A DNA stretch of 64,000 bases from contig NZ_HF954532.1 in the NCBI RefSeq assembly GCF_000455225.1, positions 142,844 to 206,843 of the forward strand, read 5' to 3'. The position numbers and the translations under genes were made by a program. A model generated the notes under the pieces. It saw only the letters and a program-made list of their open reading frames with translations, was not told the DNA's origin and ran no database searches. Below, piece after piece: positions 1-64,000 of the stretch; within the stretch, counting starts at the first letter, position 1, and every line of letters begins with the position of its first letter. This stretch comes from Megasphaera massiliensis (lineage in GTDB: Bacteria; Bacillota; Negativicutes; Veillonellales; Megasphaeraceae).

Positions 1-81
1 AAAGTTGACTTATCTCACCGAAACGGGGAGACTTGTCGGCACCTTTTGTAAATATTTTTTACAAATCACAAGTGCTTAATA

Positions 82-110
82 AGTTTAACACAGAGCCAAA
101 GGATTGTCAA
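82..110 (-). promoter_or_regulatory. Sigma-A-type promoter pointing out of the window
   Basis: On the minus strand a TTGACA box (105-110) and a TAAACT box (82-87) are separated by 17 bases. The promoter lies beyond the larC terminator and would drive a gene to the left of the window. Confidence 0.5.
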
Positions 111-126
111 GAACGTTTTCTATTCT

Positions 127-177
127 AAAAAATCTGAAGCCCTGTAAAAGGCGGCTCAAAAAGCAACCCTTTACAGG
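127..177 (-). terminator. Terminator after the larC operon
   Basis: CCTGTAAA (141-148) pairs with TTTACAGG (170-177), and the inner arms extend the helix to about 16 pairs with one mismatch. On the minus strand the hairpin is followed, after a short gap, by a run of six T (127-132). It lies 21 bases after the larC stop and argues against any continuation of larC. Confidence 0.6.
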
Positions 178-198
178 AACAATCAGAAAGTTTCTCGG

Positions 199-1056
199 TT
201 ACAACGGTGACGCTTCACCAATAAACCCGCGCAGGACATTGGGCGTTGCCAAGTTTTTGGTTCCGGCACCATAGGCTACGGTATGATAGATGAAGTCAGC
301 CGGTCTTTGCCCTGCATGAGCTAAGACCTTCACCAAGGCAGCTCCCGTCGGCGTAACCAATTCACCCTTGATATCCGTCGAATACCAGGGAATACCGGAC
401 AAAAGTTCCGCTGTGGCCGGCGCCGGCACAGGCATGATGCCGTGGGCGCAGCGGACAAAGCCGCTTCCGGCATGAAGAGACGAGGTGCTGATCTGTTCGA
501 TGCCCAAGTAGTTCAGACACCAAACGGTACCGACGATATCCAAGATGCAGTCGATGGCGCCAACTTCATGAAAATGAATTTCCTCGACCGGTACTCCGTG
601 TACCTTGGCTTCCGCTTCAGCTAAGGCCTGAAAGACGGCCAGGCTCTTGGTTTTTATCCCTTCTTCCAAGGGCGACCCTTTGATAATCTGCGTAATCTCC
701 GCCAGGCCGCGATGGTGGTGGTGATGATGGTGACCGGTCATATCGACGAGGTGGCCGGAAGCATCGTGATGGTGTTCATGGCAGTGATCATCATGATCAT
801 GATGGTCATGATCATCGTGATCGTGATGTTCGTGATCATGGTGGGCATCATGCTTTTCATCATCTAATATTACATTATAATAAACGGCCTGCACGCCGCC
901 CTTATTCTCACTGCGGCACAGGAGTTCATATCCCGTGAGCTGAAGCGAGGCCATGGCCTTTTGAAAAGCTTCAAATGGGACCCCTGCCTGGATGAGCATG
1001 CCGACGAACATATTGCCGCTGATACCTGAAAAACAGTCGAGATGTAGAGTTTTCAT
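199..1056 (-). CDS. larC: LarC N-terminal-half protein (nickel-pincer cofactor synthesis), His-rich
   Basis: Resembles the N-terminal half (LarC1) of LarC, the nickel insertase that completes the nickel-pincer nucleotide cofactor of lactate racemase. It opens with the family motif LDCFSGISGNMF and has EIHFHEVGAIDCILDIVG near residue 160. Between about residues 68 and 117 there is a His/Asp-rich stretch including seven consecutive His, likely metal binding. The 285-residue product stops after PNVLRGFIGE, where full-length LarC (about 400 residues) continues into the CTP-binding LarC2 half. In lactobacilli that half is reached by ribosomal frameshifting; here a hairpin follows the stop and no LarC2-like frame is visible in the remaining 198 bases. 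AAGGAG precedes the ATG. It is the last gene after the adh and cobT-like genes, 11 bases from the latter. Family is clear; whether it works without LarC2 is unknown. Confidence 0.85.
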   Translation of the reverse strand: MKTLHLDCFSGISGNMFVGMLIQAGVPFEAFQKAMASLQLTGYELLCRSENKGGVQAVYYNVILDDEKHDAHHDHEHHDHDDHDHHDHDDHCHEHHHDASGHLVDMTGHHHHHHHRGLAEITQIIKGSPLEEGIKTKSLAVFQALAEAEAKVHGVPVEEIHFHEVGAIDCILDIVGTVWCLNYLGIEQISTSSLHAGSGFVRCAHGIMPVPAPATAELLSGIPWYSTDIKGELVTPTGAALVKVLAHAGQRPADFIYHTVAYGAGTKNLATPNVLRGFIGEASPL

Positions 1057-1067
1057 CGTGGGACTCC

Positions 1068-2069
1068 TTACTTCAAATTATCGTTCATCATTTGGACAGC
1101 GGCATCGAGCATGGTCAGCCCCATGGCTGAGCCCATTCCCTGGTCGAGATTCTGTTCGAGTTCGACGAAGGGTTTCAGTCCTAATTTCTTCATCTGCATC
1201 TGATGTACCGGTTCCTGGTATTGAGCTGACGGGCAAACATAGTCCTCAACCGTCGGGCACAAGGCGCGAGCCAAGAGGACGGCCGCCCCGGTCACGGCAT
1301 TGTCAAAGACGACGAGCATTTTACACCGAGCTGCCGATAAAATGAACCCTACCATGGCCGCAATGTCGGGCGATCCGGCGCGGCGCAGCAAATCCAAAGG
1401 ATTTTCCGGGTCGAAATTCATTTCCTCCATGACGCGTTTCAGCGAATCCAACTTTTTGCCGGACGTCATAGACGCCGGAAGGTCTTCCAATTGACCGCGG
1501 AAAAAGGCCGCCGTTATGATAAAAGCTGTGAGGAGAGCCCGTTCGCCGATATTGCCGAGGCCGACGGCCGTATATCCTTCTTCAGCCAGGTTCTCGCCAA
1601 GCTGCAGACCGCTGAACAGGGCATCCATCATTTCATCTTCACTCATGGCGTCCCGGCGAGCCCAAAAATGGCTGCCGTGCATGACTTTCAGATTCTGGAC
1701 CCCCTGCGATTCGGCCAAGTCATCTTCAAGGCCCATGTCGAGGAGCATGACACCGGCTCCGATACGGTGAGCCACCTTATTGATAGCCCCGCGGCCTCCT
1801 GCAATTTCTAAAGCATCGGCCTTACTGGTCTTGCCCTGGGTCTTATTTTCCCCGCCGTCGACGGCATGGTCGGCAGCAAATATTGCAATGGCCTTCTGCA
1901 GCGTTTCCGGATGAAGGGTCTGCTGCACGCCGGCAATACGGCCTGCCAGATACGATAATTTGCTGTCCTGGCGAATTGTCAGGCTGGCCAAGCGCTGGTA
2001 GCACTCCGCAGCCTTAGCCAGATCCATCGGTTCAATGGCCTTAATAATTTGTTCTAATACAGGATCCAT
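1068..2069 (-). CDS. CobT-like nicotinate-nucleotide phosphoribosyltransferase homologue lacking catalytic Glu
   Basis: A 333-residue CobT-family protein. CobT attaches the ribose phosphate of nicotinate mononucleotide to the lower-ligand base of cobalamin. Family signatures are the AIFAADHAVD stretch (about 62-71), GGRGAINKVA (91-100) and a C-terminal LDAAVQMM. Two positions are odd. Canonical GEMGIGNTT reads TAVGLGNIG here, so the Glu becomes Ala168. Canonical LGEGTGA reads LDQGMGSA, so the catalytic-base Glu becomes Gln310. It may be an inactive partner, a paralogue with other chemistry, or one half of an ArsAB-like phenolyl-cobamide enzyme, although no second cobT-like gene adjoins it. 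The chosen start has GGAGGAAG six to seven bases upstream; an upstream in-frame ATG at 2093 lacks such a site. It lies in an operon with adh upstream and larC downstream. Confidence 0.75.
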   Translation of the reverse strand: MDPVLEQIIKAIEPMDLAKAAECYQRLASLTIRQDSKLSYLAGRIAGVQQTLHPETLQKAIAIFAADHAVDGGENKTQGKTSKADALEIAGGRGAINKVAHRIGAGVMLLDMGLEDDLAESQGVQNLKVMHGSHFWARRDAMSEDEMMDALFSGLQLGENLAEEGYTAVGLGNIGERALLTAFIITAAFFRGQLEDLPASMTSGKKLDSLKRVMEEMNFDPENPLDLLRRAGSPDIAAMVGFILSAARCKMLVVFDNAVTGAAVLLARALCPTVEDYVCPSAQYQEPVHQMQMKKLGLKPFVELEQNLDQGMGSAMGLTMLDAAVQMMNDNLK

Positions 2070-2151
2070 ACTTCCTCCATAAAAGACAGTCATCGTCTCA
2101 CCATGCCGGAATATCTCCTATGACAAACGATGTGCATATACGAAATGTTGC

Positions 2152-3249
2152 TTATAATGACTTACCGAATTCATCGGTATCGAGAATAGCCTGTTTAAAA
2201 GCATCCTTGGTCATCGGCGTGGGAACGCAGGTCCATTCACGCAGGGCTGGGGCGGCATCGACGACGGCGTCGATTTCATCGGCCTTGATGTCTAAGGCTG
2301 CCAGGGTCGTCGGGTAATTGCATTTTTTATAGAAAGCAGCGACCTTATCCCGCAGTTCAAACTGTTTATCGTAGGTCAAGAGGACTAAGACACCGAAGGA
2401 AACAGTTTCGCCGTGAAGATGGCCTTCGACAACCTGGGGAAGGACCGTCGAGGCATTGTAGAACATGTGCGCCAAGGACGAATTATAATAGTATTCTTCA
2501 CCGCCTGTCGTGCAGTTGGAAACGAGGCCCGTGCTGATAATGATGTCTAAGACGACCTGCTGCAGTTCATACGTAATCTGGTTGGCCTTGAAGTCTGCCA
2601 GTGCCTTTTCCCCATACTGGAGAAGCGGTTCCGTACAAGTCTTTCCGATAGCCCGGCCCAAGAGAACGGTATGGAAGTGTTCTGCAGCCCGGCTGGCCAG
2701 TTCCGATTCACATTCCTTACTCATAGCATCGCCAATGCCGGCCCAGAAGAATTTAAAGGGAGAATCAGCAATGACAGCCATATTGATGAAGGTGTGAACC
2801 GGCGGCTGATCGAGGTAATAATAGCCGGCAAAGGACTTATCTTCCTTGTACATGACGGAAATAGCCGTCGACGGAGCGCAGTTAGACGCCAGGGTCGGGA
2901 AAGCAAAGAAGGCTTTATCGGCCTTATCGGCAACGACCTTCCCCGTATCGATGGCCCGGCCGCCGCCGACACCGAAAACGAGATCTGCCTCTTGAACGGC
3001 TTTTTCTTTCAGCAGGCGATCGACGTGTTCAAAGGTGGCATCGTCGCCATACCACAACACGTCGAGGACTTCGAGATCCGTTTTGGCAATGGCATCGAGG
3101 AGCGGCTGTTTAGCCTTGGACAGAGCCGTCTTACCGCCGATGATGACGACTTTTTTCCCAAAGTGTTTGGTGATCTTACCAATGGCATCATAGGCATGTA
3201 TCCCGATGGTAAAAGCCGGCAAAACCAAGGTGTATTCAGATTTAGACAT
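2152..3249 (-). CDS. Iron-containing alcohol dehydrogenase family protein (GldA/HcxA-like)
   Basis: A 365-residue NAD(P)-dependent dehydrogenase of the group III (iron/zinc) family that includes glycerol dehydrogenase GldA and hydroxycarboxylate dehydrogenase HcxA (YbdH). The nucleotide-binding GVGGGRAIDTGK lies near residue 94. The expected metal ligands are present: Asp in GIGDAMSK, His in SLAHMFYN and His in GHLHGETVSFG. The start is placed at MSKSEY because AGGAGG lies eight to nine bases before it; a 12-residue upstream extension overlaps the promoter. First gene of a three-gene unit with the cobT-like gene and larC. Substrate cannot be read from sequence; a 2-hydroxyacid or polyol is plausible next to a lactate-racemase cofactor gene. 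Confidence 0.8.
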   Translation of the reverse strand: MSKSEYTLVLPAFTIGIHAYDAIGKITKHFGKKVVIIGGKTALSKAKQPLLDAIAKTDLEVLDVLWYGDDATFEHVDRLLKEKAVQEADLVFGVGGGRAIDTGKVVADKADKAFFAFPTLASNCAPSTAISVMYKEDKSFAGYYYLDQPPVHTFINMAVIADSPFKFFWAGIGDAMSKECESELASRAAEHFHTVLLGRAIGKTCTEPLLQYGEKALADFKANQITYELQQVVLDIIISTGLVSNCTTGGEEYYYNSSLAHMFYNASTVLPQVVEGHLHGETVSFGVLVLLTYDKQFELRDKVAAFYKKCNYPTTLAALDIKADEIDAVVDAAPALREWTCVPTPMTKDAFKQAILDTDEFGKSL

Positions 3250-3296
3250 TCTAAAACCTCCTATAATATATGATAGTAAGTTCAAAAACTATGGTT

Positions 3297-3325
3297 ATTA
3301 TAGCATTGTCCCTTGCTTATGAAAA
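3297..3325 (-). promoter_or_regulatory. Promoter of the adh-cobT-larC unit
   Basis: On the minus strand TTTTCA (3320-3325) and a perfect TATAAT (3297-3302) are 17 bases apart, about 50 bases before the adh start. Confidence 0.55.
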
Positions 3326-3357
3326 GTCCACTCCCACTGGCCGATTTGGTTCGCAAT

Positions 3358-3483
3358 ACATATGAAAAATACATATGTAGGTTTCGTCACAAATCACTTT
3401 TAGTAAATTTAATCAATATATAGTTTATAGATCCAAATATAAATCAATATATGGTATAAAAAATTCAAATATACGATATCGTA
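3358..3483. promoter_or_regulatory. AT-rich intergenic block with palindromes (candidate operators)
   Basis: The 449-base gap between adh and cstA holds no gene. It contains ACATATG (3358-3364) facing CATATGT (3372-3378), two direct copies of AATCAATATAT about 33 bases apart (near 3411 and 3442), and the perfect 12-bp palindrome TACGATATCGTA (3472-3483). The position upstream of the cstA promoter suggests regulator binding, but no named regulator site was recognised. Confidence 0.35.
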
Positions 3484-3538
3484 ATTTCATCATGTCTTTT
3501 AAGTCATCAAGAATAGTTCTTTATTCCCAAGGAGAATC

Positions 3539-3566
3539 TTGTTTTTAACCCAAAAGGATATATAAT
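3539..3566 (+). promoter_or_regulatory. Probable promoter of the first cstA
   Basis: TTGTTT (3539-3544) and TATAAT (3561-3566) are 16 bases apart. This leaves an untranslated leader of about 125 bases. Confidence 0.45.
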
Positions 3567-3698
3567 GAGAGAGCTACAGAGATAGCAAAAAATTTCAACG
3601 TGCCATTTACTTTTTTCCAATTCATCAAATTCGGCATTATGTTGCTTTATAACGGATAAAGATATAGGCACACAAAATTCAAAGGAGGTTCTTTTTGT

Positions 3699-5576
3699 AT
3701 GAACGGTTTATATCTCGTCATTATTTCTGCCTTAGTGTTCGTACTGGCTTACCGTTTTTACGGCGCATTCATTGCCGCCAAGGTATTGACCCTGAACCAG
3801 TACAAAGTTACACCGGCCTTCCGTTTTGAAGACGGTCACGACTACGTTCCGACGAACAAATACGTCGTCTTCGGCCACCATTTCGCAGCTATCGCCGGTG
3901 CCGGCCCGCTGGTCGGTCCGGTCATTGCCGCCCAGTTCGGTTATCTGCCCGGTGCCTTATGGATTCTCATCGGCGGCGTCCTCGCCGGTGCCGTCCACGA
4001 TATGGTCATCCTCTTCTGCTCCATGCGGTACGACGGCAAGTCCATTGCCGAAATCGCCAAAGCCCAGATCGGTGACAAAACAGGCTTGGCAACGTCCTTT
4101 GCCGTCTTGTTCCTCAATATCCTCTGCATGGCCGGCATGGCCGTCGTCATCGCCAACGCCCTGCACGACAGCCCCTGGGGTACATTCACCATCGGCATGA
4201 CCATTCCTATCGCCATCTTCGTCGGTATCTACATGCAGTTCCTGCGTCCCGGCAAAATTAAAGAAGGCACCATCATCGGCGTCGTCTTGACCTTGCTGGC
4301 CGTCGTCGCCGGCCCTGCCGTCCAGGCTTCGCCGACCTTGGCTCCCCTCTTTACCATCAATGCTACAGGCATCTCCATCGCCCTCATCATCTACGGCTTC
4401 ATCGCAGCTGCCCTTCCGGTATGGCTGCTCCTGGCACCGCGTGACTACCTCTCGACGTACATGAAAATCGGTACCATCGGCGCCTTGGCCCTGGGCATCA
4501 TCATCGTCGGGCCGAACATTCAGATGCCGGCTATGACCCAGTTTACGGCTGGCGGCGGCCCGGTCATCACCGGTGCTGTCTTACCGTATATCTTCGTTAC
4601 CATCGCCTGCGGCGCTATCTCCGGTTTCCACTGCATGATTGCAACGGGCACGACGCCGAAAATGCTGATGAACGAACGCTCCATCCTGCCCGTCGGCTAT
4701 GGCGCTATGGTTACGGAATCGTTCGTTGCCATGATGGCTTTAATCGCAGCCTGCTCGCTGGTACCGAATGATTACTTTGCCATCAACTCTTCGGCCGCTC
4801 ATTTCCAGGCCCTGGGCATTCAAGTCGTCGACCTGCCGCACCTGAGCAACATGGTCGGTGAAGACGTCGCCCATCGTCCGGGCGGTGCCGTTTCCCTGGC
4901 TGTCGGCATGGCTTATATCTTCTCCAACCTGCCCGGCCTCGATCACCTCATGAACTACTGGTACCACTTCTGCATCATGTTCGAAGCCTTATTCATTATG
5001 ACCATCATCGATGCCGGTACCCGTGTCGGCCGTTATATGCTCCAGGAACTCGTCGGCCGCGTATGGCCTAAGTTCGGCGATCCGAACTGGAAACCCGGTG
5101 CCATCATCGCTTCTGCTTTGATTTGCGGGGCTTGGGGTTATTTAGTCCTCAACGGCAACCTGTCCACCATCTGGCCGATCTTCGGCGTATCGAACCAGCT
5201 CCTCGCTATCATCGCCCTTTCGATTTCGTCGGTCGTCCTCTGCTCTATGGGCAAAGCTCGTTACCTTTGGGTTACGGCCATTCCCTGGGCTTTCCTGATG
5301 GTCATGATCTTCTGGGCTGACTATCTCAACATCTTCGAAATTTACCTTCCGAAGGGTGAATGGACGATGTTCACCGTTTCCATCATCATGGCCCTGTTGG
5401 TCATCATCGTTGCCGTCGGCGCCGTCCGCAAGTGCATCTACTTAGCAAAGACGGTCCCTGCCAACTATGACACTTCGGAAATCGTTGAAACGGAAGAACT
5501 GAAACACCTCCAGGAACTGGTAAAAACTGATAAAGCAGCTCAGCGTTTCCAAGAAATGTCTGTCGCTCATCATTAA
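3699..5576 (+). CDS. cstA: CstA-family carbon starvation protein (peptide/pyruvate transporter)
   Basis: A 625-residue integral membrane protein of the CstA family. E. coli members (CstA, BtsT) import peptides or pyruvate under carbon limitation. It begins with a hydrophobic helix (LYLVIISALVFVLAYRFYG) and has many further membrane spans, the loop HHFAAIAGAGPLVGPVIAAQ near residue 60, FHCMIATGTTPKMLMNER near 310, and a C-terminal 5TM-CstA segment followed by a short charged tail. AAAGGAGG lies ten bases before the ATG. A second, nearly identical gene of the same length follows after a terminator, so the pair is a tandem duplication. Transport substrate is inferred from family only. Confidence 0.9.
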   Translation: MNGLYLVIISALVFVLAYRFYGAFIAAKVLTLNQYKVTPAFRFEDGHDYVPTNKYVVFGHHFAAIAGAGPLVGPVIAAQFGYLPGALWILIGGVLAGAVHDMVILFCSMRYDGKSIAEIAKAQIGDKTGLATSFAVLFLNILCMAGMAVVIANALHDSPWGTFTIGMTIPIAIFVGIYMQFLRPGKIKEGTIIGVVLTLLAVVAGPAVQASPTLAPLFTINATGISIALIIYGFIAAALPVWLLLAPRDYLSTYMKIGTIGALALGIIIVGPNIQMPAMTQFTAGGGPVITGAVLPYIFVTIACGAISGFHCMIATGTTPKMLMNERSILPVGYGAMVTESFVAMMALIAACSLVPNDYFAINSSAAHFQALGIQVVDLPHLSNMVGEDVAHRPGGAVSLAVGMAYIFSNLPGLDHLMNYWYHFCIMFEALFIMTIIDAGTRVGRYMLQELVGRVWPKFGDPNWKPGAIIASALICGAWGYLVLNGNLSTIWPIFGVSNQLLAIIALSISSVVLCSMGKARYLWVTAIPWAFLMVMIFWADYLNIFEIYLPKGEWTMFTVSIIMALLVIIVAVGAVRKCIYLAKTVPANYDTSEIVETEELKHLQELVKTDKAAQRFQEMSVAHH

Positions 5577-5589
5577 TCAACTGCATCAA

Positions 5590-5622
5590 AGGCACTATCT
5601 TCATAGATAGTGCCTTTTTTAT
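5590..5622 (+). terminator. Terminator of the first cstA
   Basis: AGGCACTATC (5590-5599) pairs with GATAGTGCCT (5606-5615) and is followed by a T run, 13 bases after the stop. Confidence 0.85.
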
Positions 5623-5729
5623 TTAACAATTTCCGTTATATATTAAGGAAATACCCCTCCACAAATTATTTTATTCAGTACATCATGAGTTTTTTTCATA
5701 TATATATCGTAAACTTTACCATAAGTAAC

Positions 5730-5758
5730 TTGCTATTTTTACTTCTTTAAACTATAGT
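5730..5758 (+). promoter_or_regulatory. Promoter of the second cstA
   Basis: TTGCTA (5730-5735), 17-base spacer, TATAGT (5753-5758). The second cstA thus has its own promoter and is separated from the first copy by a terminator. Confidence 0.5.
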
Positions 5759-5764
5759 AGGTGT

Positions 5765-6023
5765 ATAGTAAAATCGTTATATGATATTTATAAACGACAA
5801 AAAGTCAATAGAATTGTAACAAAAACGTTTTACTTGGATGGACTGAGGATGTGGCGTTGCATCCGATTATAATATTCCTCATCAAAGCACCTGCGGCAAA
5901 AGTGATGAGATCCATACCCCCATCAAAAGCATGGCATCAGCTTTATATTTCGTACCTATACAACGCCTGTTTTGTAAGCGTCCAGCGCTTCACGAAATAA
6001 ATATGATAAGGAGGGAATTTTTT
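5765..6023 (+). promoter_or_regulatory. Long structured leader of the second cstA
   Basis: About 260 bases lie between the likely transcription start and the ATG. CTCATCA (5878-5884) pairs with TGATGAG (5903-5909) around an 18-base loop. No gene and no known riboswitch was recognised. The first cstA has an unrelated, shorter leader, so the copies are probably controlled differently. Confidence 0.3.
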
Positions 6024-7901
6024 ATGAATGGTTTGTTTTTAGTTATCATTTCTGCATTAATATTTGTGCTGGCTTACCGTTTCTATGGTGCTTTTATTGC
6101 CGCAAAAGTACTGACCGTTAACCAGTATAAGGTTACACCGGCTTTCCGTTTTGAAGACGGTCATGACTACGTGCCGACCAATAAGTACGTCGTCTTCGGC
6201 CATCACTTCGCGGCTATCGCCGGTGCCGGCCCCCTCGTAGGCCCGGTCATCGCAGCCCAGTTCGGTTACTTACCGGGCGCCCTGTGGATTCTCATCGGCG
6301 GTGTCCTCGCCGGTGCCGTCCATGACATGGTCATCCTCTTTGCGTCCATGCGCTATGACGGCAAATCCATTGCCGAAATCGCCAAAGCTCAGATTGGTGA
6401 CAAAGTCGGCCTGGCAACATCCTTTGCCGTCTTGTTCCTCAACATCCTGGCTATGGCCGGCATGGCCGTCGTCATCGTCAATGCCCTTCACGACAGCCCT
6501 TGGGGTACTTTCACGATCGGCATGACCATTCCTATCGCTATTTTCGTCGGCGTCTACATGCAGTTCCTGCGCCCGGGCCACATCAAAGAAGGTACGGTCA
6601 TCGGCGTAGCACTGACACTTCTCGCCGTCATTCTCGGTCCGTCCGTATCGGCTTCGCCGACACTGGCTCCCCTGTTCACGATCAATGCTAAGGGCATTTC
6701 CATCGCCCTCATCATCTACGGCTTCGTAGCTGCTGCTCTTCCCGTATGGCTGCTCCTGGCTCCGCGTGACTACCTCTCGACGTACATGAAAATCGGTACC
6801 ATCGGCGCTCTGGCCATCGGTATCATCATCGTCGGACCTACGATTCAGATGCCGGCTATGACTCAGTTTGTCGCCGGCGGCGGCCCGGTCATCACCGGTC
6901 CGGTCCTTCCGTATATCTTCATCACCATCGCCTGCGGTGCCATCTCCGGCTTCCACTGCATGATTTCGACCGGTACGACGCCGAAGATGCTGATGAACGA
7001 ACGCTCCATTCTCCCCGTAGGCTACGGCGCCATGCTGACCGAATCCTTCGTCGGCATGATGGCCCTTATCGCAGCCTGCTCCCTCATCCCGAACGACTAC
7101 TTCGCCATCAACTCGACAGCTGAACACTTCCAGGCCCTGGGCATCCAGGTCGTCGACCTGCCTCAGTTGAACGCCATGGTCGGTGAAGACGTAGCTCATC
7201 GTCCCGGCGGCGCCGTTTCGCTGGCTGTCGGCATGGCTTTCATCTTCTCCAACATCCCCGGCCTTGACCACCTGATGAACTACTGGTATCACTTCTGCAT
7301 CATGTTTGAAGCCCTGTTCATCATGACCATCATCGACGCCGGTACTCGTGTCGGCCGTTACATGCTCCAGGAACTCATCGGCCGCGTATGGCCGAAGTTC
7401 GGCGATCCCCATTGGCTCCCCGGCGGCATCGTCGCCTCGGCTCTGATCTCCGGCGCATGGGGTTACATCGTACTCCAAGGCAACCTGTCTACGATTTGGC
7501 CGATATTCGGTGTATCGAACCAGCTCTTGGCCATCATCACCCTGGCCATCTCGACCGTTGTCATCTGTGCTATGGGTAAGGCCCGCTTCGCCTGGGTCAC
7601 GGTCATCCCCTGGGTTTTCCTGACCGTCGTTATCTTCTGGGCTGATTACCTCAATATGTTCAACATCTACCTGCCCAAGCAGGAATGGCTCCTCTTCGGC
7701 GTATCGGCTATCATGGCCATCTTGGTCATCATCGTCAGCGTAGCCTCTGCACGGAAATGCCTTGAATTGGCAAAGACCGTACCGCCCAGCTACGATACGT
7801 CTGAAACGGTAGAAGCTGAAGAATTGAAACACCTCGAAGAATTAGTTAAATCCGATCCGATTGCCAAACGCTTTAAAGAATTGACCGTCGATCAACACTA
7901 A
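6024..7901 (+). CDS. cstA: Second CstA-family carbon starvation protein (tandem paralogue)
   Basis: A 625-residue multi-spanning membrane transporter, the same length as the upstream copy and nearly identical to it through the hydrophobic core; differences gather in a few loops and the last 30 residues. Likely imports pyruvate or small peptides, by family. The start is set at MNGLFLVII because AAGGAGGG lies eight bases before it and the upstream copy starts at the same residue; the open frame continues 31 codons upstream without a ribosome site. The long open frame on the opposite strand is a codon-usage artefact. Possible roles for the duplicate are gene dosage or separate regulation through its own promoter and leader. 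Confidence 0.9.
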   Translation: MNGLFLVIISALIFVLAYRFYGAFIAAKVLTVNQYKVTPAFRFEDGHDYVPTNKYVVFGHHFAAIAGAGPLVGPVIAAQFGYLPGALWILIGGVLAGAVHDMVILFASMRYDGKSIAEIAKAQIGDKVGLATSFAVLFLNILAMAGMAVVIVNALHDSPWGTFTIGMTIPIAIFVGVYMQFLRPGHIKEGTVIGVALTLLAVILGPSVSASPTLAPLFTINAKGISIALIIYGFVAAALPVWLLLAPRDYLSTYMKIGTIGALAIGIIIVGPTIQMPAMTQFVAGGGPVITGPVLPYIFITIACGAISGFHCMISTGTTPKMLMNERSILPVGYGAMLTESFVGMMALIAACSLIPNDYFAINSTAEHFQALGIQVVDLPQLNAMVGEDVAHRPGGAVSLAVGMAFIFSNIPGLDHLMNYWYHFCIMFEALFIMTIIDAGTRVGRYMLQELIGRVWPKFGDPHWLPGGIVASALISGAWGYIVLQGNLSTIWPIFGVSNQLLAIITLAISTVVICAMGKARFAWVTVIPWVFLTVVIFWADYLNMFNIYLPKQEWLLFGVSAIMAILVIIVSVASARKCLELAKTVPPSYDTSETVEAEELKHLEELVKSDPIAKRFKELTVDQH

Positions 7902-7909
7902 GACCATAT

Positions 7910-7979
7910 AAAAAGACTGCCCCTGTGACAGCGCCTGAGATGTACATGCTCTCAGGCAGCTGCCGGGACAGTCTTTTTT
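7910..7979. terminator. Bidirectional terminator between cstA and pflX
   Basis: Outer arms AAAAAGACTG (7910-7919) and CAGTCTTTTT (7969-7978) enclose an inner hairpin GCCTGAGA/TCTCAGGC (7933-7957). T runs stand on both strands, serving convergent genes. Confidence 0.8.
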
Positions 7980-8007
7980 ATATGCATTTTTATCGATACC
8001 GAGATCG

Positions 8008-8907
8008 TTAGATAACGCCGGTTCCGTCAAAATCGGGAATGAAGTCATCGCTGGCGCTCTCTTTTTCCTGAACAAATCCGTCTTCAATACCGCTGTCAAA
8101 GAGATACTGTTCCGCCTCATCGTACTCTTCATCGGTCAAGGGACGGTTGATTTCCGGATAGTCTCCAGCCCGGCCGCAAGGCACGTATTGGCGCATCAAA
8201 CTGAATAAAACCTGGCCGTCGTCGAAATGGTTCCGCACCCAATCGATGACGGCTTTCGTATTGTCGACACAGCCGGGAAGGATGAGGTGGCGGATGATGA
8301 CGCCTTTTTTCAAAATTCCGTCGTTATCGAGTTCGTAAGGACCTACCTGGTCATACATGCGAAGAATGGCTTCGGCTGCGACCTGCGGGTAGTCTGCAGC
8401 ACCGCTGTAGCGTTCGGCTAAGGCTGAATCGAGGTATTTAAAGTCCGGCAAATAAATCTGCACCTTATCTTTAAATCGATTGATGGTCTCTACCGATTCA
8501 TAACCGCCGCAGTTATAGACGACGGGCACCGGCAAGGGATCTGCCAAGCTCTCTAAAATGGCAGAGGTATATGGCGTCGGCGTCACCAGATTGATGTTAT
8601 GGGCGCCCTTTTCAATGAGCTCACCATAGATTTCCCGGAGCCTTCCGGGCGTAATCGGAACTCCCTTTCGTCCCATGGAGATGATGGAATTTTGGCAGAA
8701 GCAGCAGCGCAGATTACAGCTCGTAAAAAAGACCGTTCCCGACCCGCGTGTCCCGCTGATGCACGGTTCCTCCCATCGATGCAGGGCCGCTCTGGCCACG
8801 ACGGGCTGGAGCGGAGAATGGCAAAAGCCGGGCATTCCCTTCTCATTCCAAAGGAGGCTGCGGACGACACCGCAGCGTCGAGGACAGTCATTACATATCG
8901 ATTCCAT
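8008..8907 (-). CDS. PflX-type radical SAM protein (pyruvate formate-lyase activase-like)
   Basis: A 299-residue radical S-adenosylmethionine protein of the PflX/COG1313 type, related to glycyl-radical-enzyme activases, with a function not established. The cluster motif is CNLRCCFC (CxxxCxxC) near residue 67. An N-terminal CNDCPRRCG and a further CGRAGDYPEINRPL segment are typical of this subfamily. The start is taken at MESICNDC, with GAGGTG seven bases upstream; an earlier TTG start would overlap that site. It begins 11 bases after the glcD-like stop and is the last gene of that pair. No glycyl radical enzyme is encoded nearby. Confidence 0.75.
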   Translation of the reverse strand: MESICNDCPRRCGVVRSLLWNEKGMPGFCHSPLQPVVARAALHRWEEPCISGTRGSGTVFFTSCNLRCCFCQNSIISMGRKGVPITPGRLREIYGELIEKGAHNINLVTPTPYTSAILESLADPLPVPVVYNCGGYESVETINRFKDKVQIYLPDFKYLDSALAERYSGAADYPQVAAEAILRMYDQVGPYELDNDGILKKGVIIRHLILPGCVDNTKAVIDWVRNHFDDGQVLFSLMRQYVPCGRAGDYPEINRPLTDEEYDEAEQYLFDSGIEDGFVQEKESASDDFIPDFDGTGVI

Positions 8908-8918
8908 AGTCACGCACC

Positions 8919-10316
8919 TCAATCAAAAATCTTTCCGGGATTTAAAATCCCCTTCGGGTCCCAAGCCCGTTTCAAAGCTTTCATCAATTCCAACTCGACG
9001 GGGTCAGTATATTTTGCAAATAAAGCTTTCCGGGCCTGACCGATACCGTGTTCGCCGGAAACAGCGCCGCCCAGACGATAGGCTGCTTCACAGGCCTTAT
9101 CTTCAAAAGCCGCGATACGACCTCCTTCATCGGCCTCATCTGCAAAGCCCCGACGCAGGAGGTCCAAGTGAATATTGCCGTCTCCGGCATGGCTGACACC
9201 GCGGAATACGACGCCCGTCGCTTCACCGATGGCCTTCAACTCGTTCATGAAGGACAATAGTTTATCCGGCGGTACGACGAAGTCTTCCATGGCGGCGACC
9301 GGGCAGTCCGAAGCCGACGCTTCGGTAAAGGCCTTGCGGGCCTTCCAAACTTTTTCGGCATCGGCCATGAAGACTTCGACAGCCCCGAGAGATCGGCAGA
9401 TGTCATCGAGATTCATGCAGTCATCGTCAAGGCCGTCTTCACTTTGACTGTCAAGCTGGATAATCATATAGGCTCCGCCTTCAGGGCAGTTCTGTTTTTC
9501 ATCGAGCCATTCCCCGACGACTTCGATGACATCGTAATCCATAAATTCCAAACACGTCGGCGTAATACCGGCCTTGGGGAGCGCCGTCACCAGCGATAAG
9601 GCCTGTTCGGCCGATGGAAAGACGGCCAGGACGTGTGCCGTCGACTTTGGCAAGGGCACAAGCTTTAAGGTCAGTTTCGTAATAATGCCCAGCGTCCCTT
9701 CAGAGCCAACGACGATTTTTTCCAAGGGGTAGCCGGCCGTCATCTTATGGAGGCGCTTACCGAGATTAGCAATTTTCCCGGTCGGCGTGACGACTTCAAG
9801 AGCATAGATTTGGTCTCTCGTCGTCCCATACTTCACGGCCCGGTTACCGCCGGCATTGGTGGCCCCGTTGCCGCCGATACAGCAGCTGTCGCCGCTGCAC
9901 GGGTCACCGGCATAGAGAAGGCCCCTTTTACCGGCTTCCTTTTGTATCGTCTCGGTAATGACGCCGGCTTCTACGACCATGTACATAGCCGCTTCATTAA
10001 TTTCTAAAATGCGGTTCATCCGCTCCGTACTGACCATGATGCCGCCGCGGCCGTCGACAAGGGCGCCGCCTTCAAGGCCCGTCCCGGTCCCTCTGGGAAT
10101 GACGGGAATGACGGCCTCGTTAGCCAAAGCGACAACAGCAGCCAATTCCTCCGCCGTTGCCGGTAAGACGACGGCATCGGGCAGAAAAGGCACCGCAAAG
10201 GTGCCTTCATCGCGACCGTAGGGAATCCGTTTATCGTCATCGGTCCAAACATATTTTTCACCTACAATAGCCTGTAAGGCCGTTATGACTGCAGGGGTTA
10301 TCTGATTATACTCCAT
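8919..10316 (-). CDS. GlcD-type FAD-linked 2-hydroxyacid dehydrogenase
   Basis: A 465-residue cytoplasmic flavoprotein of the GlcD / D-lactate dehydrogenase family, oxidising a 2-hydroxyacid such as D-lactate or glycolate. The FAD-binding PVIPRGTGTGLEGGA is near residue 93, and GDPCSGDSCCIGGNGATNAGG near 140. The C-terminal cap ends with GEHGIGQARK and the canonical AWDPKGILNPGKIFD. In lactate-using anaerobes such enzymes often work with electron-transfer flavoprotein, but no etf gene is present here. GAGGATG precedes the ATG. The pflX-like gene follows at 11 bases. Electron acceptor and substrate are inference. Confidence 0.85.
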   Translation of the reverse strand: MEYNQITPAVITALQAIVGEKYVWTDDDKRIPYGRDEGTFAVPFLPDAVVLPATAEELAAVVALANEAVIPVIPRGTGTGLEGGALVDGRGGIMVSTERMNRILEINEAAMYMVVEAGVITETIQKEAGKRGLLYAGDPCSGDSCCIGGNGATNAGGNRAVKYGTTRDQIYALEVVTPTGKIANLGKRLHKMTAGYPLEKIVVGSEGTLGIITKLTLKLVPLPKSTAHVLAVFPSAEQALSLVTALPKAGITPTCLEFMDYDVIEVVGEWLDEKQNCPEGGAYMIIQLDSQSEDGLDDDCMNLDDICRSLGAVEVFMADAEKVWKARKAFTEASASDCPVAAMEDFVVPPDKLLSFMNELKAIGEATGVVFRGVSHAGDGNIHLDLLRRGFADEADEGGRIAAFEDKACEAAYRLGGAVSGEHGIGQARKALFAKYTDPVELELMKALKRAWDPKGILNPGKIFD

Positions 10317-10336
10317 GTATTCATCCTCATAAGACA

Positions 10337-10360
10337 GCCCGTCCTGTTAGAAGGACGGGC
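10337..10360. terminator. Strong hairpin between DUF445 genes and glcD
   Basis: GCCCGTCCT (10337-10345) pairs with AGGACGGGC (10352-10360), a perfect 9-bp stem. No T run follows on either strand, so it could be a weak terminator or an mRNA-processing stem. Confidence 0.4.
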
Positions 10361-10393
10361 ACAACGCAAAACGAGCAATTCCAGAGAACCTGA

Positions 10394-11674
10394 TTACAGA
10401 AAGAGGCCCCGCAGGAACGGCACGAGGGTAAACTGATAGATTTTCAAGACGCCAAAGACGCAAAGGCCGATGGAGGCGCCGACGATGGCACCATTGATAC
10501 GAATCCAAGCCAGGTCTTCGCCGACCTTACTTTCCAAGAACTGGTTGAACCGATTTTTATCGAAGCCGGACAAGACGTCTCGGACAGCAACGGCAATGAG
10601 GGAATGTTCATGTTCCAAGATGACGTTGAACGCCCGGCGGATCTGTTCATCAAGCCATTCCTTGATTTCAGGGTAGGACCGGCAGTATTCGAGGTAGTGG
10701 ATGAACTGTTCTTCCAGTAAATCTTTCAATTCTTCCCGGCCCTGTTCGCCGGTCATGAAATAGTCTTTCGTCGAATGTTCGATGTCTGTCAGCCACTGCT
10801 CGATAGGCAGGGCATCGACGAATTCATTCTGCCAGTTCTGTACCCCAAAGGATAGCTGACCATTCATCGAATAGAGCAGGATTTCCACTTTTCGGCACAG
10901 CCATTCCCGCTGTTCGCCTTCAGCATGTTCCCATTGGTCGAGCCAGTTGACGATACCCAGTTTTATATCCTTGGCGATCCGCTGAGTATCGACGATACCG
11001 AGAACCTTAGTCAAGGTAATGCTGGACATCGAGGAGTGCTGCGATTCTTCGCGCCACTGGATAATGAGCCGTTCCAACAGTTTGTCAAAATCTTCGCTGT
11101 TGACGACGCGGCGAACGAGATTGATCAGGTCCTGGAACATGGGGCTCGTCGGATCTTCGAGCAGCGAAACGAGGCGGTCTTCCAAGAAGCTTACCAAAGG
11201 CTGGCGCTTCAAATACATGCGCAGGTGCCCGGCTATGGCCGTCTGAGTTTCACCACGCTGAATATGCTGGTGGGCCCGTTGAGCGACTTCATAGAGCCCC
11301 GTACGGAGTTTTTCCCGCCCCTGAGGACCGCGCAGCCAGTCGACGGCTTTATCCATAAAGGAAATTTGATAGAGCTTATCCTTCCACATGTCGGGCTGGA
11401 GCAGCTTTTCCGATATCAATCGGGCAATCCCGTCAATGATGCGGTCGCGATGGCGATACAAGAGCTCTGTATGATAGGGAAATCCCAAGGGTTTTTCAAA
11501 GAGGGCCGTAACGGCAAACCAGTCAGCAATACTGCCGATGAGAGCTGATTGGATAACGAAGAACAAGAGCTCTTCCCAAACCGATACGTCGTGGGTGTAC
11601 CACCAAAAGAAGATGGCAATGAAGGCGACGAACGACAAGCCTAAAATGAGATTGGCACGCTGTCGGTAAGTCAT
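10394..11674 (-). CDS. DUF445 membrane protein (second of a tandem pair)
   Basis: A 426-residue DUF445-family protein of unknown function. It has two N-terminal membrane segments (LILGLSFVAFIAIFFWW and ELLFFVIQSALIGSIAD), the family signature IADWFAVTALFEKPLGFPYHTELL near residue 48, a long helical charged middle, and a C-terminal membrane segment (GAIVGASIGLCVFGVLKIYQF) before LVPFLRGLFL. Its start overlaps the stop of the upstream DUF445 gene by four bases, so the two are translationally coupled and the products may form a hetero-oligomer in the membrane. Function unknown. Confidence 0.8.
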   Translation of the reverse strand: MTYRQRANLILGLSFVAFIAIFFWWYTHDVSVWEELLFFVIQSALIGSIADWFAVTALFEKPLGFPYHTELLYRHRDRIIDGIARLISEKLLQPDMWKDKLYQISFMDKAVDWLRGPQGREKLRTGLYEVAQRAHQHIQRGETQTAIAGHLRMYLKRQPLVSFLEDRLVSLLEDPTSPMFQDLINLVRRVVNSEDFDKLLERLIIQWREESQHSSMSSITLTKVLGIVDTQRIAKDIKLGIVNWLDQWEHAEGEQREWLCRKVEILLYSMNGQLSFGVQNWQNEFVDALPIEQWLTDIEHSTKDYFMTGEQGREELKDLLEEQFIHYLEYCRSYPEIKEWLDEQIRRAFNVILEHEHSLIAVAVRDVLSGFDKNRFNQFLESKVGEDLAWIRINGAIVGASIGLCVFGVLKIYQFTLVPFLRGLFL

Positions 11675-12945
11675 AAGATAGCCCCTCCTTTCATGGCGTA
11701 CATAGCAAGGTATATGACGGCCCCTAAGACGGCGCCGACGAGGGAGCCGTTGACGCGAATCATCTGCAAGTCATACCAGACACTGTTTTCCAATTGTTCT
11801 GCAAGATAAGTTCCGTCATATTTAAGGATTTCTGCTTCAGCCGTCTTACCGAACCAAACCTGGAGCCGCTTCAGTTCGCGGGCAGCAAAAGCCAGGGCCT
11901 GGCGGTTGATCTGTTCGACCTGCTCCGGATTTTGGTGCCAGCCTTCCAGTTTTTGGACGACAAATTCTGCCGCTGCCGTACAGAAGCGCTTCTGATTGTC
12001 CGGATTCTGGACGTAACGCTGCCAAGCTTCCTCGGTATCCGGCCGCAGCATCAAATGATTATACATCTTATCCTTATAAGCATCGATGCGCTGACTCCAT
12101 TCTTCATTGATTTCGATGTGTTCAGCCTGCTTCCACAAGTAGTGGAGAGCCTGCTGGCGCTGAAGGGAGTTTTCCTCTTTGGTTTCTTCCAAAAGAGCCA
12201 GGCATTTTTCCTGCAGCAAACCGGCAACGTGGCTCGGCTGAAAGACTTCCATTTTAATGGCCGCTTTAATAGCCCATCCCAATAAGATGTTGTGTTTGGC
12301 ATACTGCCGCAGGGACTCTTCATAGATTTCACCGATATAGCCTTTTGTCGTATCGCTCTTCACGACTTGTTCCAAGGCAAAGATCATAAAATCGAGAAAA
12401 TCCTTGCCCGATTCACCGCGAAGGCTGGCTTGAATCGCCTTGCTCATGACCGGCGCCAAATCGATTTTTTCGACGGCCGATCCGCCGATGCCGGCAAAGG
12501 CCTTGACAACGGTCTTCATGTCGACGGTGTACAAAAAGGTGTTTAAAATTTGGCCGAAGATGCGCTCTGCCGATTGGAATCCCTTTTCCGTATGGAGATA
12601 GTCCAGCGTCGCCCCTAAAATAGGATGGCGTTTGAGGACATTATACATATTGGAAACGGTCAAAATCTCCGATTCAATCATGTGCCGCGCCATTTCGGCA
12701 ATCCGTTCCTTACTATTGGGAATCAAAGCGGTCTTAAAGGAAATGCCCAAGGGGCGCCGAAACAGCGCCGTAACCGCATACCAGTCGGCAAGGCCCCCGA
12801 TAAGGGCCGCTCCCGCTAAATGAGTCAAGAGTCCGCCTGCAAAAAAGTCTTGGAACGGATAGGACAATAAGAGAACGATTGCGGCTATAATCAGGATATA
12901 ATTGGCAATCTGGCTCCGTCTTCCGCCATTTGTGTTACTCGCCAT
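11671..12945 (-). CDS. DUF445 membrane protein (first of a tandem pair)
   Basis: A 424-residue DUF445 protein. It has a membrane segment YILIIAAIVLLLSYPF, the signature GGLADWYAVTALFRRPLGIS near residue 50, a long, mostly helical middle, and a C-terminal NGSLVGAVLGAVIYLAMYAM segment. The sequence parallels the next gene throughout, so the pair is an old tandem duplication. It starts eight bases after the MBL hydrolase stop and overlaps the second DUF445 gene by four bases, making a three-gene operon. Role unknown. Confidence 0.8.
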   Translation of the reverse strand: MASNTNGGRRSQIANYILIIAAIVLLLSYPFQDFFAGGLLTHLAGAALIGGLADWYAVTALFRRPLGISFKTALIPNSKERIAEMARHMIESEILTVSNMYNVLKRHPILGATLDYLHTEKGFQSAERIFGQILNTFLYTVDMKTVVKAFAGIGGSAVEKIDLAPVMSKAIQASLRGESGKDFLDFMIFALEQVVKSDTTKGYIGEIYEESLRQYAKHNILLGWAIKAAIKMEVFQPSHVAGLLQEKCLALLEETKEENSLQRQQALHYLWKQAEHIEINEEWSQRIDAYKDKMYNHLMLRPDTEEAWQRYVQNPDNQKRFCTAAAEFVVQKLEGWHQNPEQVEQINRQALAFAARELKRLQVWFGKTAEAEILKYDGTYLAEQLENSVWYDLQMIRVNGSLVGAVLGAVIYLAMYAMKGGAIL

Positions 12946-12953
12946 AATACCTC

Positions 12954-13646
12954 CTATTTATCGATGATGAGGTCATCCCCATCGTGCTTGGGAATCCATA
13001 AGGGTACGTCGTAAGCCTTTTTAAATTCATCAGACGGCGTCCACGGCGTTCCAAAATAATGCATGGGAATGAGACACTTGGTTACGGAAACATCCTTTAA
13101 AAATGCTTTGACACCCCATTCACGAGCCCCTTCTAAGCGGGCGTCAACAGGGAAAAAGGTGATGTCGAAGGTCCGACCCACTAAATGCTTCATTTCTCGT
13201 TCGAAATTGGCTTTGGCTTCAGCATTGTTTTCATCGGTGTCGCCAAGCCAGTGCCACCAATTCAAGTCCCCGGCATGGAAAATCTTCAATCCGTCTGTTT
13301 CGACGAGGAACGATCCTCCTTCGTCGGTCGATCCGAATTGGGTGATCTTCGTATCGCCAAGGGTCAGCGTATCATAGAGCTTCATGGCATGAACCGCCTT
13401 GAGGCCGTCTCGTTTCAAAGGCACGTCTTCATTGATAATGTACTGGTCGCCGTCGAAGTCGGCAATGCGGCCGTTAAAGTGGTCGTCATGCCAGTGCGTA
13501 ACGAAAAACCAGACCGGTTTCCGACGGATTTGGCTGTAAGCCTTGACCGTTCCTGACGGATCTTTGTAATAATCAAAGACCAGAACCTTGGAATCAGTCT
13601 CAACAGAAAAGCCACTATGATTTAAATAGGTAATCTGCGTGCTCAT
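12954..13646 (-). CDS. MBL-fold metallo-hydrolase
   Basis: A 230-residue metallo-beta-lactamase-fold protein. The metal motif is THWHDDHFNG (HxHxDH) near residue 50, with further ligands likely the His in FHAGDLNWWHW and in LIPMHYFGTP. The general form resembles UlaG/YtnP-like cytoplasmic hydrolases. GGAGG lies nine to ten bases before the ATG. First gene of an operon with two DUF445 membrane proteins; substrate unknown. Confidence 0.8.
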   Translation of the reverse strand: MSTQITYLNHSGFSVETDSKVLVFDYYKDPSGTVKAYSQIRRKPVWFFVTHWHDDHFNGRIADFDGDQYIINEDVPLKRDGLKAVHAMKLYDTLTLGDTKITQFGSTDEGGSFLVETDGLKIFHAGDLNWWHWLGDTDENNAEAKANFEREMKHLVGRTFDITFFPVDARLEGAREWGVKAFLKDVSVTKCLIPMHYFGTPWTPSDEFKKAYDVPLWIPKHDGDDLIIDK

Positions 13647-13694
13647 ATAATATAACCTCCTTTATCGGTTGATAAATCATTATGCATAGTCTTT

Positions 13695-13703
13695 ATTATA
13701 CCA
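13695..13703 (-). promoter_or_regulatory. Extended -10 promoter of the MBL-DUF445 operon
   Basis: On the minus strand TGGTATAAT forms an extended -10 element about 50 bases before the ATG, with no good -35. A perfect 12-bp palindrome CGATGTACATCG (13716-13727) sits just upstream and could be an operator. Confidence 0.45.
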
Positions 13704-13848
13704 TATATGCGCTCTCGATGTACATCGTGCCAGCCGTCCTTCCCCGCAGCGAGGCCATTTTTCTCCTCTCTAAACGGAGAAAAAAACAGGTTCACCATCG
13801 TCATTTTTAATAAATCACCAAATTTGTCATCTTTTTACAAAAATTCTA

Positions 13849-13877
13849 TTGACAAACGGAAAGCGAAGGCGTATTAT
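13849..13877 (+). promoter_or_regulatory. Promoter of the cysE-cysK transcript
   Basis: A perfect TTGACA (13849-13854), 17-base spacer and TATTAT (13872-13877), directly upstream of the T-box leader. Confidence 0.8.
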
Positions 13878-13884
13878 GTTCTCA

Positions 13885-14131
13885 AACCAAAGACATAAAT
13901 GCAATGATTGAAACAAGTACACACAGGAAACGGTACAGAGAGTAGGGGTCATTGGCTGAAAGCCCTTATCAAAGTCAACTGTGATGGAATGCCTTCAAGA
14001 GCAGGATGATTGAACTTAACAGTAGGTCATCTCGGTTGCCGCCGTTATGGGTATTGAGTGGCAGTCTTCGTACTGCAATCAGAGTGGAACCACGGACCAT
14101 CGTCTCTGTATGACGAGGTCTTTTTTTTATT
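13885..14131 (+). promoter_or_regulatory. T-box riboswitch, cysteine-specific
   Basis: Leader RNA that senses uncharged tRNA. The T-box sequence AGAGTGGAACCACGG lies at 14081-14095, where TGGA pairs with the tRNA acceptor end. The Stem I S-turn elements AGTA (13941-13944) and GAA (13987-13989) frame a specifier codon TGC at 13990-13992, which reads as cysteine and matches the downstream cysE. A terminator follows at 14094-14128. Uncharged tRNA-Cys would favour the antiterminator and turn on cysteine synthesis. Confidence 0.88.
14094..14128 (+). terminator. T-box-controlled terminator
   Basis: GACCATCGTC (14095-14104) pairs with GACGAGGTC (14112-14120) with a bulge, followed by eight T. Its 5' arm overlaps the end of the T-box sequence, as needed for switching with the antiterminator. 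Confidence 0.85.
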
Positions 14132-14163
14132 CATTTTTTCAGACTACAGGAGGGCGCCCAGCC

Positions 14164-14862
14164 ATGTTCAAATCACTTCGCAACGACATTCGCGTCATTA
14201 AGGACCGCGACCCGGCGGCCAAAAACACGCTCGAAGTCTTGCTCTGTTATTCCGGCCTTCATGCCATTTGGGCTTACCGCCTGGCTCACTTCTTTTACCG
14301 CCGCCAATGGTTCGTCACGGCCCGAATTATTTCCACCATCTCCCGCTTCTTTACGGGAATCGAAATTCATCCCGGTGCTCAAATCGGTGAAGGACTTTTT
14401 ATCGACCATGGCATGGGAATTGTCATCGGCGAGACGACGATCATCGGCAACAACGTATCCCTCTATCAGGGCGTAACCCTCGGCGGTACCGGTAAAGAAA
14501 AAGGAAAACGCCATCCGACCATCGGCGACTACGTCGTCGTCGCCTGCGGGGCCAAAGTCCTCGGTTCTTTTACCGTCGGTGAAGGCGCAAAAATCGGGGC
14601 CGGCTCCGTCGTCCTCAAAGCCGTTCCACCGCACTCGACCGTCGTTGGTATTCCCGGACGGGTCGTCGTTCAAAAGGGCAAGCACCTCAAAGCCAGCCAC
14701 AGCGAACGCGACGTCGACCTCAATCACAATCGCCTGCCTGACCCCATCGAAGATCAGATTGTAGCCCTCAAGCGCCAGGTCATGCTCTTAGAGCATCGCC
14801 TCGAACTGATCGACCAGCGGCAGGATGAGCGATGTCCCAACCAAATGAGGCCTCTTAAATAG
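14164..14862 (+). CDS. cysE: Serine O-acetyltransferase
   Basis: A 232-residue enzyme that makes O-acetylserine from serine and acetyl-CoA, the first step of cysteine synthesis. A short N-terminal helical region carries [17 protein letters not shown]. It is followed by the left-handed beta-helix of hexapeptide repeats, with the catalytic-site sequences [33 protein letters not shown] and [20 protein letters not shown]. Shorter than E. coli CysE and typical of Firmicutes. AGGAGG lies 12 bases upstream; the longer open frame from 14047 runs through the T-box terminator and is not real. Controlled by the Cys T-box and followed by cysK. Confidence 0.95.
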
Positions 14863-15011
14863 TCCTCTGCCTTTGTTGTTCCCCTGTACAGGAAATTTTT
14901 CCCGGCACAGGCTTACATATAATATATACCCATTCGGTATAGCTTATCATTTACTGTTTATACAATTGCATTCATCGGGGGATGAATCCATACGAAAAGG
15001 AGAGATGTATC

Positions 15012-15956
15012 ATGAGTAAAATTTACACGTCTATGTTACAGTTAGTCGGCAACACACCGATCTTGAAACCGGAACGCTACAACAGTGCCGCCGGCATTTC
15101 CGCCAATCTGCTCGTTAAACTCGACGCCTTTAACCCGGCCGGTTCTGCCAAAGACCGTATCGCCAAGGCCATGATTGAAGACGCTGAAAAGAAAGGGCTC
15201 TTGAAGAAGGGTTCCGTTATCATCGAACCGACCAGCGGCAATACCGGTATCGGTCTGGCTGCCGTCGCCGCCGCCAAAGGCTATCGTGCCATCTTTACCA
15301 TGCCGGAAACGATGTCCGTCGAACGCCGCAACCTCATCTCCGCTTATGGTGCTGAAATCGTCTTGACTCCGGGGAAAACGGGCATGCAGGGTGCCGTTGA
15401 CAAAGCCAACGAATTGGCCAAAGAAATTCCCGACTCCTTCATTCCCAGCCAGTTCACGAACCCCGTCAATCCGGAAATTCATCGCCTGACGACGGGTCCG
15501 GAAATCTATGAAGATACAGACGGCGCCGTCGACATCTTCTTGGCCGGTATCGGTACAGGCGGCACCATTTCCGGTGTCGGCCAGTACCTCAAAGAAAAGA
15601 AACCGTCCGTTAAGATCATCGCTATCGAACCGAAGGATTCTCCGCTCCTCTCCGAAGGCCATGCCGGCCCGCATAAGATCCAGGGCATCGGTGCTAACTT
15701 CGTTCCGGAAACCCTCGATACGAAGATTTACGATGAAGTCTTCACGGTCAGCAACGAACAGGCCTTTGAAACGGCTCAGAAATTCACCGAAGCTGAAGGC
15801 CTCCTCATCGGTATCTCCGGCGGTGCTGCCCTCTTTGCCGCCTCGGAAGTTGCCAAACGTCCGGAAAATGCCGGTAAGACCATCGTAGCCTTCCTGCCGG
15901 ATAACGGCGACCGTTACCTCACGACGCCGGGCTTCATCCAGCAAAAAGTAAAATAA
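15012..15956 (+). CDS. cysK: Cysteine synthase A (O-acetylserine sulfhydrylase)
   Basis: A 314-residue PLP enzyme that converts O-acetylserine and sulfide to cysteine. Visible motifs are QLVGNTPILK near residue 10, NPAGSAKDRIAKAMIE with the PLP lysine in SAKDR, PTSGNTGIGLAAVAAAKGY, the phosphate-binding GTGGTISGVG, and GISGGAALFAA near the C-terminal quarter. AAGGAGAG precedes the ATG, and an in-frame start ten codons upstream lacks one. It lies 149 bases after cysE, with a possible weak internal -10 (TATAAT, 14918-14923), and is probably co-transcribed under the T-box. Confidence 0.95.
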   Translation: MSKIYTSMLQLVGNTPILKPERYNSAAGISANLLVKLDAFNPAGSAKDRIAKAMIEDAEKKGLLKKGSVIIEPTSGNTGIGLAAVAAAKGYRAIFTMPETMSVERRNLISAYGAEIVLTPGKTGMQGAVDKANELAKEIPDSFIPSQFTNPVNPEIHRLTTGPEIYEDTDGAVDIFLAGIGTGGTISGVGQYLKEKKPSVKIIAIEPKDSPLLSEGHAGPHKIQGIGANFVPETLDTKIYDEVFTVSNEQAFETAQKFTEAEGLLIGISGGAALFAASEVAKRPENAGKTIVAFLPDNGDRYLTTPGFIQQKVK

Positions 15957-15990
15957 ATTTCTAAAAAAACTAGCCAACACCATCTTGCCA

Positions 15991-16034
15991 AAAAAATGAA
16001 CTGCTTTTATAATTGAAGGCAGTTCATTTTTTCA
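15991..16034 (+). terminator. Terminator of cysE-cysK
   Basis: AAAAAATGAACTGC (15991-16004) pairs with GCAGTTCATTTTTT (16019-16032). A-rich and T-rich flanks make it usable in both directions. Confidence 0.85.
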
Positions 16035-16051
16035 TTAGGCAAAGTCGATAT

Positions 16052-16080
16052 TTGCTTTATTAAATGAAAGTATTTATTAT
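16052..16080 (+). promoter_or_regulatory. Promoter of cooS
   Basis: TTGCTT (16052-16057), 17-base spacer, TATTAT (16075-16080), 32 bases before the ATG. No FNR-, CooA- or RcoM-like operator was recognised. Confidence 0.6.
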
Positions 16081-16112
16081 ATATTTTTTATTTTTAGAAG
16101 GGGAGTGTCCTC

Positions 16113-18287
16113 ATGTCCGAAGAAGAATTGGAAAAGGAACATAAACACCACGATCACGACCATCATGAACATAAACATGATCATGACCACCATCACGACC
16201 ATCATCACGATCATGATCACCATCACGATCACGACCATCATCATGATCATGACCACCATCATGATCACGACCATCATCACGATCACGACCATGGTCATGA
16301 CTGTCTGGCCGACCATGTCCATCCCCACGATCACAACCATCCCCACGTTCACGGCGGTGTCAATGACTACATGAAGGCCGTTGCCGAATACCGCAAGACC
16401 TTTGCCTCCAAGCAGGATGTCCTGGACCATACGCCGGACCCGGCCGTACGAGAAATGCTGCTGCGCATGGAACAGATTGGCTGTGACACGACCTTTGACC
16501 GCTTCGACCAGCAAAAACCGCAGTGTACCTTCGGCCTTGCCGGCGTATGCTGTAAAAACTGCAATATGGGTCCCTGTAAGATTACGCCTAAGACTCCCCT
16601 CGGCGTCTGCGGTGCCGATGCCGACCTCATCGTATCACGCAATATCCTGCGCAGTGCCGCTGCCGGTGTAGCCCAGCACGGGGCGCATGCCCGTGAAGTC
16701 TTGCTGACCTTGAAATTCATCTCCGAAGGACGGTTGAACCTCCCCATTCTCGGCGTTGAAAAACTGCATCAAGTCTGCAAAGCCTTCGGCATTCCCGATG
16801 ACACAGACGACGTCAAAGCCTTGGCCGGCAAATTGGCCGACGTCCTCCTGGCCGACCTCTCCCGCCCGACACCGGATGACTATGAAACGATCAAAGCCAT
16901 GGCCCCGGCTGAACGGCAAAAAGTTTGGAACGACCTCGACATCATCCCCATCAGTGCTTACAATGAAGTCTTTGACGCCTATCACCGCACCGGCGTCGGT
17001 ACGGACGGAGACTGGCAGAGCATCATGAAACAGTTCCTGCGCTGCGGACTTGCTTTCTGCTTTACCGGCGTCGTCGCTGCCAACATCGCCACAGACGTCG
17101 TCTTCGGCATCGGCCATCGGGCTACTTCAAAAGTAAATATCGGCGCGCTGAAAAAAGGCTATGTCAACATCGCCGTTCACGGCCATCTTCCGACCTTGGT
17201 CAGTGAAATCGTCCGCATCGGCCGCACCCAGGAATTCATCGACCTGGCCAAGGCACACGGTGCCAAGGGCATCCAATTCTACGGCGTCTGCTGTTCCTGC
17301 CTGGCCGCCATGTACCGCTATGAAGGGGTCATCCCCCTGTCCAATGCCGTCGGGGCCGAACTCGTTCTCGGGACGGGTGCCCTCGACTTGTGGGTTGCCG
17401 ACGTACAGGATGTTTTCCCATCCATTATGGACGTCGCCCGCTGCTTCAAGACGACCGTCGTCACGACCAGTGATTCCGCACGCCTGCCCGGTGCCGAACA
17501 CTACGCCTACGACCATCACCATTCCAACATCGAAGATACGGAAAAATTAGCCAGAAAAATCGTCACCCGGGCCATCGAAAGCTTCGAAGCCCGCCGCGAC
17601 GTGCCGGTCTTCATTCCGTCTTACGAAGTCACGGCCGATGTCGGCTTCAATGCTGAAAACATTGCCGAAGAATTCAACGGGTTCGGCCCCTTTGCCGATG
17701 CCCTTAAGAGCGGGCAGATCAAAGGGATCGTCAACATCGTCGGCTGCAACAACCCCCGTGTCGTTTACGAACGGGCCGTCGTTGACGTGGCCGAAGAACT
17801 CCTGAAAAACAACATTCTCCTGTTCACCAACGGCTGTGCTTCCTTCCCGCTCTTGAAACTCGGTTTCTGCAGTAAAGACGGCGCCGTCAAAGCCGGTGAC
17901 TCCCTGCAGAAATTCCTCGGCGGCAAGCTGCCGCCCGTATGGCACATGGGTGAATGCGTCGACAACACCCGCGCATCCGTCGTCTTAGGCGGTATCGCCC
18001 AGGCTGCCGGCCATGACATCAAGGACATGCCTTACGGCTTTGCCAGCCCGGAATGGTCCAATGAAAAAGGCCTCGATGCCTCTTTGGCCTTCCGCCTGTT
18101 CGGCATCAACTCTTATCACTGCGTCGAACCGCCGGTCCAAGGTTCGACGAACGTCGAAAACTTCTTAAAGCGCGATACCAAAGAAACACTCGGTTCGGTC
18201 ATGACGGTCAACGTCGATCCCAAGGCACTGGCAAAACAGATTGTCGCCGACATCGAAGAAAAACGCCGCAAATTAGGCTGGGACTAA
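16113..18287 (+). CDS. cooS: CooS-type carbon monoxide dehydrogenase homologue with His-rich N-terminus and altered C-cluster
   Basis: A 724-residue homologue of the nickel CO dehydrogenase catalytic subunit. The first 80 or so residues are an extension with about 40 His alternating with Asp; family members are usually about 630-640 residues. The D- and B-cluster cysteines (KPQC at 138, then GVCCKNCNMGPCK and GVCGA) are present. Of the active-site ligands, I align His358 or His360 (VHGHLP), Cys394 (GVCCSC), Cys545 (VGCNN), Cys575 (TNGCAS) and Cys615 (HMGECVDN) with His261, Cys295, Cys446, Cys476 and Cys526 of the Carboxydothermus enzyme. The canonical VQC cysteine (Cys333) is Asp433 here. Such cysteine-lacking homologues include CooS-V of that organism, which carries an iron-sulfur-oxo cluster and does not turn over CO. 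No cooF, cooC or acs gene is nearby. Family is certain; CO activity is doubtful. Confidence 0.9.
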   Translation: MSEEELEKEHKHHDHDHHEHKHDHDHHHDHHHDHDHHHDHDHHHDHDHHHDHDHHHDHDHGHDCLADHVHPHDHNHPHVHGGVNDYMKAVAEYRKTFASKQDVLDHTPDPAVREMLLRMEQIGCDTTFDRFDQQKPQCTFGLAGVCCKNCNMGPCKITPKTPLGVCGADADLIVSRNILRSAAAGVAQHGAHAREVLLTLKFISEGRLNLPILGVEKLHQVCKAFGIPDDTDDVKALAGKLADVLLADLSRPTPDDYETIKAMAPAERQKVWNDLDIIPISAYNEVFDAYHRTGVGTDGDWQSIMKQFLRCGLAFCFTGVVAANIATDVVFGIGHRATSKVNIGALKKGYVNIAVHGHLPTLVSEIVRIGRTQEFIDLAKAHGAKGIQFYGVCCSCLAAMYRYEGVIPLSNAVGAELVLGTGALDLWVADVQDVFPSIMDVARCFKTTVVTTSDSARLPGAEHYAYDHHHSNIEDTEKLARKIVTRAIESFEARRDVPVFIPSYEVTADVGFNAENIAEEFNGFGPFADALKSGQIKGIVNIVGCNNPRVVYERAVVDVAEELLKNNILLFTNGCASFPLLKLGFCSKDGAVKAGDSLQKFLGGKLPPVWHMGECVDNTRASVVLGGIAQAAGHDIKDMPYGFASPEWSNEKGLDASLAFRLFGINSYHCVEPPVQGSTNVENFLKRDTKETLGSVMTVNVDPKALAKQIVADIEEKRRKLGWD
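16137..16302 (+). repeat. In-frame tandem repeats encoding (HHHDHD)n
   Basis: Degenerate 18-base units (CATCACGATCACGACCAT-like) repeat within the 5' end of cooS. Units differ by synonymous CAT/CAC and GAT/GAC changes, so the protein repeat is kept while the DNA has drifted. Confidence 0.8.
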
Positions 18288-18322
18288 TCCCTTTCTGTCG
18301 CTATTAATGATTTATATATGTA

Positions 18323-18357
18323 AAACGCCCGCCAAGGAAATTCCTTGGCGGGCGTTT
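18323..18357. terminator. Bidirectional terminator between cooS and the glycerol locus
   Basis: AAACGCCCGCCAAGGAA pairs perfectly with TTCCTTGGCGGGCGTTT around a single-base loop. It serves cooS and the convergent DUF1667 gene. Confidence 0.75.
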
Positions 18358-18401
18358 GTCGTATATACAGAGAGAGGATATTTTGATGTTGTTTTATACG
18401 C

Positions 18402-18764
18402 TTACATATCGCGGCTGGCTACGATATCGACGCCGAGGCCTAAGATATCTTTGACGATGACATCGCCCGTCTTTACCGGAGCTTTGACGTGAACATCGCG
18501 CAGAGCCAGGGCACAGTCGAGGATTTTCCCCTTGGGCAGGGTCGTCTTGGATACGACCGGTAAGAGCGGCAGTTCGCCGCCTTCAATGCTGACCGTCGAC
18601 GTCAGCATGCGCTGGGGATCCGTCAATTCCTGGTGGGCATACGTTTCGCCGCGAGGACAGGTGTTGCCGGTGACGTTCGTCACTTTACCGTCTTCCAGGG
18701 TAACCGTAAGCAAGCAGCCCATAGGGCAGTTGATGCAGTTTAATTGTTTCGTTTCTACGCTCAT
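18402..18764 (-). CDS. DUF1667 cysteine-rich protein of the glycerol-3-phosphate oxidation operon
   Basis: A 120-residue DUF1667 protein. The N-terminus has CINCPMGCLLTV and then CPRG near residue 36, four cysteines likely holding an iron-sulfur cluster; the rest is a small compact domain (KTTLPKGKILDCALALRDVHVKAPVKTGD). In anaerobic Firmicutes it commonly follows a GlpA-like dehydrogenase and an FAD/NAD oxidoreductase, as here, which suggests an electron-transfer subunit in place of GlpC. It starts one base after the upstream stop. Function is inferred from neighbours. Confidence 0.8.
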   Translation of the reverse strand: MSVETKQLNCINCPMGCLLTVTLEDGKVTNVTGNTCPRGETYAHQELTDPQRMLTSTVSIEGGELPLLPVVSKTTLPKGKILDCALALRDVHVKAPVKTGDVIVKDILGLGVDIVASRDM

Positions 18765-18765
18765 A

Positions 18766-20034
18766 TTATGCTTCCTCCTTTACGGAAACAGTCCAATCCG
18801 CATGATGACCTTTCGCCTTGGCAGCCGGTACGTTGACGGCAATCATTTCACTCGGTTTGGCAACGGGGAGGACTTTCGTCAGCAGCGTATCGTCACCGCT
18901 TTTCACGGTAAGGCGAACTTTTTTCATCGGTTTGCGGACACGCATGAAGAGTCGAATCGTTTCCCCTTCAGCCGTAGCGCGGACATGCTGGGGAACGCAG
19001 GTTCTGACTTCGTCCACGGCTTCAACGGCGATGTCGGCAATATCTTCCGGAAGCTGTTCCTGAGCCTTCAGGGCGGCATACTTACCGGCGATTTCCGCTT
19101 CTTCCGATACGAAGTCGACTAAGTCGTGGACGTGGACGACATTGCCGGCTGCAAAGATGCCGGGGATGCTCGTTTCACGATGCTGGTCGACGATCGGTCC
19201 GTTGGTCAAGGGATGCATAGCGATGCCGAGGCCGCGGGACAATTCATTTTCCGGAATGAGGCCGACGGACAACAGCAGGGTATCGCAGTCGATATCGAAT
19301 TCCGTACCCGGAATCGGTTTCATATGATCGTCGACTTTGGCTGCCGTAATACCGCTGACCCGATCTTTCCCGTGAATAGCCGTAATCGTATGCGACAGAT
19401 ACAGGGGAATATCATAGTCATAGAGGCATTGAACCATGTTTCGAGTAAGACCGTTGGAGAAGGGGCAGATTTCCAAAACGGCCTGCACTTTACATCCTTC
19501 CAAGGTCATACGACGAGCCATGATCAAGCCGATATCACCGCTGCCGAGGATGACGATTTTTTTGCCCGGCAAGTAGCCTTCCATATTGACCATACGCTGG
19601 GCAGCACCGGCGGTGAAAACGCCGGCCGGACGATAGCCCGGGATGCGGATAGCACCGCGCGTCCGTTCACGGCAGCCCATAGTAAGGATGATGGTCTTGC
19701 CCTTTACTTTCATCAGGCCGTGTTCCGGGCTGACGGCGGTAACGGTTTTATCCTGACCGATGTTTAAGACCATCGTATCGACGAGGATTTTGATTTCCGG
19801 TTTATCTTTGACCAAATCATAACAGCGCTGGGCATACCCGGGACCGGTCAATTCTTCTTTAAAATGATGGAGACCGAAGCCATTGTGAATACACTGCTGA
19901 AGGATGCCGCCGGCTTCACGGTCACGTTCGAGAACGAGGATTTCTTTCGCGCCGTTCTGCCAGGCGCTATATGCAGCAGACAGGCCTGCCGGGCCGCCGC
20001 CAACGATGATAATATCATAAAGTTGTTCACCCAT
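18766..20034 (-). CDS. NAD(P)/FAD-dependent oxidoreductase of the glycerol-3-phosphate operon
   Basis: A 422-residue pyridine-nucleotide-disulfide-type flavoprotein. The N-terminal FAD site is DIIIVGGGPAGLSAAYSAW and the central NAD site KIVILGSGDIGLIMARRM is near residue 158; CDTLLLSVGLIPENEL and GIFAAGNVVHVHDLVD complete the FAD fold. The ATG overlaps the stop of the GlpA-like gene (TAATG), indicating coupled translation. It probably passes electrons from the GlpA-like subunit to NAD or another carrier in place of GlpB. Acceptor unknown. Confidence 0.8.
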   Translation of the reverse strand: MGEQLYDIIIVGGGPAGLSAAYSAWQNGAKEILVLERDREAGGILQQCIHNGFGLHHFKEELTGPGYAQRCYDLVKDKPEIKILVDTMVLNIGQDKTVTAVSPEHGLMKVKGKTIILTMGCRERTRGAIRIPGYRPAGVFTAGAAQRMVNMEGYLPGKKIVILGSGDIGLIMARRMTLEGCKVQAVLEICPFSNGLTRNMVQCLYDYDIPLYLSHTITAIHGKDRVSGITAAKVDDHMKPIPGTEFDIDCDTLLLSVGLIPENELSRGLGIAMHPLTNGPIVDQHRETSIPGIFAAGNVVHVHDLVDFVSEEAEIAGKYAALKAQEQLPEDIADIAVEAVDEVRTCVPQHVRATAEGETIRLFMRVRKPMKKVRLTVKSGDDTLLTKVLPVAKPSEMIAVNVPAAKAKGHHADWTVSVKEEA

Positions 20035-21500
20035 TATGCCTTACCTCCGCTTTCTTTATTATAGAACATATAAGAATTACGCATTTCTTTCCGGACTTCC
20101 GTAACCGGGATGTTCAATTCACGGGCCAAAATCTGAGTTACACGAGGTCCGCAGAAACCGCCTTGGCAGCGGCCCATGCCGGCACGAGTACGGCGTTTGA
20201 CACCGTCCACAGTGCGGGCCCCGACCGGACGATGGATGGCATCGACGATTTCGCCTTCCGTAATCGTTTCACAGCGACAGATGACGCGGCCGTAACGAGG
20301 ATCTTTAGCGATAAGGGCTTTTTGGTCCGCATCGAGCATCATGCGGAAGCAGGGCTGGACCGGACGGCCTTTTTTATAATCGGACTTCGCCGAAGCACCC
20401 GTTTCAGATACGATGAGGTCCACCAGCTTTTTGGCAATGGCCGGCGCCGACGTAAGGCCCGGCGACTGGATGCCGGCAGCATGGAGCAGTCCCGTCGTCT
20501 TTTCCGAAGGTCCGACGATAAAGTCACCCGTATTGGAAACGGCGCGGACACCGGAAAATTCGGTAATCGTAGCACCGACCGGGATATTGGGGACTAAGCG
20601 GCGGGCTTTGTCCAGAATTTCGTCCATGCCGGGAATGGTAACGGCTGTATCATCCTTGTCATCTTCCGGCAGATCCTGGGCGTTAGGCCCTACGAATACG
20701 TTGCCGTGCGTCGTAGCACAGACCAGGATGCCCTTGCCCATCTTAGTCGGCGTCGGGAAAATAGGCGAATAAACCAAATCTTTCTGAGCCGTCTTGTCGA
20801 AGAGAATATATTCGCCGCGACGCGGTTTAATCGTAAAGCTGTCGTCACCGGCCAGACGGCTGATATCGTCGGCATGAACGCCGGCAGCATTGATGACGTA
20901 CTTCGTTTCAATCGTGCCTTTATCCGTTTCAACGGCCTTTACGGCACCGTTTTCTACGACGATGTCCGTAACCTTACAGTCACGGATGACTTCGGCACCG
21001 TTGATGACGGCATTTTCCGCAAAGGCCAACGCCAAGCCGAAGGGCCAGCAGATGCCGGCTGTCGGGGCAAAGAGAGCCGCTTTGATGTCTTTACTGACAT
21101 TCGGTTCTTCTTCGCGCATTTCATCGCCGCTGACGATTTTCAAACCGGGAACGCCGTTAGCCTGGCCCCGGGCGAGGAGTTCTTTAAGGACTTCCATCTG
21201 TTCATCGTCGAGAGCTGCTACATATGACCCGGACCAACGAATTTCCAAATCTAATTCATCCTTTAATTCATGGTACATCGCATTGCCTTCAACATTCATC
21301 AAAGCTTTCATGCTGCCCGTAGGAGCATCGAACCCTGCGTGAAGAATGGCACTATTGCCTTTTGTCGTACCGGCTGCTAATTCCGGTTCCTGTTCAACCA
21401 GAACGGCGCGAAGATTATACTTGGATAATTCGTGCAAAATGGCTGTGCCGGTAATACCGCCGCCGATTACGACGACATCTGCTTGTTTTGTCATATTCAC
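20034..21500 (-). CDS. GlpA-like anaerobic glycerol-3-phosphate dehydrogenase with BFD-type [2Fe-2S] domain
   Basis: A 488-residue FAD-dependent oxidoreductase of the DAO/GlpA family, expected to oxidise glycerol-3-phosphate to dihydroxyacetone phosphate. The FAD motif DVVVIGGGITGTAILHELSK is at the N-terminus, followed by GTTKGNSAILHAGFD. The C-terminal domain is BFD-like, with cysteines in ICRCETITEGEIVDAI and GRCQGGFCGPRV (about residues 400-450). First gene of an operon with the FAD/NAD oxidoreductase and DUF1667 protein. glpF and glpK lie upstream on the same strand behind their own promoter and terminator. Confidence 0.85.
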   Translation of the reverse strand: MNMTKQADVVVIGGGITGTAILHELSKYNLRAVLVEQEPELAAGTTKGNSAILHAGFDAPTGSMKALMNVEGNAMYHELKDELDLEIRWSGSYVAALDDEQMEVLKELLARGQANGVPGLKIVSGDEMREEEPNVSKDIKAALFAPTAGICWPFGLALAFAENAVINGAEVIRDCKVTDIVVENGAVKAVETDKGTIETKYVINAAGVHADDISRLAGDDSFTIKPRRGEYILFDKTAQKDLVYSPIFPTPTKMGKGILVCATTHGNVFVGPNAQDLPEDDKDDTAVTIPGMDEILDKARRLVPNIPVGATITEFSGVRAVSNTGDFIVGPSEKTTGLLHAAGIQSPGLTSAPAIAKKLVDLIVSETGASAKSDYKKGRPVQPCFRMMLDADQKALIAKDPRYGRVICRCETITEGEIVDAIHRPVGARTVDGVKRRTRAGMGRCQGGFCGPRVTQILARELNIPVTEVRKEMRNSYMFYNKESGGKA

Positions 21501-21547
21501 AACCTCTTTCTCTGTAAATGCCTTGGAGTACTATCTTTGATGCCCTT

Positions 21548-21576
21548 ATTATATAAGTTCGTGAAAATAATTGCAA
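21548..21576 (-). promoter_or_regulatory. Promoter of the GlpA-like operon
   Basis: On the minus strand TTGCAA (21571-21576), 17-base spacer, TATAAT (21548-21553), about 50 bases before the GlpA-like start. Confidence 0.7.
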
Positions 21577-21702
21577 GTCTATTTTTACATTTTTTCAATT
21601 TAGGGTGATGCTAATTTATCATAGTCAAAAAATAAGCTATGATATATACATTTCTCCTGTTTGAAATTAAGTTCATTTCTATAAGAAATTTTGTAAATTT
21701 CT

Positions 21703-21734
21703 AAAATTATAGGGACCCGTACCGAGTCCCTATA
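21703..21734 (-). terminator. Terminator of glpK-glpF
   Basis: TATAGGGAC (21708-21716) pairs with GTCCCTATA (21726-21734), with a T-rich tail on the minus strand, 21 bases after the glpF stop. Confidence 0.7.
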
Positions 21735-21755
21735 ACCGAAATAACCATCATGAAA

Positions 21756-22487
21756 TTAGAATACGTTCAGTGCTGCAGCGACGACGTAGGCAGCGAAGGC
21801 ACCGACCATCGGAGCGACGACAGGAACCCAGGCATACCCCCAATCGGAACCGCCCTTACCGGCAATCGGCAGGATAGCGTGAGCCAGACGAGGACCGAGA
21901 TCACGGGCGGGATTCATGGCATACCCTGTAGGACCGCCAAGGCTCATACCCAAAGCCCAGATGAGTACACCTACGATATAGGGCCCGAGGCCGGCAGGAA
22001 TCTTGCCGACAGCCGGGGAAAAAATCATCCAAATGACGAACATCAAGAAGAAGGACGCGATAAATTCGCAAAGGAAGTTGGCCGGATAGTTGCGGATAGC
22101 CGGGGCCGTACAGAAAATGCCGAGCTTCGCAGCCTTGTCTTCCGTTTCAGCCCAATGGGGCAAGTAAGCGAGCCAAACGATAGCCGCACCGAGGCTGCCG
22201 CCCAGAATCTGAACGATAGAGGTAACAATAAACTGCGGTACCGAATAGAGGCCGATCATGGTTTTCCCTAAGGTGACGGCAGGATTCAGGTCACCCTGCG
22301 GTGCTCCCAAGGTCGTCGCCGTAAAGACGCCGAGCATTACGGCAAAGCCCCATGCCGTCGTAATACAGATCCAGCCGCCGCCCTGGCCTTTCGATTTTGC
22401 CAAGGTATTGCAGGCACAGACACCGCCCCCGAAGACGATGAGGACCATCGTTCCGATGAATTCACCAAGTAAGTTATCGTATATCAT
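21756..22487 (-). CDS. glpF: Glycerol uptake facilitator (aquaglyceroporin)
   Basis: A 243-residue MIP-family channel for passive glycerol entry across the inner membrane. Both pore motifs are present: DLNPAVTLGK (about residue 67) and AMNPARDLGPRL (about 190), with six hydrophobic segments. The Arg after the second NPA and its neighbouring Asp are typical of glycerol facilitators. It lies 17 bases after glpK and ends at a terminator. Confidence 0.92.
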   Translation of the reverse strand: MIYDNLLGEFIGTMVLIVFGGGVCACNTLAKSKGQGGGWICITTAWGFAVMLGVFTATTLGAPQGDLNPAVTLGKTMIGLYSVPQFIVTSIVQILGGSLGAAIVWLAYLPHWAETEDKAAKLGIFCTAPAIRNYPANFLCEFIASFFLMFVIWMIFSPAVGKIPAGLGPYIVGVLIWALGMSLGGPTGYAMNPARDLGPRLAHAILPIAGKGGSDWGYAWVPVVAPMVGAFAAYVVAAALNVF

Positions 22488-22504
22488 AGCTATGCACCTC
22501 TCTG

Positions 22505-24202
<1,698 letters not shown>

Positions 24203-24318
24203 TTATTCTACCCTTTTACCTTGCAAAAGGGCCGCTAAAAATGCGATAATAAAGAGAACCTTATTGTACGACTTCTGTTTTGACAACCGTGTTTTTAGAA
24301 GCACCATATTGAGGATGA

Positions 24319-25263
24319 ATGCCTATGCAGCACGATAAGAATAAACTGGCCATCAGTGCCGCCAAATTATACTATCAGTCCAATTTCAGCCAAGCTGATA
24401 TCGCTAAGGAAATGAAATTGTCCCGCCCGTCGGTTTCGAGGCTCCTGCAGTATGCCAAAGACAAAGGCTTTGTACGAATCGAAATCTTCGACCCCATCGA
24501 AGACCAGAGCCAGTTGGCTCAAAAGGTAGCTGCAGCCTACGGCCTGCGCGATGTCTGCATCGCCAACGCTCCCATTGAAGATGAAGAAGAAATAAAAAAA
24601 TACATCGGCCAGCGCAGCGCCGCCTATGTCAATGACATCATTCAAGACGGCGATATCATTGGCGTCGGCTGGGGGACAACGCTGAACAACCTGTCCCATC
24701 AACTCATTCCTCACCCCTTAAAGGGCGCCCAAATCGTCCAGCTCGAAGGGGGCATCACCTTATCGACCAGCGAAACCTATGCCAATGAAATCCTGGGGAA
24801 ATTCGCCAGCAATTACAGTACCATTGCCCAATATCTCCCCCTCCCGGTCTTATTTGATTCTAAGGAAGTCAAGGAAATGGTCTACCGCGACCGCCATATC
24901 AAACGCGTCCTCGAGCTCGGCCGCAATGCCAACATCGCCATCTTCAGCGTCGGTACCGTCCGCGACACCGCCCTTTTCTTCCGCCTGGGCTATGCCGATT
25001 CACAAGAAAAGAACTATCTAAAAACCCACGCTGTCGGTGACATTTGTTCCCGCTTCTTCGACAAGGACGGAAACATTTCCAGCCAGGAATTGAATGACCG
25101 CACCGTCGGAATCGACCTGGATGACCTGCGTCATAAAGAATACAGCATCTTACTTTCCGGCGGCGATGGAAAAATAGCCAGTATCCGAGCAGCCTTAAAA
25201 GGCGGCTATGCCAACGTCCTCATTACGGACCAGTTCACCGCAAAAAAATTATTATCAGAATAA
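24319..25263 (+). CDS. SorC-family sugar-binding transcriptional regulator
   Basis: A 314-residue regulator. The N-terminal helix-turn-helix is in NFSQADIAKEMKLSRPSVSRLLQYAKDKG (shown in part: QADIAKEMKLSRPSVSRLL). The C-terminal SorC effector domain has GVGWGTTLNNL near residue 115, IVQLEGG and LLSGGDGKIASIRAALKG, and resembles sugar-phosphate isomerases. It is divergent from glpK, so a role in glycerol control with a phosphorylated effector is likely but inferred. GAGG sits four bases before this ATG and ten before a second in-frame ATG at 24325, so either may be the true start. Confidence 0.85.
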   Translation: MPMQHDKNKLAISAAKLYYQSNFSQADIAKEMKLSRPSVSRLLQYAKDKGFVRIEIFDPIEDQSQLAQKVAAAYGLRDVCIANAPIEDEEEIKKYIGQRSAAYVNDIIQDGDIIGVGWGTTLNNLSHQLIPHPLKGAQIVQLEGGITLSTSETYANEILGKFASNYSTIAQYLPLPVLFDSKEVKEMVYRDRHIKRVLELGRNANIAIFSVGTVRDTALFFRLGYADSQEKNYLKTHAVGDICSRFFDKDGNISSQELNDRTVGIDLDDLRHKEYSILLSGGDGKIASIRAALKGGYANVLITDQFTAKKLLSE

Positions 25264-25266
25264 AAG

Positions 25267-25297
25267 AACGCCCTGCCGTACTACGGCAGGGCGTTTT
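25267..25297. terminator. Bidirectional terminator
   Basis: AACGCCCTGCCGTA pairs with TACGGCAGGGCGTT, followed by TTTTG. It sits between the convergent SorC-family gene and the SGNH hydrolase operon. Confidence 0.8.
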
Positions 25298-25320
25298 GTC
25301 ATAAGTAAGAGCTCATCAGC

Positions 25321-26724
25321 CTATTCCCAAGCACTGTCAGGAAGGGCTGTAATATCATCCCAAGCATTGTTAATGGCTCGGGCCATCAGTTCTTTTCCCG
25401 GCGGATCCAGATGAAGTCCGTCTAAGGCCAGCTCGGTCTTGAGTTCGCCGTCTTCATCGGCCATTCCGGGTACGATATCGATGTGAACCTGAGTATCGAT
25501 ATAATCGTTGACCTCGGCAATGGACCGCCGCCAATCGTCGGTCGTATCCTGGTCGAAGGCGGCCTTGATATTTTCCGGGTTGAGAGGCGGAATCGTCAGG
25601 AATACCGGTTTTATTCCGTTCTCCAGGGCTTGTTTTTTAATCGACCGGAGATCGCCGATGACTTCCCACGACGGGACACCGGCCCGCAGACTGTTCGAGC
25701 CGACGAGAACCAGTACGTACGACGGCTTGAATGGCAGGACATCTTTTTCAAAGCGCTCGGCAGCCATGGCACTCGTATCGCCGCTTTGAGATAAATTAAT
25801 GGTCGGAAAATTCAAGTACGAAGCGTAGCTGAATTCCCAATCCGTCGGCGAATAGGAAACGCTGCCGCCGCCGTGGCTGATACTGTCGCCGAAAATGGCG
25901 ACTTCACCGGCTTCGGTCTTGGGACTCAACTCGAAAGGCACGGCATCAGAATAGCCGCCGATGGCCTTCCCATCTTCATCCAAGGCCCGAACGCGCCAAT
26001 AAAAAGTCTTATCGCCCCAGCGAGCCTTTTGGTCATACTGCTGGGAAAACTCCGGATGGTAGACATCGATGCGGTGGATGGAAGGCCTCGTTCCGTTGGG
26101 ATTTTCCGGAGCCCCGTCGAGGACTTCTACTTCATAGGACTTGGCACCGGGGACGGCAATCCAATCATACACCGGATAGAGCAGCCATTGACCGGGACCT
26201 TGATTAAAAAAAGACAAGGGTATCGGCTTTTCCCTCACCGATTTAAAAATATCGACATAGGTTTCTTCAATATCAGAAAATTCACTGACCGGGCGTCCTT
26301 TGAGGTCAAGACCGCGTACCCGCCAGTAAAAGACAGGACCAAAGAAGGTATCGGGCAGCTTCAATTCTAATCCCGTCGTATAGGCCCGCTGATCCTCCAT
26401 GAACGGCTCATAGGCCGTCGCTCCCGCATCGGAATCACCGTCTTTTTTCAAGATCTGTACATCGTACATCACGGCACCGTCAACGCGGCTCCAGCGAAGG
26501 ATCGGATGACCGGCGGCCGGATCCGACTGCGGATAGTGCAGGGTAACTCGGGGCTTTTCCTGAAGGACCGGCAGCTCTTCATTATCGGTCATGGCTCTCT
26601 GCCGAGCTTGTTCCAAAATCATATCCACTCCCCGGGAATGCATCGATTGACGAGCTCCGGCAAAGATACCGACACCCAGAGTCAAGGCCATGAGGGCCAC
26701 GACGCAGGCAATCTGCTTATGCAT
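25321..26724 (-). CDS. Exported SGNH/GDSL-family hydrolase with fibronectin-III-like repeats
   Basis: A 467-residue protein. It has an N-terminal signal or anchor segment (IACVVALMALTLGVGIFAGA), then two fibronectin-III-like domains (roughly 58-150 and 165-285, each with a PVFYWRVRGLD- or TFYWRVRALD-like strand). The C-terminal SGNH hydrolase domain has FGDSISHGGG with the catalytic Ser near residue 294, VLVGSNSLRAG (block III) and DGLHLDPPG with the catalytic His. Probably acts on an ester or acetyl group in the envelope; substrate unknown. The first eight bases overlap the M48 protease gene, so it is translationally coupled to it. Last gene of the ppiB operon. Confidence 0.8.
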   Translation of the reverse strand: MHKQIACVVALMALTLGVGIFAGARQSMHSRGVDMILEQARQRAMTDNEELPVLQEKPRVTLHYPQSDPAAGHPILRWSRVDGAVMYDVQILKKDGDSDAGATAYEPFMEDQRAYTTGLELKLPDTFFGPVFYWRVRGLDLKGRPVSEFSDIEETYVDIFKSVREKPIPLSFFNQGPGQWLLYPVYDWIAVPGAKSYEVEVLDGAPENPNGTRPSIHRIDVYHPEFSQQYDQKARWGDKTFYWRVRALDEDGKAIGGYSDAVPFELSPKTEAGEVAIFGDSISHGGGSVSYSPTDWEFSYASYLNFPTINLSQSGDTSAMAAERFEKDVLPFKPSYVLVLVGSNSLRAGVPSWEVIGDLRSIKKQALENGIKPVFLTIPPLNPENIKAAFDQDTTDDWRRSIAEVNDYIDTQVHIDIVPGMADEDGELKTELALDGLHLDPPGKELMARAINNAWDDITALPDSAWE

Positions 26725-27952
26725 CTTTATCCTTCTTTACTTGATTTTCCTTGGCTGCAGCCTTTTCTTTCGTAGCTTTATACCCGTACTTCTGTGTCCA
26801 TTCTTTATCTTTCTGCTGAATATCGCCCTTGCTCAGCATCGCCGCTTTGCTGTCAGCGGCTCGCTGCAAATTACCGGCAATACTCGTAACGCTGTCACCG
26901 GCAGCTCCGGTCATGATATACTGGCCGTTCAGATAGAGTTCATCGCCCCGGGTACTGATGTTCCAGGACGGATCTTTTTTATTGATGGTTTCCGTCAGCA
27001 CTTTATTGTCTTTTGGCGCTTCGCCATAGACGTCGTGGAAGGACCGTGCCAAATTACCGGCTACGAGGAAGGCCCGGCGGCGCGACGAATAATCGCCCAT
27101 AGCAGCCGGCGTCACGACAGGCTGAGCATTGACATAGACCGTATTGCCGCCGACTTGGACGTGGTTTCCTGACCACTGGCTCATGCGGCCGGCCAATTTT
27201 TGAATACGGCTCGACATCTGGGGATGGTTATTCGGGCTGATGACTCGTTTAAAACCTTCCTGCCATAAATCACCGTACTGTTCGTAAACGTACTGCATGG
27301 ACGAAGCTGCCCCACCGACATTATAAGCCGTGTTCTTGATGATGTTGAAACCCGTTTCATCGGCCTGTTTTTCTTGGTCCATGGTAACGACTTCATTATC
27401 GATATAGTTGACAGCTACACTGCCAAGCAGTATATCGAGGACGTTGGCGTTGCCGCCGAGGGCTACGTCGACCAAGGTTGCAATGCCGATACTCTTCAAG
27501 ACGCCGTTTACGGCATGACGCTTTTCACCGTGCTGCATTTCATGGCTGAGGGTAAAGGCCAGTTCATCATCATTTAAGGCCTCGACCATCCCGCGGTTAA
27601 TCGAAATAACGCCGCCGACCGTTTCAAAAGCATTGAGTTCCTTCGAAGGATTGACGTATACGTCGTAATTTCGCTTAACGAGTCCCGTCGCCACGAGGTT
27701 GCGCTGAATCGTTTCTACTCTCCGGCTGTAGGCTTCGTCGTCAAGAACGCCGGTCTTCGCCTGGGTACTGGCCAGCATCTGTTTCTGATTCTGATCATCC
27801 ATTTTCATCAGCTGCTGACGGGCCATAGCCATGGAAGCCGCTCCATAAAGCAGGATCTGAGCTGCCGAGGCAGCAGAAACAGCGGCTACCGGAGCCACAC
27901 AGAGGGTAAATCCGGCCACCATCGTCGTCAGCCATTTTTTCCATCGATTCAT
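26717..27952 (-). CDS. Exported M48-family metalloprotease
   Basis: A 411-residue zinc protease with a clear signal peptide (LTTMVAGFTLCVAPVAAVSA). The HExxH motif is in FTLSHEMQHGEKRHAVNG near residue 140, and the downstream zinc ligand is likely in QEKQADETGFNI. It is related to BepA/LoiP-type periplasmic proteases involved in outer-membrane protein quality control. The C-terminal 150 residues have no recognised fold and end in a Lys/Glu-rich tail. Overlaps the GIY-YIG gene by four bases and the SGNH gene by eight. Confidence 0.82.
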   Translation of the reverse strand: MNRWKKWLTTMVAGFTLCVAPVAAVSAASAAQILLYGAASMAMARQQLMKMDDQNQKQMLASTQAKTGVLDDEAYSRRVETIQRNLVATGLVKRNYDVYVNPSKELNAFETVGGVISINRGMVEALNDDELAFTLSHEMQHGEKRHAVNGVLKSIGIATLVDVALGGNANVLDILLGSVAVNYIDNEVVTMDQEKQADETGFNIIKNTAYNVGGAASSMQYVYEQYGDLWQEGFKRVISPNNHPQMSSRIQKLAGRMSQWSGNHVQVGGNTVYVNAQPVVTPAAMGDYSSRRRAFLVAGNLARSFHDVYGEAPKDNKVLTETINKKDPSWNISTRGDELYLNGQYIMTGAAGDSVTSIAGNLQRAADSKAAMLSKGDIQQKDKEWTQKYGYKATKEKAAAKENQVKKDKDA

Positions 27953-28227
27953 AGTGAGTCATCTCCCTTAGGACAAACCGAAAGCTGGTCACGGCAGAGC
28001 TGCTCTTTTTTGTCTTTCGACCACTGCTTGATTTCCCATTCCCAATGCATAGCTTCGTGTTTTGTAGGAAAACCCTGGCACCAGGCCAGGGTCACAGGTC
28101 GACGGGAACGGGTATACTTAGCCCCTCTGCCATCATTGTGCGCGGCCACCCGTTTAGATACATCGAGGGTCCAGCCGGTGTATAACGACTGGTCGGCACA
28201 GCGCACCATATACGTATAATAAATCAT
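27949..28227 (-). CDS. GIY-YIG nuclease superfamily protein (YhbQ-like)
   Basis: A 92-residue single-domain GIY-YIG protein of the UPF0213/YhbQ type. YYTYMVRC and SLYTGWTLDVSKRVAAHN form the motif, with the conserved Arg in SKRVAAHN and a Glu in AMHWEWEIK. Possible DNA endonuclease; the role is not known. It starts six bases after ppiB and overlaps the M48 gene by four. Confidence 0.85.
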   Translation of the reverse strand: MIYYTYMVRCADQSLYTGWTLDVSKRVAAHNDGRGAKYTRSRRPVTLAWCQGFPTKHEAMHWEWEIKQWSKDKKEQLCRDQLSVCPKGDDSL

Positions 28228-28233
28228 GAAGCC

Positions 28234-28713
28234 TTACGCTTCAGTCGTGATTTCAACGGTATTCAAAACGACATCTTCGAGGGGTTTATCGGCGAAGTCC
28301 GTCTGAACGCCGCTGATTTTTTCGACAACATCATAATTCTTAACGACTTTGCCGAAGATAGAATGATGATTCTGGAGCCACGGCGTCGGTACGACGGTGA
28401 CGAAGAACTGAGAGCTTCCCGTGTTGGGGCCGGCATTGGCCATAGCTAAGATACCGGGCTGGCTGAAATCGAGGCCTTCGCCGAATTCATCGGGAATGGT
28501 CTGTTTCGAGCCGCCGCGGCCGGTACCGGTCGGGTCGCCGCCTTGAATCATGAAGTCGGCAATGATGCGATGGAAAATCGTTCCATCGTAAAATCCGTCC
28601 TTGGCCAAGGTTACAAAATTTTCAACGGTAATCGGTGCTTTTTCTGCAAAGAGCTCTACCGTAAAGTCGCCGTTATTCGTTTTAAACACAGCATAGGTTT
28701 TATTATCTGACAT
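28234..28713 (-). CDS. ppiB: Cyclophilin-type peptidyl-prolyl isomerase
   Basis: A 159-residue cytoplasmic cyclophilin (no signal peptide) that accelerates proline isomerisation. Family motifs are TIFHRIIADFMIQGGDPTGTGRGG with the catalytic Arg in FHRI, ILAMANAGPNTGSSQFFVT and LQNHHSIFGKV. AGGAGG lies about eight bases before the ATG. First gene of an operon with the GIY-YIG, M48 and SGNH genes. Confidence 0.92.
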   Translation of the reverse strand: MSDNKTYAVFKTNNGDFTVELFAEKAPITVENFVTLAKDGFYDGTIFHRIIADFMIQGGDPTGTGRGGSKQTIPDEFGEGLDFSQPGILAMANAGPNTGSSQFFVTVVPTPWLQNHHSIFGKVVKNYDVVEKISGVQTDFADKPLEDVVLNTVEITTEA

Positions 28714-28752
28714 CGTGAATTCCTCCTATTTACATATCTGTCGAATCTATTA

Positions 28753-28779
28753 TAATATAGATTATATACATCTATATTA
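28753..28779. promoter_or_regulatory. 27-bp inverted repeat between ppiB and hcp (candidate operator)
   Basis: TAATATAGAT (28753-28762) is repeated inverted as ATCTATATTA (28770-28779) with a 7-base spacer. It overlaps TATAAT-like sequence of the ppiB promoter and lies about 200 bases before hcp. No known binding site was matched. Confidence 0.45.
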
Positions 28780-28977
28780 CCGTAGAAAACCTCATTTCGC
28801 AAGCATCGTTTTCGTTTCCAAAAGGAAAGATAATTTTCATTTTGTTGTAAATGCAACGGAAATCCACATCGACTCCTGCTATACTCTACGTATACTCGAT
28901 AAGAGCTGAAGACATACTAGATAACTTACGTATTCATTCATTTTTTATTGTGATAAAGATAGAGGAGGTTTTTTTCA

Positions 28978-30549
28978 ATGACAAAAGAACAACAGATGTT
29001 TTGCTTCCAGTGTGAACAGACCGCTTTCGGTACAGGCTGTACGGGTGGTGCCGGTGTCTGTGGAAAATCATCGGCTGAAGCCGGTCTCCAGGACAAATTG
29101 ACCGGCGCTCTAATCGGTCTCGCCCGTACCTGTCAGACCGCCGTTCCGACGGCGCAGACCTACCGGGTCATTCTCGAAGGCCTGTTCACGACCGTTACCA
29201 ACGTCAACTTCAACACCGAAACGACGCAGGTTATGATCGACAAAGTCCATGCTGAATCGGCCTCTCTTTCGGATTCCCCGGCTGACGACTACGACATGAG
29301 CGGCCTGTGGAATGCCGATGAAGACATTCGCTCCTTGAAATCACTCATTCTCTTCGGCATGCGCGGCATGGCAGCCTACGCCTATCATGCCCTGATGCTC
29401 GGCAAATCCAGTGACGAACTGGGCGCCTTCTTCATCAAAGGCCTTTCGGCCCTGAGCGAAGACTGGGGCATGGACGAACTGCTTCCTATCGTCATGGAAA
29501 CAGGTAAAGTCAACCTGACCTGCATGGCCCTCCTCGACGAAGCCAACACCTCGACGTACGGCACACCGGTTCCGACGACGGTTCCCTTGACCATCGAAAA
29601 AGGCCCGTTCATCGTCGTTACCGGCCACGACCTTAAAGATATGGAACGCCTCCTCCAGCAGACAGAAGGCAAAGGCATCAACGTCTACACCCACGGCGAA
29701 ATGCTCCCGTCCCATGCATATCCGGAACTGAAAAAATACAAACACCTCAAAGGCAACTTCGGCACGGCTTGGCAGAACCAGCAGAAAGAATTCGACGGCG
29801 TCCCCGGCGCCTTCCTGTTCACGACGAACTGCCTCATGCCCCCCAAGAAATCCTACATCGACCGCGTCTTCACGACGGAAGTCGTCTCCTTTGACGGCGT
29901 AACCCATATCGGCGAAGACAAGGACTTCACGCCGGTCATTGAAAAAGCCTTGGAACTCGGCGGCTATAAAGAAGAACAGCACTTCACCGGCATCAACGGC
30001 GGTACGACGGTTACGACGGGCTTCGGCCATGGCACGGTTCTGTCCGTTGCCGACAAAGTCATCGAAGCCGTCAAAGCCGGCGCCATCAAACACTTCTTCC
30101 TCGTCGGCGGCTGCGACGGCGCTCGCCCGGGCCGTAACTACTACACCGACTTCGTTCAGCAGACCCCGGCCGATACCGTCATCCTGACCCTGGCCTGCGG
30201 CAAATACCGCTTCAACGACCTCGATCTCGGCACCATCGGCGGCTTGCCGCGCATCATGGATATGGGCCAGTGCAACGACGCATACAGCGCTATCCAGGTC
30301 GCCGTCGCCTTGGCGAAAGCCTTTGACTGCGGCGTCAACGACCTGCCCTTGACCTTGGTCCTCTCGTGGTACGAACAGAAAGCCGTCTGCATCCTCTTGA
30401 CCCTCCTCTACTTAGGCCTGAAAAACATCTACCTCGGCCCGACACTTCCGGCCTTCCTCTCGCCGAACGTCCTCAACTACTTAGTTGAAAACTTCAACAT
30501 CTCCCCGACGACGACGCCGGAAGCCGATTTGAAAAAAATCTTAGGATAA
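28978..30549 (+). CDS. hcp: Hydroxylamine reductase (hybrid-cluster protein)
   Basis: A 523-residue hybrid-cluster protein, an NO or hydroxylamine reductase protecting anaerobes from nitrosative stress. The N-terminal cysteines CFQCEQTAFGTGC and GVCGK hold the [4Fe-4S] cluster. Hybrid-cluster ligand regions are seen in ITVTTGFGHG-like TTVTTGFGHGTVL, FLVGGCDGARPGRNYY, VILTLACGKYRFN and MGQCNDAYSAIQVA. GAGGAGG lies before the ATG. Monocistronic, ending at a strong terminator; no hcr reductase gene is adjacent. Confidence 0.95.
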   Translation: MTKEQQMFCFQCEQTAFGTGCTGGAGVCGKSSAEAGLQDKLTGALIGLARTCQTAVPTAQTYRVILEGLFTTVTNVNFNTETTQVMIDKVHAESASLSDSPADDYDMSGLWNADEDIRSLKSLILFGMRGMAAYAYHALMLGKSSDELGAFFIKGLSALSEDWGMDELLPIVMETGKVNLTCMALLDEANTSTYGTPVPTTVPLTIEKGPFIVVTGHDLKDMERLLQQTEGKGINVYTHGEMLPSHAYPELKKYKHLKGNFGTAWQNQQKEFDGVPGAFLFTTNCLMPPKKSYIDRVFTTEVVSFDGVTHIGEDKDFTPVIEKALELGGYKEEQHFTGINGGTTVTTGFGHGTVLSVADKVIEAVKAGAIKHFFLVGGCDGARPGRNYYTDFVQQTPADTVILTLACGKYRFNDLDLGTIGGLPRIMDMGQCNDAYSAIQVAVALAKAFDCGVNDLPLTLVLSWYEQKAVCILLTLLYLGLKNIYLGPTLPAFLSPNVLNYLVENFNISPTTTPEADLKKILG

Positions 30550-30558
30550 TATACACCA

Positions 30559-30589
30559 AGGCCCTGTCCCATGCGGACAGGGCCTTTTT
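30559..30589 (+). terminator. Terminator of hcp
   Basis: AGGCCCTGTCC (30559-30569) pairs with GGACAGGGCCT (30575-30585), followed by T5. Confidence 0.9.
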
Positions 30590-30643
30590 GCGTCTACCTT
30601 ATGGAAAATACAGGAATACGAAAAATCATCATTCCCATAGATA

Positions 30644-30652
30644 TGGTATAAT
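30644..30652 (+). promoter_or_regulatory. Extended -10 promoter of the M20 peptidase gene
   Basis: TGGTATAAT gives TG one base before a perfect TATAAT (30647-30652), 30 bases before the ATG; no good -35. The same extended -10 precedes the MBL operon and mobAB. Confidence 0.5.
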
Positions 30653-30681
30653 AAGGAAAATTCTTACGGGAGATGACATTC

Positions 30682-31782
30682 ATGAACGACATCATTGAAA
30701 CCTATGTACGCCGGAACCAAGACCAGTGGCTGGAGCTCCTCAAAACGATTATTTCCATCCCGTCGCCGACGGGCCGGGAACAAGTCAAAGGCAAATGGAT
30801 CTTACAGTACCTCCACAGTCTGGGCGCCGACGGAGCCTACCGTGATGACAGCGGCAACATCCTCTATCCCTGCCGGCTGAAAAAGGGCCAAAAAGCAGCC
30901 TTGTATACGGCCCACATGGATACGGTCTTTGAAAAGTTGTCCGAGATACCGATTCACCAATCAAAAAATATCTTGTCGGCCCCGTCATGCAGTGACAACA
31001 GCGCCAGCATTGCCGGCCTGTTATTCATCATCAAGATGATTTTCGACTTAAAGCTGACACCGCCTCAGGGTATCCTCTTCGCCTTTGACGTCGGCGAAGA
31101 AGGCTTGGGCAATCTCAAGGGCATTCGCCAAATCATGACCGACTGGGCCGGCCGCATTTCTGAAGTCGTCGCCGTCGACTGCACCTTCGACACCTTCGTC
31201 GCCACGGCCGTCGGCTCCCGGCGCTATGAGGTCACCATCGAAACGCCGGGCGGCCACAGCTGGATGGGCTTTGGAAACGCCAATGCCATCGCCGCGGCCG
31301 CATCCGTCATCGATTCGCTTTACAGCCTCTCGCTCCCGGCAGAACCCAAGACGACTTATAACGTCGGCACCATCAGCGGCGGCACGACGGTCAATTCCAT
31401 TGCCGCAAAGGTTCGCTTCACCGTCGATCTTCGTTCGGAAGACGGAACGTCTCTTGACAGCCTCGACAAGGCCTTCCACGCCCTCTTAGAAAAGCCGTCC
31501 CGTGATGTTCGCATTTCCTTAAAAAGCATCGGCGAACGGCCGTGCAGTCAAGTCGACCAGAATCCCCTCGTCCGGAGGATTACGGCCATCCGTAAACAGC
31601 AGGGCCTGACCACAACCTGCATTGCCGGAAGTACCGATGCCAATATTCCCCTGAGTCAGGGGATCCCGGCCATTTCCTTCGGCTTCTGCCGCAGTCGCCG
31701 TGAACACACCTTAGAAGAGTCCCTCGATCTCGATACCTTCCTGCCGGGGATGATGCAGATGCTGGCCTTTATGGGCCTATAA
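30682..31782 (+). CDS. M20-family metallopeptidase/deacylase
   Basis: A 366-residue zinc hydrolase of the M20 family (ArgE/DapE/YgeY relatives), removing acyl or aminoacyl groups. Zinc and catalytic motifs are YTAHMDTVF near residue 77, SCSDNSASIAG (metal-bridging Asp), FAFDVGEEGLGN with the catalytic Glu, and VVAVDCT. TPGGHSW marks the dimerisation domain. The start is placed at MNDIIE because the GGGAG site is too close to the ATG nine bases earlier. Stands alone between terminators. A link to the ygeY-like purine-degradation enzyme is possible but the sequence alone does not decide it. Confidence 0.82.
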   Translation: MNDIIETYVRRNQDQWLELLKTIISIPSPTGREQVKGKWILQYLHSLGADGAYRDDSGNILYPCRLKKGQKAALYTAHMDTVFEKLSEIPIHQSKNILSAPSCSDNSASIAGLLFIIKMIFDLKLTPPQGILFAFDVGEEGLGNLKGIRQIMTDWAGRISEVVAVDCTFDTFVATAVGSRRYEVTIETPGGHSWMGFGNANAIAAAASVIDSLYSLSLPAEPKTTYNVGTISGGTTVNSIAAKVRFTVDLRSEDGTSLDSLDKAFHALLEKPSRDVRISLKSIGERPCSQVDQNPLVRRITAIRKQQGLTTTCIAGSTDANIPLSQGIPAISFGFCRSRREHTLEESLDLDTFLPGMMQMLAFMGL

Positions 31783-31902
31783 CAAAGAAGTGCTCTCAAG
31801 GCCCTGACCATCGTAGAAAACTGCTGAAGGCAATCGCAAAGAAAACGCAGATTCACTCAAGATGCATGAGCTAGATGACGCCGCCATCGTTAACAAGGAA
31901 CA

Positions 31903-31932
31903 AAAAGCCTGCCGTTCAAACGGCAGGCTTTT
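31903..31932. terminator. Bidirectional terminator
   Basis: AAAAGCCTGCCGTT (31903-31916) pairs with AACGGCAGGCTTTT (31919-31932). It separates the M20 gene from the convergent adhesin gene; the rest of 31783-31983 shows no other feature. Confidence 0.8.
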
Positions 31933-31983
31933 GGCATTCGTCTCAATATCGTTGTCAAATAATTATTTCATCCGCGATCTGCA

Positions 31984-33015
31984 TTACTTTATGTTCAATT
32001 TATTCTTTAAGTCTTGATTTTCTGCTTCCAACTTGTCAACTTTTCGGCTCAAGGCGTCTAAGCGCTGCAAGACTTCATCAGAGGTACGGATATCGACGGA
32101 TGTATTTTTTTCGGCTTTCGGGCCGACGCGGAAAGTGACGCCTACGTTACCGGCGGTCTTATGGTCACCATCAAAAGAAGTGGCAGCTCCGAAGGAAAAC
32201 AGGAGATCCGGATTAGCGTGGTAGAAGCCGCCTAAGGCCATGGCTTGTTTCCCGTCATAGGCACCGCCGGCAGCAGAGATTTCAAAGCCCTTATCGGACT
32301 GGAGCGGGTGCAGCCCGGCAAGAGCTGCCGAGACAGCGCCGACCTGATCAATTTCCGTCCCTAAAGAGCGAATATTTTGATGAAGGGAGGCGGAAGCCGA
32401 CTGGAGCTGGCCTACGGTAGCAGCATCAGTGGCAGCCGTCCCATCGGCAACGTGCGTAATTCGCCGCGTCAAAAGGTCAGATCCGACAGAAACCGTATTT
32501 TCTTCATCAGCTACGCTGTTAGCACCGAGAGCGACACTGTTCTTGGCCGAAGTCTGGCTGGCATAGCCCAAGGCCAATCCATTTTCAGCCGCTCTGATGA
32601 CCTCGGCTTTATATCCAAGCGCGGCTGACTGGACTCCGTTAGCCTTGGCATAAGCCCCGATAGCCGTACCGGTCTTCGACGCATACGTATCTAAGCCGAA
32701 ATCACTGCGGGCATTGTGAACAACGACGCGGGCCACATCATAATCGCCTTTAAGGTTAGCTGCGTGATTTCCCTTCCCCGTAGCTTCATCCATCCCATAA
32801 GGATTATCTTCAGCTGAAGTTTTCGATGTAACCAAGACAGACGCCCCGGCTCGAGCATCGACGCGAGCCGTGTCGGCCGTCGCCCCTTCATGTGTCTGCG
32901 TCGAATCACCGACATTAAGAAAAGAACCGTCCCCTACGTAATCCGCTGCGAAAACCATGCTCCCTGTCATAGCTGCAATAACCATGGCTGTACTTATTGC
33001 TTTTACCGTCTTCAT
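31984..33015 (-). CDS. YadA-type trimeric autotransporter adhesin, small, with C-terminal coiled coil
   Basis: A 343-residue secreted outer-membrane protein. It has a signal peptide to about residue 24 (AMTGSMVFAA) and head repeats of the GTAIGAYAKANG / ALGYASQTSAKNSVALGANS kind (about 115-180). The neck ITHVADGTAATDAATVGQL spans 187-204, followed by a short coiled coil and a YadA anchor barrel (about 226-297, GAVSAALAGLHPLQ onward). A further heptad-like coil (about 310-343, VLQRLDALSRKVDKLEAENQ) follows the barrel; canonical YadA ends at the barrel. The start has an upstream GGAG and fits the signal peptide. Its presence implies an outer membrane. Confidence 0.85.
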   Translation of the reverse strand: MKTVKAISTAMVIAAMTGSMVFAADYVGDGSFLNVGDSTQTHEGATADTARVDARAGASVLVTSKTSAEDNPYGMDEATGKGNHAANLKGDYDVARVVVHNARSDFGLDTYASKTGTAIGAYAKANGVQSAALGYKAEVIRAAENGLALGYASQTSAKNSVALGANSVADEENTVSVGSDLLTRRITHVADGTAATDAATVGQLQSASASLHQNIRSLGTEIDQVGAVSAALAGLHPLQSDKGFEISAAGGAYDGKQAMALGGFYHANPDLLFSFGAATSFDGDHKTAGNVGVTFRVGPKAEKNTSVDIRTSDEVLQRLDALSRKVDKLEAENQDLKNKLNIK

Positions 33016-33478
33016 TCCGCCACATCTCCCATAAATTATAGTATATTTTAAAAATTCCTTTCTTAATATATCACAAACGATACTGTATATCAATACCATT
33101 TTACATTTTTTGTTATTACTTTCACATTGTATTTTATGGAGAAATGGGAGAAAGATAGGTGCTAGCGGTACGCAGCAAACTACCGACAGCCATAATTAGG
33201 GAAACTTTTCCCGTATGGCCGGCCATTATCGACTATCATAACGATACGTCGATTCGTTTCCTGGCGGTGATGCCGGCGTAGAAGAAAAAAGATTTCTCTC
33301 GCATCCGGCAAAATAAAAAGGGTATAAAGGTTGCCCTTTATGCCCTTTTATCGAGAGTATATTTCAATATTTACAAAAAACTTCAACTATTTTTTTACAT
33401 GACTGCCAAGATCGCATTTAGAAGAGAGTCCCGCAAGACCTTCTTATGAAAAGTCTGCCGTAAAAAGCCTAACCGGGA
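33016..33478. other. 463-base intergenic stretch without a recognised gene
   Basis: Holds the beta-helix gene terminator (33312-33350), a GGGAAACTTTTCCC hairpin (near 33200) and a GC-rich block around 33160-33290 that is conserved-looking in composition but has no convincing open frame or known riboswitch. The adhesin promoter is probably in the AT-rich part just left of 33130. Confidence 0.4.
33312..33350 (-). terminator. Terminator of the beta-helix protein gene
   Basis: AAAAGGGTATAAAGG (33316-33330) pairs with CCTTTATGCCCTTTT (33335-33349); on the minus strand the stem is followed by TATTTT. It lies about 130 bases after the stop. Confidence 0.65.
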
Positions 33479-34900
33479 CTATAAAGGCTTTACCTTACCG
33501 CCGTCGTCCAGTTTTACCGTCTGTCCCTTAAGCCAGGCATTGGCCTTGTTGCTCTTATCGTAATAAATCGTGTAGCCGTTGCTGTGAATGTTGCCAAGTG
33601 TCGTATCCTCGTCCGTCAAAGCTGCGACGTAGGAGTCGCCGGTCACGTTCCAAATCGACGAGGCATCGAGAGAAAGGCTGGCCGATTTAGCCGTGTGCTT
33701 TGGATTCATAGCCCCGCTCCACTTCGAGCCGTCTGTCAAGCTGACGGAAACAGTACTGATTTTATTGGCGATGACGTCACCGCTGAGAGTTTGTTTGGCT
33801 GCCGTAAATTCAAAGTCACCGCCGTTTGAACCTTCCGTTCCCCAGCGGTCGCTGGCGACTTCGATGAGATTCTTGTTCTTCGGCGATTCAATGACCGTAT
33901 TGGTCAGGCTGGCAACGGCCTTCGTATTGGTGATGTAGAACATAGCTCCGTCAGAATAGTTGCGAAGGGTCGAATTTTTAGCCGTAAAAGAAGCTGTCCC
34001 CGTCCCGGCATCGCCGGAAAAGCTCTGGTAGAGCATGACACCGTGGTTCTTATATCCGGTGAGGGTCGAATCTTCTATGAAGATGGAATTCTTTCCTTCG
34101 ACGCAGGCGATTTCACTGCCTTTGGCGACACCATGGCTCTTCGTGAGAACGATGTTGCCCGTCGAATAGATGACCGGACTGCCTTCCCCGCTCGTCGAAA
34201 GGGTACTGCCCGTGGCGTAGACATTGCCTTCACCCCGGTCGGTCGCCAAGGCCGCGCAGTGAGCCCCTGCCGTCGTAATATCTACGTTTTCACCGTGAAT
34301 CGTACCGCCGTACGTCGCGTCGAGGCCGCGGGACGAATTGCCTTTGGTATTAATCTTAACGTCTTTAACAGTGACGACTGCATTTTTTCCCGTCGCAAAG
34401 ACGGCATTGGCCCCTTCGGCATCAGAAGTGACCGTAGAGTCGGTAAGGGACGCCGTACTGTTCGAAACGAGGAGGACGGCATTCTGACCGTTAAAATTAC
34501 TGCCATCTTCACTGGTCGTATGTCCCGTCTTGGAAAGGCGAACCTGCTTCAGGGTCACGTCAGCGCCTTGTTCTGCCAGGACGGAATTTTCATCGGCCTC
34601 ATCAGCCGTGATATCCTGATTGACCAGAAGCGCCTCTTTGCCCGTAATCCGCTGCGCAGCGGTAAATTCCGACAAGGATTTTCCCTGCTGTCCCTGAGGC
34701 GGCATGCCTTGGGGCGGCATCCCCTGTGGCGGCATCCCTTGTGGAGGCATGCCCTGCGGCGGCATCCCTTGTGGAGGCATGCCCTGCGGCATCGCCCCGT
34801 CCGAAAACGGTACATCCAAGGCCGATACGACACCAAATCCTAAAGACATAGACAGGCAGACAGCAGCTGCCAGTTTGGCCATATTCTTCGTCATTTTCAT
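33479..34900 (-). CDS. Secreted beta-helix (adhesin-like) protein with MPPQG repeats
   Basis: A 473-residue exported protein with a signal peptide to about residue 27 (LAAAVCLSMSLGFGVVSA). A linker of one MPQG and six exact MPPQG repeats follows (residues 37-70). Then come about 350 residues of short imperfect repeats rich in Asn, Thr, Ser and Gly (for example NAVLLVSNSTASLTDSTVTS, ENVDITTAGAHCAALATD) typical of right-handed parallel beta-helices. No beta-barrel, sortase or SLH anchor is seen at the end. The start is chosen at MKMTKN, eight bases after AAGGA; several ATG codons just upstream are possible. Likely surface-associated; function unknown. Confidence 0.7.
   Translation of the reverse strand: MKMTKNMAKLAAAVCLSMSLGFGVVSALDVPFSDGAMPQGMPPQGMPPQGMPPQGMPPQGMPPQGMPPQGQQGKSLSEFTAAQRITGKEALLVNQDITADEADENSVLAEQGADVTLKQVRLSKTGHTTSEDGSNFNGQNAVLLVSNSTASLTDSTVTSDAEGANAVFATGKNAVVTVKDVKINTKGNSSRGLDATYGGTIHGENVDITTAGAHCAALATDRGEGNVYATGSTLSTSGEGSPVIYSTGNIVLTKSHGVAKGSEIACVEGKNSIFIEDSTLTGYKNHGVMLYQSFSGDAGTGTASFTAKNSTLRNYSDGAMFYITNTKAVASLTNTVIESPKNKNLIEVASDRWGTEGSNGGDFEFTAAKQTLSGDVIANKISTVSVSLTDGSKWSGAMNPKHTAKSASLSLDASSIWNVTGDSYVAALTDEDTTLGNIHSNGYTIYYDKSNKANAWLKGQTVKLDDGGKVKPL
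34691..34795 (-). repeat. 15-bp tandem repeats encoding MPPQG
   Basis: Six or seven 15-base units (GGCATGCCCTGCGGC- and GGCATCCCTTGTGGC-like on the plus strand) lie in frame in the beta-helix gene. Alternating unit types suggest duplication of a 30-base block, so copy number may vary between strains. Confidence 0.8.
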
Positions 34901-35109
34901 AACCATCATCCTTTCTTGTTTTACCCGATTATATACCTCGTCGATAACACCGAAGTAATGGCCCGTGCACAATACAGTCACAATATAAAAGCAGCCGCAG
35001 TGAAGATATGGCAATTTTTTTCACGTCCCAAAACAATATCCTTAGCCCATTTCCTCACCGGTAGTGACATAACAATCACGAAATTAAACCCAAAAACAGT
35101 CTTTAACGC

Positions 35110-35163
35110 AAAACTCCCTCCATAAATCAGGCCTTATAAGGCAGACTCACGGAGGGAGTTTTT
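35110..35163 (-). terminator. Terminator of pyk
   Basis: AAAACTCCCTCC (35110-35121) pairs with GGAGGGAGTTTTT (35151-35163), with a small CCTTATAAGG hairpin inside. T-rich on both strands; it lies 28 bases after the pyk stop. Confidence 0.8.
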
Positions 35164-35190
35164 AATCATTCACGAAGTATTCTTTATGAT

Positions 35191-36938
35191 TTATCGAGCG
35201 TTCGCTGCGCCTCGGAAAATCGTGCCGCGGCTGGCGTCAACGGTGACGACTTCGCCGTTATTCAAGGTATCCGCAGCATGTTCTGCACCGACGACGGTCG
35301 GAATGCCGAGAGTGATGGCAACGATGGCCGATTCACTGGTAAGGCCTGCTTCTTCAGATACGATAGCGCTGGCGCGTTTCATATATTCTACAAAGTCAGC
35401 ACGAGCGGCGCGGAGAACCAGGATGCAGCCGTCCGTGAAGTTCTTCTTCAGGTCTTCCAGAGATTCGGCAACGCAAACTTTACCGATAGCCGAGTTGCGG
35501 CCAATGCCGGTACCGCGAAGGAGGACGTCGCCGACAACCTGAACGCGGATCATGTTGGTCGAACCGGCTTTCGCAACAGGGACACCGGCCGTCAAGACGA
35601 CGAGATCACCGGCTTTGATGAGGTCGTTATCGAGGGCTGCAAAGATAGCATTGTCGACGACAGCATCAGAGTCAACGGCTTCTTTCCCGTTAATGGCCTG
35701 AACGCCCCAGTTGAGCTGTAAGCGGCGAACGATGGCTTCGTGCGGAGATACGGCAACGATGGGGCAGTCCGGACGGAATTTAGAAATCATCTGGGCTGTG
35801 CCGCCGCGTTCGGTCGAAGCGATGATAGCTGCAGCATGGAGGTCTTTGGCAATCTTAACGACGGCTTTGCCGATGGATTCGGTCGTCGTAGCCGATTCAC
35901 AATCGTCATCTTCAAAAGGTCTCGACGTAAAGTTGCTTTCCGTAAAGGTAGCGACGCGAGCCATGGTTTCAACGGCTTCTACCGGATAGAGACCGCCGGC
36001 CGTTTCGCCGCTGAGCATGATGGCATCGGTGCCGTCGATGATGGCATTGGCAACGTCACTCGTTTCAGCACGAGTCGGACGAGGGTTGTTGCACATCGAT
36101 TCCAACATCTGAGTTGCCGTGATGACCGGTTCACCGGCTTCATGGCATTTGCGGATGAGGACTTTCTGGAGCATCGGGACTTCTTCTGCCGGTACTTCGA
36201 CACCAAGGTCACCACGGGCGACCATGATGCCGTCGCTCATCTTAATGATTTCATCAATATTATTGACAGCAGCCTGACATTCGATCTTAGAAATGATCTT
36301 CATTTCGCTGTTGTGCTTTTCAAGCAGTTTGCGGATGGTAAGGACGTCTTTGCCGCGCTGAATGAAGGAAGCCGCAATGAGGTCCATATTCATACGGCAG
36401 CCAAATTCAATATCGGCAGCATCCGTTTCAGAGACAGCCGGAAGGTTGATGGCGATACCCGGTACGGCAACGCGCTTACGGTCGCTCATCTTACCGCTGT
36501 TGAGGATTTTCGTATGAATATCTTCGCCTTCGACGCTGACGACTTCGAGGTTTACCAAACCGTCGGATAAGAGGATATGGTCGCCGGCCTTAACGTCCTG
36601 GGGCAATTCTTTATAGTTCATAGAAGCAATCGTTTCGTCGCCTTCTACGTCACGAGCGGTCAAGGTAAATTCATTGCCGGCTTCCATCATGATCGAGCCG
36701 TTTTTGAATTTGCCCAAACGGATTTCCGGGCCTTTCGTGTCGAGGAGCAGTGCTACGGGGATTCCCAATTTTTTGGAAGCAGCTCGAACCATGTCGATGC
36801 GCTGTTTATGTTCTTCATGAGACCCGTGGGAGAAGTTAAAACGGGCAACGTTCATGCCGGCTTTAATCATCTTTTCAATAATTTCCGGAGTATTAGAACT
36901 GGGGCCTAAAGTGCAGACGATCTGGTTTTTTTTAGCAT
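35191..36938 (-). CDS. pyk: Pyruvate kinase, with an apparent frameshift at an A8 run after the start codon
   Basis: Glycolytic enzyme making pyruvate and ATP from phosphoenolpyruvate. The main frame has MIKAGMNVARFNFSHGSHEEH, LLDTKGPEIRLG, ISKIECQAAVNNIDEI, MVARGDLGVEVPAEEVP, and TRAETSDVANAI. It carries the extra C-terminal PEP-utilizer-like domain found in Bacillus-type enzymes (GTGIGRNSAIGKVC to the end). The best ATG (36938, eight bases after AGGAG) reads MLKKTRSSAL and stops. The conserved start NQIVCTLGPSSNTPEIIEK lies in another frame, joined through eight A (36926-36933). One extra A would give MLKKNQIVCTLGPSS. Possible causes are a sequencing indel, transcript slippage, a CTG start, or a real mutation. 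An in-frame ATG at 36870 would lose about 23 conserved residues. Confidence 0.88.
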
Positions 36939-37045
36939 ACAGATATCTCCTTTTCTACTCACATAGACGTAACGATTTACGTTTCTGTTCCCAGTGGTAC
37001 GATTTTTGTCCCACCAGTGCAATATACGGCTATTGCTCACTTGCG

Positions 37046-37074
37046 ATTGTACCGTATTCCCCCAAATATTGCAA
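37046..37074 (-). promoter_or_regulatory. Promoter of pyk
   Basis: On the minus strand TTGCAA (37069-37074), 17-base spacer, TACAAT (37046-37051), about 110 bases before the pyk ATG and right after the peptidase terminator. Confidence 0.65.
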
Positions 37075-37077
37075 GAT

Positions 37078-37114
37078 AAAAAGAGGGGAGACTTTATAAA
37101 TTCCCCCTCTTTTT
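37078..37114 (-). terminator. Terminator of the M13 peptidase gene
   Basis: AAAAAGAGGGG (37078-37088) pairs with CCCCTCTTTTT (37104-37114); on the minus strand it ends in CTCTTTTTAT. Confidence 0.8.
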
Positions 37115-37132
37115 GTTATCTTTTTGTTAGAA

Positions 37133-39115
37133 TTACCAAAGGTGAACCCGCTGCTGCGGAGCCACGTACATTCCATCTCCCGATGTGATTCCATAGGCTT
37201 TATAAAAGCCGTCCGTCGCCGATAAGGCACCGTTGACACGAGCTTCACCAATTGGATGGGGATCGTTCTGAATCAAGTAGAGCAGCATTTGATCGGTCAT
37301 CTTAGTTGCAAAAATAGCCGCAAAGGAATGGTAGATATCGCGCAGAACGGTTTCATCGCCCTTGGCAAGCTCCGTTGCAACCGACAGGCCGCCGCAGTCG
37401 GCAATAGCTTCATTACTGACCAACTTCCCATTTTCATGGAGACCCTTGCCGACGGTATAGTTATCGTAATAAGGACCAAAAGCAGCAGACAGTTTCTGAA
37501 AGGCCTCGGCATCCTTTTTCGTCCACCAGTTTTTTAATCGTCCTTCACTGTCATACTTACTGCCATTGGGATCAAAGGCATGAGAGATTTCATGGCCGAT
37601 GACGACGCCGATGCCGCCGAGATTGGCACCGCGCGAAGCCTTAGCATCATAGAACGGAGCCTGGAGGATTCCGGCCGGAATGGTGATGCTGTTGTTTTCG
37701 GGAATATAGGCGGCGTTGACGTCCTGAGGGGCAAAAGCATACCACTTGTCGGGATTGAAATTCGTTCCCAGAAGAGCATGGACTTGCTGCCGTTCTAAGA
37801 CGCTGTTATGCATGATATTGGTCAGTAAGTCACCGCCGTCTTGAGGCGCAATGACGTCGGGCATGCTTTCAATGATCGGTTTGTCATCGTCTGCCGGACC
37901 CCCTACGAAGACGCGCAGACTGTTCAGTTTTTCAATGGCCTTGTCCCTCGTTTTGGGACTGAGCCAGTCGTTGGCCTCAAGGCGCAGTTTGTAGACGTCC
38001 CTAATTTCCCGGATCATGTCCTTGACATCGTCCACGACCGCCGCCGTACTGTGATTTTTCATATAAATCTGACCGACCTCATAGGACAGCAAGAATTGGA
38101 CCATACGGCTGGCGCCTTCCTTGTCGGTATGGGCTTTGGCAATGCCGAAACGCTGGCGCAAATAGTCACGCTGAAGGTCGCGCAGTTTGATATGAGCCAT
38201 AGGGGCAAAGCCGTTATATACCTGGTAAACGGCATAACTCTTTAAGAGGTCTAAATTATCGGCCGTATAGAGCGCATCGAAGTGCTGTAAATAATCGGGA
38301 TTTGACAGGAAAAACTGTTTTTCTTTTGTCAAATCAAGGCCGGCCAATATCGTTTGAGCCCCCATATGGGGCATGAGTTTTTTTAGCTCACCTTGCGATA
38401 CGAGCCGATTTTGGACGGTCACGTCATTTCGCTGTTCACTGGTCAAGAGATGGGGCCCCAGTTTTTGTTCCATGGCAAAAATAGCTTCGCTGTGGGCTGC
38501 CGCCTTATCCGACGTTTCTCCGGCCTCTTCCAAAACGTGGGCAACGTAATCACGATACGCCTTCCAGGCGCCGGGTTGAGGTTCTTTTTCCAATTCATCT
38601 CGCGTAAAAGACGGCTCGGTCACAAGGATTCGGGGAATATAGCGCAGACCGGTTGGAATGCGGTCTGGCATATAGTCGATAAAGACACCGGCCCCTGTCT
38701 TTTCACTCACCTTCTGAAGGGCCTTGGTCAACTCGGTCAGATTCCTTGCCTCTTTGATGGGTTCCGTCAAAGCCTTCAGCTTCCCCGGAGCCGTTTCATT
38801 TCGTTTTTCATTATCCAAGGCGCTGACATAGAGGTCGGCGATTTTCTGTTCTGGAGAGCCTTTCGGATAGGTTCCCTGTTTTTCCGCAATGGCTTCCACC
38901 TCTTTCCTTAAGGCCTTTTTATTTTCTAAGGAGCGTTCCGAAAACCACGACCACGAGGCCTCTGTCGGCTCGATTTTCTTTTCCTGTAAGACGCCGTGAT
39001 TGACAGCCTGATAAAAATTATCCTTCTCTGAGACATCCGCAGCATAGACCGCACCGAAGCCCATGAGACTCATCAAGATGATCGCGGCGAGCTGCCGTTT
39101 TATACTGCCTTTCAT
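37133..39115 (-). CDS. M13-family (neprilysin/PepO-like) exported zinc endopeptidase
   Basis: A 660-residue protein. It has a signal peptide (AAIILMSLMGFGAVYAAD), the M13 N-terminal domain beginning EKDNFYQAVNHGVL, and the catalytic domain with GVVIGHEISHAFDPNGSKYD (HExxH), followed by NEAIADCGGLSVA (third ligand Glu and the Asp). The substrate-binding NAAYIPENNSITIPAGILQAPFYD is also present. It cleaves small peptides and is probably periplasmic in this diderm. The start at MKGSIKRQ fits the signal peptide; an upstream 21-codon extension lacks a ribosome site. The C-terminus ends RVHLW where many members have a CxxW. Confidence 0.88.
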   Translation of the reverse strand: MKGSIKRQLAAIILMSLMGFGAVYAADVSEKDNFYQAVNHGVLQEKKIEPTEASWSWFSERSLENKKALRKEVEAIAEKQGTYPKGSPEQKIADLYVSALDNEKRNETAPGKLKALTEPIKEARNLTELTKALQKVSEKTGAGVFIDYMPDRIPTGLRYIPRILVTEPSFTRDELEKEPQPGAWKAYRDYVAHVLEEAGETSDKAAAHSEAIFAMEQKLGPHLLTSEQRNDVTVQNRLVSQGELKKLMPHMGAQTILAGLDLTKEKQFFLSNPDYLQHFDALYTADNLDLLKSYAVYQVYNGFAPMAHIKLRDLQRDYLRQRFGIAKAHTDKEGASRMVQFLLSYEVGQIYMKNHSTAAVVDDVKDMIREIRDVYKLRLEANDWLSPKTRDKAIEKLNSLRVFVGGPADDDKPIIESMPDVIAPQDGGDLLTNIMHNSVLERQQVHALLGTNFNPDKWYAFAPQDVNAAYIPENNSITIPAGILQAPFYDAKASRGANLGGIGVVIGHEISHAFDPNGSKYDSEGRLKNWWTKKDAEAFQKLSAAFGPYYDNYTVGKGLHENGKLVSNEAIADCGGLSVATELAKGDETVLRDIYHSFAAIFATKMTDQMLLYLIQNDPHPIGEARVNGALSATDGFYKAYGITSGDGMYVAPQQRVHLW

Positions 39116-39181
39116 AAGTGCACCATCCTCTCCAAGATTCAAGGCTCTCCTTTGAGAGCTGCTTTTTGCCACCACCAAAAC

Positions 39182-39865
39182 TTACTGCAGTGCCGGATCC
39201 GCAACGCCGTTGGCGGCAAAGGCCGCCGCCCGATCACGACAGGTTCCGCAAACACCGCACGGTTTATCGCCGCCTTCGTAGCAGCTCCAGGTCAGTTCAT
39301 AGGGGGCACCCAAACGAAGCCCTTCTTTCACGACGCCGGCCTTATTCAAGGACAGGAGGGGGGCTTCTAAATGGCAGGTCCTTCCTGATCCTTCATAAAT
39401 AGCCGTATTCATAGCCGTTTCAAATTCCGGAGTACAGTCAGGATAAGCCCGTCCGGCCGCATCGTCGGCATGGGCTCCGTAATAGATCACTTCGGCGCCG
39501 ACACTGACGGCAATGGCTGCGGCAAAAGACAAAAACAATCCGTTTCTAAAAGGGACATACGTATCGACCGTCCCTTCTCCTCCCTTTTCTGCCAATTGGT
39601 CGGCGTAGGATTCCGCGGCGATTTTCTTGCGACTGCCTTGTAAGAGCGAACTGTCGCTTAAAGAAAAGGCTTGGGATAAATCGACTTCTCGATGAGCGAC
39701 GCCGTAATGAGCCGCAACGTTTCTGGCCGATTCCAATTCCTTGGCGTGCTTCTGTCCGTAATAGGACGTCAGCGCTAAGACGTCTTCTTTCTTATATTTT
39801 TCTAAGGCCATGGCCAGACACGTCGTCGAGTCGACGCCGCCGCTGAGCAATACAACACATTTCAT
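39182..39865 (-). CDS. queC: 7-cyano-7-deazaguanine synthase
   Basis: A 227-residue ATP-dependent ligase converting 7-carboxy-7-deazaguanine to preQ0 in queuosine synthesis. The PP-loop is VVLLSGGVDSTTCLA at the N-terminus; PFRNGLFLSFAAAIA and HADDAAGRAYPDC are family motifs. The zinc-binding cysteines are in TWSCYEGGDKPCGVCGTCRDR near the end. No queD, queE or queF lies nearby. It begins 30 bases after the EamA-family gene. Confidence 0.93.
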   Translation of the reverse strand: MKCVVLLSGGVDSTTCLAMALEKYKKEDVLALTSYYGQKHAKELESARNVAAHYGVAHREVDLSQAFSLSDSSLLQGSRKKIAAESYADQLAEKGGEGTVDTYVPFRNGLFLSFAAAIAVSVGAEVIYYGAHADDAAGRAYPDCTPEFETAMNTAIYEGSGRTCHLEAPLLSLNKAGVVKEGLRLGAPYELTWSCYEGGDKPCGVCGTCRDRAAAFAANGVADPALQ

Positions 39866-39895
39866 AAAAAGCCTCCTAATGGATAATTAAGTTTC

Positions 39896-40777
39896 TCACA
39901 GCTCCCCGGCTGTCACTTTGGCCGTTTTCCCTTGCCGAACGATGCAGACGATACCGATTAAAATCATGACCATGCCGATGAGGGTCATCATCGTCAGCGG
40001 TTCATCCAGGACCAAGACGCCGCTGATGACGCCGACGACGGGAACGCCGAGGATGGCGATTGCCGCCTTGGCCGCTTCGATTTGAGTCAACAGATAGTTC
40101 CACATGAAAAAGGCCAGGGCCGAAGCCAGGACTCCGTTATAGAACAGACAGCCCACGGCCAAGGGCGTCCACTGAATCGTCCCGTTCTCCATGACAGCCG
40201 CCTGAAGCCCCAATGCCAAGGCGCCGACGACCATCTGCCACGTCGTGTATTGAATGAGGTTACAGTCATTAGACTTCATGCGGCGGTCCTGAATTTTAAC
40301 GATAATCCCAGCTGCCGCCCAGGCCGCCGCACCGATCAAAGTCAGTACGACAAGGGATACATCGCCGCCGCTGTCGACATTCATGAGGAGACACATACCG
40401 GCCATACTGACGATGATGCCCATGACTTTTCGCCGCGTCAAGTGCTCGCCTAAGAAGAAATGCGCCATCAAGGCCATCCACACGGGCATGCTGTAATTGA
40501 GGACGGCGACCAAGCCCGCTCCGAGGGTTACCATGCCGATTTGAATGGCCGCCGTATTGACGGCAATCTGCAAAAATCCCGTAATGGCAATCCACGGCCA
40601 ATAGCGACGCGGCGGTATCGGCAGTTTCAACCAAAAACAGACCGCCAACAGTACCAAGGCCCCGATAATGAATCGGTAGCAGGAAAAGGTAACCGGCGGA
40701 AAAAAGAGATTGGCTTCTTTCATGACGACCCAGTTGAAGCCCCAAACCAGATAAATGGCAGATAATAACTTAATCAC
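39896..40777 (-). CDS. EamA/DMT-family transporter
   Basis: A 293-residue inner-membrane protein with ten predicted hydrophobic segments and two EamA repeats. The first repeat has AIYLVWGFNWVVMKEANLFFPPVTFSCYR-type sequence (beginning AIYLVWGFNWVV), and the second has SALAFFMWNYLLTQIEAAKAA and PVVGVISGVLVLDEPLT. It exports or imports a metabolite that cannot be named. A GTG start is chosen, with GGGAGGG seven bases upstream; the ATG five codons earlier overlaps that site. Followed by queC. Confidence 0.82.
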   Translation of the reverse strand: MIKLLSAIYLVWGFNWVVMKEANLFFPPVTFSCYRFIIGALVLLAVCFWLKLPIPPRRYWPWIAITGFLQIAVNTAAIQIGMVTLGAGLVAVLNYSMPVWMALMAHFFLGEHLTRRKVMGIIVSMAGMCLLMNVDSGGDVSLVVLTLIGAAAWAAAGIIVKIQDRRMKSNDCNLIQYTTWQMVVGALALGLQAAVMENGTIQWTPLAVGCLFYNGVLASALAFFMWNYLLTQIEAAKAAIAILGVPVVGVISGVLVLDEPLTMMTLIGMVMILIGIVCIVRQGKTAKVTAGEL

Positions 40778-40892
40778 CGCACTCCCTCCCATGACAAGTA
40801 TATATCTCCATTATAACGGTTCGCATCCGATTTGTCGCGGTCAAGATATACCATGTATCTTATAAGTCGATGTATGCCGATAATTTAAATCA

Positions 40893-41498
40893 TTATATGG
40901 ATAATCTAGTCGTTACCGCAGCCATGTCGTCTCGGGTGTCGACATCGAAGAGTTCGGCCGCATCGCCGGGATGACAGACCCAGGTATGATCCGACTGAAT
41001 CAGATGACGGCCCCCGACATCACCGGAAAGAGCTAAGAGTTCATCTTTGCAGGAGGCTCGGAACAAGGCCGGGCTGCACCGCCGCTCCCCATTGTGCATA
41101 CAGCCGACAGCCGTACCGGAGGCGATAAATTGACGCAAAAAGAGAGAAATCGTCTGCCCCGTCAAGAGTGGCTGGTCTGCCGGGAAAAAGCCCCAAACAT
41201 CCCGGTCGGGATAAGTGCCGACGCCGATTCGAATCGAAGCGGCCATGCCTTCTAAGGCCTGAGGGTTCCAAAGGACGTCGATATGTTTTCTTCGGCAGGC
41301 CTCGGCAATGTCATCATGGGCGGTAACGACGGCGACGGAACAGTCAATACCGGACAATGGCAAAAAAGCCTGTGCCCCCTGACACAGGCTGGTAAGCCCA
41401 TAGGAATATAAAGGTCGGCCCGCTGCCACCGCCGATAGTTTATTGCCTCCGAAACGACGGCCAAAGCCCGACGCCATAAGGATTAACTGTATCTTCAC
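40893..41498 (-). CDS. mocA: MocA-like nucleotidyltransferase (molybdopterin cytidylyltransferase)
   Basis: A 201-residue NTP-transferase related to MocA/YgfJ, which attaches CMP to molybdopterin for xanthine-dehydrogenase-type hydroxylases. The N-terminal motif reads ILMASGFGRRFGGNKL, and the metal-binding GFFPADQPLLTG is near residue 105. It overlaps yqeC by four bases and is the last gene of the molybdenum operon. Pairing with xdhC and yqeC argues for a role in finishing the xdhD-like hydroxylase. Confidence 0.82.
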   Translation of the reverse strand: MKIQLILMASGFGRRFGGNKLSAVAAGRPLYSYGLTSLCQGAQAFLPLSGIDCSVAVVTAHDDIAEACRRKHIDVLWNPQALEGMAASIRIGVGTYPDRDVWGFFPADQPLLTGQTISLFLRQFIASGTAVGCMHNGERRCSPALFRASCKDELLALSGDVGGRHLIQSDHTWVCHPGDAAELFDVDTRDDMAAVTTRLSI

Positions 41499-42154
41499 GG
41501 TAGATTCCTCGCTTCCTCTTCATAGGCCGTCATACGTCCCGGCCGCGACAGATGCTGCAAGATTCGATGGCCGCATCGGCGAAGAGATTCGTCATCAGCC
41601 TGATTCAGGATGACCGTCGTCCGGTCCCGAAAAGTACCGAGACGAGCTAAACAGCCTTCCTCCATAATGCGGGCCAAGAGTTTTTCTGTAATGACCGCAT
41701 CGTCCGAAAGTCCTAATAATTCATAGCGAAAACAGGCCTCACCGACAGTCTGTCCCAGTGCCGAGAGTCCGGCCAGACAGTAAACGGCATCGCTGTTTTC
41801 GGGAATCACCGGTTCATGAGGTCCCATGACCTTCAAAGGCATGCGACGCGATCCGTCGCCTTCGACTAAAACGAGGTCTGAAAGCTCGCAAAGAGCCTCA
41901 TAAACACCATCGCCGGGATAGGTTATTTTCCCATTATCAAGGGCTGTGCCGACGACGATAATGCCGTCCCTCTGCCACTGCTCCTTCCAGCCCGCCGGCA
42001 GGTCACCGGGGACGAATCCCTGTCGCGGCCGCATCATATGAGTCGTCGTAACGACAGCCACTTTTTTTCCTAATTGCCGCGCCTTCAAGGCCCGAAAAAA
42101 AATCGTCGTCGTCTTGCCCCCGGCCCCGACGTAGGTCTCGACACGGGCCGTCAT
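41495..42154 (-). CDS. yqeC: YqeC-family accessory protein of selenium/molybdenum hydroxylases
   Basis: A 219-residue protein of the YqeC family, named as an accessory factor for selenium-dependent molybdenum hydroxylases. A P-loop-like YVGAGGKTTTIFFRAL opens it, then VVTTTHMMRPRQ and LVLVEGDGSRRMPLKVMGPHEPVIP. The exact reaction is not established. It overlaps xdhC upstream and mocA downstream by four bases each. The partner yqeB is at 55686-56534. Confidence 0.85.
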   Translation of the reverse strand: MTARVETYVGAGGKTTTIFFRALKARQLGKKVAVVTTTHMMRPRQGFVPGDLPAGWKEQWQRDGIIVVGTALDNGKITYPGDGVYEALCELSDLVLVEGDGSRRMPLKVMGPHEPVIPENSDAVYCLAGLSALGQTVGEACFRYELLGLSDDAVITEKLLARIMEEGCLARLGTFRDRTTVILNQADDESLRRCGHRILQHLSRPGRMTAYEEEARNLP

Positions 42155-43203
42155 AAGGACTTGGGCCGGTGTTTTTCCCGCCCTTCCCGCCTGGCTCGGA
42201 CGGCGATCATTTCAGCGGCAATACTAATGGCGATTTCAGCCGGCGTTTCCGCTGAAATAGCCAGGCCGATGGGACCATAGCAGGCGTCGATATCGGCTTC
42301 GGAAAATCCGTCGGCCAAGAGTTTCCCTTTAACAAAGGCCAATTTGCGGCGACTGCCAATGACGCCGAGATAGTGGGGCCGAATAGGCAGGATCTGCCGC
42401 TGAACGTCGTAATCACCGTGGTGGCCGCGGGTCATGACGCAAACGTAATCATCGGCCGTGATGCCAAGGTCTTCCGGCAGTTCCCGATAATCGACCAGAC
42501 GCACCGCCGCGGCCTGGGGAAATAAATCGCCCTTTGCAAATTCCGGCCGGTCGTCGATGACGATACAGGAAAAATCGATGCCCGAAAGAACGGGTACCAG
42601 GGCCTGAGCCACATGGCCGCCGCCAAAGATAAAGACCCGACCCGGCAACGCCAAACGCTCATGATACAGGCAGCCGTCTCCGACATCCGTCATCCCGGCA
42701 GGATGACTACGGCACCAGGCGGCATCGATGGACTGTAGGGACGCCATCTTGCCGCAGCCGATCACCGAATCAGTAAGGAGGGCCATGCCCCAATGATTCA
42801 CGTCGCCGATATCAAAGACCAGCCACGAAGCAGTCTTATGCTGTAAGGCTGAGATCATCGCTGCCAGTACCTCAAGGACCTTCGGCAAAGCCGGGTCGAA
42901 GTACTGGCAAAATACCGTCAATTCGCCGCCGCAGGCAGCATCGATGTCTTCCACGTCATTGGGATGAAGAATAAGACGGCGAAAGTCAGACCGTTTTTCA
43001 GCCAAACAGGCTTTGCCGCATTCAATGGCCAAGTGCTCCTGATAGCCGCCGCCGACCGTCCCCATCGTCGTTCCATCAACAAAGACGACCTGATGGCTTC
43101 CGATACCGCGCGGCGTCGAACCTTTTCGCTCAACAACGGTCAGGAGAACAGCCGGGCGGCCGGCCTTTAGATTTTCATATAATGCTGTATATATCCGTTC
43201 CAT
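42151..43203 (-). CDS. XdhC-family molybdenum hydroxylase maturation protein
   Basis: A 350-residue XdhC/CoxI-family protein. XdhC binds molybdopterin, promotes its sulfuration and delivers it to xanthine dehydrogenase. The N-terminal XdhC/CoxI domain has GSTPRGIGSHQVVFVDG and GTVGGGYQE. The C-terminal Rossmann domain has VFIFGGGHVAQALVPVL, DDYVCVMTRGHHGDYD and YLGVIGSRRKLAFVK. The start region overlaps the modC stop; of three ATG candidates, 43203 has the best spacing from AGG, while the one at 43209 shares a base with the modC TGA. Confidence 0.85.
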   Translation of the reverse strand: MERIYTALYENLKAGRPAVLLTVVERKGSTPRGIGSHQVVFVDGTTMGTVGGGYQEHLAIECGKACLAEKRSDFRRLILHPNDVEDIDAACGGELTVFCQYFDPALPKVLEVLAAMISALQHKTASWLVFDIGDVNHWGMALLTDSVIGCGKMASLQSIDAAWCRSHPAGMTDVGDGCLYHERLALPGRVFIFGGGHVAQALVPVLSGIDFSCIVIDDRPEFAKGDLFPQAAAVRLVDYRELPEDLGITADDYVCVMTRGHHGDYDVQRQILPIRPHYLGVIGSRRKLAFVKGKLLADGFSEADIDACYGPIGLAISAETPAEIAISIAAEMIAVRARREGREKHRPKSL

Positions 43204-43208
43204 AATCA

Positions 43209-44249
43209 TCACCTGTAAAGTAGTAAAATATCGTCACCCCTAAGTGTTAAGCGGTCCGGCAGGATATCGGGCCGATCCGGTTTGGCAAAGCGCCACCAAA
43301 TATCGGGCGTCGCCAGAGACTGACGGGGATAACGGAATTTAACGATCCATTCAAAAGGCTGTTCAATCTCTTCCGTAATGACGATGGGCAGGGAATTTGC
43401 TCCTTCGCCGCCGTGAAATGCGTGCGCTCTGATTCCGATAGCGCAGAGATCGTCCCCGACAGGTCGTCCTTCCGTCTGAAGGGTGACTTGCCAATCGGGG
43501 ATGAACACCGATTCCGCTCCGCATTTTCTGGCCGAGACGATATTCTTACAGCCCGTCAAAACAGCTGCCGCCCTGGACCGGGGATTGGCAAAGAGTTCCT
43601 TTGTCGGCCCGACAGCCGACACCCGGCCGCCATCGAGGACGGCAATGGAATGGCAGAGCTGATAGGCCTCATCGCGGCTGTGGGTAACTAAGATAACATC
43701 CTTGGGAAATTCTGCCAAGAGAGCCTTCAGTTCCGTAATGACTTTTTCCTTTAAATAACTGTCCAAGGCACTGAAAGGTTCATCCAATAGGAGAATATCC
43801 GGTTCATTTACCAGAATTCTTGCCAAAGCGACCCGCTGCTGCTGACCACCGGACAGCTCTGCCGGCTTCTGCCCTTCAAGGCCCGTAAGGCGCATGCGCT
43901 CCATCATGGACTTCACCTGCTTCCGAGCCAGGTCCCTTGTCGACGAGCGGACGCCGCAGCGAATATTTTCTTCGACAGTCATGTTGGGAAATAAGGCATA
44001 ATGCTGAAAAAGATACCCTACCCGCCGCCGGGCAACCGGGACGTCGATGCCTCGTTTACGATCAAAGAAGATCCTCCCTCCGACGGAGATGTGTCCTTCA
44101 TCAGGCGTTTCAATGCCGGCCACGCACTGCAGTGTTTTGCTCTTCCCGCAGCCGGAAGCCCCGAGAATCCCGAGGATACCGCCTTGATGATGAAGGGCTA
44201 CATCGAGGGTAAAGGACCCCCAGTTTTTATAGACCGAAATATCAATCAC
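43209..44249 (-). CDS. modC: Molybdate ABC transporter ATP-binding protein
   Basis: A 346-residue ABC ATPase powering molybdate uptake. Walker A is GASGCGKSKTL (about 30-40), the Q-loop GYLFQHYALFPNMTVEEN, the signature LSGGQQQRVALARI and Walker B ILLLDEPFSALD. The C-terminal 110 residues include CKNIVSARKC and IGIRAHAF, a TOBE-like regulatory segment. Overlaps modB by four bases and is coupled to xdhC. Confidence 0.92.
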   Translation of the reverse strand: MIDISVYKNWGSFTLDVALHHQGGILGILGASGCGKSKTLQCVAGIETPDEGHISVGGRIFFDRKRGIDVPVARRRVGYLFQHYALFPNMTVEENIRCGVRSSTRDLARKQVKSMMERMRLTGLEGQKPAELSGGQQQRVALARILVNEPDILLLDEPFSALDSYLKEKVITELKALLAEFPKDVILVTHSRDEAYQLCHSIAVLDGGRVSAVGPTKELFANPRSRAAAVLTGCKNIVSARKCGAESVFIPDWQVTLQTEGRPVGDDLCAIGIRAHAFHGGEGANSLPIVITEEIEQPFEWIVKFRYPRQSLATPDIWWRFAKPDRPDILPDRLTLRGDDILLLYR

Positions 44250-44917
44250 GCCGGGCGCCTCCTTTCACGGTTACGCTGTTCAAAGAGGTTGACCGTCATC
44301 AAGACGACGGCACTGATGGCGATGTTGACCAAGACCCAAATGAAGGCACTGTACTCATCATTGGTCCGCCATAATTGGTACACCGTCGTCGAAATGGTCG
44401 CCGTATGCTTGGGGATATAGCCGATAAGCATGCTCGTCGCCCCATATTCGCCGAGAGCTCTGGCAAAGGCCAGGACCGTGCCGGCCATGATGCCCTGTTT
44501 GCAGTAGGGCATGCGGATATGCCAGAAAATAAAGGTGTCCGACAACCCCAAGGTCTTTCCACTCCAAGCCAGTGTTTCATCGAAGCTTTCAAAAGCCCCC
44601 CGCGCCGTGCGGTACATGAGGGGAAAGGCGACGACAGCCGATGCCAGGACGCCGCCGTACCAGGTCATGACGAAGCGGATGCCGGCCTCATTGAGAAAGA
44701 TGCCGACGGGATGCTGAAGTCCAAAGACCAAGAGCAGCAGCCAGCCGCAGACCGTCGGCGGCAACACCAGGGGCAGTGTCAGGACGACGTCGAGAATTCC
44801 TTTTAAGACCCGCGGCAGCCGTGCCACATAGTAAGCCAAGGCGATGCCGCTGAAAAAGACGATGACGCAGGCGATAGCCGCAATGCGCAGGCTGTTCCAA
44901 AGGGGATACCAATCCAT
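44246..44917 (-). CDS. modB: Molybdate ABC transporter permease
   Basis: A 223-residue inner-membrane permease with about five to six membrane segments. The ABC-permease EAA motif is in FESFDETLAWSGKTLGLSD, preceded by LTLPLVLPPTVCGWLLLLVFG, which is typical of ModB. The product forms the molybdate channel with ModC. It begins 12 bases after modA and overlaps modC by four. Confidence 0.93.
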   Translation of the reverse strand: MDWYPLWNSLRIAAIACVIVFFSGIALAYYVARLPRVLKGILDVVLTLPLVLPPTVCGWLLLLVFGLQHPVGIFLNEAGIRFVMTWYGGVLASAVVAFPLMYRTARGAFESFDETLAWSGKTLGLSDTFIFWHIRMPYCKQGIMAGTVLAFARALGEYGATSMLIGYIPKHTATISTTVYQLWRTNDEYSAFIWVLVNIAISAVVLMTVNLFEQRNRERRRPA

Positions 44918-44929
44918 AGTCGACCACCT

Positions 44930-45781
44930 TTAGCCGACGGGGCTGAACCCGACGCGCTGGAAGATTTTCATCGCTTCGGCACCCTTGAGATAATTCAAGA
45001 AATCCTGTGCCTCTTGAGGATGTCGGCTGTGCTTCATGACCGCTGCCGGATAGATGACCTGGCCGCACATGTCTTTCGTCGCTTCATCGAGCGGTTTCAA
45101 ATTAGCACTGAAAGCGTCCGTCGCATAGATGACACCGGCATCGGCACTGCCTTCCCGGACTTGAGTCGTGACCTCCTTGACGTTGGAACCGTAGGTAATG
45201 TGACCGGCCTCGGCAATGGCCTGTTCATCGAGGTTGTAGAATTTCAAGATTTTCTGCGTATACTGACCGACCGGAACGTCGCTGTTGCCCATAACCAGAC
45301 GGATGGAACCGTCTCTTAATTTCGCGGCCATGTCATTGAAATTCTGAATGCCCTTGGGATTCCCTTCCGGCGTGACCAAGACGACCTTATTTTCCAAGAG
45401 GTCGATGCGACTGTCGCTCATGATGAAATCGAGTTTATCGGGATTATCCTTGCCGTCTTTGGCAGCATCGAGCTGATTCATCTGCTTCTGCGCTGCTGAA
45501 ATGAACAAGTCGCAGTCGGCGCCGTTTTGAATCTGCGTTTTCAACGTTCCCGACGAATCAAAGTTAAAGGAAATTTCGACATTCGGATGCTCTTTCTGAT
45601 ACTGTTCGGCATTTTGGGTCATCGTTTCCGTCATGCTGGCTGCCGCAAATACCGTCAAATGAACTTTTTCACCATTGCCGGCACCCGGGGCTGCTTGTTT
45701 TTCCGCTCCGCAGCCGACCAAGACGAAAGCCATCATCCCAGCTAACACCGCCGCTGCTGCTTTTTTCCATATCATGGTCAT
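44930..45781 (-). CDS. modA: Molybdate-binding lipoprotein
   Basis: A 283-residue solute-binding lipoprotein of the molybdate transporter. The signal ends at a lipobox MAFVLVGC with Cys24. LTVFAAASMTETM contains the first oxyanion-binding region, with SFNFDSSGTLKTQIQNGADCDLFISA further in and QVREGSADAGVIYATDAF near 210, all characteristic of ModA. AAGGAG precedes either of two close ATG codons. Follows the MOSC-MoaB gene after 34 bases. Confidence 0.93.
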   Translation of the reverse strand: MTMIWKKAAAAVLAGMMAFVLVGCGAEKQAAPGAGNGEKVHLTVFAAASMTETMTQNAEQYQKEHPNVEISFNFDSSGTLKTQIQNGADCDLFISAAQKQMNQLDAAKDGKDNPDKLDFIMSDSRIDLLENKVVLVTPEGNPKGIQNFNDMAAKLRDGSIRLVMGNSDVPVGQYTQKILKFYNLDEQAIAEAGHITYGSNVKEVTTQVREGSADAGVIYATDAFSANLKPLDEATKDMCGQVIYPAAVMKHSRHPQEAQDFLNYLKGAEAMKIFQRVGFSPVG

Positions 45782-45815
45782 GCATCTCCTTTATAAAAAT
45801 GGCGTTTATGTAAAT

Positions 45816-46751
45816 TTACTTGCGAGCGCAGTCAGAAACACCGCCGCGAAGTAAATCCAACCCGTGAGGAATGGTCTCTAAAAAGACATCCATGCATTCT
45901 TGACAAGCCTTAGGACTGCCGGGCAGATTGATGATCAAGGTTTTCTTACGGATCACACTGACGGCCCGGGACAGCATGGCCCTCTGTGTGACCTTCATCG
46001 ACGCCGCTCGGATGGCCTCGGCAATCCCCGGCACCTGACGGTCGGCAACGGCAATTGTCGATTCCGGGGTAACGTCGCGCTGGCCAAAACCGGTACCGCC
46101 CGTCGTCAAAATGAGATCGACTTGACGCTGGTCTGCCAGTTGGCGCAGATGTTGCTCCAATTCGTCCCGTCCATCGGGGAGGAGAATCGTTTCGACGACG
46201 TCATAGCCTTCCTGTTCCAACCTTTTAACGATGACCGGACCGCTTTCGTCTTGGCGCAGTCCCTGAGAGCCCTTATCGGAAAGAGTAATAACCGCTGCCT
46301 GGTACGGTCGTTTTTCCCCTCGTTCTACTTCTACCATCTCGTCTCCCGGATGGATGACACCGCCCTCCAGGACTTTAGCAAAGACACCTTCCCGTGGCAT
46401 AATACAGTCGCCAACGGCTTCATATACCGCACAGTGACTGTGGCAGGCCTTGCCGATTTGAGTGATTTCCAGCAAGACGTCCCCGCAGCGAAGCAGGGTT
46501 CCTACCGGAAGTTTTGAAAAGATAAAGCCGTCAACGACCAGATTTTCGCCAAAGGCTCCAAATTCCACGTTGCCGCCGCGGCGACGGAAGTCTTCAATGC
46601 TTTCAAGCCCCAGCAGACTGACTTGGCGATGCCAGTGACCGGCATGGGCATCGCCTTCTAACCCCCAATCGACCTTAAAACGCCCTTCGGGGATGACGCT
46701 TTTGGCGATTCCCCGAACGTCGCTGCTACAAATGGCCTGTATTTTTCCCAT
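45816..46751 (-). CDS. MOSC domain - MoaB/MogA fusion protein
   Basis: A 311-residue two-domain protein. The N-terminal MOSC domain (about 1-145: GLEGDAHAGHWHRQVSLL, FGENLVVDG, LLEITQIGKACHSHC) resembles sulfur-carrier domains of cofactor maturation. The C-terminal MoaB/MogA domain (about 150-305: AAVITLSDKGSQGLRQDESG, DLILTTGGTGFGQRDVTPE, IINLPGSPKACQE) adenylylates molybdopterin before molybdenum insertion. The fusion links late cofactor steps in one protein. Starts four bases after moaA. Confidence 0.9.
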   Translation of the reverse strand: MGKIQAICSSDVRGIAKSVIPEGRFKVDWGLEGDAHAGHWHRQVSLLGLESIEDFRRRGGNVEFGAFGENLVVDGFIFSKLPVGTLLRCGDVLLEITQIGKACHSHCAVYEAVGDCIMPREGVFAKVLEGGVIHPGDEMVEVERGEKRPYQAAVITLSDKGSQGLRQDESGPVIVKRLEQEGYDVVETILLPDGRDELEQHLRQLADQRQVDLILTTGGTGFGQRDVTPESTIAVADRQVPGIAEAIRAASMKVTQRAMLSRAVSVIRKKTLIINLPGSPKACQECMDVFLETIPHGLDLLRGGVSDCARK

Positions 46752-46755
46752 TTTC

Positions 46756-47733
46756 TTATCCTCCGATCTGACTCATCATTTTATGCTCGCTAATGGCCGC
46801 TTTCTCGCCAAAACAGTGTTTCGCCGGCTTTTCGTAAACGGCCCTCTCGATGGCTTCCGTCAAGGCCTGCTGCATCTCAATCTGCGGACGTCCGCTGCGG
46901 ATGATGTTCCGTAAATCGACGCCGTCATCATAACAGAGACAGGGTTTTAAAAAGCCCGTACTGGTCAGGCGCAAGCGATTGCAGGACGCGCAGAAAGCGT
47001 GGCTGTTGGCGGCAATAAAGCCGATTCGCCCGTAAAGATACCGGCTCTTATAATAGTCTGCCGGGCCGTTCCCTCGCACTTCATCGGTCGCCGCAAGGTC
47101 CGGATAGGAACGGCGCAAGACTTTCAGGCAATCATCGCGAGTGAGTCCGGCCAGGGTCGTCCCAAAACCAATGGGCATGAGCTCGATAAACCGGACGTCG
47201 ACGGCCAGCGACTGCGCGAGTTCTGCCAATTTTACGATTTGATTTCTCGTTTCAGCCAGCAATACGGCGTTTACTTTGACGTTTACACCTGCTTCTACGG
47301 CGGCATGGAGTGCCTTAAGGACGACGGACAAGTCTCCGCCGCCGGTAATCCGTCTGTACTGCTCGGCATCTAAGGTATCCAAACTGATGTTGATCCCGTC
47401 AATGCCAAAATCGGACAACGCCGGCAAATCTTTTTCCAGCAGCATCCCATTGGTGGTCATCGTTACCGAGCGGACACCGTCGAGGCCTTTCAAGGCTCGT
47501 ATGAAATCGACGGCACCTCGCCGAACCAGGGGCTCGCCGCCGGTGATCTTAAAGCGGTCGATGCCCAGCTTCAGCGCAGCTTTACAGACAATCATCATTT
47601 CCTCATAGCGTAGGACCGCATCATGGCCGACGCTTTCGACGTCATCCGGCATGCAGTATCGGCAGCGAAGGTTGCAGCGGTCCGTCAGCGACAGGCGGAG
47701 ATAATCAATGGTCCGCCCCCATCTATCCTTCAT
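46756..47733 (-). CDS. moaA: GTP 3',8-cyclase
   Basis: A 325-residue radical SAM enzyme that starts molybdopterin synthesis from GTP. The N-terminal cluster motif is CNLRCRYCMP, and the second cluster is held by CASCNRLRLTSTGFLKPC. GGEPLVRRG and the C-terminal GlyGly (SQIGG) needed for activity are present. The start at MKDRWGRT lies inside the moaC 3' end and has GGAGG eight bases upstream. Acts with MoaC. Confidence 0.95.
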   Translation of the reverse strand: MKDRWGRTIDYLRLSLTDRCNLRCRYCMPDDVESVGHDAVLRYEEMMIVCKAALKLGIDRFKITGGEPLVRRGAVDFIRALKGLDGVRSVTMTTNGMLLEKDLPALSDFGIDGINISLDTLDAEQYRRITGGGDLSVVLKALHAAVEAGVNVKVNAVLLAETRNQIVKLAELAQSLAVDVRFIELMPIGFGTTLAGLTRDDCLKVLRRSYPDLAATDEVRGNGPADYYKSRYLYGRIGFIAANSHAFCASCNRLRLTSTGFLKPCLCYDDGVDLRNIIRSGRPQIEMQQALTEAIERAVYEKPAKHCFGEKAAISEHKMMSQIGG

Positions 47734-48220
47734 GGTCAGAGCCTCCATCGTATTGGAAATGGCCGCTTTTTCCACCTATTTTTTCGACGAGATGAATGTC
47801 TTTCAGGCACATTTTTTTATCGACAGCCTTACACATGTCGTAAACCGTGAGTAAGGCCGTCGACACACCGGTCAGGGCCTCCATTTCGACGCCGGTCTTG
47901 CCGTCGCACTTAACGGTGCAGCGGCCTTCGATTTCACAGACATCGTCATGAAAAATAAATTCGATGCCGCATTTTGTAAGGTTTAAGATATGGCAGAGCG
48001 GAATGAGTTCACTCGTCCGCTTGGCGCCCATAATCCCGGCAACGCGGGCGACGCCGAGGACGTCGCCTTTTTTCATAGCGCCGGCTTTCACGGCATCATA
48101 ACACTCACGGCTCATCGAAATACGGCCGCAGGCTATGGCCGTCCGCGACGTCACCGTCTTTCCACTGACGTCGACCATGACGGCATCGCCATTCTTGTCA
48201 ATATGTGTAAACGGGTTCAC
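47723..48220 (-). CDS. moaC: Cyclic pyranopterin monophosphate synthase
   Basis: A 165-residue enzyme that converts the MoaA product to cyclic pyranopterin monophosphate. Motifs are GDAVMVDVSGK, GVARVAGIMGAKRTSELIPLCH and GVEMEALTGVSTALLTVYDMCK, with the catalytic Lys-containing KKMCLKDIHLVEK. A GTG start (VNPFTHID) is chosen to match the family N-terminus, with AGGTG upstream. Overlaps moaA by 11 bases. Confidence 0.93.
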   Translation of the reverse strand: MNPFTHIDKNGDAVMVDVSGKTVTSRTAIACGRISMSRECYDAVKAGAMKKGDVLGVARVAGIMGAKRTSELIPLCHILNLTKCGIEFIFHDDVCEIEGRCTVKCDGKTGVEMEALTGVSTALLTVYDMCKAVDKKMCLKDIHLVEKIGGKSGHFQYDGGSDHEG

Positions 48221-48228
48221 AAGAACAC

Positions 48229-49248
48229 CTACTTTCCAAAACCACAGTTCGGGAAGGTACAGACCGGACAGTTCAGACACAGTCCGCCTTCGCCCAGACG
48301 AGACAAATCGGAAGCCTTTACAGGAACATCGGCCATGAGCGACGGCAGGACGAGATCAAAAATCGTCCGTTTGGCATACATGACGCAGCCCGGAAGGCCG
48401 ACGATAGGTCGATTGTCGTCCGTATAGGCCAGTAAAAACATGGCTCCCGGCAATACCGGTGCGCCATAGGAAACGATGCGGGCCCCAGTGTTTTTAATGG
48501 CCAACGGCGTCTGATCATCGGGATCGACACTCATGCCACCCGTACAGAAAACCATATCCATGCCGGCGTCAAGCATCTCCCGGATAGCCGCCGTAATGGC
48601 TGCCGGATCGTCAGCCAGGACCTTGTGCATGGCCATTTTCGCATCGAATTCAGCCAGCTTACTTTCAATGACCGGCGTAAACGTATCTTCAATGCGGCCA
48701 TGAAAGACTTCATTGCCCGTCGTGACGACGCCGGCCCGTTTCTTATGAAAAGGGTGGACATCGAGCAGCGGCAAGGGACCTGCCACGGCCTTGGCCTTGG
48801 CCATTTTTTCTTTTTTTATAATCAAGGGAATGATCCGGGTTCCGGCCAATTTATCGCCCTTGCGAACGGTAAAGCCGCCGTGACGGGTAGCAATCATCAT
48901 CTCGCCTAAGGAATTGACCGCTTCCAAACCTTGACGGTGAATGGTCAGCACACCATCACAGTCGGCAATGAGTTCGATTTTCCCTTCCTTAGGCTCGCTG
49001 CCATGCATGTTGGCCCCCATACAGATGTCCCGCAGAATGGCCGCCCCTTCATTTTCATGGTAAACGGTGTCATCATTTTCCCAGATATAGACATGGTCTT
49101 TTCCGACCGATAGCAAAACGGGGATGTCCTCCTTGGTGATGATGTGCCCTTTACGAAACACCGGCGCTTTGGTAACGCCGCGGATAATCTGCGTAATATC
49201 GTGGCAGAGAATATGACCGACAGCGTCTTCCGTTTTCATCATTTTCAT
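48229..49248 (-). CDS. Molybdopterin-binding protein (MoeA/MoaB-like) with C-terminal Cys motif
   Basis: A 339-residue protein with a MoCF-type molybdopterin-binding domain in its second half: AGVVTTGNEVFHGRIEDTF, DMVFCTGGMSVDPDDQTP and GLPGCVMYAKRTIFD. It ends with CLNCPVCTFPNCGFGK, four cysteines that could bind a metal or an iron-sulfur cluster. The N-terminal region (AVGHILCHDITQI) resembles MoeA. Distinct from the full MoeA at 53728-54945; the role is probably cofactor handling. It follows modE by six bases. Confidence 0.8.
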   Translation of the reverse strand: MKMMKTEDAVGHILCHDITQIIRGVTKAPVFRKGHIITKEDIPVLLSVGKDHVYIWENDDTVYHENEGAAILRDICMGANMHGSEPKEGKIELIADCDGVLTIHRQGLEAVNSLGEMMIATRHGGFTVRKGDKLAGTRIIPLIIKKEKMAKAKAVAGPLPLLDVHPFHKKRAGVVTTGNEVFHGRIEDTFTPVIESKLAEFDAKMAMHKVLADDPAAITAAIREMLDAGMDMVFCTGGMSVDPDDQTPLAIKNTGARIVSYGAPVLPGAMFLLAYTDDNRPIVGLPGCVMYAKRTIFDLVLPSLMADVPVKASDLSRLGEGGLCLNCPVCTFPNCGFGK

Positions 49249-49254
49249 AACGTT

Positions 49255-49632
49255 CTAGCCTCTCATTTCTCTTAATTTTTGTAATTCTTCATCATTGAAT
49301 AACTCGCCGAACTGTCGAGCCGCTACAGCTCGGACGGCCTCGTTCATGTGCCGGTAACGCTTGAGTATTTCTTCGGCCTGTCCGGTCAGGACCGACCGTC
49401 CCCCGTCTTTTCCGCCGACATAGCGGCGAATGAGGGGAAAACCCCAAATGGCCTCGGCGTCGCGCATGATCGTCCACGCCTTTGAATAAGACATATTCAT
49501 GTCTCTAGCAGCTCCCTGGAGCGAACCACGGCGGCGAACGCCGTCTAAGAGCTCGGCCACGCCGGGTCCGAAAGCCCGCTTGTCGCCCAACAGACACATA
49601 ATGACCTTATAGTGAAGCTTTTGCCCTTCCAT
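49255..49632 (-). CDS. ModE-type winged-helix molybdenum regulator (DNA-binding domain only)
   Basis: A 125-residue protein like the N-terminal domain of ModE. The helix-turn-helix is in GSLQGAARDMNMSYSKAW, with GFPLIRRYVGGKDGGRSVLT as the wing. No molybdate-binding (TOBE/MOP) domain follows, so another mode of sensing is needed. First gene of the molybdenum operon, with a ModE-like inverted repeat 17 bases upstream of its ATG, suggesting autoregulation. Confidence 0.85.
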   Translation of the reverse strand: MEGQKLHYKVIMCLLGDKRAFGPGVAELLDGVRRRGSLQGAARDMNMSYSKAWTIMRDAEAIWGFPLIRRYVGGKDGGRSVLTGQAEEILKRYRHMNEAVRAVAARQFGELFNDEELQKLREMRG

Positions 49633-49648
49633 GAACGCCTCCCTGCAT

Positions 49649-49672
49649 CGTTATTCGCAAGTTCAAATAACG
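49649..49672. promoter_or_regulatory. Candidate ModE operator
   Basis: CGTTAT (49649-49654) and ATAACG (49667-49672) form a perfect inverted repeat 12 bases apart. The half-sites and spacing match what I remember of the E. coli modA operator. It lies in the modE leader, downstream of the probable promoter. Confidence 0.6.
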
Positions 49673-49690
49673 GATAAAAAAAGTAAATCC

Positions 49691-49730
49691 GGCAGTTCAT
49701 CGACTGCCAGCTTCGACTAAACTCATTATA
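49691..49730 (-). promoter_or_regulatory. Probable promoter and leader hairpin of the molybdenum operon
   Basis: On the minus strand TATAAT (49725-49730) with a weak -35 (TGGAAA). Directly downstream a GGCAGT/ACTGCC hairpin (49691-49708) is followed by a T-rich stretch, which could act as an attenuator. Confidence 0.4.
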
Positions 49731-49807
49731 CATTAAAATCTGTTAGCTTTCCATACTTTTTTTGTGGAAACTTCCAGTCAACTTCCTCACCTTATCACAT
49801 AAAATCA

Positions 49808-49830
49808 TGGTATAATATAATTATATTATA
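49808..49830 (+). promoter_or_regulatory. mobAB promoter inside a perfect 20-bp palindrome
   Basis: An extended -10 (TGGTATAAT, 49808-49816) overlaps the palindrome TATAATATAATTATATTATA (49811-49830). The palindrome holds TATAAT on both strands and could bind a regulator. Confidence 0.5.
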
Positions 49831-49849
49831 ATAAAGGACGTGATAGAGG

Positions 49850-50875
49850 ATGATAAAATATTCACATCGTTTCTCCCTGGGCCTGATTATCCTGGCCGGG
49901 GGCGAAAGTTCTCGCATGGGCCACGATAAGGCAACCCTGCCTTGGAACGGAACGGATTTGCTGACCGATTTATTGCTTCGCAGTCAGCGCGCGCCTTTTG
50001 CAGAACGCATCGTCTCCATCAACCGGGATTACTCGCCCAAGAACCTGCCGGCCAAGCTCGCCCGTACGGTCCGCACCATCGCCGACAACGTCCAACACTG
50101 CGGTCCCCTGGGCGGACTGGAAGCAGCCATGCGCGACGGCGAATGCGACTACTATTTGGTGCTGTCTGTCGACCTTCCCTTTTACGATTTCTCGCCGATT
50201 TCGGACATTCTCCGCCCCGTTCGCCGAGCCCCCGAATTGATGGCCGTTATTCCCCGGACAAAAGACGGCCGAGATCAACCCTTAGCCGCTCTTTACAGCC
50301 GAGAATTAGTTCCGGCCATTGCCCGGCAGCTTCAGACCGGAAACTACTGTCTACAGGAATTTCTGCAGACGATTCCTACGGCTACCCTGAAATCGTGTCG
50401 ACCGGCTCTGTACCTCAACGTCAATACCATGTCTGACTACGAAGCTGCCAAAGGCCGTGCCGCCAACAGCCGGCGCAAAATTCCTGTCGTCACCCTGACG
50501 GCCCCGAATTCGGGAGATGGAAAAACGACGGCCGCCGAAACGGCCATTGCCGAACTGACACGCCGCGGATACCACGTCGCCTACATAAAAAGCACGCACC
50601 ACACGGACTGTCGTCCCAAGGCCGGTTCCGACACGGACCGGGCCAGATGTGCCGGTGCCGTCTCGGCCTGTCTCTGCAGCCCCGATATGATCGGACCGGA
50701 AGCGCAAAAAGAAGATGTCATCTTTAATATGACACAACAACAGCTAGCCGATTTAGTTCTTGTCGAAAGTCACAGCCACGGACCATTTCCACAGATCGAT
50801 ATCCAGCAAGCTGATTCCGCGAATATAGTCAATCATATCTTATTCCTCACGGGATACCGTTCGTCGGAAATATAA
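49850..50875 (+). CDS. MobA-MobB fusion (molybdenum cofactor guanylyltransferase / GTP-binding adaptor)
   Basis: A 341-residue fusion. The MobA part (about 1-195) has IILAGGESSRMGHDKATLPW and LVLSVDLPFYD, and attaches GMP to the cofactor as needed by formate-dehydrogenase-type enzymes. The MobB part (about 213-341) has a P-loop PNSGDGKTTAAE, IKSTHHTD and LVLVESHSHGPFP. Divergent from modE, with its own promoter. The fdhF gene starts 116 bases downstream, fitting its need for the dinucleotide cofactor. Confidence 0.9.
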   Translation: MIKYSHRFSLGLIILAGGESSRMGHDKATLPWNGTDLLTDLLLRSQRAPFAERIVSINRDYSPKNLPAKLARTVRTIADNVQHCGPLGGLEAAMRDGECDYYLVLSVDLPFYDFSPISDILRPVRRAPELMAVIPRTKDGRDQPLAALYSRELVPAIARQLQTGNYCLQEFLQTIPTATLKSCRPALYLNVNTMSDYEAAKGRAANSRRKIPVVTLTAPNSGDGKTTAAETAIAELTRRGYHVAYIKSTHHTDCRPKAGSDTDRARCAGAVSACLCSPDMIGPEAQKEDVIFNMTQQQLADLVLVESHSHGPFPQIDIQQADSANIVNHILFLTGYRSSEI

Positions 50876-50894
50876 GCCCTTAGTGATTATGTAA

Positions 50895-50923
50895 TTGCAT
50901 CTCGCAGACAGAAGTTCTACTAT
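50895..50923 (+). promoter_or_regulatory. Promoter of the formate dehydrogenase gene
   Basis: TTGCAT (50895-50900), 17-base spacer, TACTAT (50918-50923). A CTATG/CATAG inverted repeat follows immediately. The leader is about 60 bases. Confidence 0.6.
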
Positions 50924-50991
50924 GGTAGCATAGCTTTACATCCTGCCCGTGATGTACAAAAATCAGTTGAACCCAAAAGCGAGGTGTTACT

Positions 50992-53196
50992 ATGAATACT
51001 CATAAAAACATTGACACAGTCTGTCCCTACTGCGGGTCAGGCTGTGTCATTACTTGTACGGTAGACACAGAAACGAATCGTGTCATTGAAGCAAAAGGAT
51101 CTCCGGAAGGCGTCAACAACGAAGGCCGCCTTTGCTTAAAAGGCCTTTATGGCTGGGACTACCTGAATGATCCTCAAATTCTTACCAAGCGAATCCGCCA
51201 TCCGATGATCCGCAAGGACGGCAAACAAAGTCCCTTAGTCGAAGTATCTTGGCAGGAGGCTATCGAATACACGGCATCGCGGCTCAAAGCCATCATCAAA
51301 GAGTATGGCCCCGACGCCGTCATGGGTGCCGGTTCGGCCCGCGGTCCGGGCAACGAAACGGCTTATATTACCCAGAAATTCATGCGCGCCGTCATCGGCA
51401 CCAATAACGTCGACCACTGCGCCCGCATCTGCCACGGCGCCTCCGTTGCCGGCCTTAGCCAATCGGTCGGTGAAGGTGCCATGTCAGTCAGCATTCCGGA
51501 AATCGAAGATGCCGAAGTCATTTTCAACATCGGTTACAATGCGCCGGTCTCACACCCTATTGTCGCCCGCCGCATCGTCAAAGCGAAGAAGAAAGGCTGT
51601 AAAATCATCTGCGTCGACCCCCGCCTGACGGAAATGGGACGGTTGGCCGATATTTACCTCCCGCTAAAAGGCGGTACCAACATGCTCCTGCTCAATGCCA
51701 TGGCCCATGTCATGGTAACGGAAAACTTAGTCGACCGCGATTTTATCGAAAAGCATACGACAGGTTTCGATGTCTATGCCGAAGAAATTGCACAGGACAA
51801 GTACGCCCCGGAAGCCGTGGCCGCCGCAACCCGGTTAGATCCCGACGCGATCCGAAAGGCTGCCCGCCTCTTTGCTTCCTCGAAACACACCGTAACCCTG
51901 TGGGGCATGGGCATCACCCAGTTTTCCCAAGGCGTCGAATGCGTCATTGCCTGCTCCAACCTCAGTCTCATGACCGGCAACTACGGCCATTACGCCACCG
52001 GTGTCGGCCCGGTCCGAGGCCAAAACAACGTCCAGGGAACCTGTGACATGGGACTCCTGCCCAACCAGTACCCCGGTTATCAGCCCGTAACGGACGAAAC
52101 CGTCCGCCGAAAATTCGAAAAGGCCTGGGGCTGTGTCCTGCCCGAAAAAGTCGGACTGCCCCTGACCCGCGTCCCGGCCAAGGTCCTCCGTGAAAAGGAC
52201 CCGAAAAAGCAGATTCATGCTTACTACATCATCGGTGAAGACCCGGCTCAATCGGACCCGGACCTTCCGGAAATCAGACGGACACTCAATGCCATCGATT
52301 TCGTCGCCGTTCAAGATATTTTCTTCAACAAAACCTGTGAACACGCCGACGTCGTCTTCCCGGCCACAGCCTGGGGCGAACACGATGCCGTCTACTCCTC
52401 CTGCGACCGCCGCTTCCAGCGCGTCCGCAAACTGATCGAGCCGCAGGGCGACTGCAAACCGGACTGGGAAATTCTCTGTCTCTTAGCCACTGCCATGGGC
52501 TATCCCATGCAGTACCATAACACGGAAGAAATCTGGGATGAAATGCGGTCTCTCTGTCCAAAGTTTACCGGCGCGACCTATGAAAAGCTGGACGCCAATC
52601 ACGGGATCCAATGGCCCTGTTTCTCGGAAGACCCAAATGATAAGGGAACACAGTACCTCCATAAAGGCGCTCACTTTGCGACAGACGACGGAAAAGGCCG
52701 TTTCTATTACTTCCCGTGGACACCGGTAAAAGAAGTCGAAAACCCCGATTATCCCCTGTCCTTATCGACGGTCCGCGAAGTCGGCCACTATTCCGTTCGA
52801 ACCATGACCGGCAACTGCCGCCTCCTCGTCGACCTGGCCGATGAACCGGGATACATTCAGATGAATCCCGACGACTGTCAAAGTCTCGATATTGCCGACG
52901 GCGACTTAGTCCGAGTCATCTCACGACGCGGACAGACCATCACCCGTTGTCAGGTTTCCGACCGAGTCTCTCAAGGCGCCACGTACATGACCTATCAATG
53001 GTGGATCGGCGCCTGCAATGAATTGACCATTTCTGCCTTAGACCCCAAGAGCAGCACGCCGGAATATAAGTACTGTGCCTGCCGCGTCGAAAAAATCGAC
53101 GACCAAAAACAGGCAGAAATGAGTGTAAAAGCCCAGTACGCCGCCATTCGCAGCCGCATGGGAATTCAATCTGAAGGAGGCCTCGGCCATGTTTAA
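50992..53196 (+). CDS. fdhF: FDH-H-type formate dehydrogenase, cysteine form
   Basis: A 734-residue molybdopterin enzyme oxidising formate to carbon dioxide. It closely follows E. coli FdhF along its whole length. The N-terminal [4Fe-4S] cysteines are CPYCGSGCVITC and GRLCLKG. The molybdenum ligand is Cys147 in NVDHCARICHGASVAGL, where E. coli has selenocysteine. GPVRGQNNVQGTCDMG, LSTVREVGHYSVRTMTGNC and YMTYQWWIGACNEL are cofactor-binding motifs. GAGG precedes the ATG. It overlaps the HydN-like ferredoxin gene, its probable electron partner. No hydrogenase or NADH-reductase subunit genes are seen nearby. Confidence 0.93.
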   Translation: MNTHKNIDTVCPYCGSGCVITCTVDTETNRVIEAKGSPEGVNNEGRLCLKGLYGWDYLNDPQILTKRIRHPMIRKDGKQSPLVEVSWQEAIEYTASRLKAIIKEYGPDAVMGAGSARGPGNETAYITQKFMRAVIGTNNVDHCARICHGASVAGLSQSVGEGAMSVSIPEIEDAEVIFNIGYNAPVSHPIVARRIVKAKKKGCKIICVDPRLTEMGRLADIYLPLKGGTNMLLLNAMAHVMVTENLVDRDFIEKHTTGFDVYAEEIAQDKYAPEAVAAATRLDPDAIRKAARLFASSKHTVTLWGMGITQFSQGVECVIACSNLSLMTGNYGHYATGVGPVRGQNNVQGTCDMGLLPNQYPGYQPVTDETVRRKFEKAWGCVLPEKVGLPLTRVPAKVLREKDPKKQIHAYYIIGEDPAQSDPDLPEIRRTLNAIDFVAVQDIFFNKTCEHADVVFPATAWGEHDAVYSSCDRRFQRVRKLIEPQGDCKPDWEILCLLATAMGYPMQYHNTEEIWDEMRSLCPKFTGATYEKLDANHGIQWPCFSEDPNDKGTQYLHKGAHFATDDGKGRFYYFPWTPVKEVENPDYPLSLSTVREVGHYSVRTMTGNCRLLVDLADEPGYIQMNPDDCQSLDIADGDLVRVISRRGQTITRCQVSDRVSQGATYMTYQWWIGACNELTISALDPKSSTPEYKYCACRVEKIDDQKQAEMSVKAQYAAIRSRMGIQSEGGLGHV

Positions 53197-53632
53197 TCAT
53201 ATTAAGACAGATCCGGAACTCTGTATCGGCTGTAAGACCTGCATGGCAGCCTGCGTCGCCAGTCACACCGGCAAGGCCTTATTCGCCATGAAACCAAACA
53301 GCTTCGACTTTACGCCGCGCGTTCACGTCGTGTACACGTCAAAAATCACCAAGGCCGTCCAGTGCCAACAGTGTCCGAAACCGCGTTGTCTCGACGCCTG
53401 TCCTTTTAACTGCATCTCCCTCGGGGAAGATTCCGTCGTCATCGATGAAGACGCCTGTCGGGGCTGCGGCAAGTGTTCTAAGGCTTGTCCCTTTGACGCC
53501 ATCACCATGACCCGCATTTATCACGGCAATACCAAGGGCCGCCCATTCCGAATCGTAGCTTATAAATGCGACCTTTGTGAAAACACCGAGACGGGAAAAC
53601 CGGCTTGTATCCCTGTCCGACAGAAGCCTTAA
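53189..53632 (+). CDS. HydN-like 4Fe-4S ferredoxin, probably truncated by a 4-bp deletion
   Basis: A polyferredoxin subunit (147 residues as read) with cysteines for four clusters: CIGCKTCMAAC, CQQCPKPRCLDACPFNC, CRGCGKCSKACPF and CDLCENTETGKPAC. The reading frame then ends IPVRQKP, where HydN relatives continue with a last Cys-Pro. In another frame the sequence reads CPTEALSLFVPKAAVSAGSK and onward to a stop at 53692-53694. The join CCTGTCCGACA (53612-53622) would be in frame as CCTGTCTGTCCGACA, so one copy of a TGTC repeat seems lost. The fourth cluster thus lacks one ligand. Overlaps fdhF by eight bases, and is probably the electron acceptor of that enzyme. Confidence 0.85.
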   Translation: MFNHIKTDPELCIGCKTCMAACVASHTGKALFAMKPNSFDFTPRVHVVYTSKITKAVQCQQCPKPRCLDACPFNCISLGEDSVVIDEDACRGCGKCSKACPFDAITMTRIYHGNTKGRPFRIVAYKCDLCENTETGKPACIPVRQKP

Positions 53633-53727
53633 GTCTCTTCGTCCCTAAAGCCGCCGTTTCGGCAGGTTCCAAGAGGACTCTGACAAAGATATAGTCATTC
53701 AAACCAGTATAAAAAGGATATCGAATT

Positions 53728-54945
53728 ATGGAAATCGTAACGATTACCGAAGCAAGGCGCCGTCTCCGCGGCGCCTTGTCTTCCTCCCAAAAAGAAATTG
53801 AAACTGTCTCCCCGGAAACTGCCGTCGGCCGCATTACCGCAAAAGACATGACTGCCGCCCATCCCTATCCGCCTTACCGTAAATCGCCCTTCGACGGCTA
53901 TGCCCTCTGCAGCCATGATCAAAAGACCTACGACGTCGTCGCCACCATCGGGGCCGGCCTCGTCTATGAGGGACCGGTTTTGCCGGGTCAGGCCGTCCGC
54001 CTGATGACAGGCTGTGCCGTCCCGGGCGACTGCGACACCGTCATTCCTCAAGAATACACGGTCTTCCAAAATAATCGGATTAAGGTGACAGAAAGCATTC
54101 CGCCCGGCAGCAACATTATTCCCGTCGGCGAAGAGTGTCGTGAAGGGGCCGTCATCATCCCCAAGGGAACGAAACTGACAGCCGGCGCCGTCTCCGCCGC
54201 TGTCGGCATGGGAAACGCCACCTTTCCGGTCTTCGCCAAAACGAAAATCTTGTTCCTGACGTCAGGAAGGGAGTTAGTCCTCCCCGGTCAGAAGCGACAC
54301 GACGGGCAGATTTACAACTCCAATGCTTACCTTTTCCGCCCCTTACTGGAAGCGCAAGGTGCAGCCGTTACCTTCTATCATGTTTCAGATGCGCCGGAAT
54401 GCCTCGACGCCGAAACGGAAAAAGTCCGGGCCTTAAGCCGTGACGCCGACCTCATCATCAGCACCGGCGGCGTATCAGTCGGTCTCTACGACACGATGCC
54501 TCAAATCTACGAACGCATCGGTTCCGTCCGGCTTTACAACCGCATCACCATGCGTCCCGGTTCGGCCTCATACGGCGGCGTCATCCAAAGGGATACCGGC
54601 AAGCAAACGATGGTCCTCGGCCTATCCGGCAATCCGTCTGCCGCCTTCAACGCCTTCGTGCTCCTGGCCCTCCCCATCGTCCGCCAAATAAATGGTGAAA
54701 AAAACAGAGACTTGCCGATCGTCACCTGTCGATTAAGCCATGCCATTCACAAGGAAAATCCCGTCGACCGCTTCGTCCAAGGGCACATTTCCTTTGAAGA
54801 TGGTAAGGCCGTCTTTACACCGAATACGACTCTCACGTCGAGTGCCCTCTTAGGCCTTGCCCACGTCAATGCCCTGGGCTGCATCAAAAAAGGAACGCCT
54901 CCCTTGCCGGAAGGCGCTCCCATCGACGCGATTTTATTATTTTGA
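53728..54945 (+). CDS. moeA: Molybdopterin molybdotransferase
   Basis: A 405-residue MoeA/gephyrin-type enzyme that inserts molybdenum into adenylylated molybdopterin. Motifs include YPPYRKSPFDGYALCS, VRLMTGCAVPGDCDTVIPQE, LIISTGGVSVGLYDTMP, RPGSASYGGV and VLGLSGNPSAAFNAF, covering all four MoeA domains. It starts shortly after the ferredoxin frame and convergently meets fdhD with a two-base gap. Partner of the MOSC-MoaB protein in the same locus. Confidence 0.93.
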   Translation: MEIVTITEARRRLRGALSSSQKEIETVSPETAVGRITAKDMTAAHPYPPYRKSPFDGYALCSHDQKTYDVVATIGAGLVYEGPVLPGQAVRLMTGCAVPGDCDTVIPQEYTVFQNNRIKVTESIPPGSNIIPVGEECREGAVIIPKGTKLTAGAVSAAVGMGNATFPVFAKTKILFLTSGRELVLPGQKRHDGQIYNSNAYLFRPLLEAQGAAVTFYHVSDAPECLDAETEKVRALSRDADLIISTGGVSVGLYDTMPQIYERIGSVRLYNRITMRPGSASYGGVIQRDTGKQTMVLGLSGNPSAAFNAFVLLALPIVRQINGEKNRDLPIVTCRLSHAIHKENPVDRFVQGHISFEDGKAVFTPNTTLTSSALLGLAHVNALGCIKKGTPPLPEGAPIDAILLF

Positions 54946-54947
54946 GA

Positions 54948-55664
54948 TTACCACCTAATCCGTTCCCCGTGAGCAAAGACCTTAAACGAATCGGGACGCA
55001 GCCCACAGACGACGGTAATGCCGTATTTCTCTGCCAAAGCCACGCCTAAACTGGTCGGCAGGGCCCGCGAGGCCAAGAAACGGACGCCCAGGCCGTGGAC
55101 CTTTTCGATAACCGACTGCGGCACGCGGCCGCTGAATACTAAAACGGCCTGACTGACGTCGATATGGTTCATTTCAACAAAACCGCGCAGTCTGTCGAGA
55201 ACGTTATGGCGGCCGATATCTTCTGTGTAGACGAGGATTTCGTCGCCCTTTACTAAGGCTCCTTCATGGACGCCGTGCGAGGCATGGTGGGCCGTCGATA
55301 AGCTGTCTAAAAGTCCGCCATAAGAGCAGAGCTGCTGTGCCGATATCGGATTAAACGGTTCGTCTCTCGGTGCTTCCACGACGCCTTCCCGGGTCGTCAC
55401 CCAAGCCGCCCCGTCATGCAGGCTGACGTCAGATAAAACTCTGCCGCCGGCAACCTTCCCCTCAGCCAAACAATAGCCGGCTGCCAGAACATCGACGTCT
55501 TCCGGCGAAGATATGAGGGTACTGACCCTCACACCATCGAGATAAAGCGGCGTCATGACCTCAATGGCAATGGCCTGCTTTTTGGGCTCCGCCCCCTGAT
55601 GATAATCGACATAGGATAAATCCCGGCATGATGCAAAATGGAGTGCATCTTCTTCTCTTTCCAT
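54948..55664 (-). CDS. fdhD: FdhD formate dehydrogenase accessory sulfurtransferase
   Basis: A 238-residue FdhD-family protein that carries sulfur from a cysteine desulfurase to the molybdenum cofactor of formate dehydrogenase. TEDIGRHNVLDRLRG, VFSGRVPQSVIEKVHGLG and SRALPTSLGVALAEKYGI are family motifs. The catalytic loop reads QQLCSYGGLLDS, where E. coli has a CxxC pair, so only one cysteine remains. It convergently faces moeA and fdhF and lies 21 bases after yqeB. Confidence 0.92.
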   Translation of the reverse strand: MEREEDALHFASCRDLSYVDYHQGAEPKKQAIAIEVMTPLYLDGVRVSTLISSPEDVDVLAAGYCLAEGKVAGGRVLSDVSLHDGAAWVTTREGVVEAPRDEPFNPISAQQLCSYGGLLDSLSTAHHASHGVHEGALVKGDEILVYTEDIGRHNVLDRLRGFVEMNHIDVSQAVLVFSGRVPQSVIEKVHGLGVRFLASRALPTSLGVALAEKYGITVVCGLRPDSFKVFAHGERIRW

Positions 55665-55685
55665 TTAAAACCCCTCGATTCTTAT

Positions 55686-56534
55686 TTAAAACAAATCATC
55701 TCGCCCCAACCAAAGGAGGGCCGTCAATACGGCGCCGCCCAAGCTTCGTGCCTTATCCGAAATGGTAAAGCAGTTGTGGTACTCATGCTCACGCGGGTCG
55801 ATATCGGCAATCTTAAATCCCTTGGACGCGTAATAGCCGTCGCGAATCAAGCCCCTTACGAGTCCCGTTAAGGACGCCGGCACGGGAATTCCCATCGCTT
55901 CAGTAATCGCCATTCCGTCGGGAATCGGTACATCCGTCAGGACAGCCATAGGCTGTCCTTTTTTTACGCGGTCGCCAATGCGGACCAAGCCATAGACGAA
56001 ACCTGCGGCGTCACTGTGGATGACCCGCTCTTTGCCATAGCCGGCAATGATCCCCGGTATGCCCGTATTGGCCGCAGCCGTGCCTTCACGTATGATGCGC
56101 CCTAACCGATGGCCTCGCTTCGTTTCAATGACGGCATCGACATCGCGGCCGGCCGTAAATCCCGGACCTAAGGCCACGGTATGTCGCGCCATGCCGCGGT
56201 TCGTCCCCAAGTTTTTCTTAGCCAAAATGGCATCGACGACGCCCCAGGGTTGAAGCATGTGAATGCTCTTTCCCTCAGGATCGACGAGAAGAGGTATTTC
56301 CTGACGCCCCCAAACCGTCGATAACTCATCGATCGACCGACATCGTCGACAGGTCATATTTTCTACGACAGCCTGTCCGTCATAGACGGCTTCACAAAGA
56401 GATACCTGCCGGCGAATCGCCGACGGTCGGTCTGCTTCTAAGATGAGGACGCGAAAACCGGCCTGAAATAAAGCTTGGACGACACCGGTTGCCAAATCGC
56501 CGCCGCCGCGAACAATAATCAACGTATCCTTCAT
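55686..56534 (-). CDS. yqeB: YqeB-family selenium-dependent molybdenum hydroxylase system protein
   Basis: A 282-residue protein of the EF2563/YqeB family, found with selenium-dependent molybdenum hydroxylases. It opens with IIVRGGGDLATGVVQALFQAG, a Rossmann-like nucleotide site, and has CRRCRS near 62, VALGPGFTAGRDVDAVIETKRGHRLG-type sequence in the middle (VALGPGFTAGRDVDAVIET) and ADIDPREHEYHNCFTISDKA near the end. Chemistry unknown. Lies between fdhD and the xdhD-like gene; its partner yqeC is in the mod operon. Confidence 0.88.
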   Translation of the reverse strand: MKDTLIIVRGGGDLATGVVQALFQAGFRVLILEADRPSAIRRQVSLCEAVYDGQAVVENMTCRRCRSIDELSTVWGRQEIPLLVDPEGKSIHMLQPWGVVDAILAKKNLGTNRGMARHTVALGPGFTAGRDVDAVIETKRGHRLGRIIREGTAAANTGIPGIIAGYGKERVIHSDAAGFVYGLVRIGDRVKKGQPMAVLTDVPIPDGMAITEAMGIPVPASLTGLVRGLIRDGYYASKGFKIADIDPREHEYHNCFTISDKARSLGGAVLTALLWLGRDDLF

Positions 56535-56550
56535 AACAATCCTTTCTATA

Positions 56551-56588
56551 AAAGCCCCTCATCCTGCCAAGCAGGTGAGGGGTTTTAT
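56551..56588 (-). terminator. Terminator of the purine-catabolism-type cluster
   Basis: AAAGCCCCTCATCCTGC (56551-56567) pairs with GCAGGTGAGGGGTTTT (56571-56586) with one mismatch; T-rich on both strands. Lies 60 bases after the xdhD-like stop. Confidence 0.85.
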
Positions 56589-56648
56589 TGATTTCTTCCT
56601 ATTTTAATTATACTGCATTTTAAGCCCATCGTCAGGACTTTTAAAGGC

Positions 56649-59336
56649 TTATTTCTTTCGGCTGTACGGCGTTCCTTCCAAAGGAATGGCCGTTTGGAAC
56701 TTACCGTTCCACCTATAGTAAGCGCCGGCAACAGCCGGTGCTGTCGGAATCGACGTGATTTCACCGACGCCGATGGCCCCGTAAGCGACATCGACGCCTT
56801 CCTTTTCAATGGCAATGGCTTCGACATCCGGCGCCTTGTCGGCCCGCATCAATCCCAAGGTGCCGTACTTGGCCGTAGGCTTACAATGATCGAGAGGATA
56901 CTGTTCACTCAGGGCGTAGCCGCAGCCCATGATCGTCCCGCCTTCAATCTGTCCTTCTAAACTCTTGCGGTTGACGACGCGGCCCACGTCGTGGGCGGCG
57001 ACCATTTTCCGAATCGTCCCGTCTTCATTCAGGATGCAGACGTGGGTTGCATAACCATAGGCAACGTGTGATACGGGATTGGCCACGTCAGCCCCCATCT
57101 TATCGGTTTTACCAAGATATTCGCCGATATATTCCCGACCGTTCAGAGCCTCCAAATCGCCGCCTGTAAAGCGAACCTGCGCCGTTGTCGGCGATTCCTG
57201 CTCAACCGTAACACCTTCCAAGTAATCACTGGGCCGGCTTGTCCCTTCGTAGGTCAGGCCGTTGACACGGAACAAGTCCCGCCGCAAATCCTTCGCAGCT
57301 CGCCGTGCGGCTTCCCCGGTCAGTGTCGTCTGACGGGACCCGGACGTCGTACCGGCATCGGGGGATGTAGCCGTATTTGGCATATGCCATTTAATGGCTT
57401 CAATGGGAAGGCCGGCTGCTTCGGACACGATCTGCACCAAAACGGTACCGACGCCTTGGCCGATACAGGAAGCCGACGAATAGACATGGACCCGGCCGTC
57501 ACTGACGGCAAGACGGCAGCGGCCATAGTCGGGAAGGCCGACACCGACGCCGGAGTTCTTCAAGGCGCAGGCGATGCCCACATGAGGGCCGCTCTGATAG
57601 TAAACGTCTTTTACGGCTTCCAGCGTTTCGACAAGTCCCGTCGCAGGGTCGGCAATCTGCCCGTTGGGCAGGACTTCTCCCGGACGGATGGCGTTGCGGT
57701 ATCGAATTTCCCAGGGATCGATGCCGGCCATTTCAGCCAGTTTATTTAAGTTTAATTCCGTTGCAAAAATAGTTTGGGTTACGCCGAACCCTCGGAAGGC
57801 CCCGGCCGGCGGATTATTGGTGTAAACGGCTGTTCCTTCGATATCGATGGTCTGATAATTATACGGGCCGGCGGCATGGGTACAGGCTCTTTGAAGAACC
57901 GGGCCGCCGAGGGAGGCATAGGCTCCGTTATCGGTGACAGCAACGAGTTTCATCGCCGTCAGTTTCCCATTTTCATCACAGGCCGTCGTCAAATCCATAC
58001 TGAACTGATGGCGCTTCGGATGGATCAGAATGCTTTCCTGACGCGTCAGCTTCACTTTACAGATTCGTTTACTGACATAGGCAACGAGGGCCGCCAAATG
58101 CTGGACCGTCACGTCTTCTTTCCCACCAAAGCCGCCGCCGACAAAACAATTTTCCACGACTACTTTTTCTTCCGGAAGGCCCAACATCAATGCCGTTTCC
58201 CGCCGCGTGTCGTAAATCCCCTGATCCGACGAGTAAATGAAGACGCCGTCATCGAAGGGCATGGCGACGGCACATTCCGGTTCTAAGAAGGCGTGTTCCG
58301 TCCAAGGCGTTTCGAAATGATGGGTTACCTTATATTTCGACGCCGCAATGACGGCATCGGCGTCACCGCGAACTAAATGTTCATGAGCCAGTATATTCGT
58401 TCCTGCCGAAGGATGGACCAAAGGCGCTCCTTCCGCCAAAGCTTCGGCAGCACAAGTCAACGGCGGCAGTTCTTCATATTCGATGTCAACGAGCTTCTTC
58501 GCTTCTGCCAGTATCTCCGGCGTTTCAGCGGCCACCATAACGATGGCGTCGCCTAAATAATGAGTCGTCGTCCCGACGGGAATGAGCGTGTCCCAATCGA
58601 CCTTTAAATGGCCGACCTTGACCGAACCGGGAATGTCCTCGGCCGTCAGCACGCAGACGATACCGGGCAGGGCCTTGGCCTTTTCCGTATGGATGGCCTT
58701 TACAATAGCCCTCGGATAGGCACTGCGAATGGCGCTGCCGTAACACATGCCAGGTAAATCGACGTCATCTAAGTCATCGGTATACTTCCCCGTACCCAGT
58801 ACCTTGGTCCTGACGTTGATTCGCTGGCAATGATCGCCGACGCCGCGATACCCGCCGACGACGGGAATGGGCGTGTCGTTCCGCAGAATCTCCGCTGCCA
58901 GGGCAATGCCATCGATGATTTTCTTATAGCCCGTGCAGCGGCAAATATTGTTGCGGATAGCCGCCGTAATCTCCAGCCTGGTCGGCGTCGGGTTGACGTC
59001 GATGAGGGCCTTGCCGCACATGACCATGCCGGGAATACAAAAGCCGCATTGGACGGCACCGGCTTCACCAAAGGCATAGACGAAGACGTCTTTTTCTCGC
59101 GGTGACAGTCCTTCGACGGTCACGATGTGCTTACCCTCAAGGCGACCGGCTTTCTGCACACAGGCTTTGGTCGCCTTGCCGTCAATGATGACCGTGCAGG
59201 TCCCGCAGGCGCCTTCACTGCAGCCGTCCTTGACGGATTTCAGCCGCAGGTCACGGCGCAGAATATCGATTAATTTACGCTCCGGATCGACGGCCACTTC
59301 CTGGCCATTAATCCATAATTTACAAATCCTATCCAT
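56649..59336 (-). CDS. Xanthine-dehydrogenase-type molybdenum hydroxylase (XdhD-like, Fe-S plus Mo domains)
   Basis: An 895-residue fused molybdenum hydroxylase. The N-terminal [2Fe-2S] domain has CSEGACGTCTV and the second CGFC ... CRCTGYKK cluster domain (about 1-155). The molybdopterin domains follow (about 170-895: FVGGGFGGKEDVT, PAGAFRGFGVTQTIFATELN, SCIGQGVGTVLVQIV, GVGEITSIPTAP). There is no FAD domain, as in E. coli XdhD and selenium-dependent xanthine dehydrogenases. Likely substrate is a purine such as xanthine or urate, inferred from neighbours. The start at MDRICKLW has AGAGGA upstream; the frame extends 26 codons further without a site. Confidence 0.88.
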   Translation of the reverse strand: MDRICKLWINGQEVAVDPERKLIDILRRDLRLKSVKDGCSEGACGTCTVIIDGKATKACVQKAGRLEGKHIVTVEGLSPREKDVFVYAFGEAGAVQCGFCIPGMVMCGKALIDVNPTPTRLEITAAIRNNICRCTGYKKIIDGIALAAEILRNDTPIPVVGGYRGVGDHCQRINVRTKVLGTGKYTDDLDDVDLPGMCYGSAIRSAYPRAIVKAIHTEKAKALPGIVCVLTAEDIPGSVKVGHLKVDWDTLIPVGTTTHYLGDAIVMVAAETPEILAEAKKLVDIEYEELPPLTCAAEALAEGAPLVHPSAGTNILAHEHLVRGDADAVIAASKYKVTHHFETPWTEHAFLEPECAVAMPFDDGVFIYSSDQGIYDTRRETALMLGLPEEKVVVENCFVGGGFGGKEDVTVQHLAALVAYVSKRICKVKLTRQESILIHPKRHQFSMDLTTACDENGKLTAMKLVAVTDNGAYASLGGPVLQRACTHAAGPYNYQTIDIEGTAVYTNNPPAGAFRGFGVTQTIFATELNLNKLAEMAGIDPWEIRYRNAIRPGEVLPNGQIADPATGLVETLEAVKDVYYQSGPHVGIACALKNSGVGVGLPDYGRCRLAVSDGRVHVYSSASCIGQGVGTVLVQIVSEAAGLPIEAIKWHMPNTATSPDAGTTSGSRQTTLTGEAARRAAKDLRRDLFRVNGLTYEGTSRPSDYLEGVTVEQESPTTAQVRFTGGDLEALNGREYIGEYLGKTDKMGADVANPVSHVAYGYATHVCILNEDGTIRKMVAAHDVGRVVNRKSLEGQIEGGTIMGCGYALSEQYPLDHCKPTAKYGTLGLMRADKAPDVEAIAIEKEGVDVAYGAIGVGEITSIPTAPAVAGAYYRWNGKFQTAIPLEGTPYSRKK

Positions 59337-59453
59337 AACAGTTCCTCTTTCCGCCCATCCCGGACTTTCAGTGATACGTCTGTCATGGCTGCCATTTCGC
59401 CTGAAAAGCCTCAAGCGAGGGAAAATACCAGACAGGAAATGATACTTATAACT

Positions 59454-60854
59454 CTATAATCTAATGATGCGCTCATAGGGAACGACGCGCTTTCGGGGAA
59501 GCAGCCGGCCATATCCGCTCTGCCCTAAGAAGACATTGTCCTTGGCAATGAGTTGTCCCCGCAGGAATACTTTTGAAATCGTGCAGTCTGTCGTCATCCC
59601 CTCATACGGGGAGTAGCCGCAAGTCGTATGGAGATTGTCCTTGCGGATCGTCCGCTTCCGGGACGGATCGATGAGGACGATGTCGGCATCACTTCCCGGC
59701 AAGAGCGTTCCTTTCTTCGGGTAGAGACCAAAAATCTTGGCCGCATTAGTGCTGGTCACGCGAACGAATTGACCGAGCGAAAGACGACCTTTGACGACGC
59801 CTTCACTAAATAACAGGGGCATCCGTTCTTCTACACCGGATACACCGCCGGGGCAGCTTCTAAAATCAGCGGCATGGGCCTGTTTTTCTTCTACCGTAAA
59901 AGGGCAGTGATCCGTCGCAACGACCTGAACCGTCCCGTCCCGAAGGGCCTGCCACAAGGCATCGTTATCGACCTTTTTCCGTAACGGCGGAGCCATCATG
60001 TATTTAATGCCTTCCAAAGGCCCGCCCTCTGTAAATTTATCTTCTGTCAACAGTAAGTACTGCGGGCACGTTTCAGCATATACATTCCGCTGCCCTTCTT
60101 GCCGGCTAAGGCAAATGCGGTCCACACTTTCATGAGCCGACGTGTGAACGATGTAAACGGGGGCATCGCCACAAGCCCGGGCCGCGGATAAGACCGCACT
60201 GACTGCCAATGCTTCGGCCTCATTAGGGCGCGTCCGAGCTTGACCGATGGGGCTAAGTTCATCTGGAGACAAGGCCTGTCGCAGGTAATTTGTCATGCCA
60301 TCGCTTTCGGCATGGACCGTGAGCAGTCCTCCATGGGATTTCATCACCGGCAAAATTCTCATTAAATCAGCGTCTCCCATGGGGTAACCGTACGTCGTAT
60401 AGGCCTTAAAACTCGGAAAGCCTTCTTCAATCAGTTCGGACAACTCACGTAAGACCGCCTCATCGACATGTTGGAATACACCATGGAAACTATAGTCGAC
60501 GGGACACGATTCCGCCAGCAATTTATACTGCTCAAAAGGATATCTCAGCGAACAGCCTTCAGGGCCAAAGGCCATGTGGTCGATGATAGTTGTCGTCCCG
60601 CCGCAGGCTGCAGCCACACCACCGCTGTAAAAGTCGTCACAGGCTCGATACTGAGGCGACTGCTGCAAATCCATGTGGGTGTGCGGATCGATACCACCGG
60701 GGCAGACATACATCCCATCCGCATCGATGACTTCTTCACTGCCACGATGAAGGCCTCCGCCGATAGACCAGATTTTTCCATCGCGCAGGGTGATATCCGC
60801 TTGAAAGTGTTCTTCGCCAAAGCAAACCGTTCCACCTTTGATGACATAATCCAT
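59454..60854 (-). CDS. hyuA: Dihydropyrimidinase / D-hydantoinase family amidohydrolase
   Basis: A 466-residue dinuclear-zinc amidohydrolase opening cyclic amide rings. Metal ligands are seen in GIDPHTHMDLQ, the carboxylated Lys in PSFKAYTTYG, LTVHAESD, VHTSAHESVD and VATDHCPF. Sits 16 bases after ygfK and upstream of the xdhD-like gene, the arrangement of anaerobic purine-degradation clusters, where it would open an oxidised purine ring product. Substrate inferred from context. Confidence 0.88.
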   Translation of the reverse strand: MDYVIKGGTVCFGEEHFQADITLRDGKIWSIGGGLHRGSEEVIDADGMYVCPGGIDPHTHMDLQQSPQYRACDDFYSGGVAAACGGTTTIIDHMAFGPEGCSLRYPFEQYKLLAESCPVDYSFHGVFQHVDEAVLRELSELIEEGFPSFKAYTTYGYPMGDADLMRILPVMKSHGGLLTVHAESDGMTNYLRQALSPDELSPIGQARTRPNEAEALAVSAVLSAARACGDAPVYIVHTSAHESVDRICLSRQEGQRNVYAETCPQYLLLTEDKFTEGGPLEGIKYMMAPPLRKKVDNDALWQALRDGTVQVVATDHCPFTVEEKQAHAADFRSCPGGVSGVEERMPLLFSEGVVKGRLSLGQFVRVTSTNAAKIFGLYPKKGTLLPGSDADIVLIDPSRKRTIRKDNLHTTCGYSPYEGMTTDCTISKVFLRGQLIAKDNVFLGQSGYGRLLPRKRVVPYERIIRL

Positions 60855-60870
60855 GATGTTTCCTTCTTCC

Positions 60871-63381
60871 TTACTTCAGTAACAGATAATCGTAATCTTT
60901 AACGACAGCCTTCATGAACCCGCGAAGTCCTTCGGGGATGGTGTCTTCGTCCGAACGGAGCGTCGTCGTCACAATCCGCCCGTCGAGCCGGACCTTACAG
61001 AACCCGCTTTGTTTATCGATGACGGCAAAGCCTTGGTTTTCACTGTTCATGAAATCATCTTCATTGGCAAACAAGGTGAATTTATCCATGTACGGCGCCC
61101 CGCCCCAGGGACAGAAGGTCCGGCAGTTTCCGCATTCGTTGCACATAGCATCGACGTGGAGAATCTGCCGCTGCAAATGGCCCGGAACTTCAATGGCGAC
61201 GTTGGCTCGATTGGGACAGACTTCGGTACAGACCTCACAGATGCTGTCACAGTGGAGACAACGTCCATCACAGCCGTCGGCCGGCGGCGACGCTAAAAAT
61301 CCTCGTTTATTGTAAATGGCGTTTACATCCGGCAGCAGCAGCGTATCGACGCTGGCAAGTCGTCCTAAAATCTCTTCTGCCGCTCTTTTCCCGTCGGCAA
61401 TGCATTCGACAACCGACGTCGTCTTGCCATGACGGCTATCACCGATGACAGTCAATCCGTCGATGTCACCGGCAGCCGATGTGCCGATTTTCCCCTTCAC
61501 ACCGCAAGCGGCTAAGACGTAATCAAAAGAGTCCAATTCATCGAGGGAAGAGATGCCATTGTCAGAGACGATACGCACCCCGAGTTTTTGAATCAAGGCC
61601 ACGTCTTTATCGATCGCTTCCGCTGAAATCTGTTTTTTCTTTTCACAGAGGAAGGTCCGTACCATGCCGCCCGGTGCCGGATTGTTATCGAATACAGTGA
61701 CCGTTATGCCTCCGCGGGCTAAGAAGTAAGCTGCAGACAGACCTGCCGGACCACCGCCGATGACGGCTGCCGTTTTACCGATCGGCACCGGAGCCGAAAG
61801 AGATTCCATGACGCCGTCAAAACCTTTTTCAGCAGCTATCAGCTTATTGCGCCGAATTTCGACAGCCTCTTCATAGAAGTTTCGCGTACAGCTGTTCATA
61901 CACGTATGGTAACAGACCGTCCCGGTAATAAAAGGCAGGGGATTCTTTTCCATGATAATCTGAAGGGCTTCCACATATTTTCCCTCAGCTACTAAATCCA
62001 TGTAAGCCGTAATATCCTGATGGATGGGACAGGTTTCGATACAGGGGGCCATGAAACAGTCCATCAACGGCAATTCTCGTCCGTTCTTTCGATGTTGGAA
62101 TTTCGGATCCAAGCGGGCATAGTGGCTGTCGCCGGACGCCGCCTTCAATAAAGCATCGAGTTTACCGACGTTTACACCGTTAAATACCTGCCCCGACGTT
62201 TCCTCAAAGACTTGGGCTAACTGCACTAAGCGTTCATAGCCGCCGGGCTTCAACAGAGTCGTCGCTACCGTCACCGGCCAGATACCGGCCGCTACGATAT
62301 CGCCGATATTGTGGACATCGGCGCCGCCGCTATAGGAAATTTGCAGATTTCCATCGAAGGCTTCACTCAGTTTCTTGGCTACATTCATGGCCAGGAAGAA
62401 CAAGGGCTTGCCGGACATATACATTTCCGTTCCCGGAAGTTCATGCCGCGTAATGGAAACCGGAAAGGTATTGGTCAATTTTACGCCAAAAGTCCGTCCT
62501 TCAGCTGCGCCGACACCTTGAAGCCGCTTCAAAAGGGCAAGGGCATCGTCATACTGTAAATCGGCCTTAAAGTGGCTGTCATCGAAAACCATGTGATCAT
62601 AACCTAAGGTATCCATGCAGTTTCGCACAAAGTCATACCCGAGGAGGGTCGGATTACATTTCACAAAGGTATGGACCTTCTTTTCCTTCAATAAGTAGCT
62701 GGCAATTCGTTCAATTTCATCTGGCGGACAACCGTGCATCGTCGATACGGTAATCGAATTGCAAATATCAGCGGGGATGGCTTCGACGTCTTCTCGACTC
62801 AGTTTCCGGAATCGATCTAAATGATGAAGCAGCCACGATTTACATTCATTGAAGATGGCCGTGTGAGACGCATCCTTCAGGTTTTCTATGAAGGAGTCAA
62901 TTTTCGGCGTCTGTATGCCGGCTAAATCATAGCCGACGGACATATTGAACTGCATCCCGTCAAATCTTCCAAGTCCGTATTCAACGGCCATGACATGGAC
63001 TAAGAACCAAGCTTTTACATACTCTTCAAAGGCCTTAGGAACGGTCAATTCCGTCGACCATTCGACGTTATAGCACTCATCATCGGCCTTGATACAGGGT
63101 TTAGGAACGGGCAAATCTTCGCCGTCGAGCTGCTGTACCGTCTTTAATTCAAAGAATCTGGCCCCGGCAGCATAAGCGGCAGCAATGTTCTGCGCCAACT
63201 GTGTATGAGGCCCGGCAGCCGGCCCGAAGGGCAGTTCCACGGGTCTATCAAAAATTTCATAGGATCGCTGAGTCCCTGCTTTATATTGATGGTGAACGCC
63301 AAAAATCGTACCGCTCGGCGCTTCCCGTAATATCCAATTCATTAAATTCCCGAAGGGAATTGATGTCATACGATCACTCAC
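60871..63381 (-). CDS. ygfK: YgfK-like Fe-S/FAD oxidoreductase
   Basis: An 836-residue multidomain protein, shorter than E. coli YgfK (about 1030). The N-terminal half (about 1-430) resembles a dihydroorotate-dehydrogenase-like barrel (PVELPFGPAAGPHTQLAQNI, FNMSVGYDLAGIQTPKID). A [4Fe-4S] segment follows (CFMAPCIETCPIHQDI), then an FAD/NAD domain of the GltD kind (VIGGGPAGLSAAYFLARGG). C-terminal ferredoxin clusters are CLHCDSICEVCTEVCPN and CNECGNCRTFCPWGG. Named a putative selenate reductase subunit in E. coli, now linked to anaerobic urate degradation. A GTG start eight bases after AAGGAGG is chosen; the site overlaps the ssnA stop. Confidence 0.87.
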   Translation of the reverse strand: MSDRMTSIPFGNLMNWILREAPSGTIFGVHHQYKAGTQRSYEIFDRPVELPFGPAAGPHTQLAQNIAAAYAAGARFFELKTVQQLDGEDLPVPKPCIKADDECYNVEWSTELTVPKAFEEYVKAWFLVHVMAVEYGLGRFDGMQFNMSVGYDLAGIQTPKIDSFIENLKDASHTAIFNECKSWLLHHLDRFRKLSREDVEAIPADICNSITVSTMHGCPPDEIERIASYLLKEKKVHTFVKCNPTLLGYDFVRNCMDTLGYDHMVFDDSHFKADLQYDDALALLKRLQGVGAAEGRTFGVKLTNTFPVSITRHELPGTEMYMSGKPLFFLAMNVAKKLSEAFDGNLQISYSGGADVHNIGDIVAAGIWPVTVATTLLKPGGYERLVQLAQVFEETSGQVFNGVNVGKLDALLKAASGDSHYARLDPKFQHRKNGRELPLMDCFMAPCIETCPIHQDITAYMDLVAEGKYVEALQIIMEKNPLPFITGTVCYHTCMNSCTRNFYEEAVEIRRNKLIAAEKGFDGVMESLSAPVPIGKTAAVIGGGPAGLSAAYFLARGGITVTVFDNNPAPGGMVRTFLCEKKKQISAEAIDKDVALIQKLGVRIVSDNGISSLDELDSFDYVLAACGVKGKIGTSAAGDIDGLTVIGDSRHGKTTSVVECIADGKRAAEEILGRLASVDTLLLPDVNAIYNKRGFLASPPADGCDGRCLHCDSICEVCTEVCPNRANVAIEVPGHLQRQILHVDAMCNECGNCRTFCPWGGAPYMDKFTLFANEDDFMNSENQGFAVIDKQSGFCKVRLDGRIVTTTLRSDEDTIPEGLRGFMKAVVKDYDYLLLK

Positions 63382-63394
63382 GATATATTCCTCC

Positions 63395-64000
63395 TTACAA
63401 ATAGCCATTAATGCGCCCGGCCAAAACGGCGGCACCTTCACGAATCTTAGCCATTAATGCCGGTTCGTCGACAGCGGTCAGTTCTCGATCTTTCATGAGA
63501 ACTTTGCCGTTGGCAATGGTCGTAACCACATTGCGCCCGGTCATGCCAAACAAGATATGGCCGTTGATGTTTTCTTCATTCATCGGCGTCGGTGCCGTAT
63601 AATCAAGAACGATGACGTCAGCTGCAGCCCCTTCCTTCAAGACGCCTAAAGGGGCCTTAAAGTAGCGGTTGGCTATGACAGCATTATTTTCAAACAACAT
63701 CTTCGGGACTTCCGCCCAGGCAGCCATCGCATCACAGAGATGATGTTTATGCAGGATATTGGCCACCTTATAGGACTCGATCATATCGTGGGTGTAGCCA
63801 TCCGTTCCCAAGCCGGTCAGGATGCCGCGATGAACCATCTCCATCGTCGGCGGGCAGCCGCAGGCATTGCCCATGTTCGACTCAGGATTGTGAACGACCA
63901 TCGTATCCGTTTCTTTGATGAGATCCATCTCGTGGCTATTGACGTAGATACAGTGACCGAGAAGAGTCTTCGGTCCAAGGATATTCCAATCATAGAGACG
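63395..64000 (-). CDS. ssnA: SsnA-type aminohydrolase, C-terminal part (cut by window end)
   Basis: The last 201 residues of an amidohydrolase of the SsnA / chlorohydrolase type (full length about 440). The frame is open to base 64000. HCIYVNSHEMDLI, TMVVHNPESNMGNACGCPP and GILTGLGTDGYTHDM contain metal and substrate residues. It ends in the small beta-domain KEGAAADVIVLDYTAPTPM. It precedes ygfK by 13 bases and probably heads or continues the purine-catabolism-type operon. Confidence 0.87.
   Translation of the reverse strand, partial: RLYDWNILGPKTLLGHCIYVNSHEMDLIKETDTMVVHNPESNMGNACGCPPTMEMVHRGILTGLGTDGYTHDMIESYKVANILHKHHLCDAMAAWAEVPKMLFENNAVIANRYFKAPLGVLKEGAAADVIVLDYTAPTPMNEENINGHILFGMTGRNVVTTIANGKVLMKDRELTAVDEPALMAKIREGAAVLAGRINGYL

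Follow-up and report, generated by a model that had tools for sequence, protein, structure and literature searches.

What does a protein with the CobT fold do when it carries neither of the two catalytic glutamates of CobT and is encoded beside a part of larC? The question is raised by a gene in the window, i.e., the 64,000-nucleotide stretch of Megasphaera massiliensis DNA analysed here. An open reading frame at 1068-2093 on the minus strand was confirmed to be present in the window. Translation is better taken to begin within it, at the ATG at 2069, since GGAGG (2078-2074) stands 4 nt 5′ of this ATG and the start Met is kept in 15/15 family orthologues; the start chosen in the preliminary description is therefore preferred, and residues are numbered below on the resulting 333-aa version. 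The gene and its neighbours are as follows.

1068 to 2069, minus strand: arsB-like coding sequence for an orphan ArsB of 333 aa with the CobT fold, start ATG at 2069
199 to 1056, minus strand: larC1, the N-terminal part of LarC only (TIGR00299, 217.6 bits; PF01969, positions 1-235 of 375)
2152 to 3249, minus strand: upstream glycerol-dehydrogenase-like Fe-ADH gene, found in only part of the genus
3699 to 5576, plus strand, divergent: carbon starvation gene of the cstA type (PF02554, 708 bits), flanking the locus throughout the family

Because larC1 begins 11 nt past the arsB-like stop and the upstream glycerol-dehydrogenase-like gene has the same orientation, an operon is likely, and the arsB-like gene and larC1 are probably co-transcribed. 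No cobalamin riboswitch was found at the locus by Rfam searches of nine loci and the window, and PADLOC gave no match of the arsB-like gene to an anti-phage family. Elsewhere in the window, a T-box leader (RF00230, 118 bits) occupies 13895-14110, and the genes at 3699-5576 and 5931-7901 form a tandem pair of very similar CstA-type genes beside an FAD-linked oxidase gene (8919-10316); around larC1, the CstA pair and the oxidase gene may be a cluster for lactate or pyruvate use.

That the rest of the CobT fold is kept, as had been proposed, was borne out by the Pfam DBI_PRT match of the protein (230 bits, 320 positions covered), by its AlphaFold2 model (pLDDT 88.8, pTM 0.90) and by Foldseek, in which the model reached a TM-score of 0.85 against both ArsB and CobT. 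The structural comparison rests on tool scores, and the VIA-align Z values for ArsB and ArsA are tied (43.3 and 42.6, respectively), so that the two subunits cannot be told apart by fold alone. The best sequence match in the PDB is ArsB (4e-38, versus 2e-25 for CobT), and ArsB is also the best Foldseek match. Phylogenetic analysis of 87 proteins by maximum likelihood grouped the window protein with 14 orthologues of its family in a single clade, nested in the ArsB of the other Veillonellales families (support 100/100), which in turn falls within the clade of the structurally solved ArsB of Sporomusa ovata (98/92; 4hdk, 4hdm and 4hdr, chain B), whereas CobT of the Megasphaera family falls elsewhere. 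The Sporomusa protein shares 29% identity and a TM-score of 0.85 with the window protein and, like it, is without a SAYP loop and a GNTT motif; however, both Glu174 and Glu317 are retained in Sporomusa, where ArsA is encoded in tandem, and the window protein has neither of these features. The genome possesses only two DBI_PRT genes, and the second, about 17 kb from the arsB-like gene, encodes a canonical CobT with the motifs GEMGIGNTT and LGEGTGA. With this CobT and that of Salmonella, the window protein has its fold and Pfam family in common, but it is without the catalytic Glu residues and the GNTT loop and stands in a separate clade. Its score of 171.7 bits is far below the cut-off of the CobT equivalog TIGR03160 (319.3 bits), which the canonical CobT of the same genome also misses, narrowly, at 293. 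As judged from sequence and phylogeny, the window protein is an ArsB orthologue and not a degenerate CobT.

At the catalytic site, pairwise alignments to ArsB, ArsA and CobT are ungapped around both glutamate positions and agree with the multiple alignment, which places the relevant residues as follows.

1551 to 1553, minus strand: codon AAT for Asn173, equivalent to CobT Glu174 (ungapped alignments)
1539 to 1547, minus strand: Gly-Glu-Arg (GER) motif at CobT G176-M177-A178, directly before the N-T-T of the loop
1140 to 1142, minus strand: codon CAG for Gln310, equivalent to CobT Glu317 (alignment)

The preliminary description had named Ala168 and Gln310 as the two altered catalytic positions. 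Gln310 corresponds to Glu317 of Salmonella CobT as stated, while the residue at Glu174 is Asn173 and not Ala168. Its main point holds, since the aligned Glu is absent at both positions in 15/15 orthologues and is restored at neither by alignment against CobT, ArsA and ArsB. The absence of the pair from all the orthologues also means that it is due neither to chance nor to sequencing error. The reading of GNIG as the GNTT motif had to be abandoned; GNIG has GE(L/M)G as its counterpart, and RALL stands where the GNTT loop, now gone, would be. In the Megasphaera family, position 174 of ArsB is Asn in 14/15 and Ser in 1/15, and position 317 is Gln in 12/15, with Cys, Arg or Met in the others; in Veillonellales ArsB outside this family, 317 is still Glu in 8/12. 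The GER motif occurs in all 15 orphans and is similarly kept in other Veillonellales ArsB (G in 9/9, E in 8/9 and R in 9/9).

The genes found next to arsB in related genomes indicate how this protein came to stand alone. A search with ArsA against 16 relatives in the Megasphaera family (hereafter f1) detected no ArsA, the best matches being CobT at 31-36%, and none was found in the genome of the window, so that ArsA is absent from all 17 f1 genomes, whereas the arsB-like gene persists alone in 15 of them. In the other Veillonellales families (f2, f3 and f4), arsA and arsB are in tandem. The check for a conserved larC neighbourhood gave a positive result, in that larC1 follows arsB in most f1 and many f2-f4 genomes. 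The gene order is arsA-arsB-larC1 followed by tRNAs in f4 and arsB-larC1-tRNA cluster in f1. The f1 locus is thus the ancestral one minus ArsA, because arsB alone precedes larC1 and the tRNA cluster is common with f4. ArsB of f2-f4 resembles that of f1 in its mostly non-Glu residue at 174, its GER motif and the arsB-larC1 locus, but differs in that ArsA is retained and in that Glu317 is retained in most of f2 and f4. ArsAB itself is already known and is defined as a tandem pair of which both ArsA and ArsB are needed (PMC6461909), and the tandem arrangement of this phenol-activating system was not found in f1. Hence, the suggestion that the window protein could be a non-catalytic partner as in ArsAB was correct as to ArsB, by both phylogeny and synteny; ArsA, however, is gone, which makes ArsB an orphan, with CobT as a putative partner at most. 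What remains at the ancestral arsAB-larC1 locus is an orthologue of ArsB, with ArsA absent and with the NaMN loop and both glutamates lost. In one f1 genome (G007; L037), two group II intron copies in opposite orientation (3967-4266 and 12184-12483) flank the arsB-larC1 locus.

Which half of ArsAB was the catalytic one can be judged from conservation. In 25/25 ArsA counted, from which a degenerate ArsA of the f2 genome G022 was left out, Tyr80, Met88, Glu174, Met175, Asn179, Thr180 and Glu317 are all kept, while ArsB varies at all seven positions; in Veillonellales ArsB, residue 174 is mostly non-Glu and the GNTT loop is gone. Tyr80, Met88 and Met175 can be tied to phenol binding on the basis of PDB 4kqj, a CobT S80Y/Q88M/L175M variant with p-cresol and NaMN. 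Because of this entry, the conservation of ArsA and the degeneration of ArsB, ArsA very probably holds the working site and is the catalytic subunit, and the window protein would therefore descend from the non-catalytic half, Glu317 having been lost additionally in the family that lacks ArsA. Two other genomes show different forms of decay. ArsA of G022 (L101 6874-7890), a 1.3 Mb genome, is also without the catalytic motifs (GNISKG), so that both halves look dead; in G059 (L098, about 5.0-6.0 kb), it is ArsB that is reduced, internal deletions leaving about 266 aa beside an intact ArsA, the opposite of the situation in Megasphaera.

If both the partner and the catalytic residues have been lost, the gene might be a functionless, decaying relic of ArsAB. 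Such decay is seen in two reduced genomes in which the gene is degraded or absent, and the two most diverged orthologues (G005 and G011) have long branches in the tree, for which reason constraint may be relaxed in them. However, the frame is intact in 15 genomes with identity down to about 42%, and dN/dS, determined by the pairwise Nei-Gojobori method for eight f1 pairs and rough where dS exceeds 1 (saturation), is 0.02-0.10 in 7/8 pairs and 0.17 in the pair G015/G016, similar to the values for CobT (0.06-0.12) and LarC1 (0.05-0.10). Purifying selection on the orphan ArsB is strong and comparable to that on CobT, and a pseudogene is rejected by these values and the intact frames; it is extremely improbable that the gene is a relic. 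Stops reported in G001 and G002 proved to come from the alignment running beyond a C-terminus that lies slightly earlier, and both reading frames are intact. At 105 positions, many of them active-site positions of CobT, no more than one of the 15 orthologues deviates, and the kept active-site signature comprises DHAVDGxEN, GNxGER, DNAxTG, EPV and GS. To go by these residues, the pocket is remodelled rather than abandoned, and the gene is not dying in most of the family.

Taken together, the likely explanation is an arsB gene whose product, the non-catalytic subunit of ArsAB, was left alone after the loss of ArsA and has been retained because its pocket binds a ligand, because it pairs with itself or with CobT, or for both reasons. 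Such a protein would not transfer phosphoribose by the CobT mechanism; its remodelled pocket would still bind a ligand, for which a ribonucleotide (NaMN or an alpha-riboside, for instance) is the probable candidate, and it would act through homodimers or by pairing with the CobT of the cell, thereby modulating lower-ligand activation or another nicotinate-nucleotide process. Orphan ArsB has, then, probably been given another binding or partner role. A role in lower-ligand metabolism is possible, because CobT and CobS are present in all 17 f1 genomes. Dependence on de novo corrin synthesis was rejected, as G015 and G016 keep the arsB-like gene and CbiD was not found in them.

A more specific form of partnership, in which orphan ArsB heterodimerises with the genuine CobT and changes which lower ligand is activated, fits the ancestral role of ArsB as the obligate partner of a CobT-family enzyme as well as the universal presence of CobT and CobS in the family. 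It is nevertheless doubtful: cobT lies outside the operon, CobT of the family has Gln at 80 and 88 with no shift toward the ArsA-type pocket, and CobT is kept in both genomes without the arsB-like gene (G004 and G014), from which it follows that CobT does not depend on the arsB-like protein. It is also improbable, though less so than decay, that the protein is a still active phosphoribosyltransferase working by another mechanism or on another base, with the GER glutamate or other residues involved. Polar residues are conserved at pocket positions, Glu176 of GER, at a distance of three residues from position 174, might take over from the catalytic Glu, and a single missing Glu is no proof of inactivity, because the CobT E317A variant was crystallised with its reaction products (4kqi). 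Both residues have been studied in Salmonella CobT: according to the PDB titles among the Foldseek matches, 4kqf is CobT E174A and 4kqh/4kqi are CobT E317A, i.e., they lack the same two residues as the window protein; however, each of these variants carries one engineered substitution and a site that is intact in all else, whereas here the whole GNTT loop, Glu174 and Glu317 are all absent, and position 317 is variable. Much of the kept pocket signature is common to ArsB of families that still have ArsA, and a further alternative, to which we would give a little less than an even chance, is that Veillonellales ArsB gained its pocket (GNxGER, ENxTxG) before ArsA was lost, the Megasphaera half now working on its own in nucleotide binding or catalysis, for a purpose outside the activation of lower ligands.

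Retention of ArsB after ArsA loss makes this a clear natural case in which an obligate heterodimer loses its catalytic half and the non-catalytic half stays under strong selection; no report of ArsB kept alone under selection was found in the limited literature searched. It predicts that Megasphaera, unlike Veillonella, is unable to produce phenolyl cobamides through ArsAB. It is also a warning against relying on the DBI_PRT annotation alone, by which CobT activity would wrongly be assigned to the gene.

The position beside larC had further suggested that the protein might serve the nickel-pincer nucleotide pathway together with LarC1, perhaps as a binder or carrier of a nicotinate nucleotide. 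The adjacency is real, larC1 lying 11-41 nt after arsB in most f1 genomes and after arsAB in other Veillonellales families, but the neighbour is not a full larC: larC1 encodes the N-terminal part of the nickel insertase LarC, which is not homologous to the arsB-like protein, and LarC2 is encoded apart from it on another contig, where larC2 follows larB (L122 8012-9140; G000 contig 4). The adjacency and this separation of LarC1 from the rest of LarC would speak for such a role. Within the genus, however, the two sets of genes have been lost independently in both directions. G005 and G011 have the arsB-like gene without LarC and LarA, while G004 and G014 have LarC1, LarC2 and LarA without an intact arsB-like gene; in G004, cstA and larC1 are in place with no arsB between them, and in G014, a multiply disrupted arsB remnant directly precedes an intact larC1. 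These two genomes are estimated to be 88-89% complete, but that the gene is lost can be read directly from the locus. Another nine genomes, from f2-f4, also have ArsB without LarA, and the arsB-like gene does not co-occur consistently with LarA/LarC across genomes. Moreover, LarB, LarC and LarE suffice for the cofactor in vitro (PMC7583248) and make it in Escherichia coli, including for LarA of Megasphaera elsdenii (PMC11796402). With these independent losses and the published reconstitution of the pathway by LarB, LarC and LarE alone, the nickel-pincer role is rejected, and any part of the arsB-like protein in it is highly improbable. The arsB-larC1 adjacency is older than the loss of ArsA, being ancestral to the order, and does not demonstrate a common pathway, and the comparison thus separates B12 lower-ligand genes from lactate-racemase cofactor genes that share an operon by happenstance.

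Separate larC1 and larC2 are found also in other f1, f3 and f4 genomes, and several f2 genomes have a single full-length LarC. In f2, a very divergent LarC1-like gene directly follows arsAB (L051 9132-9890, L052 9078-9854, L095 and L101); its match to PF01969 is only about 29 bits (L051, L052), it is present even without any LarA, and its function may be linked to ArsAB.
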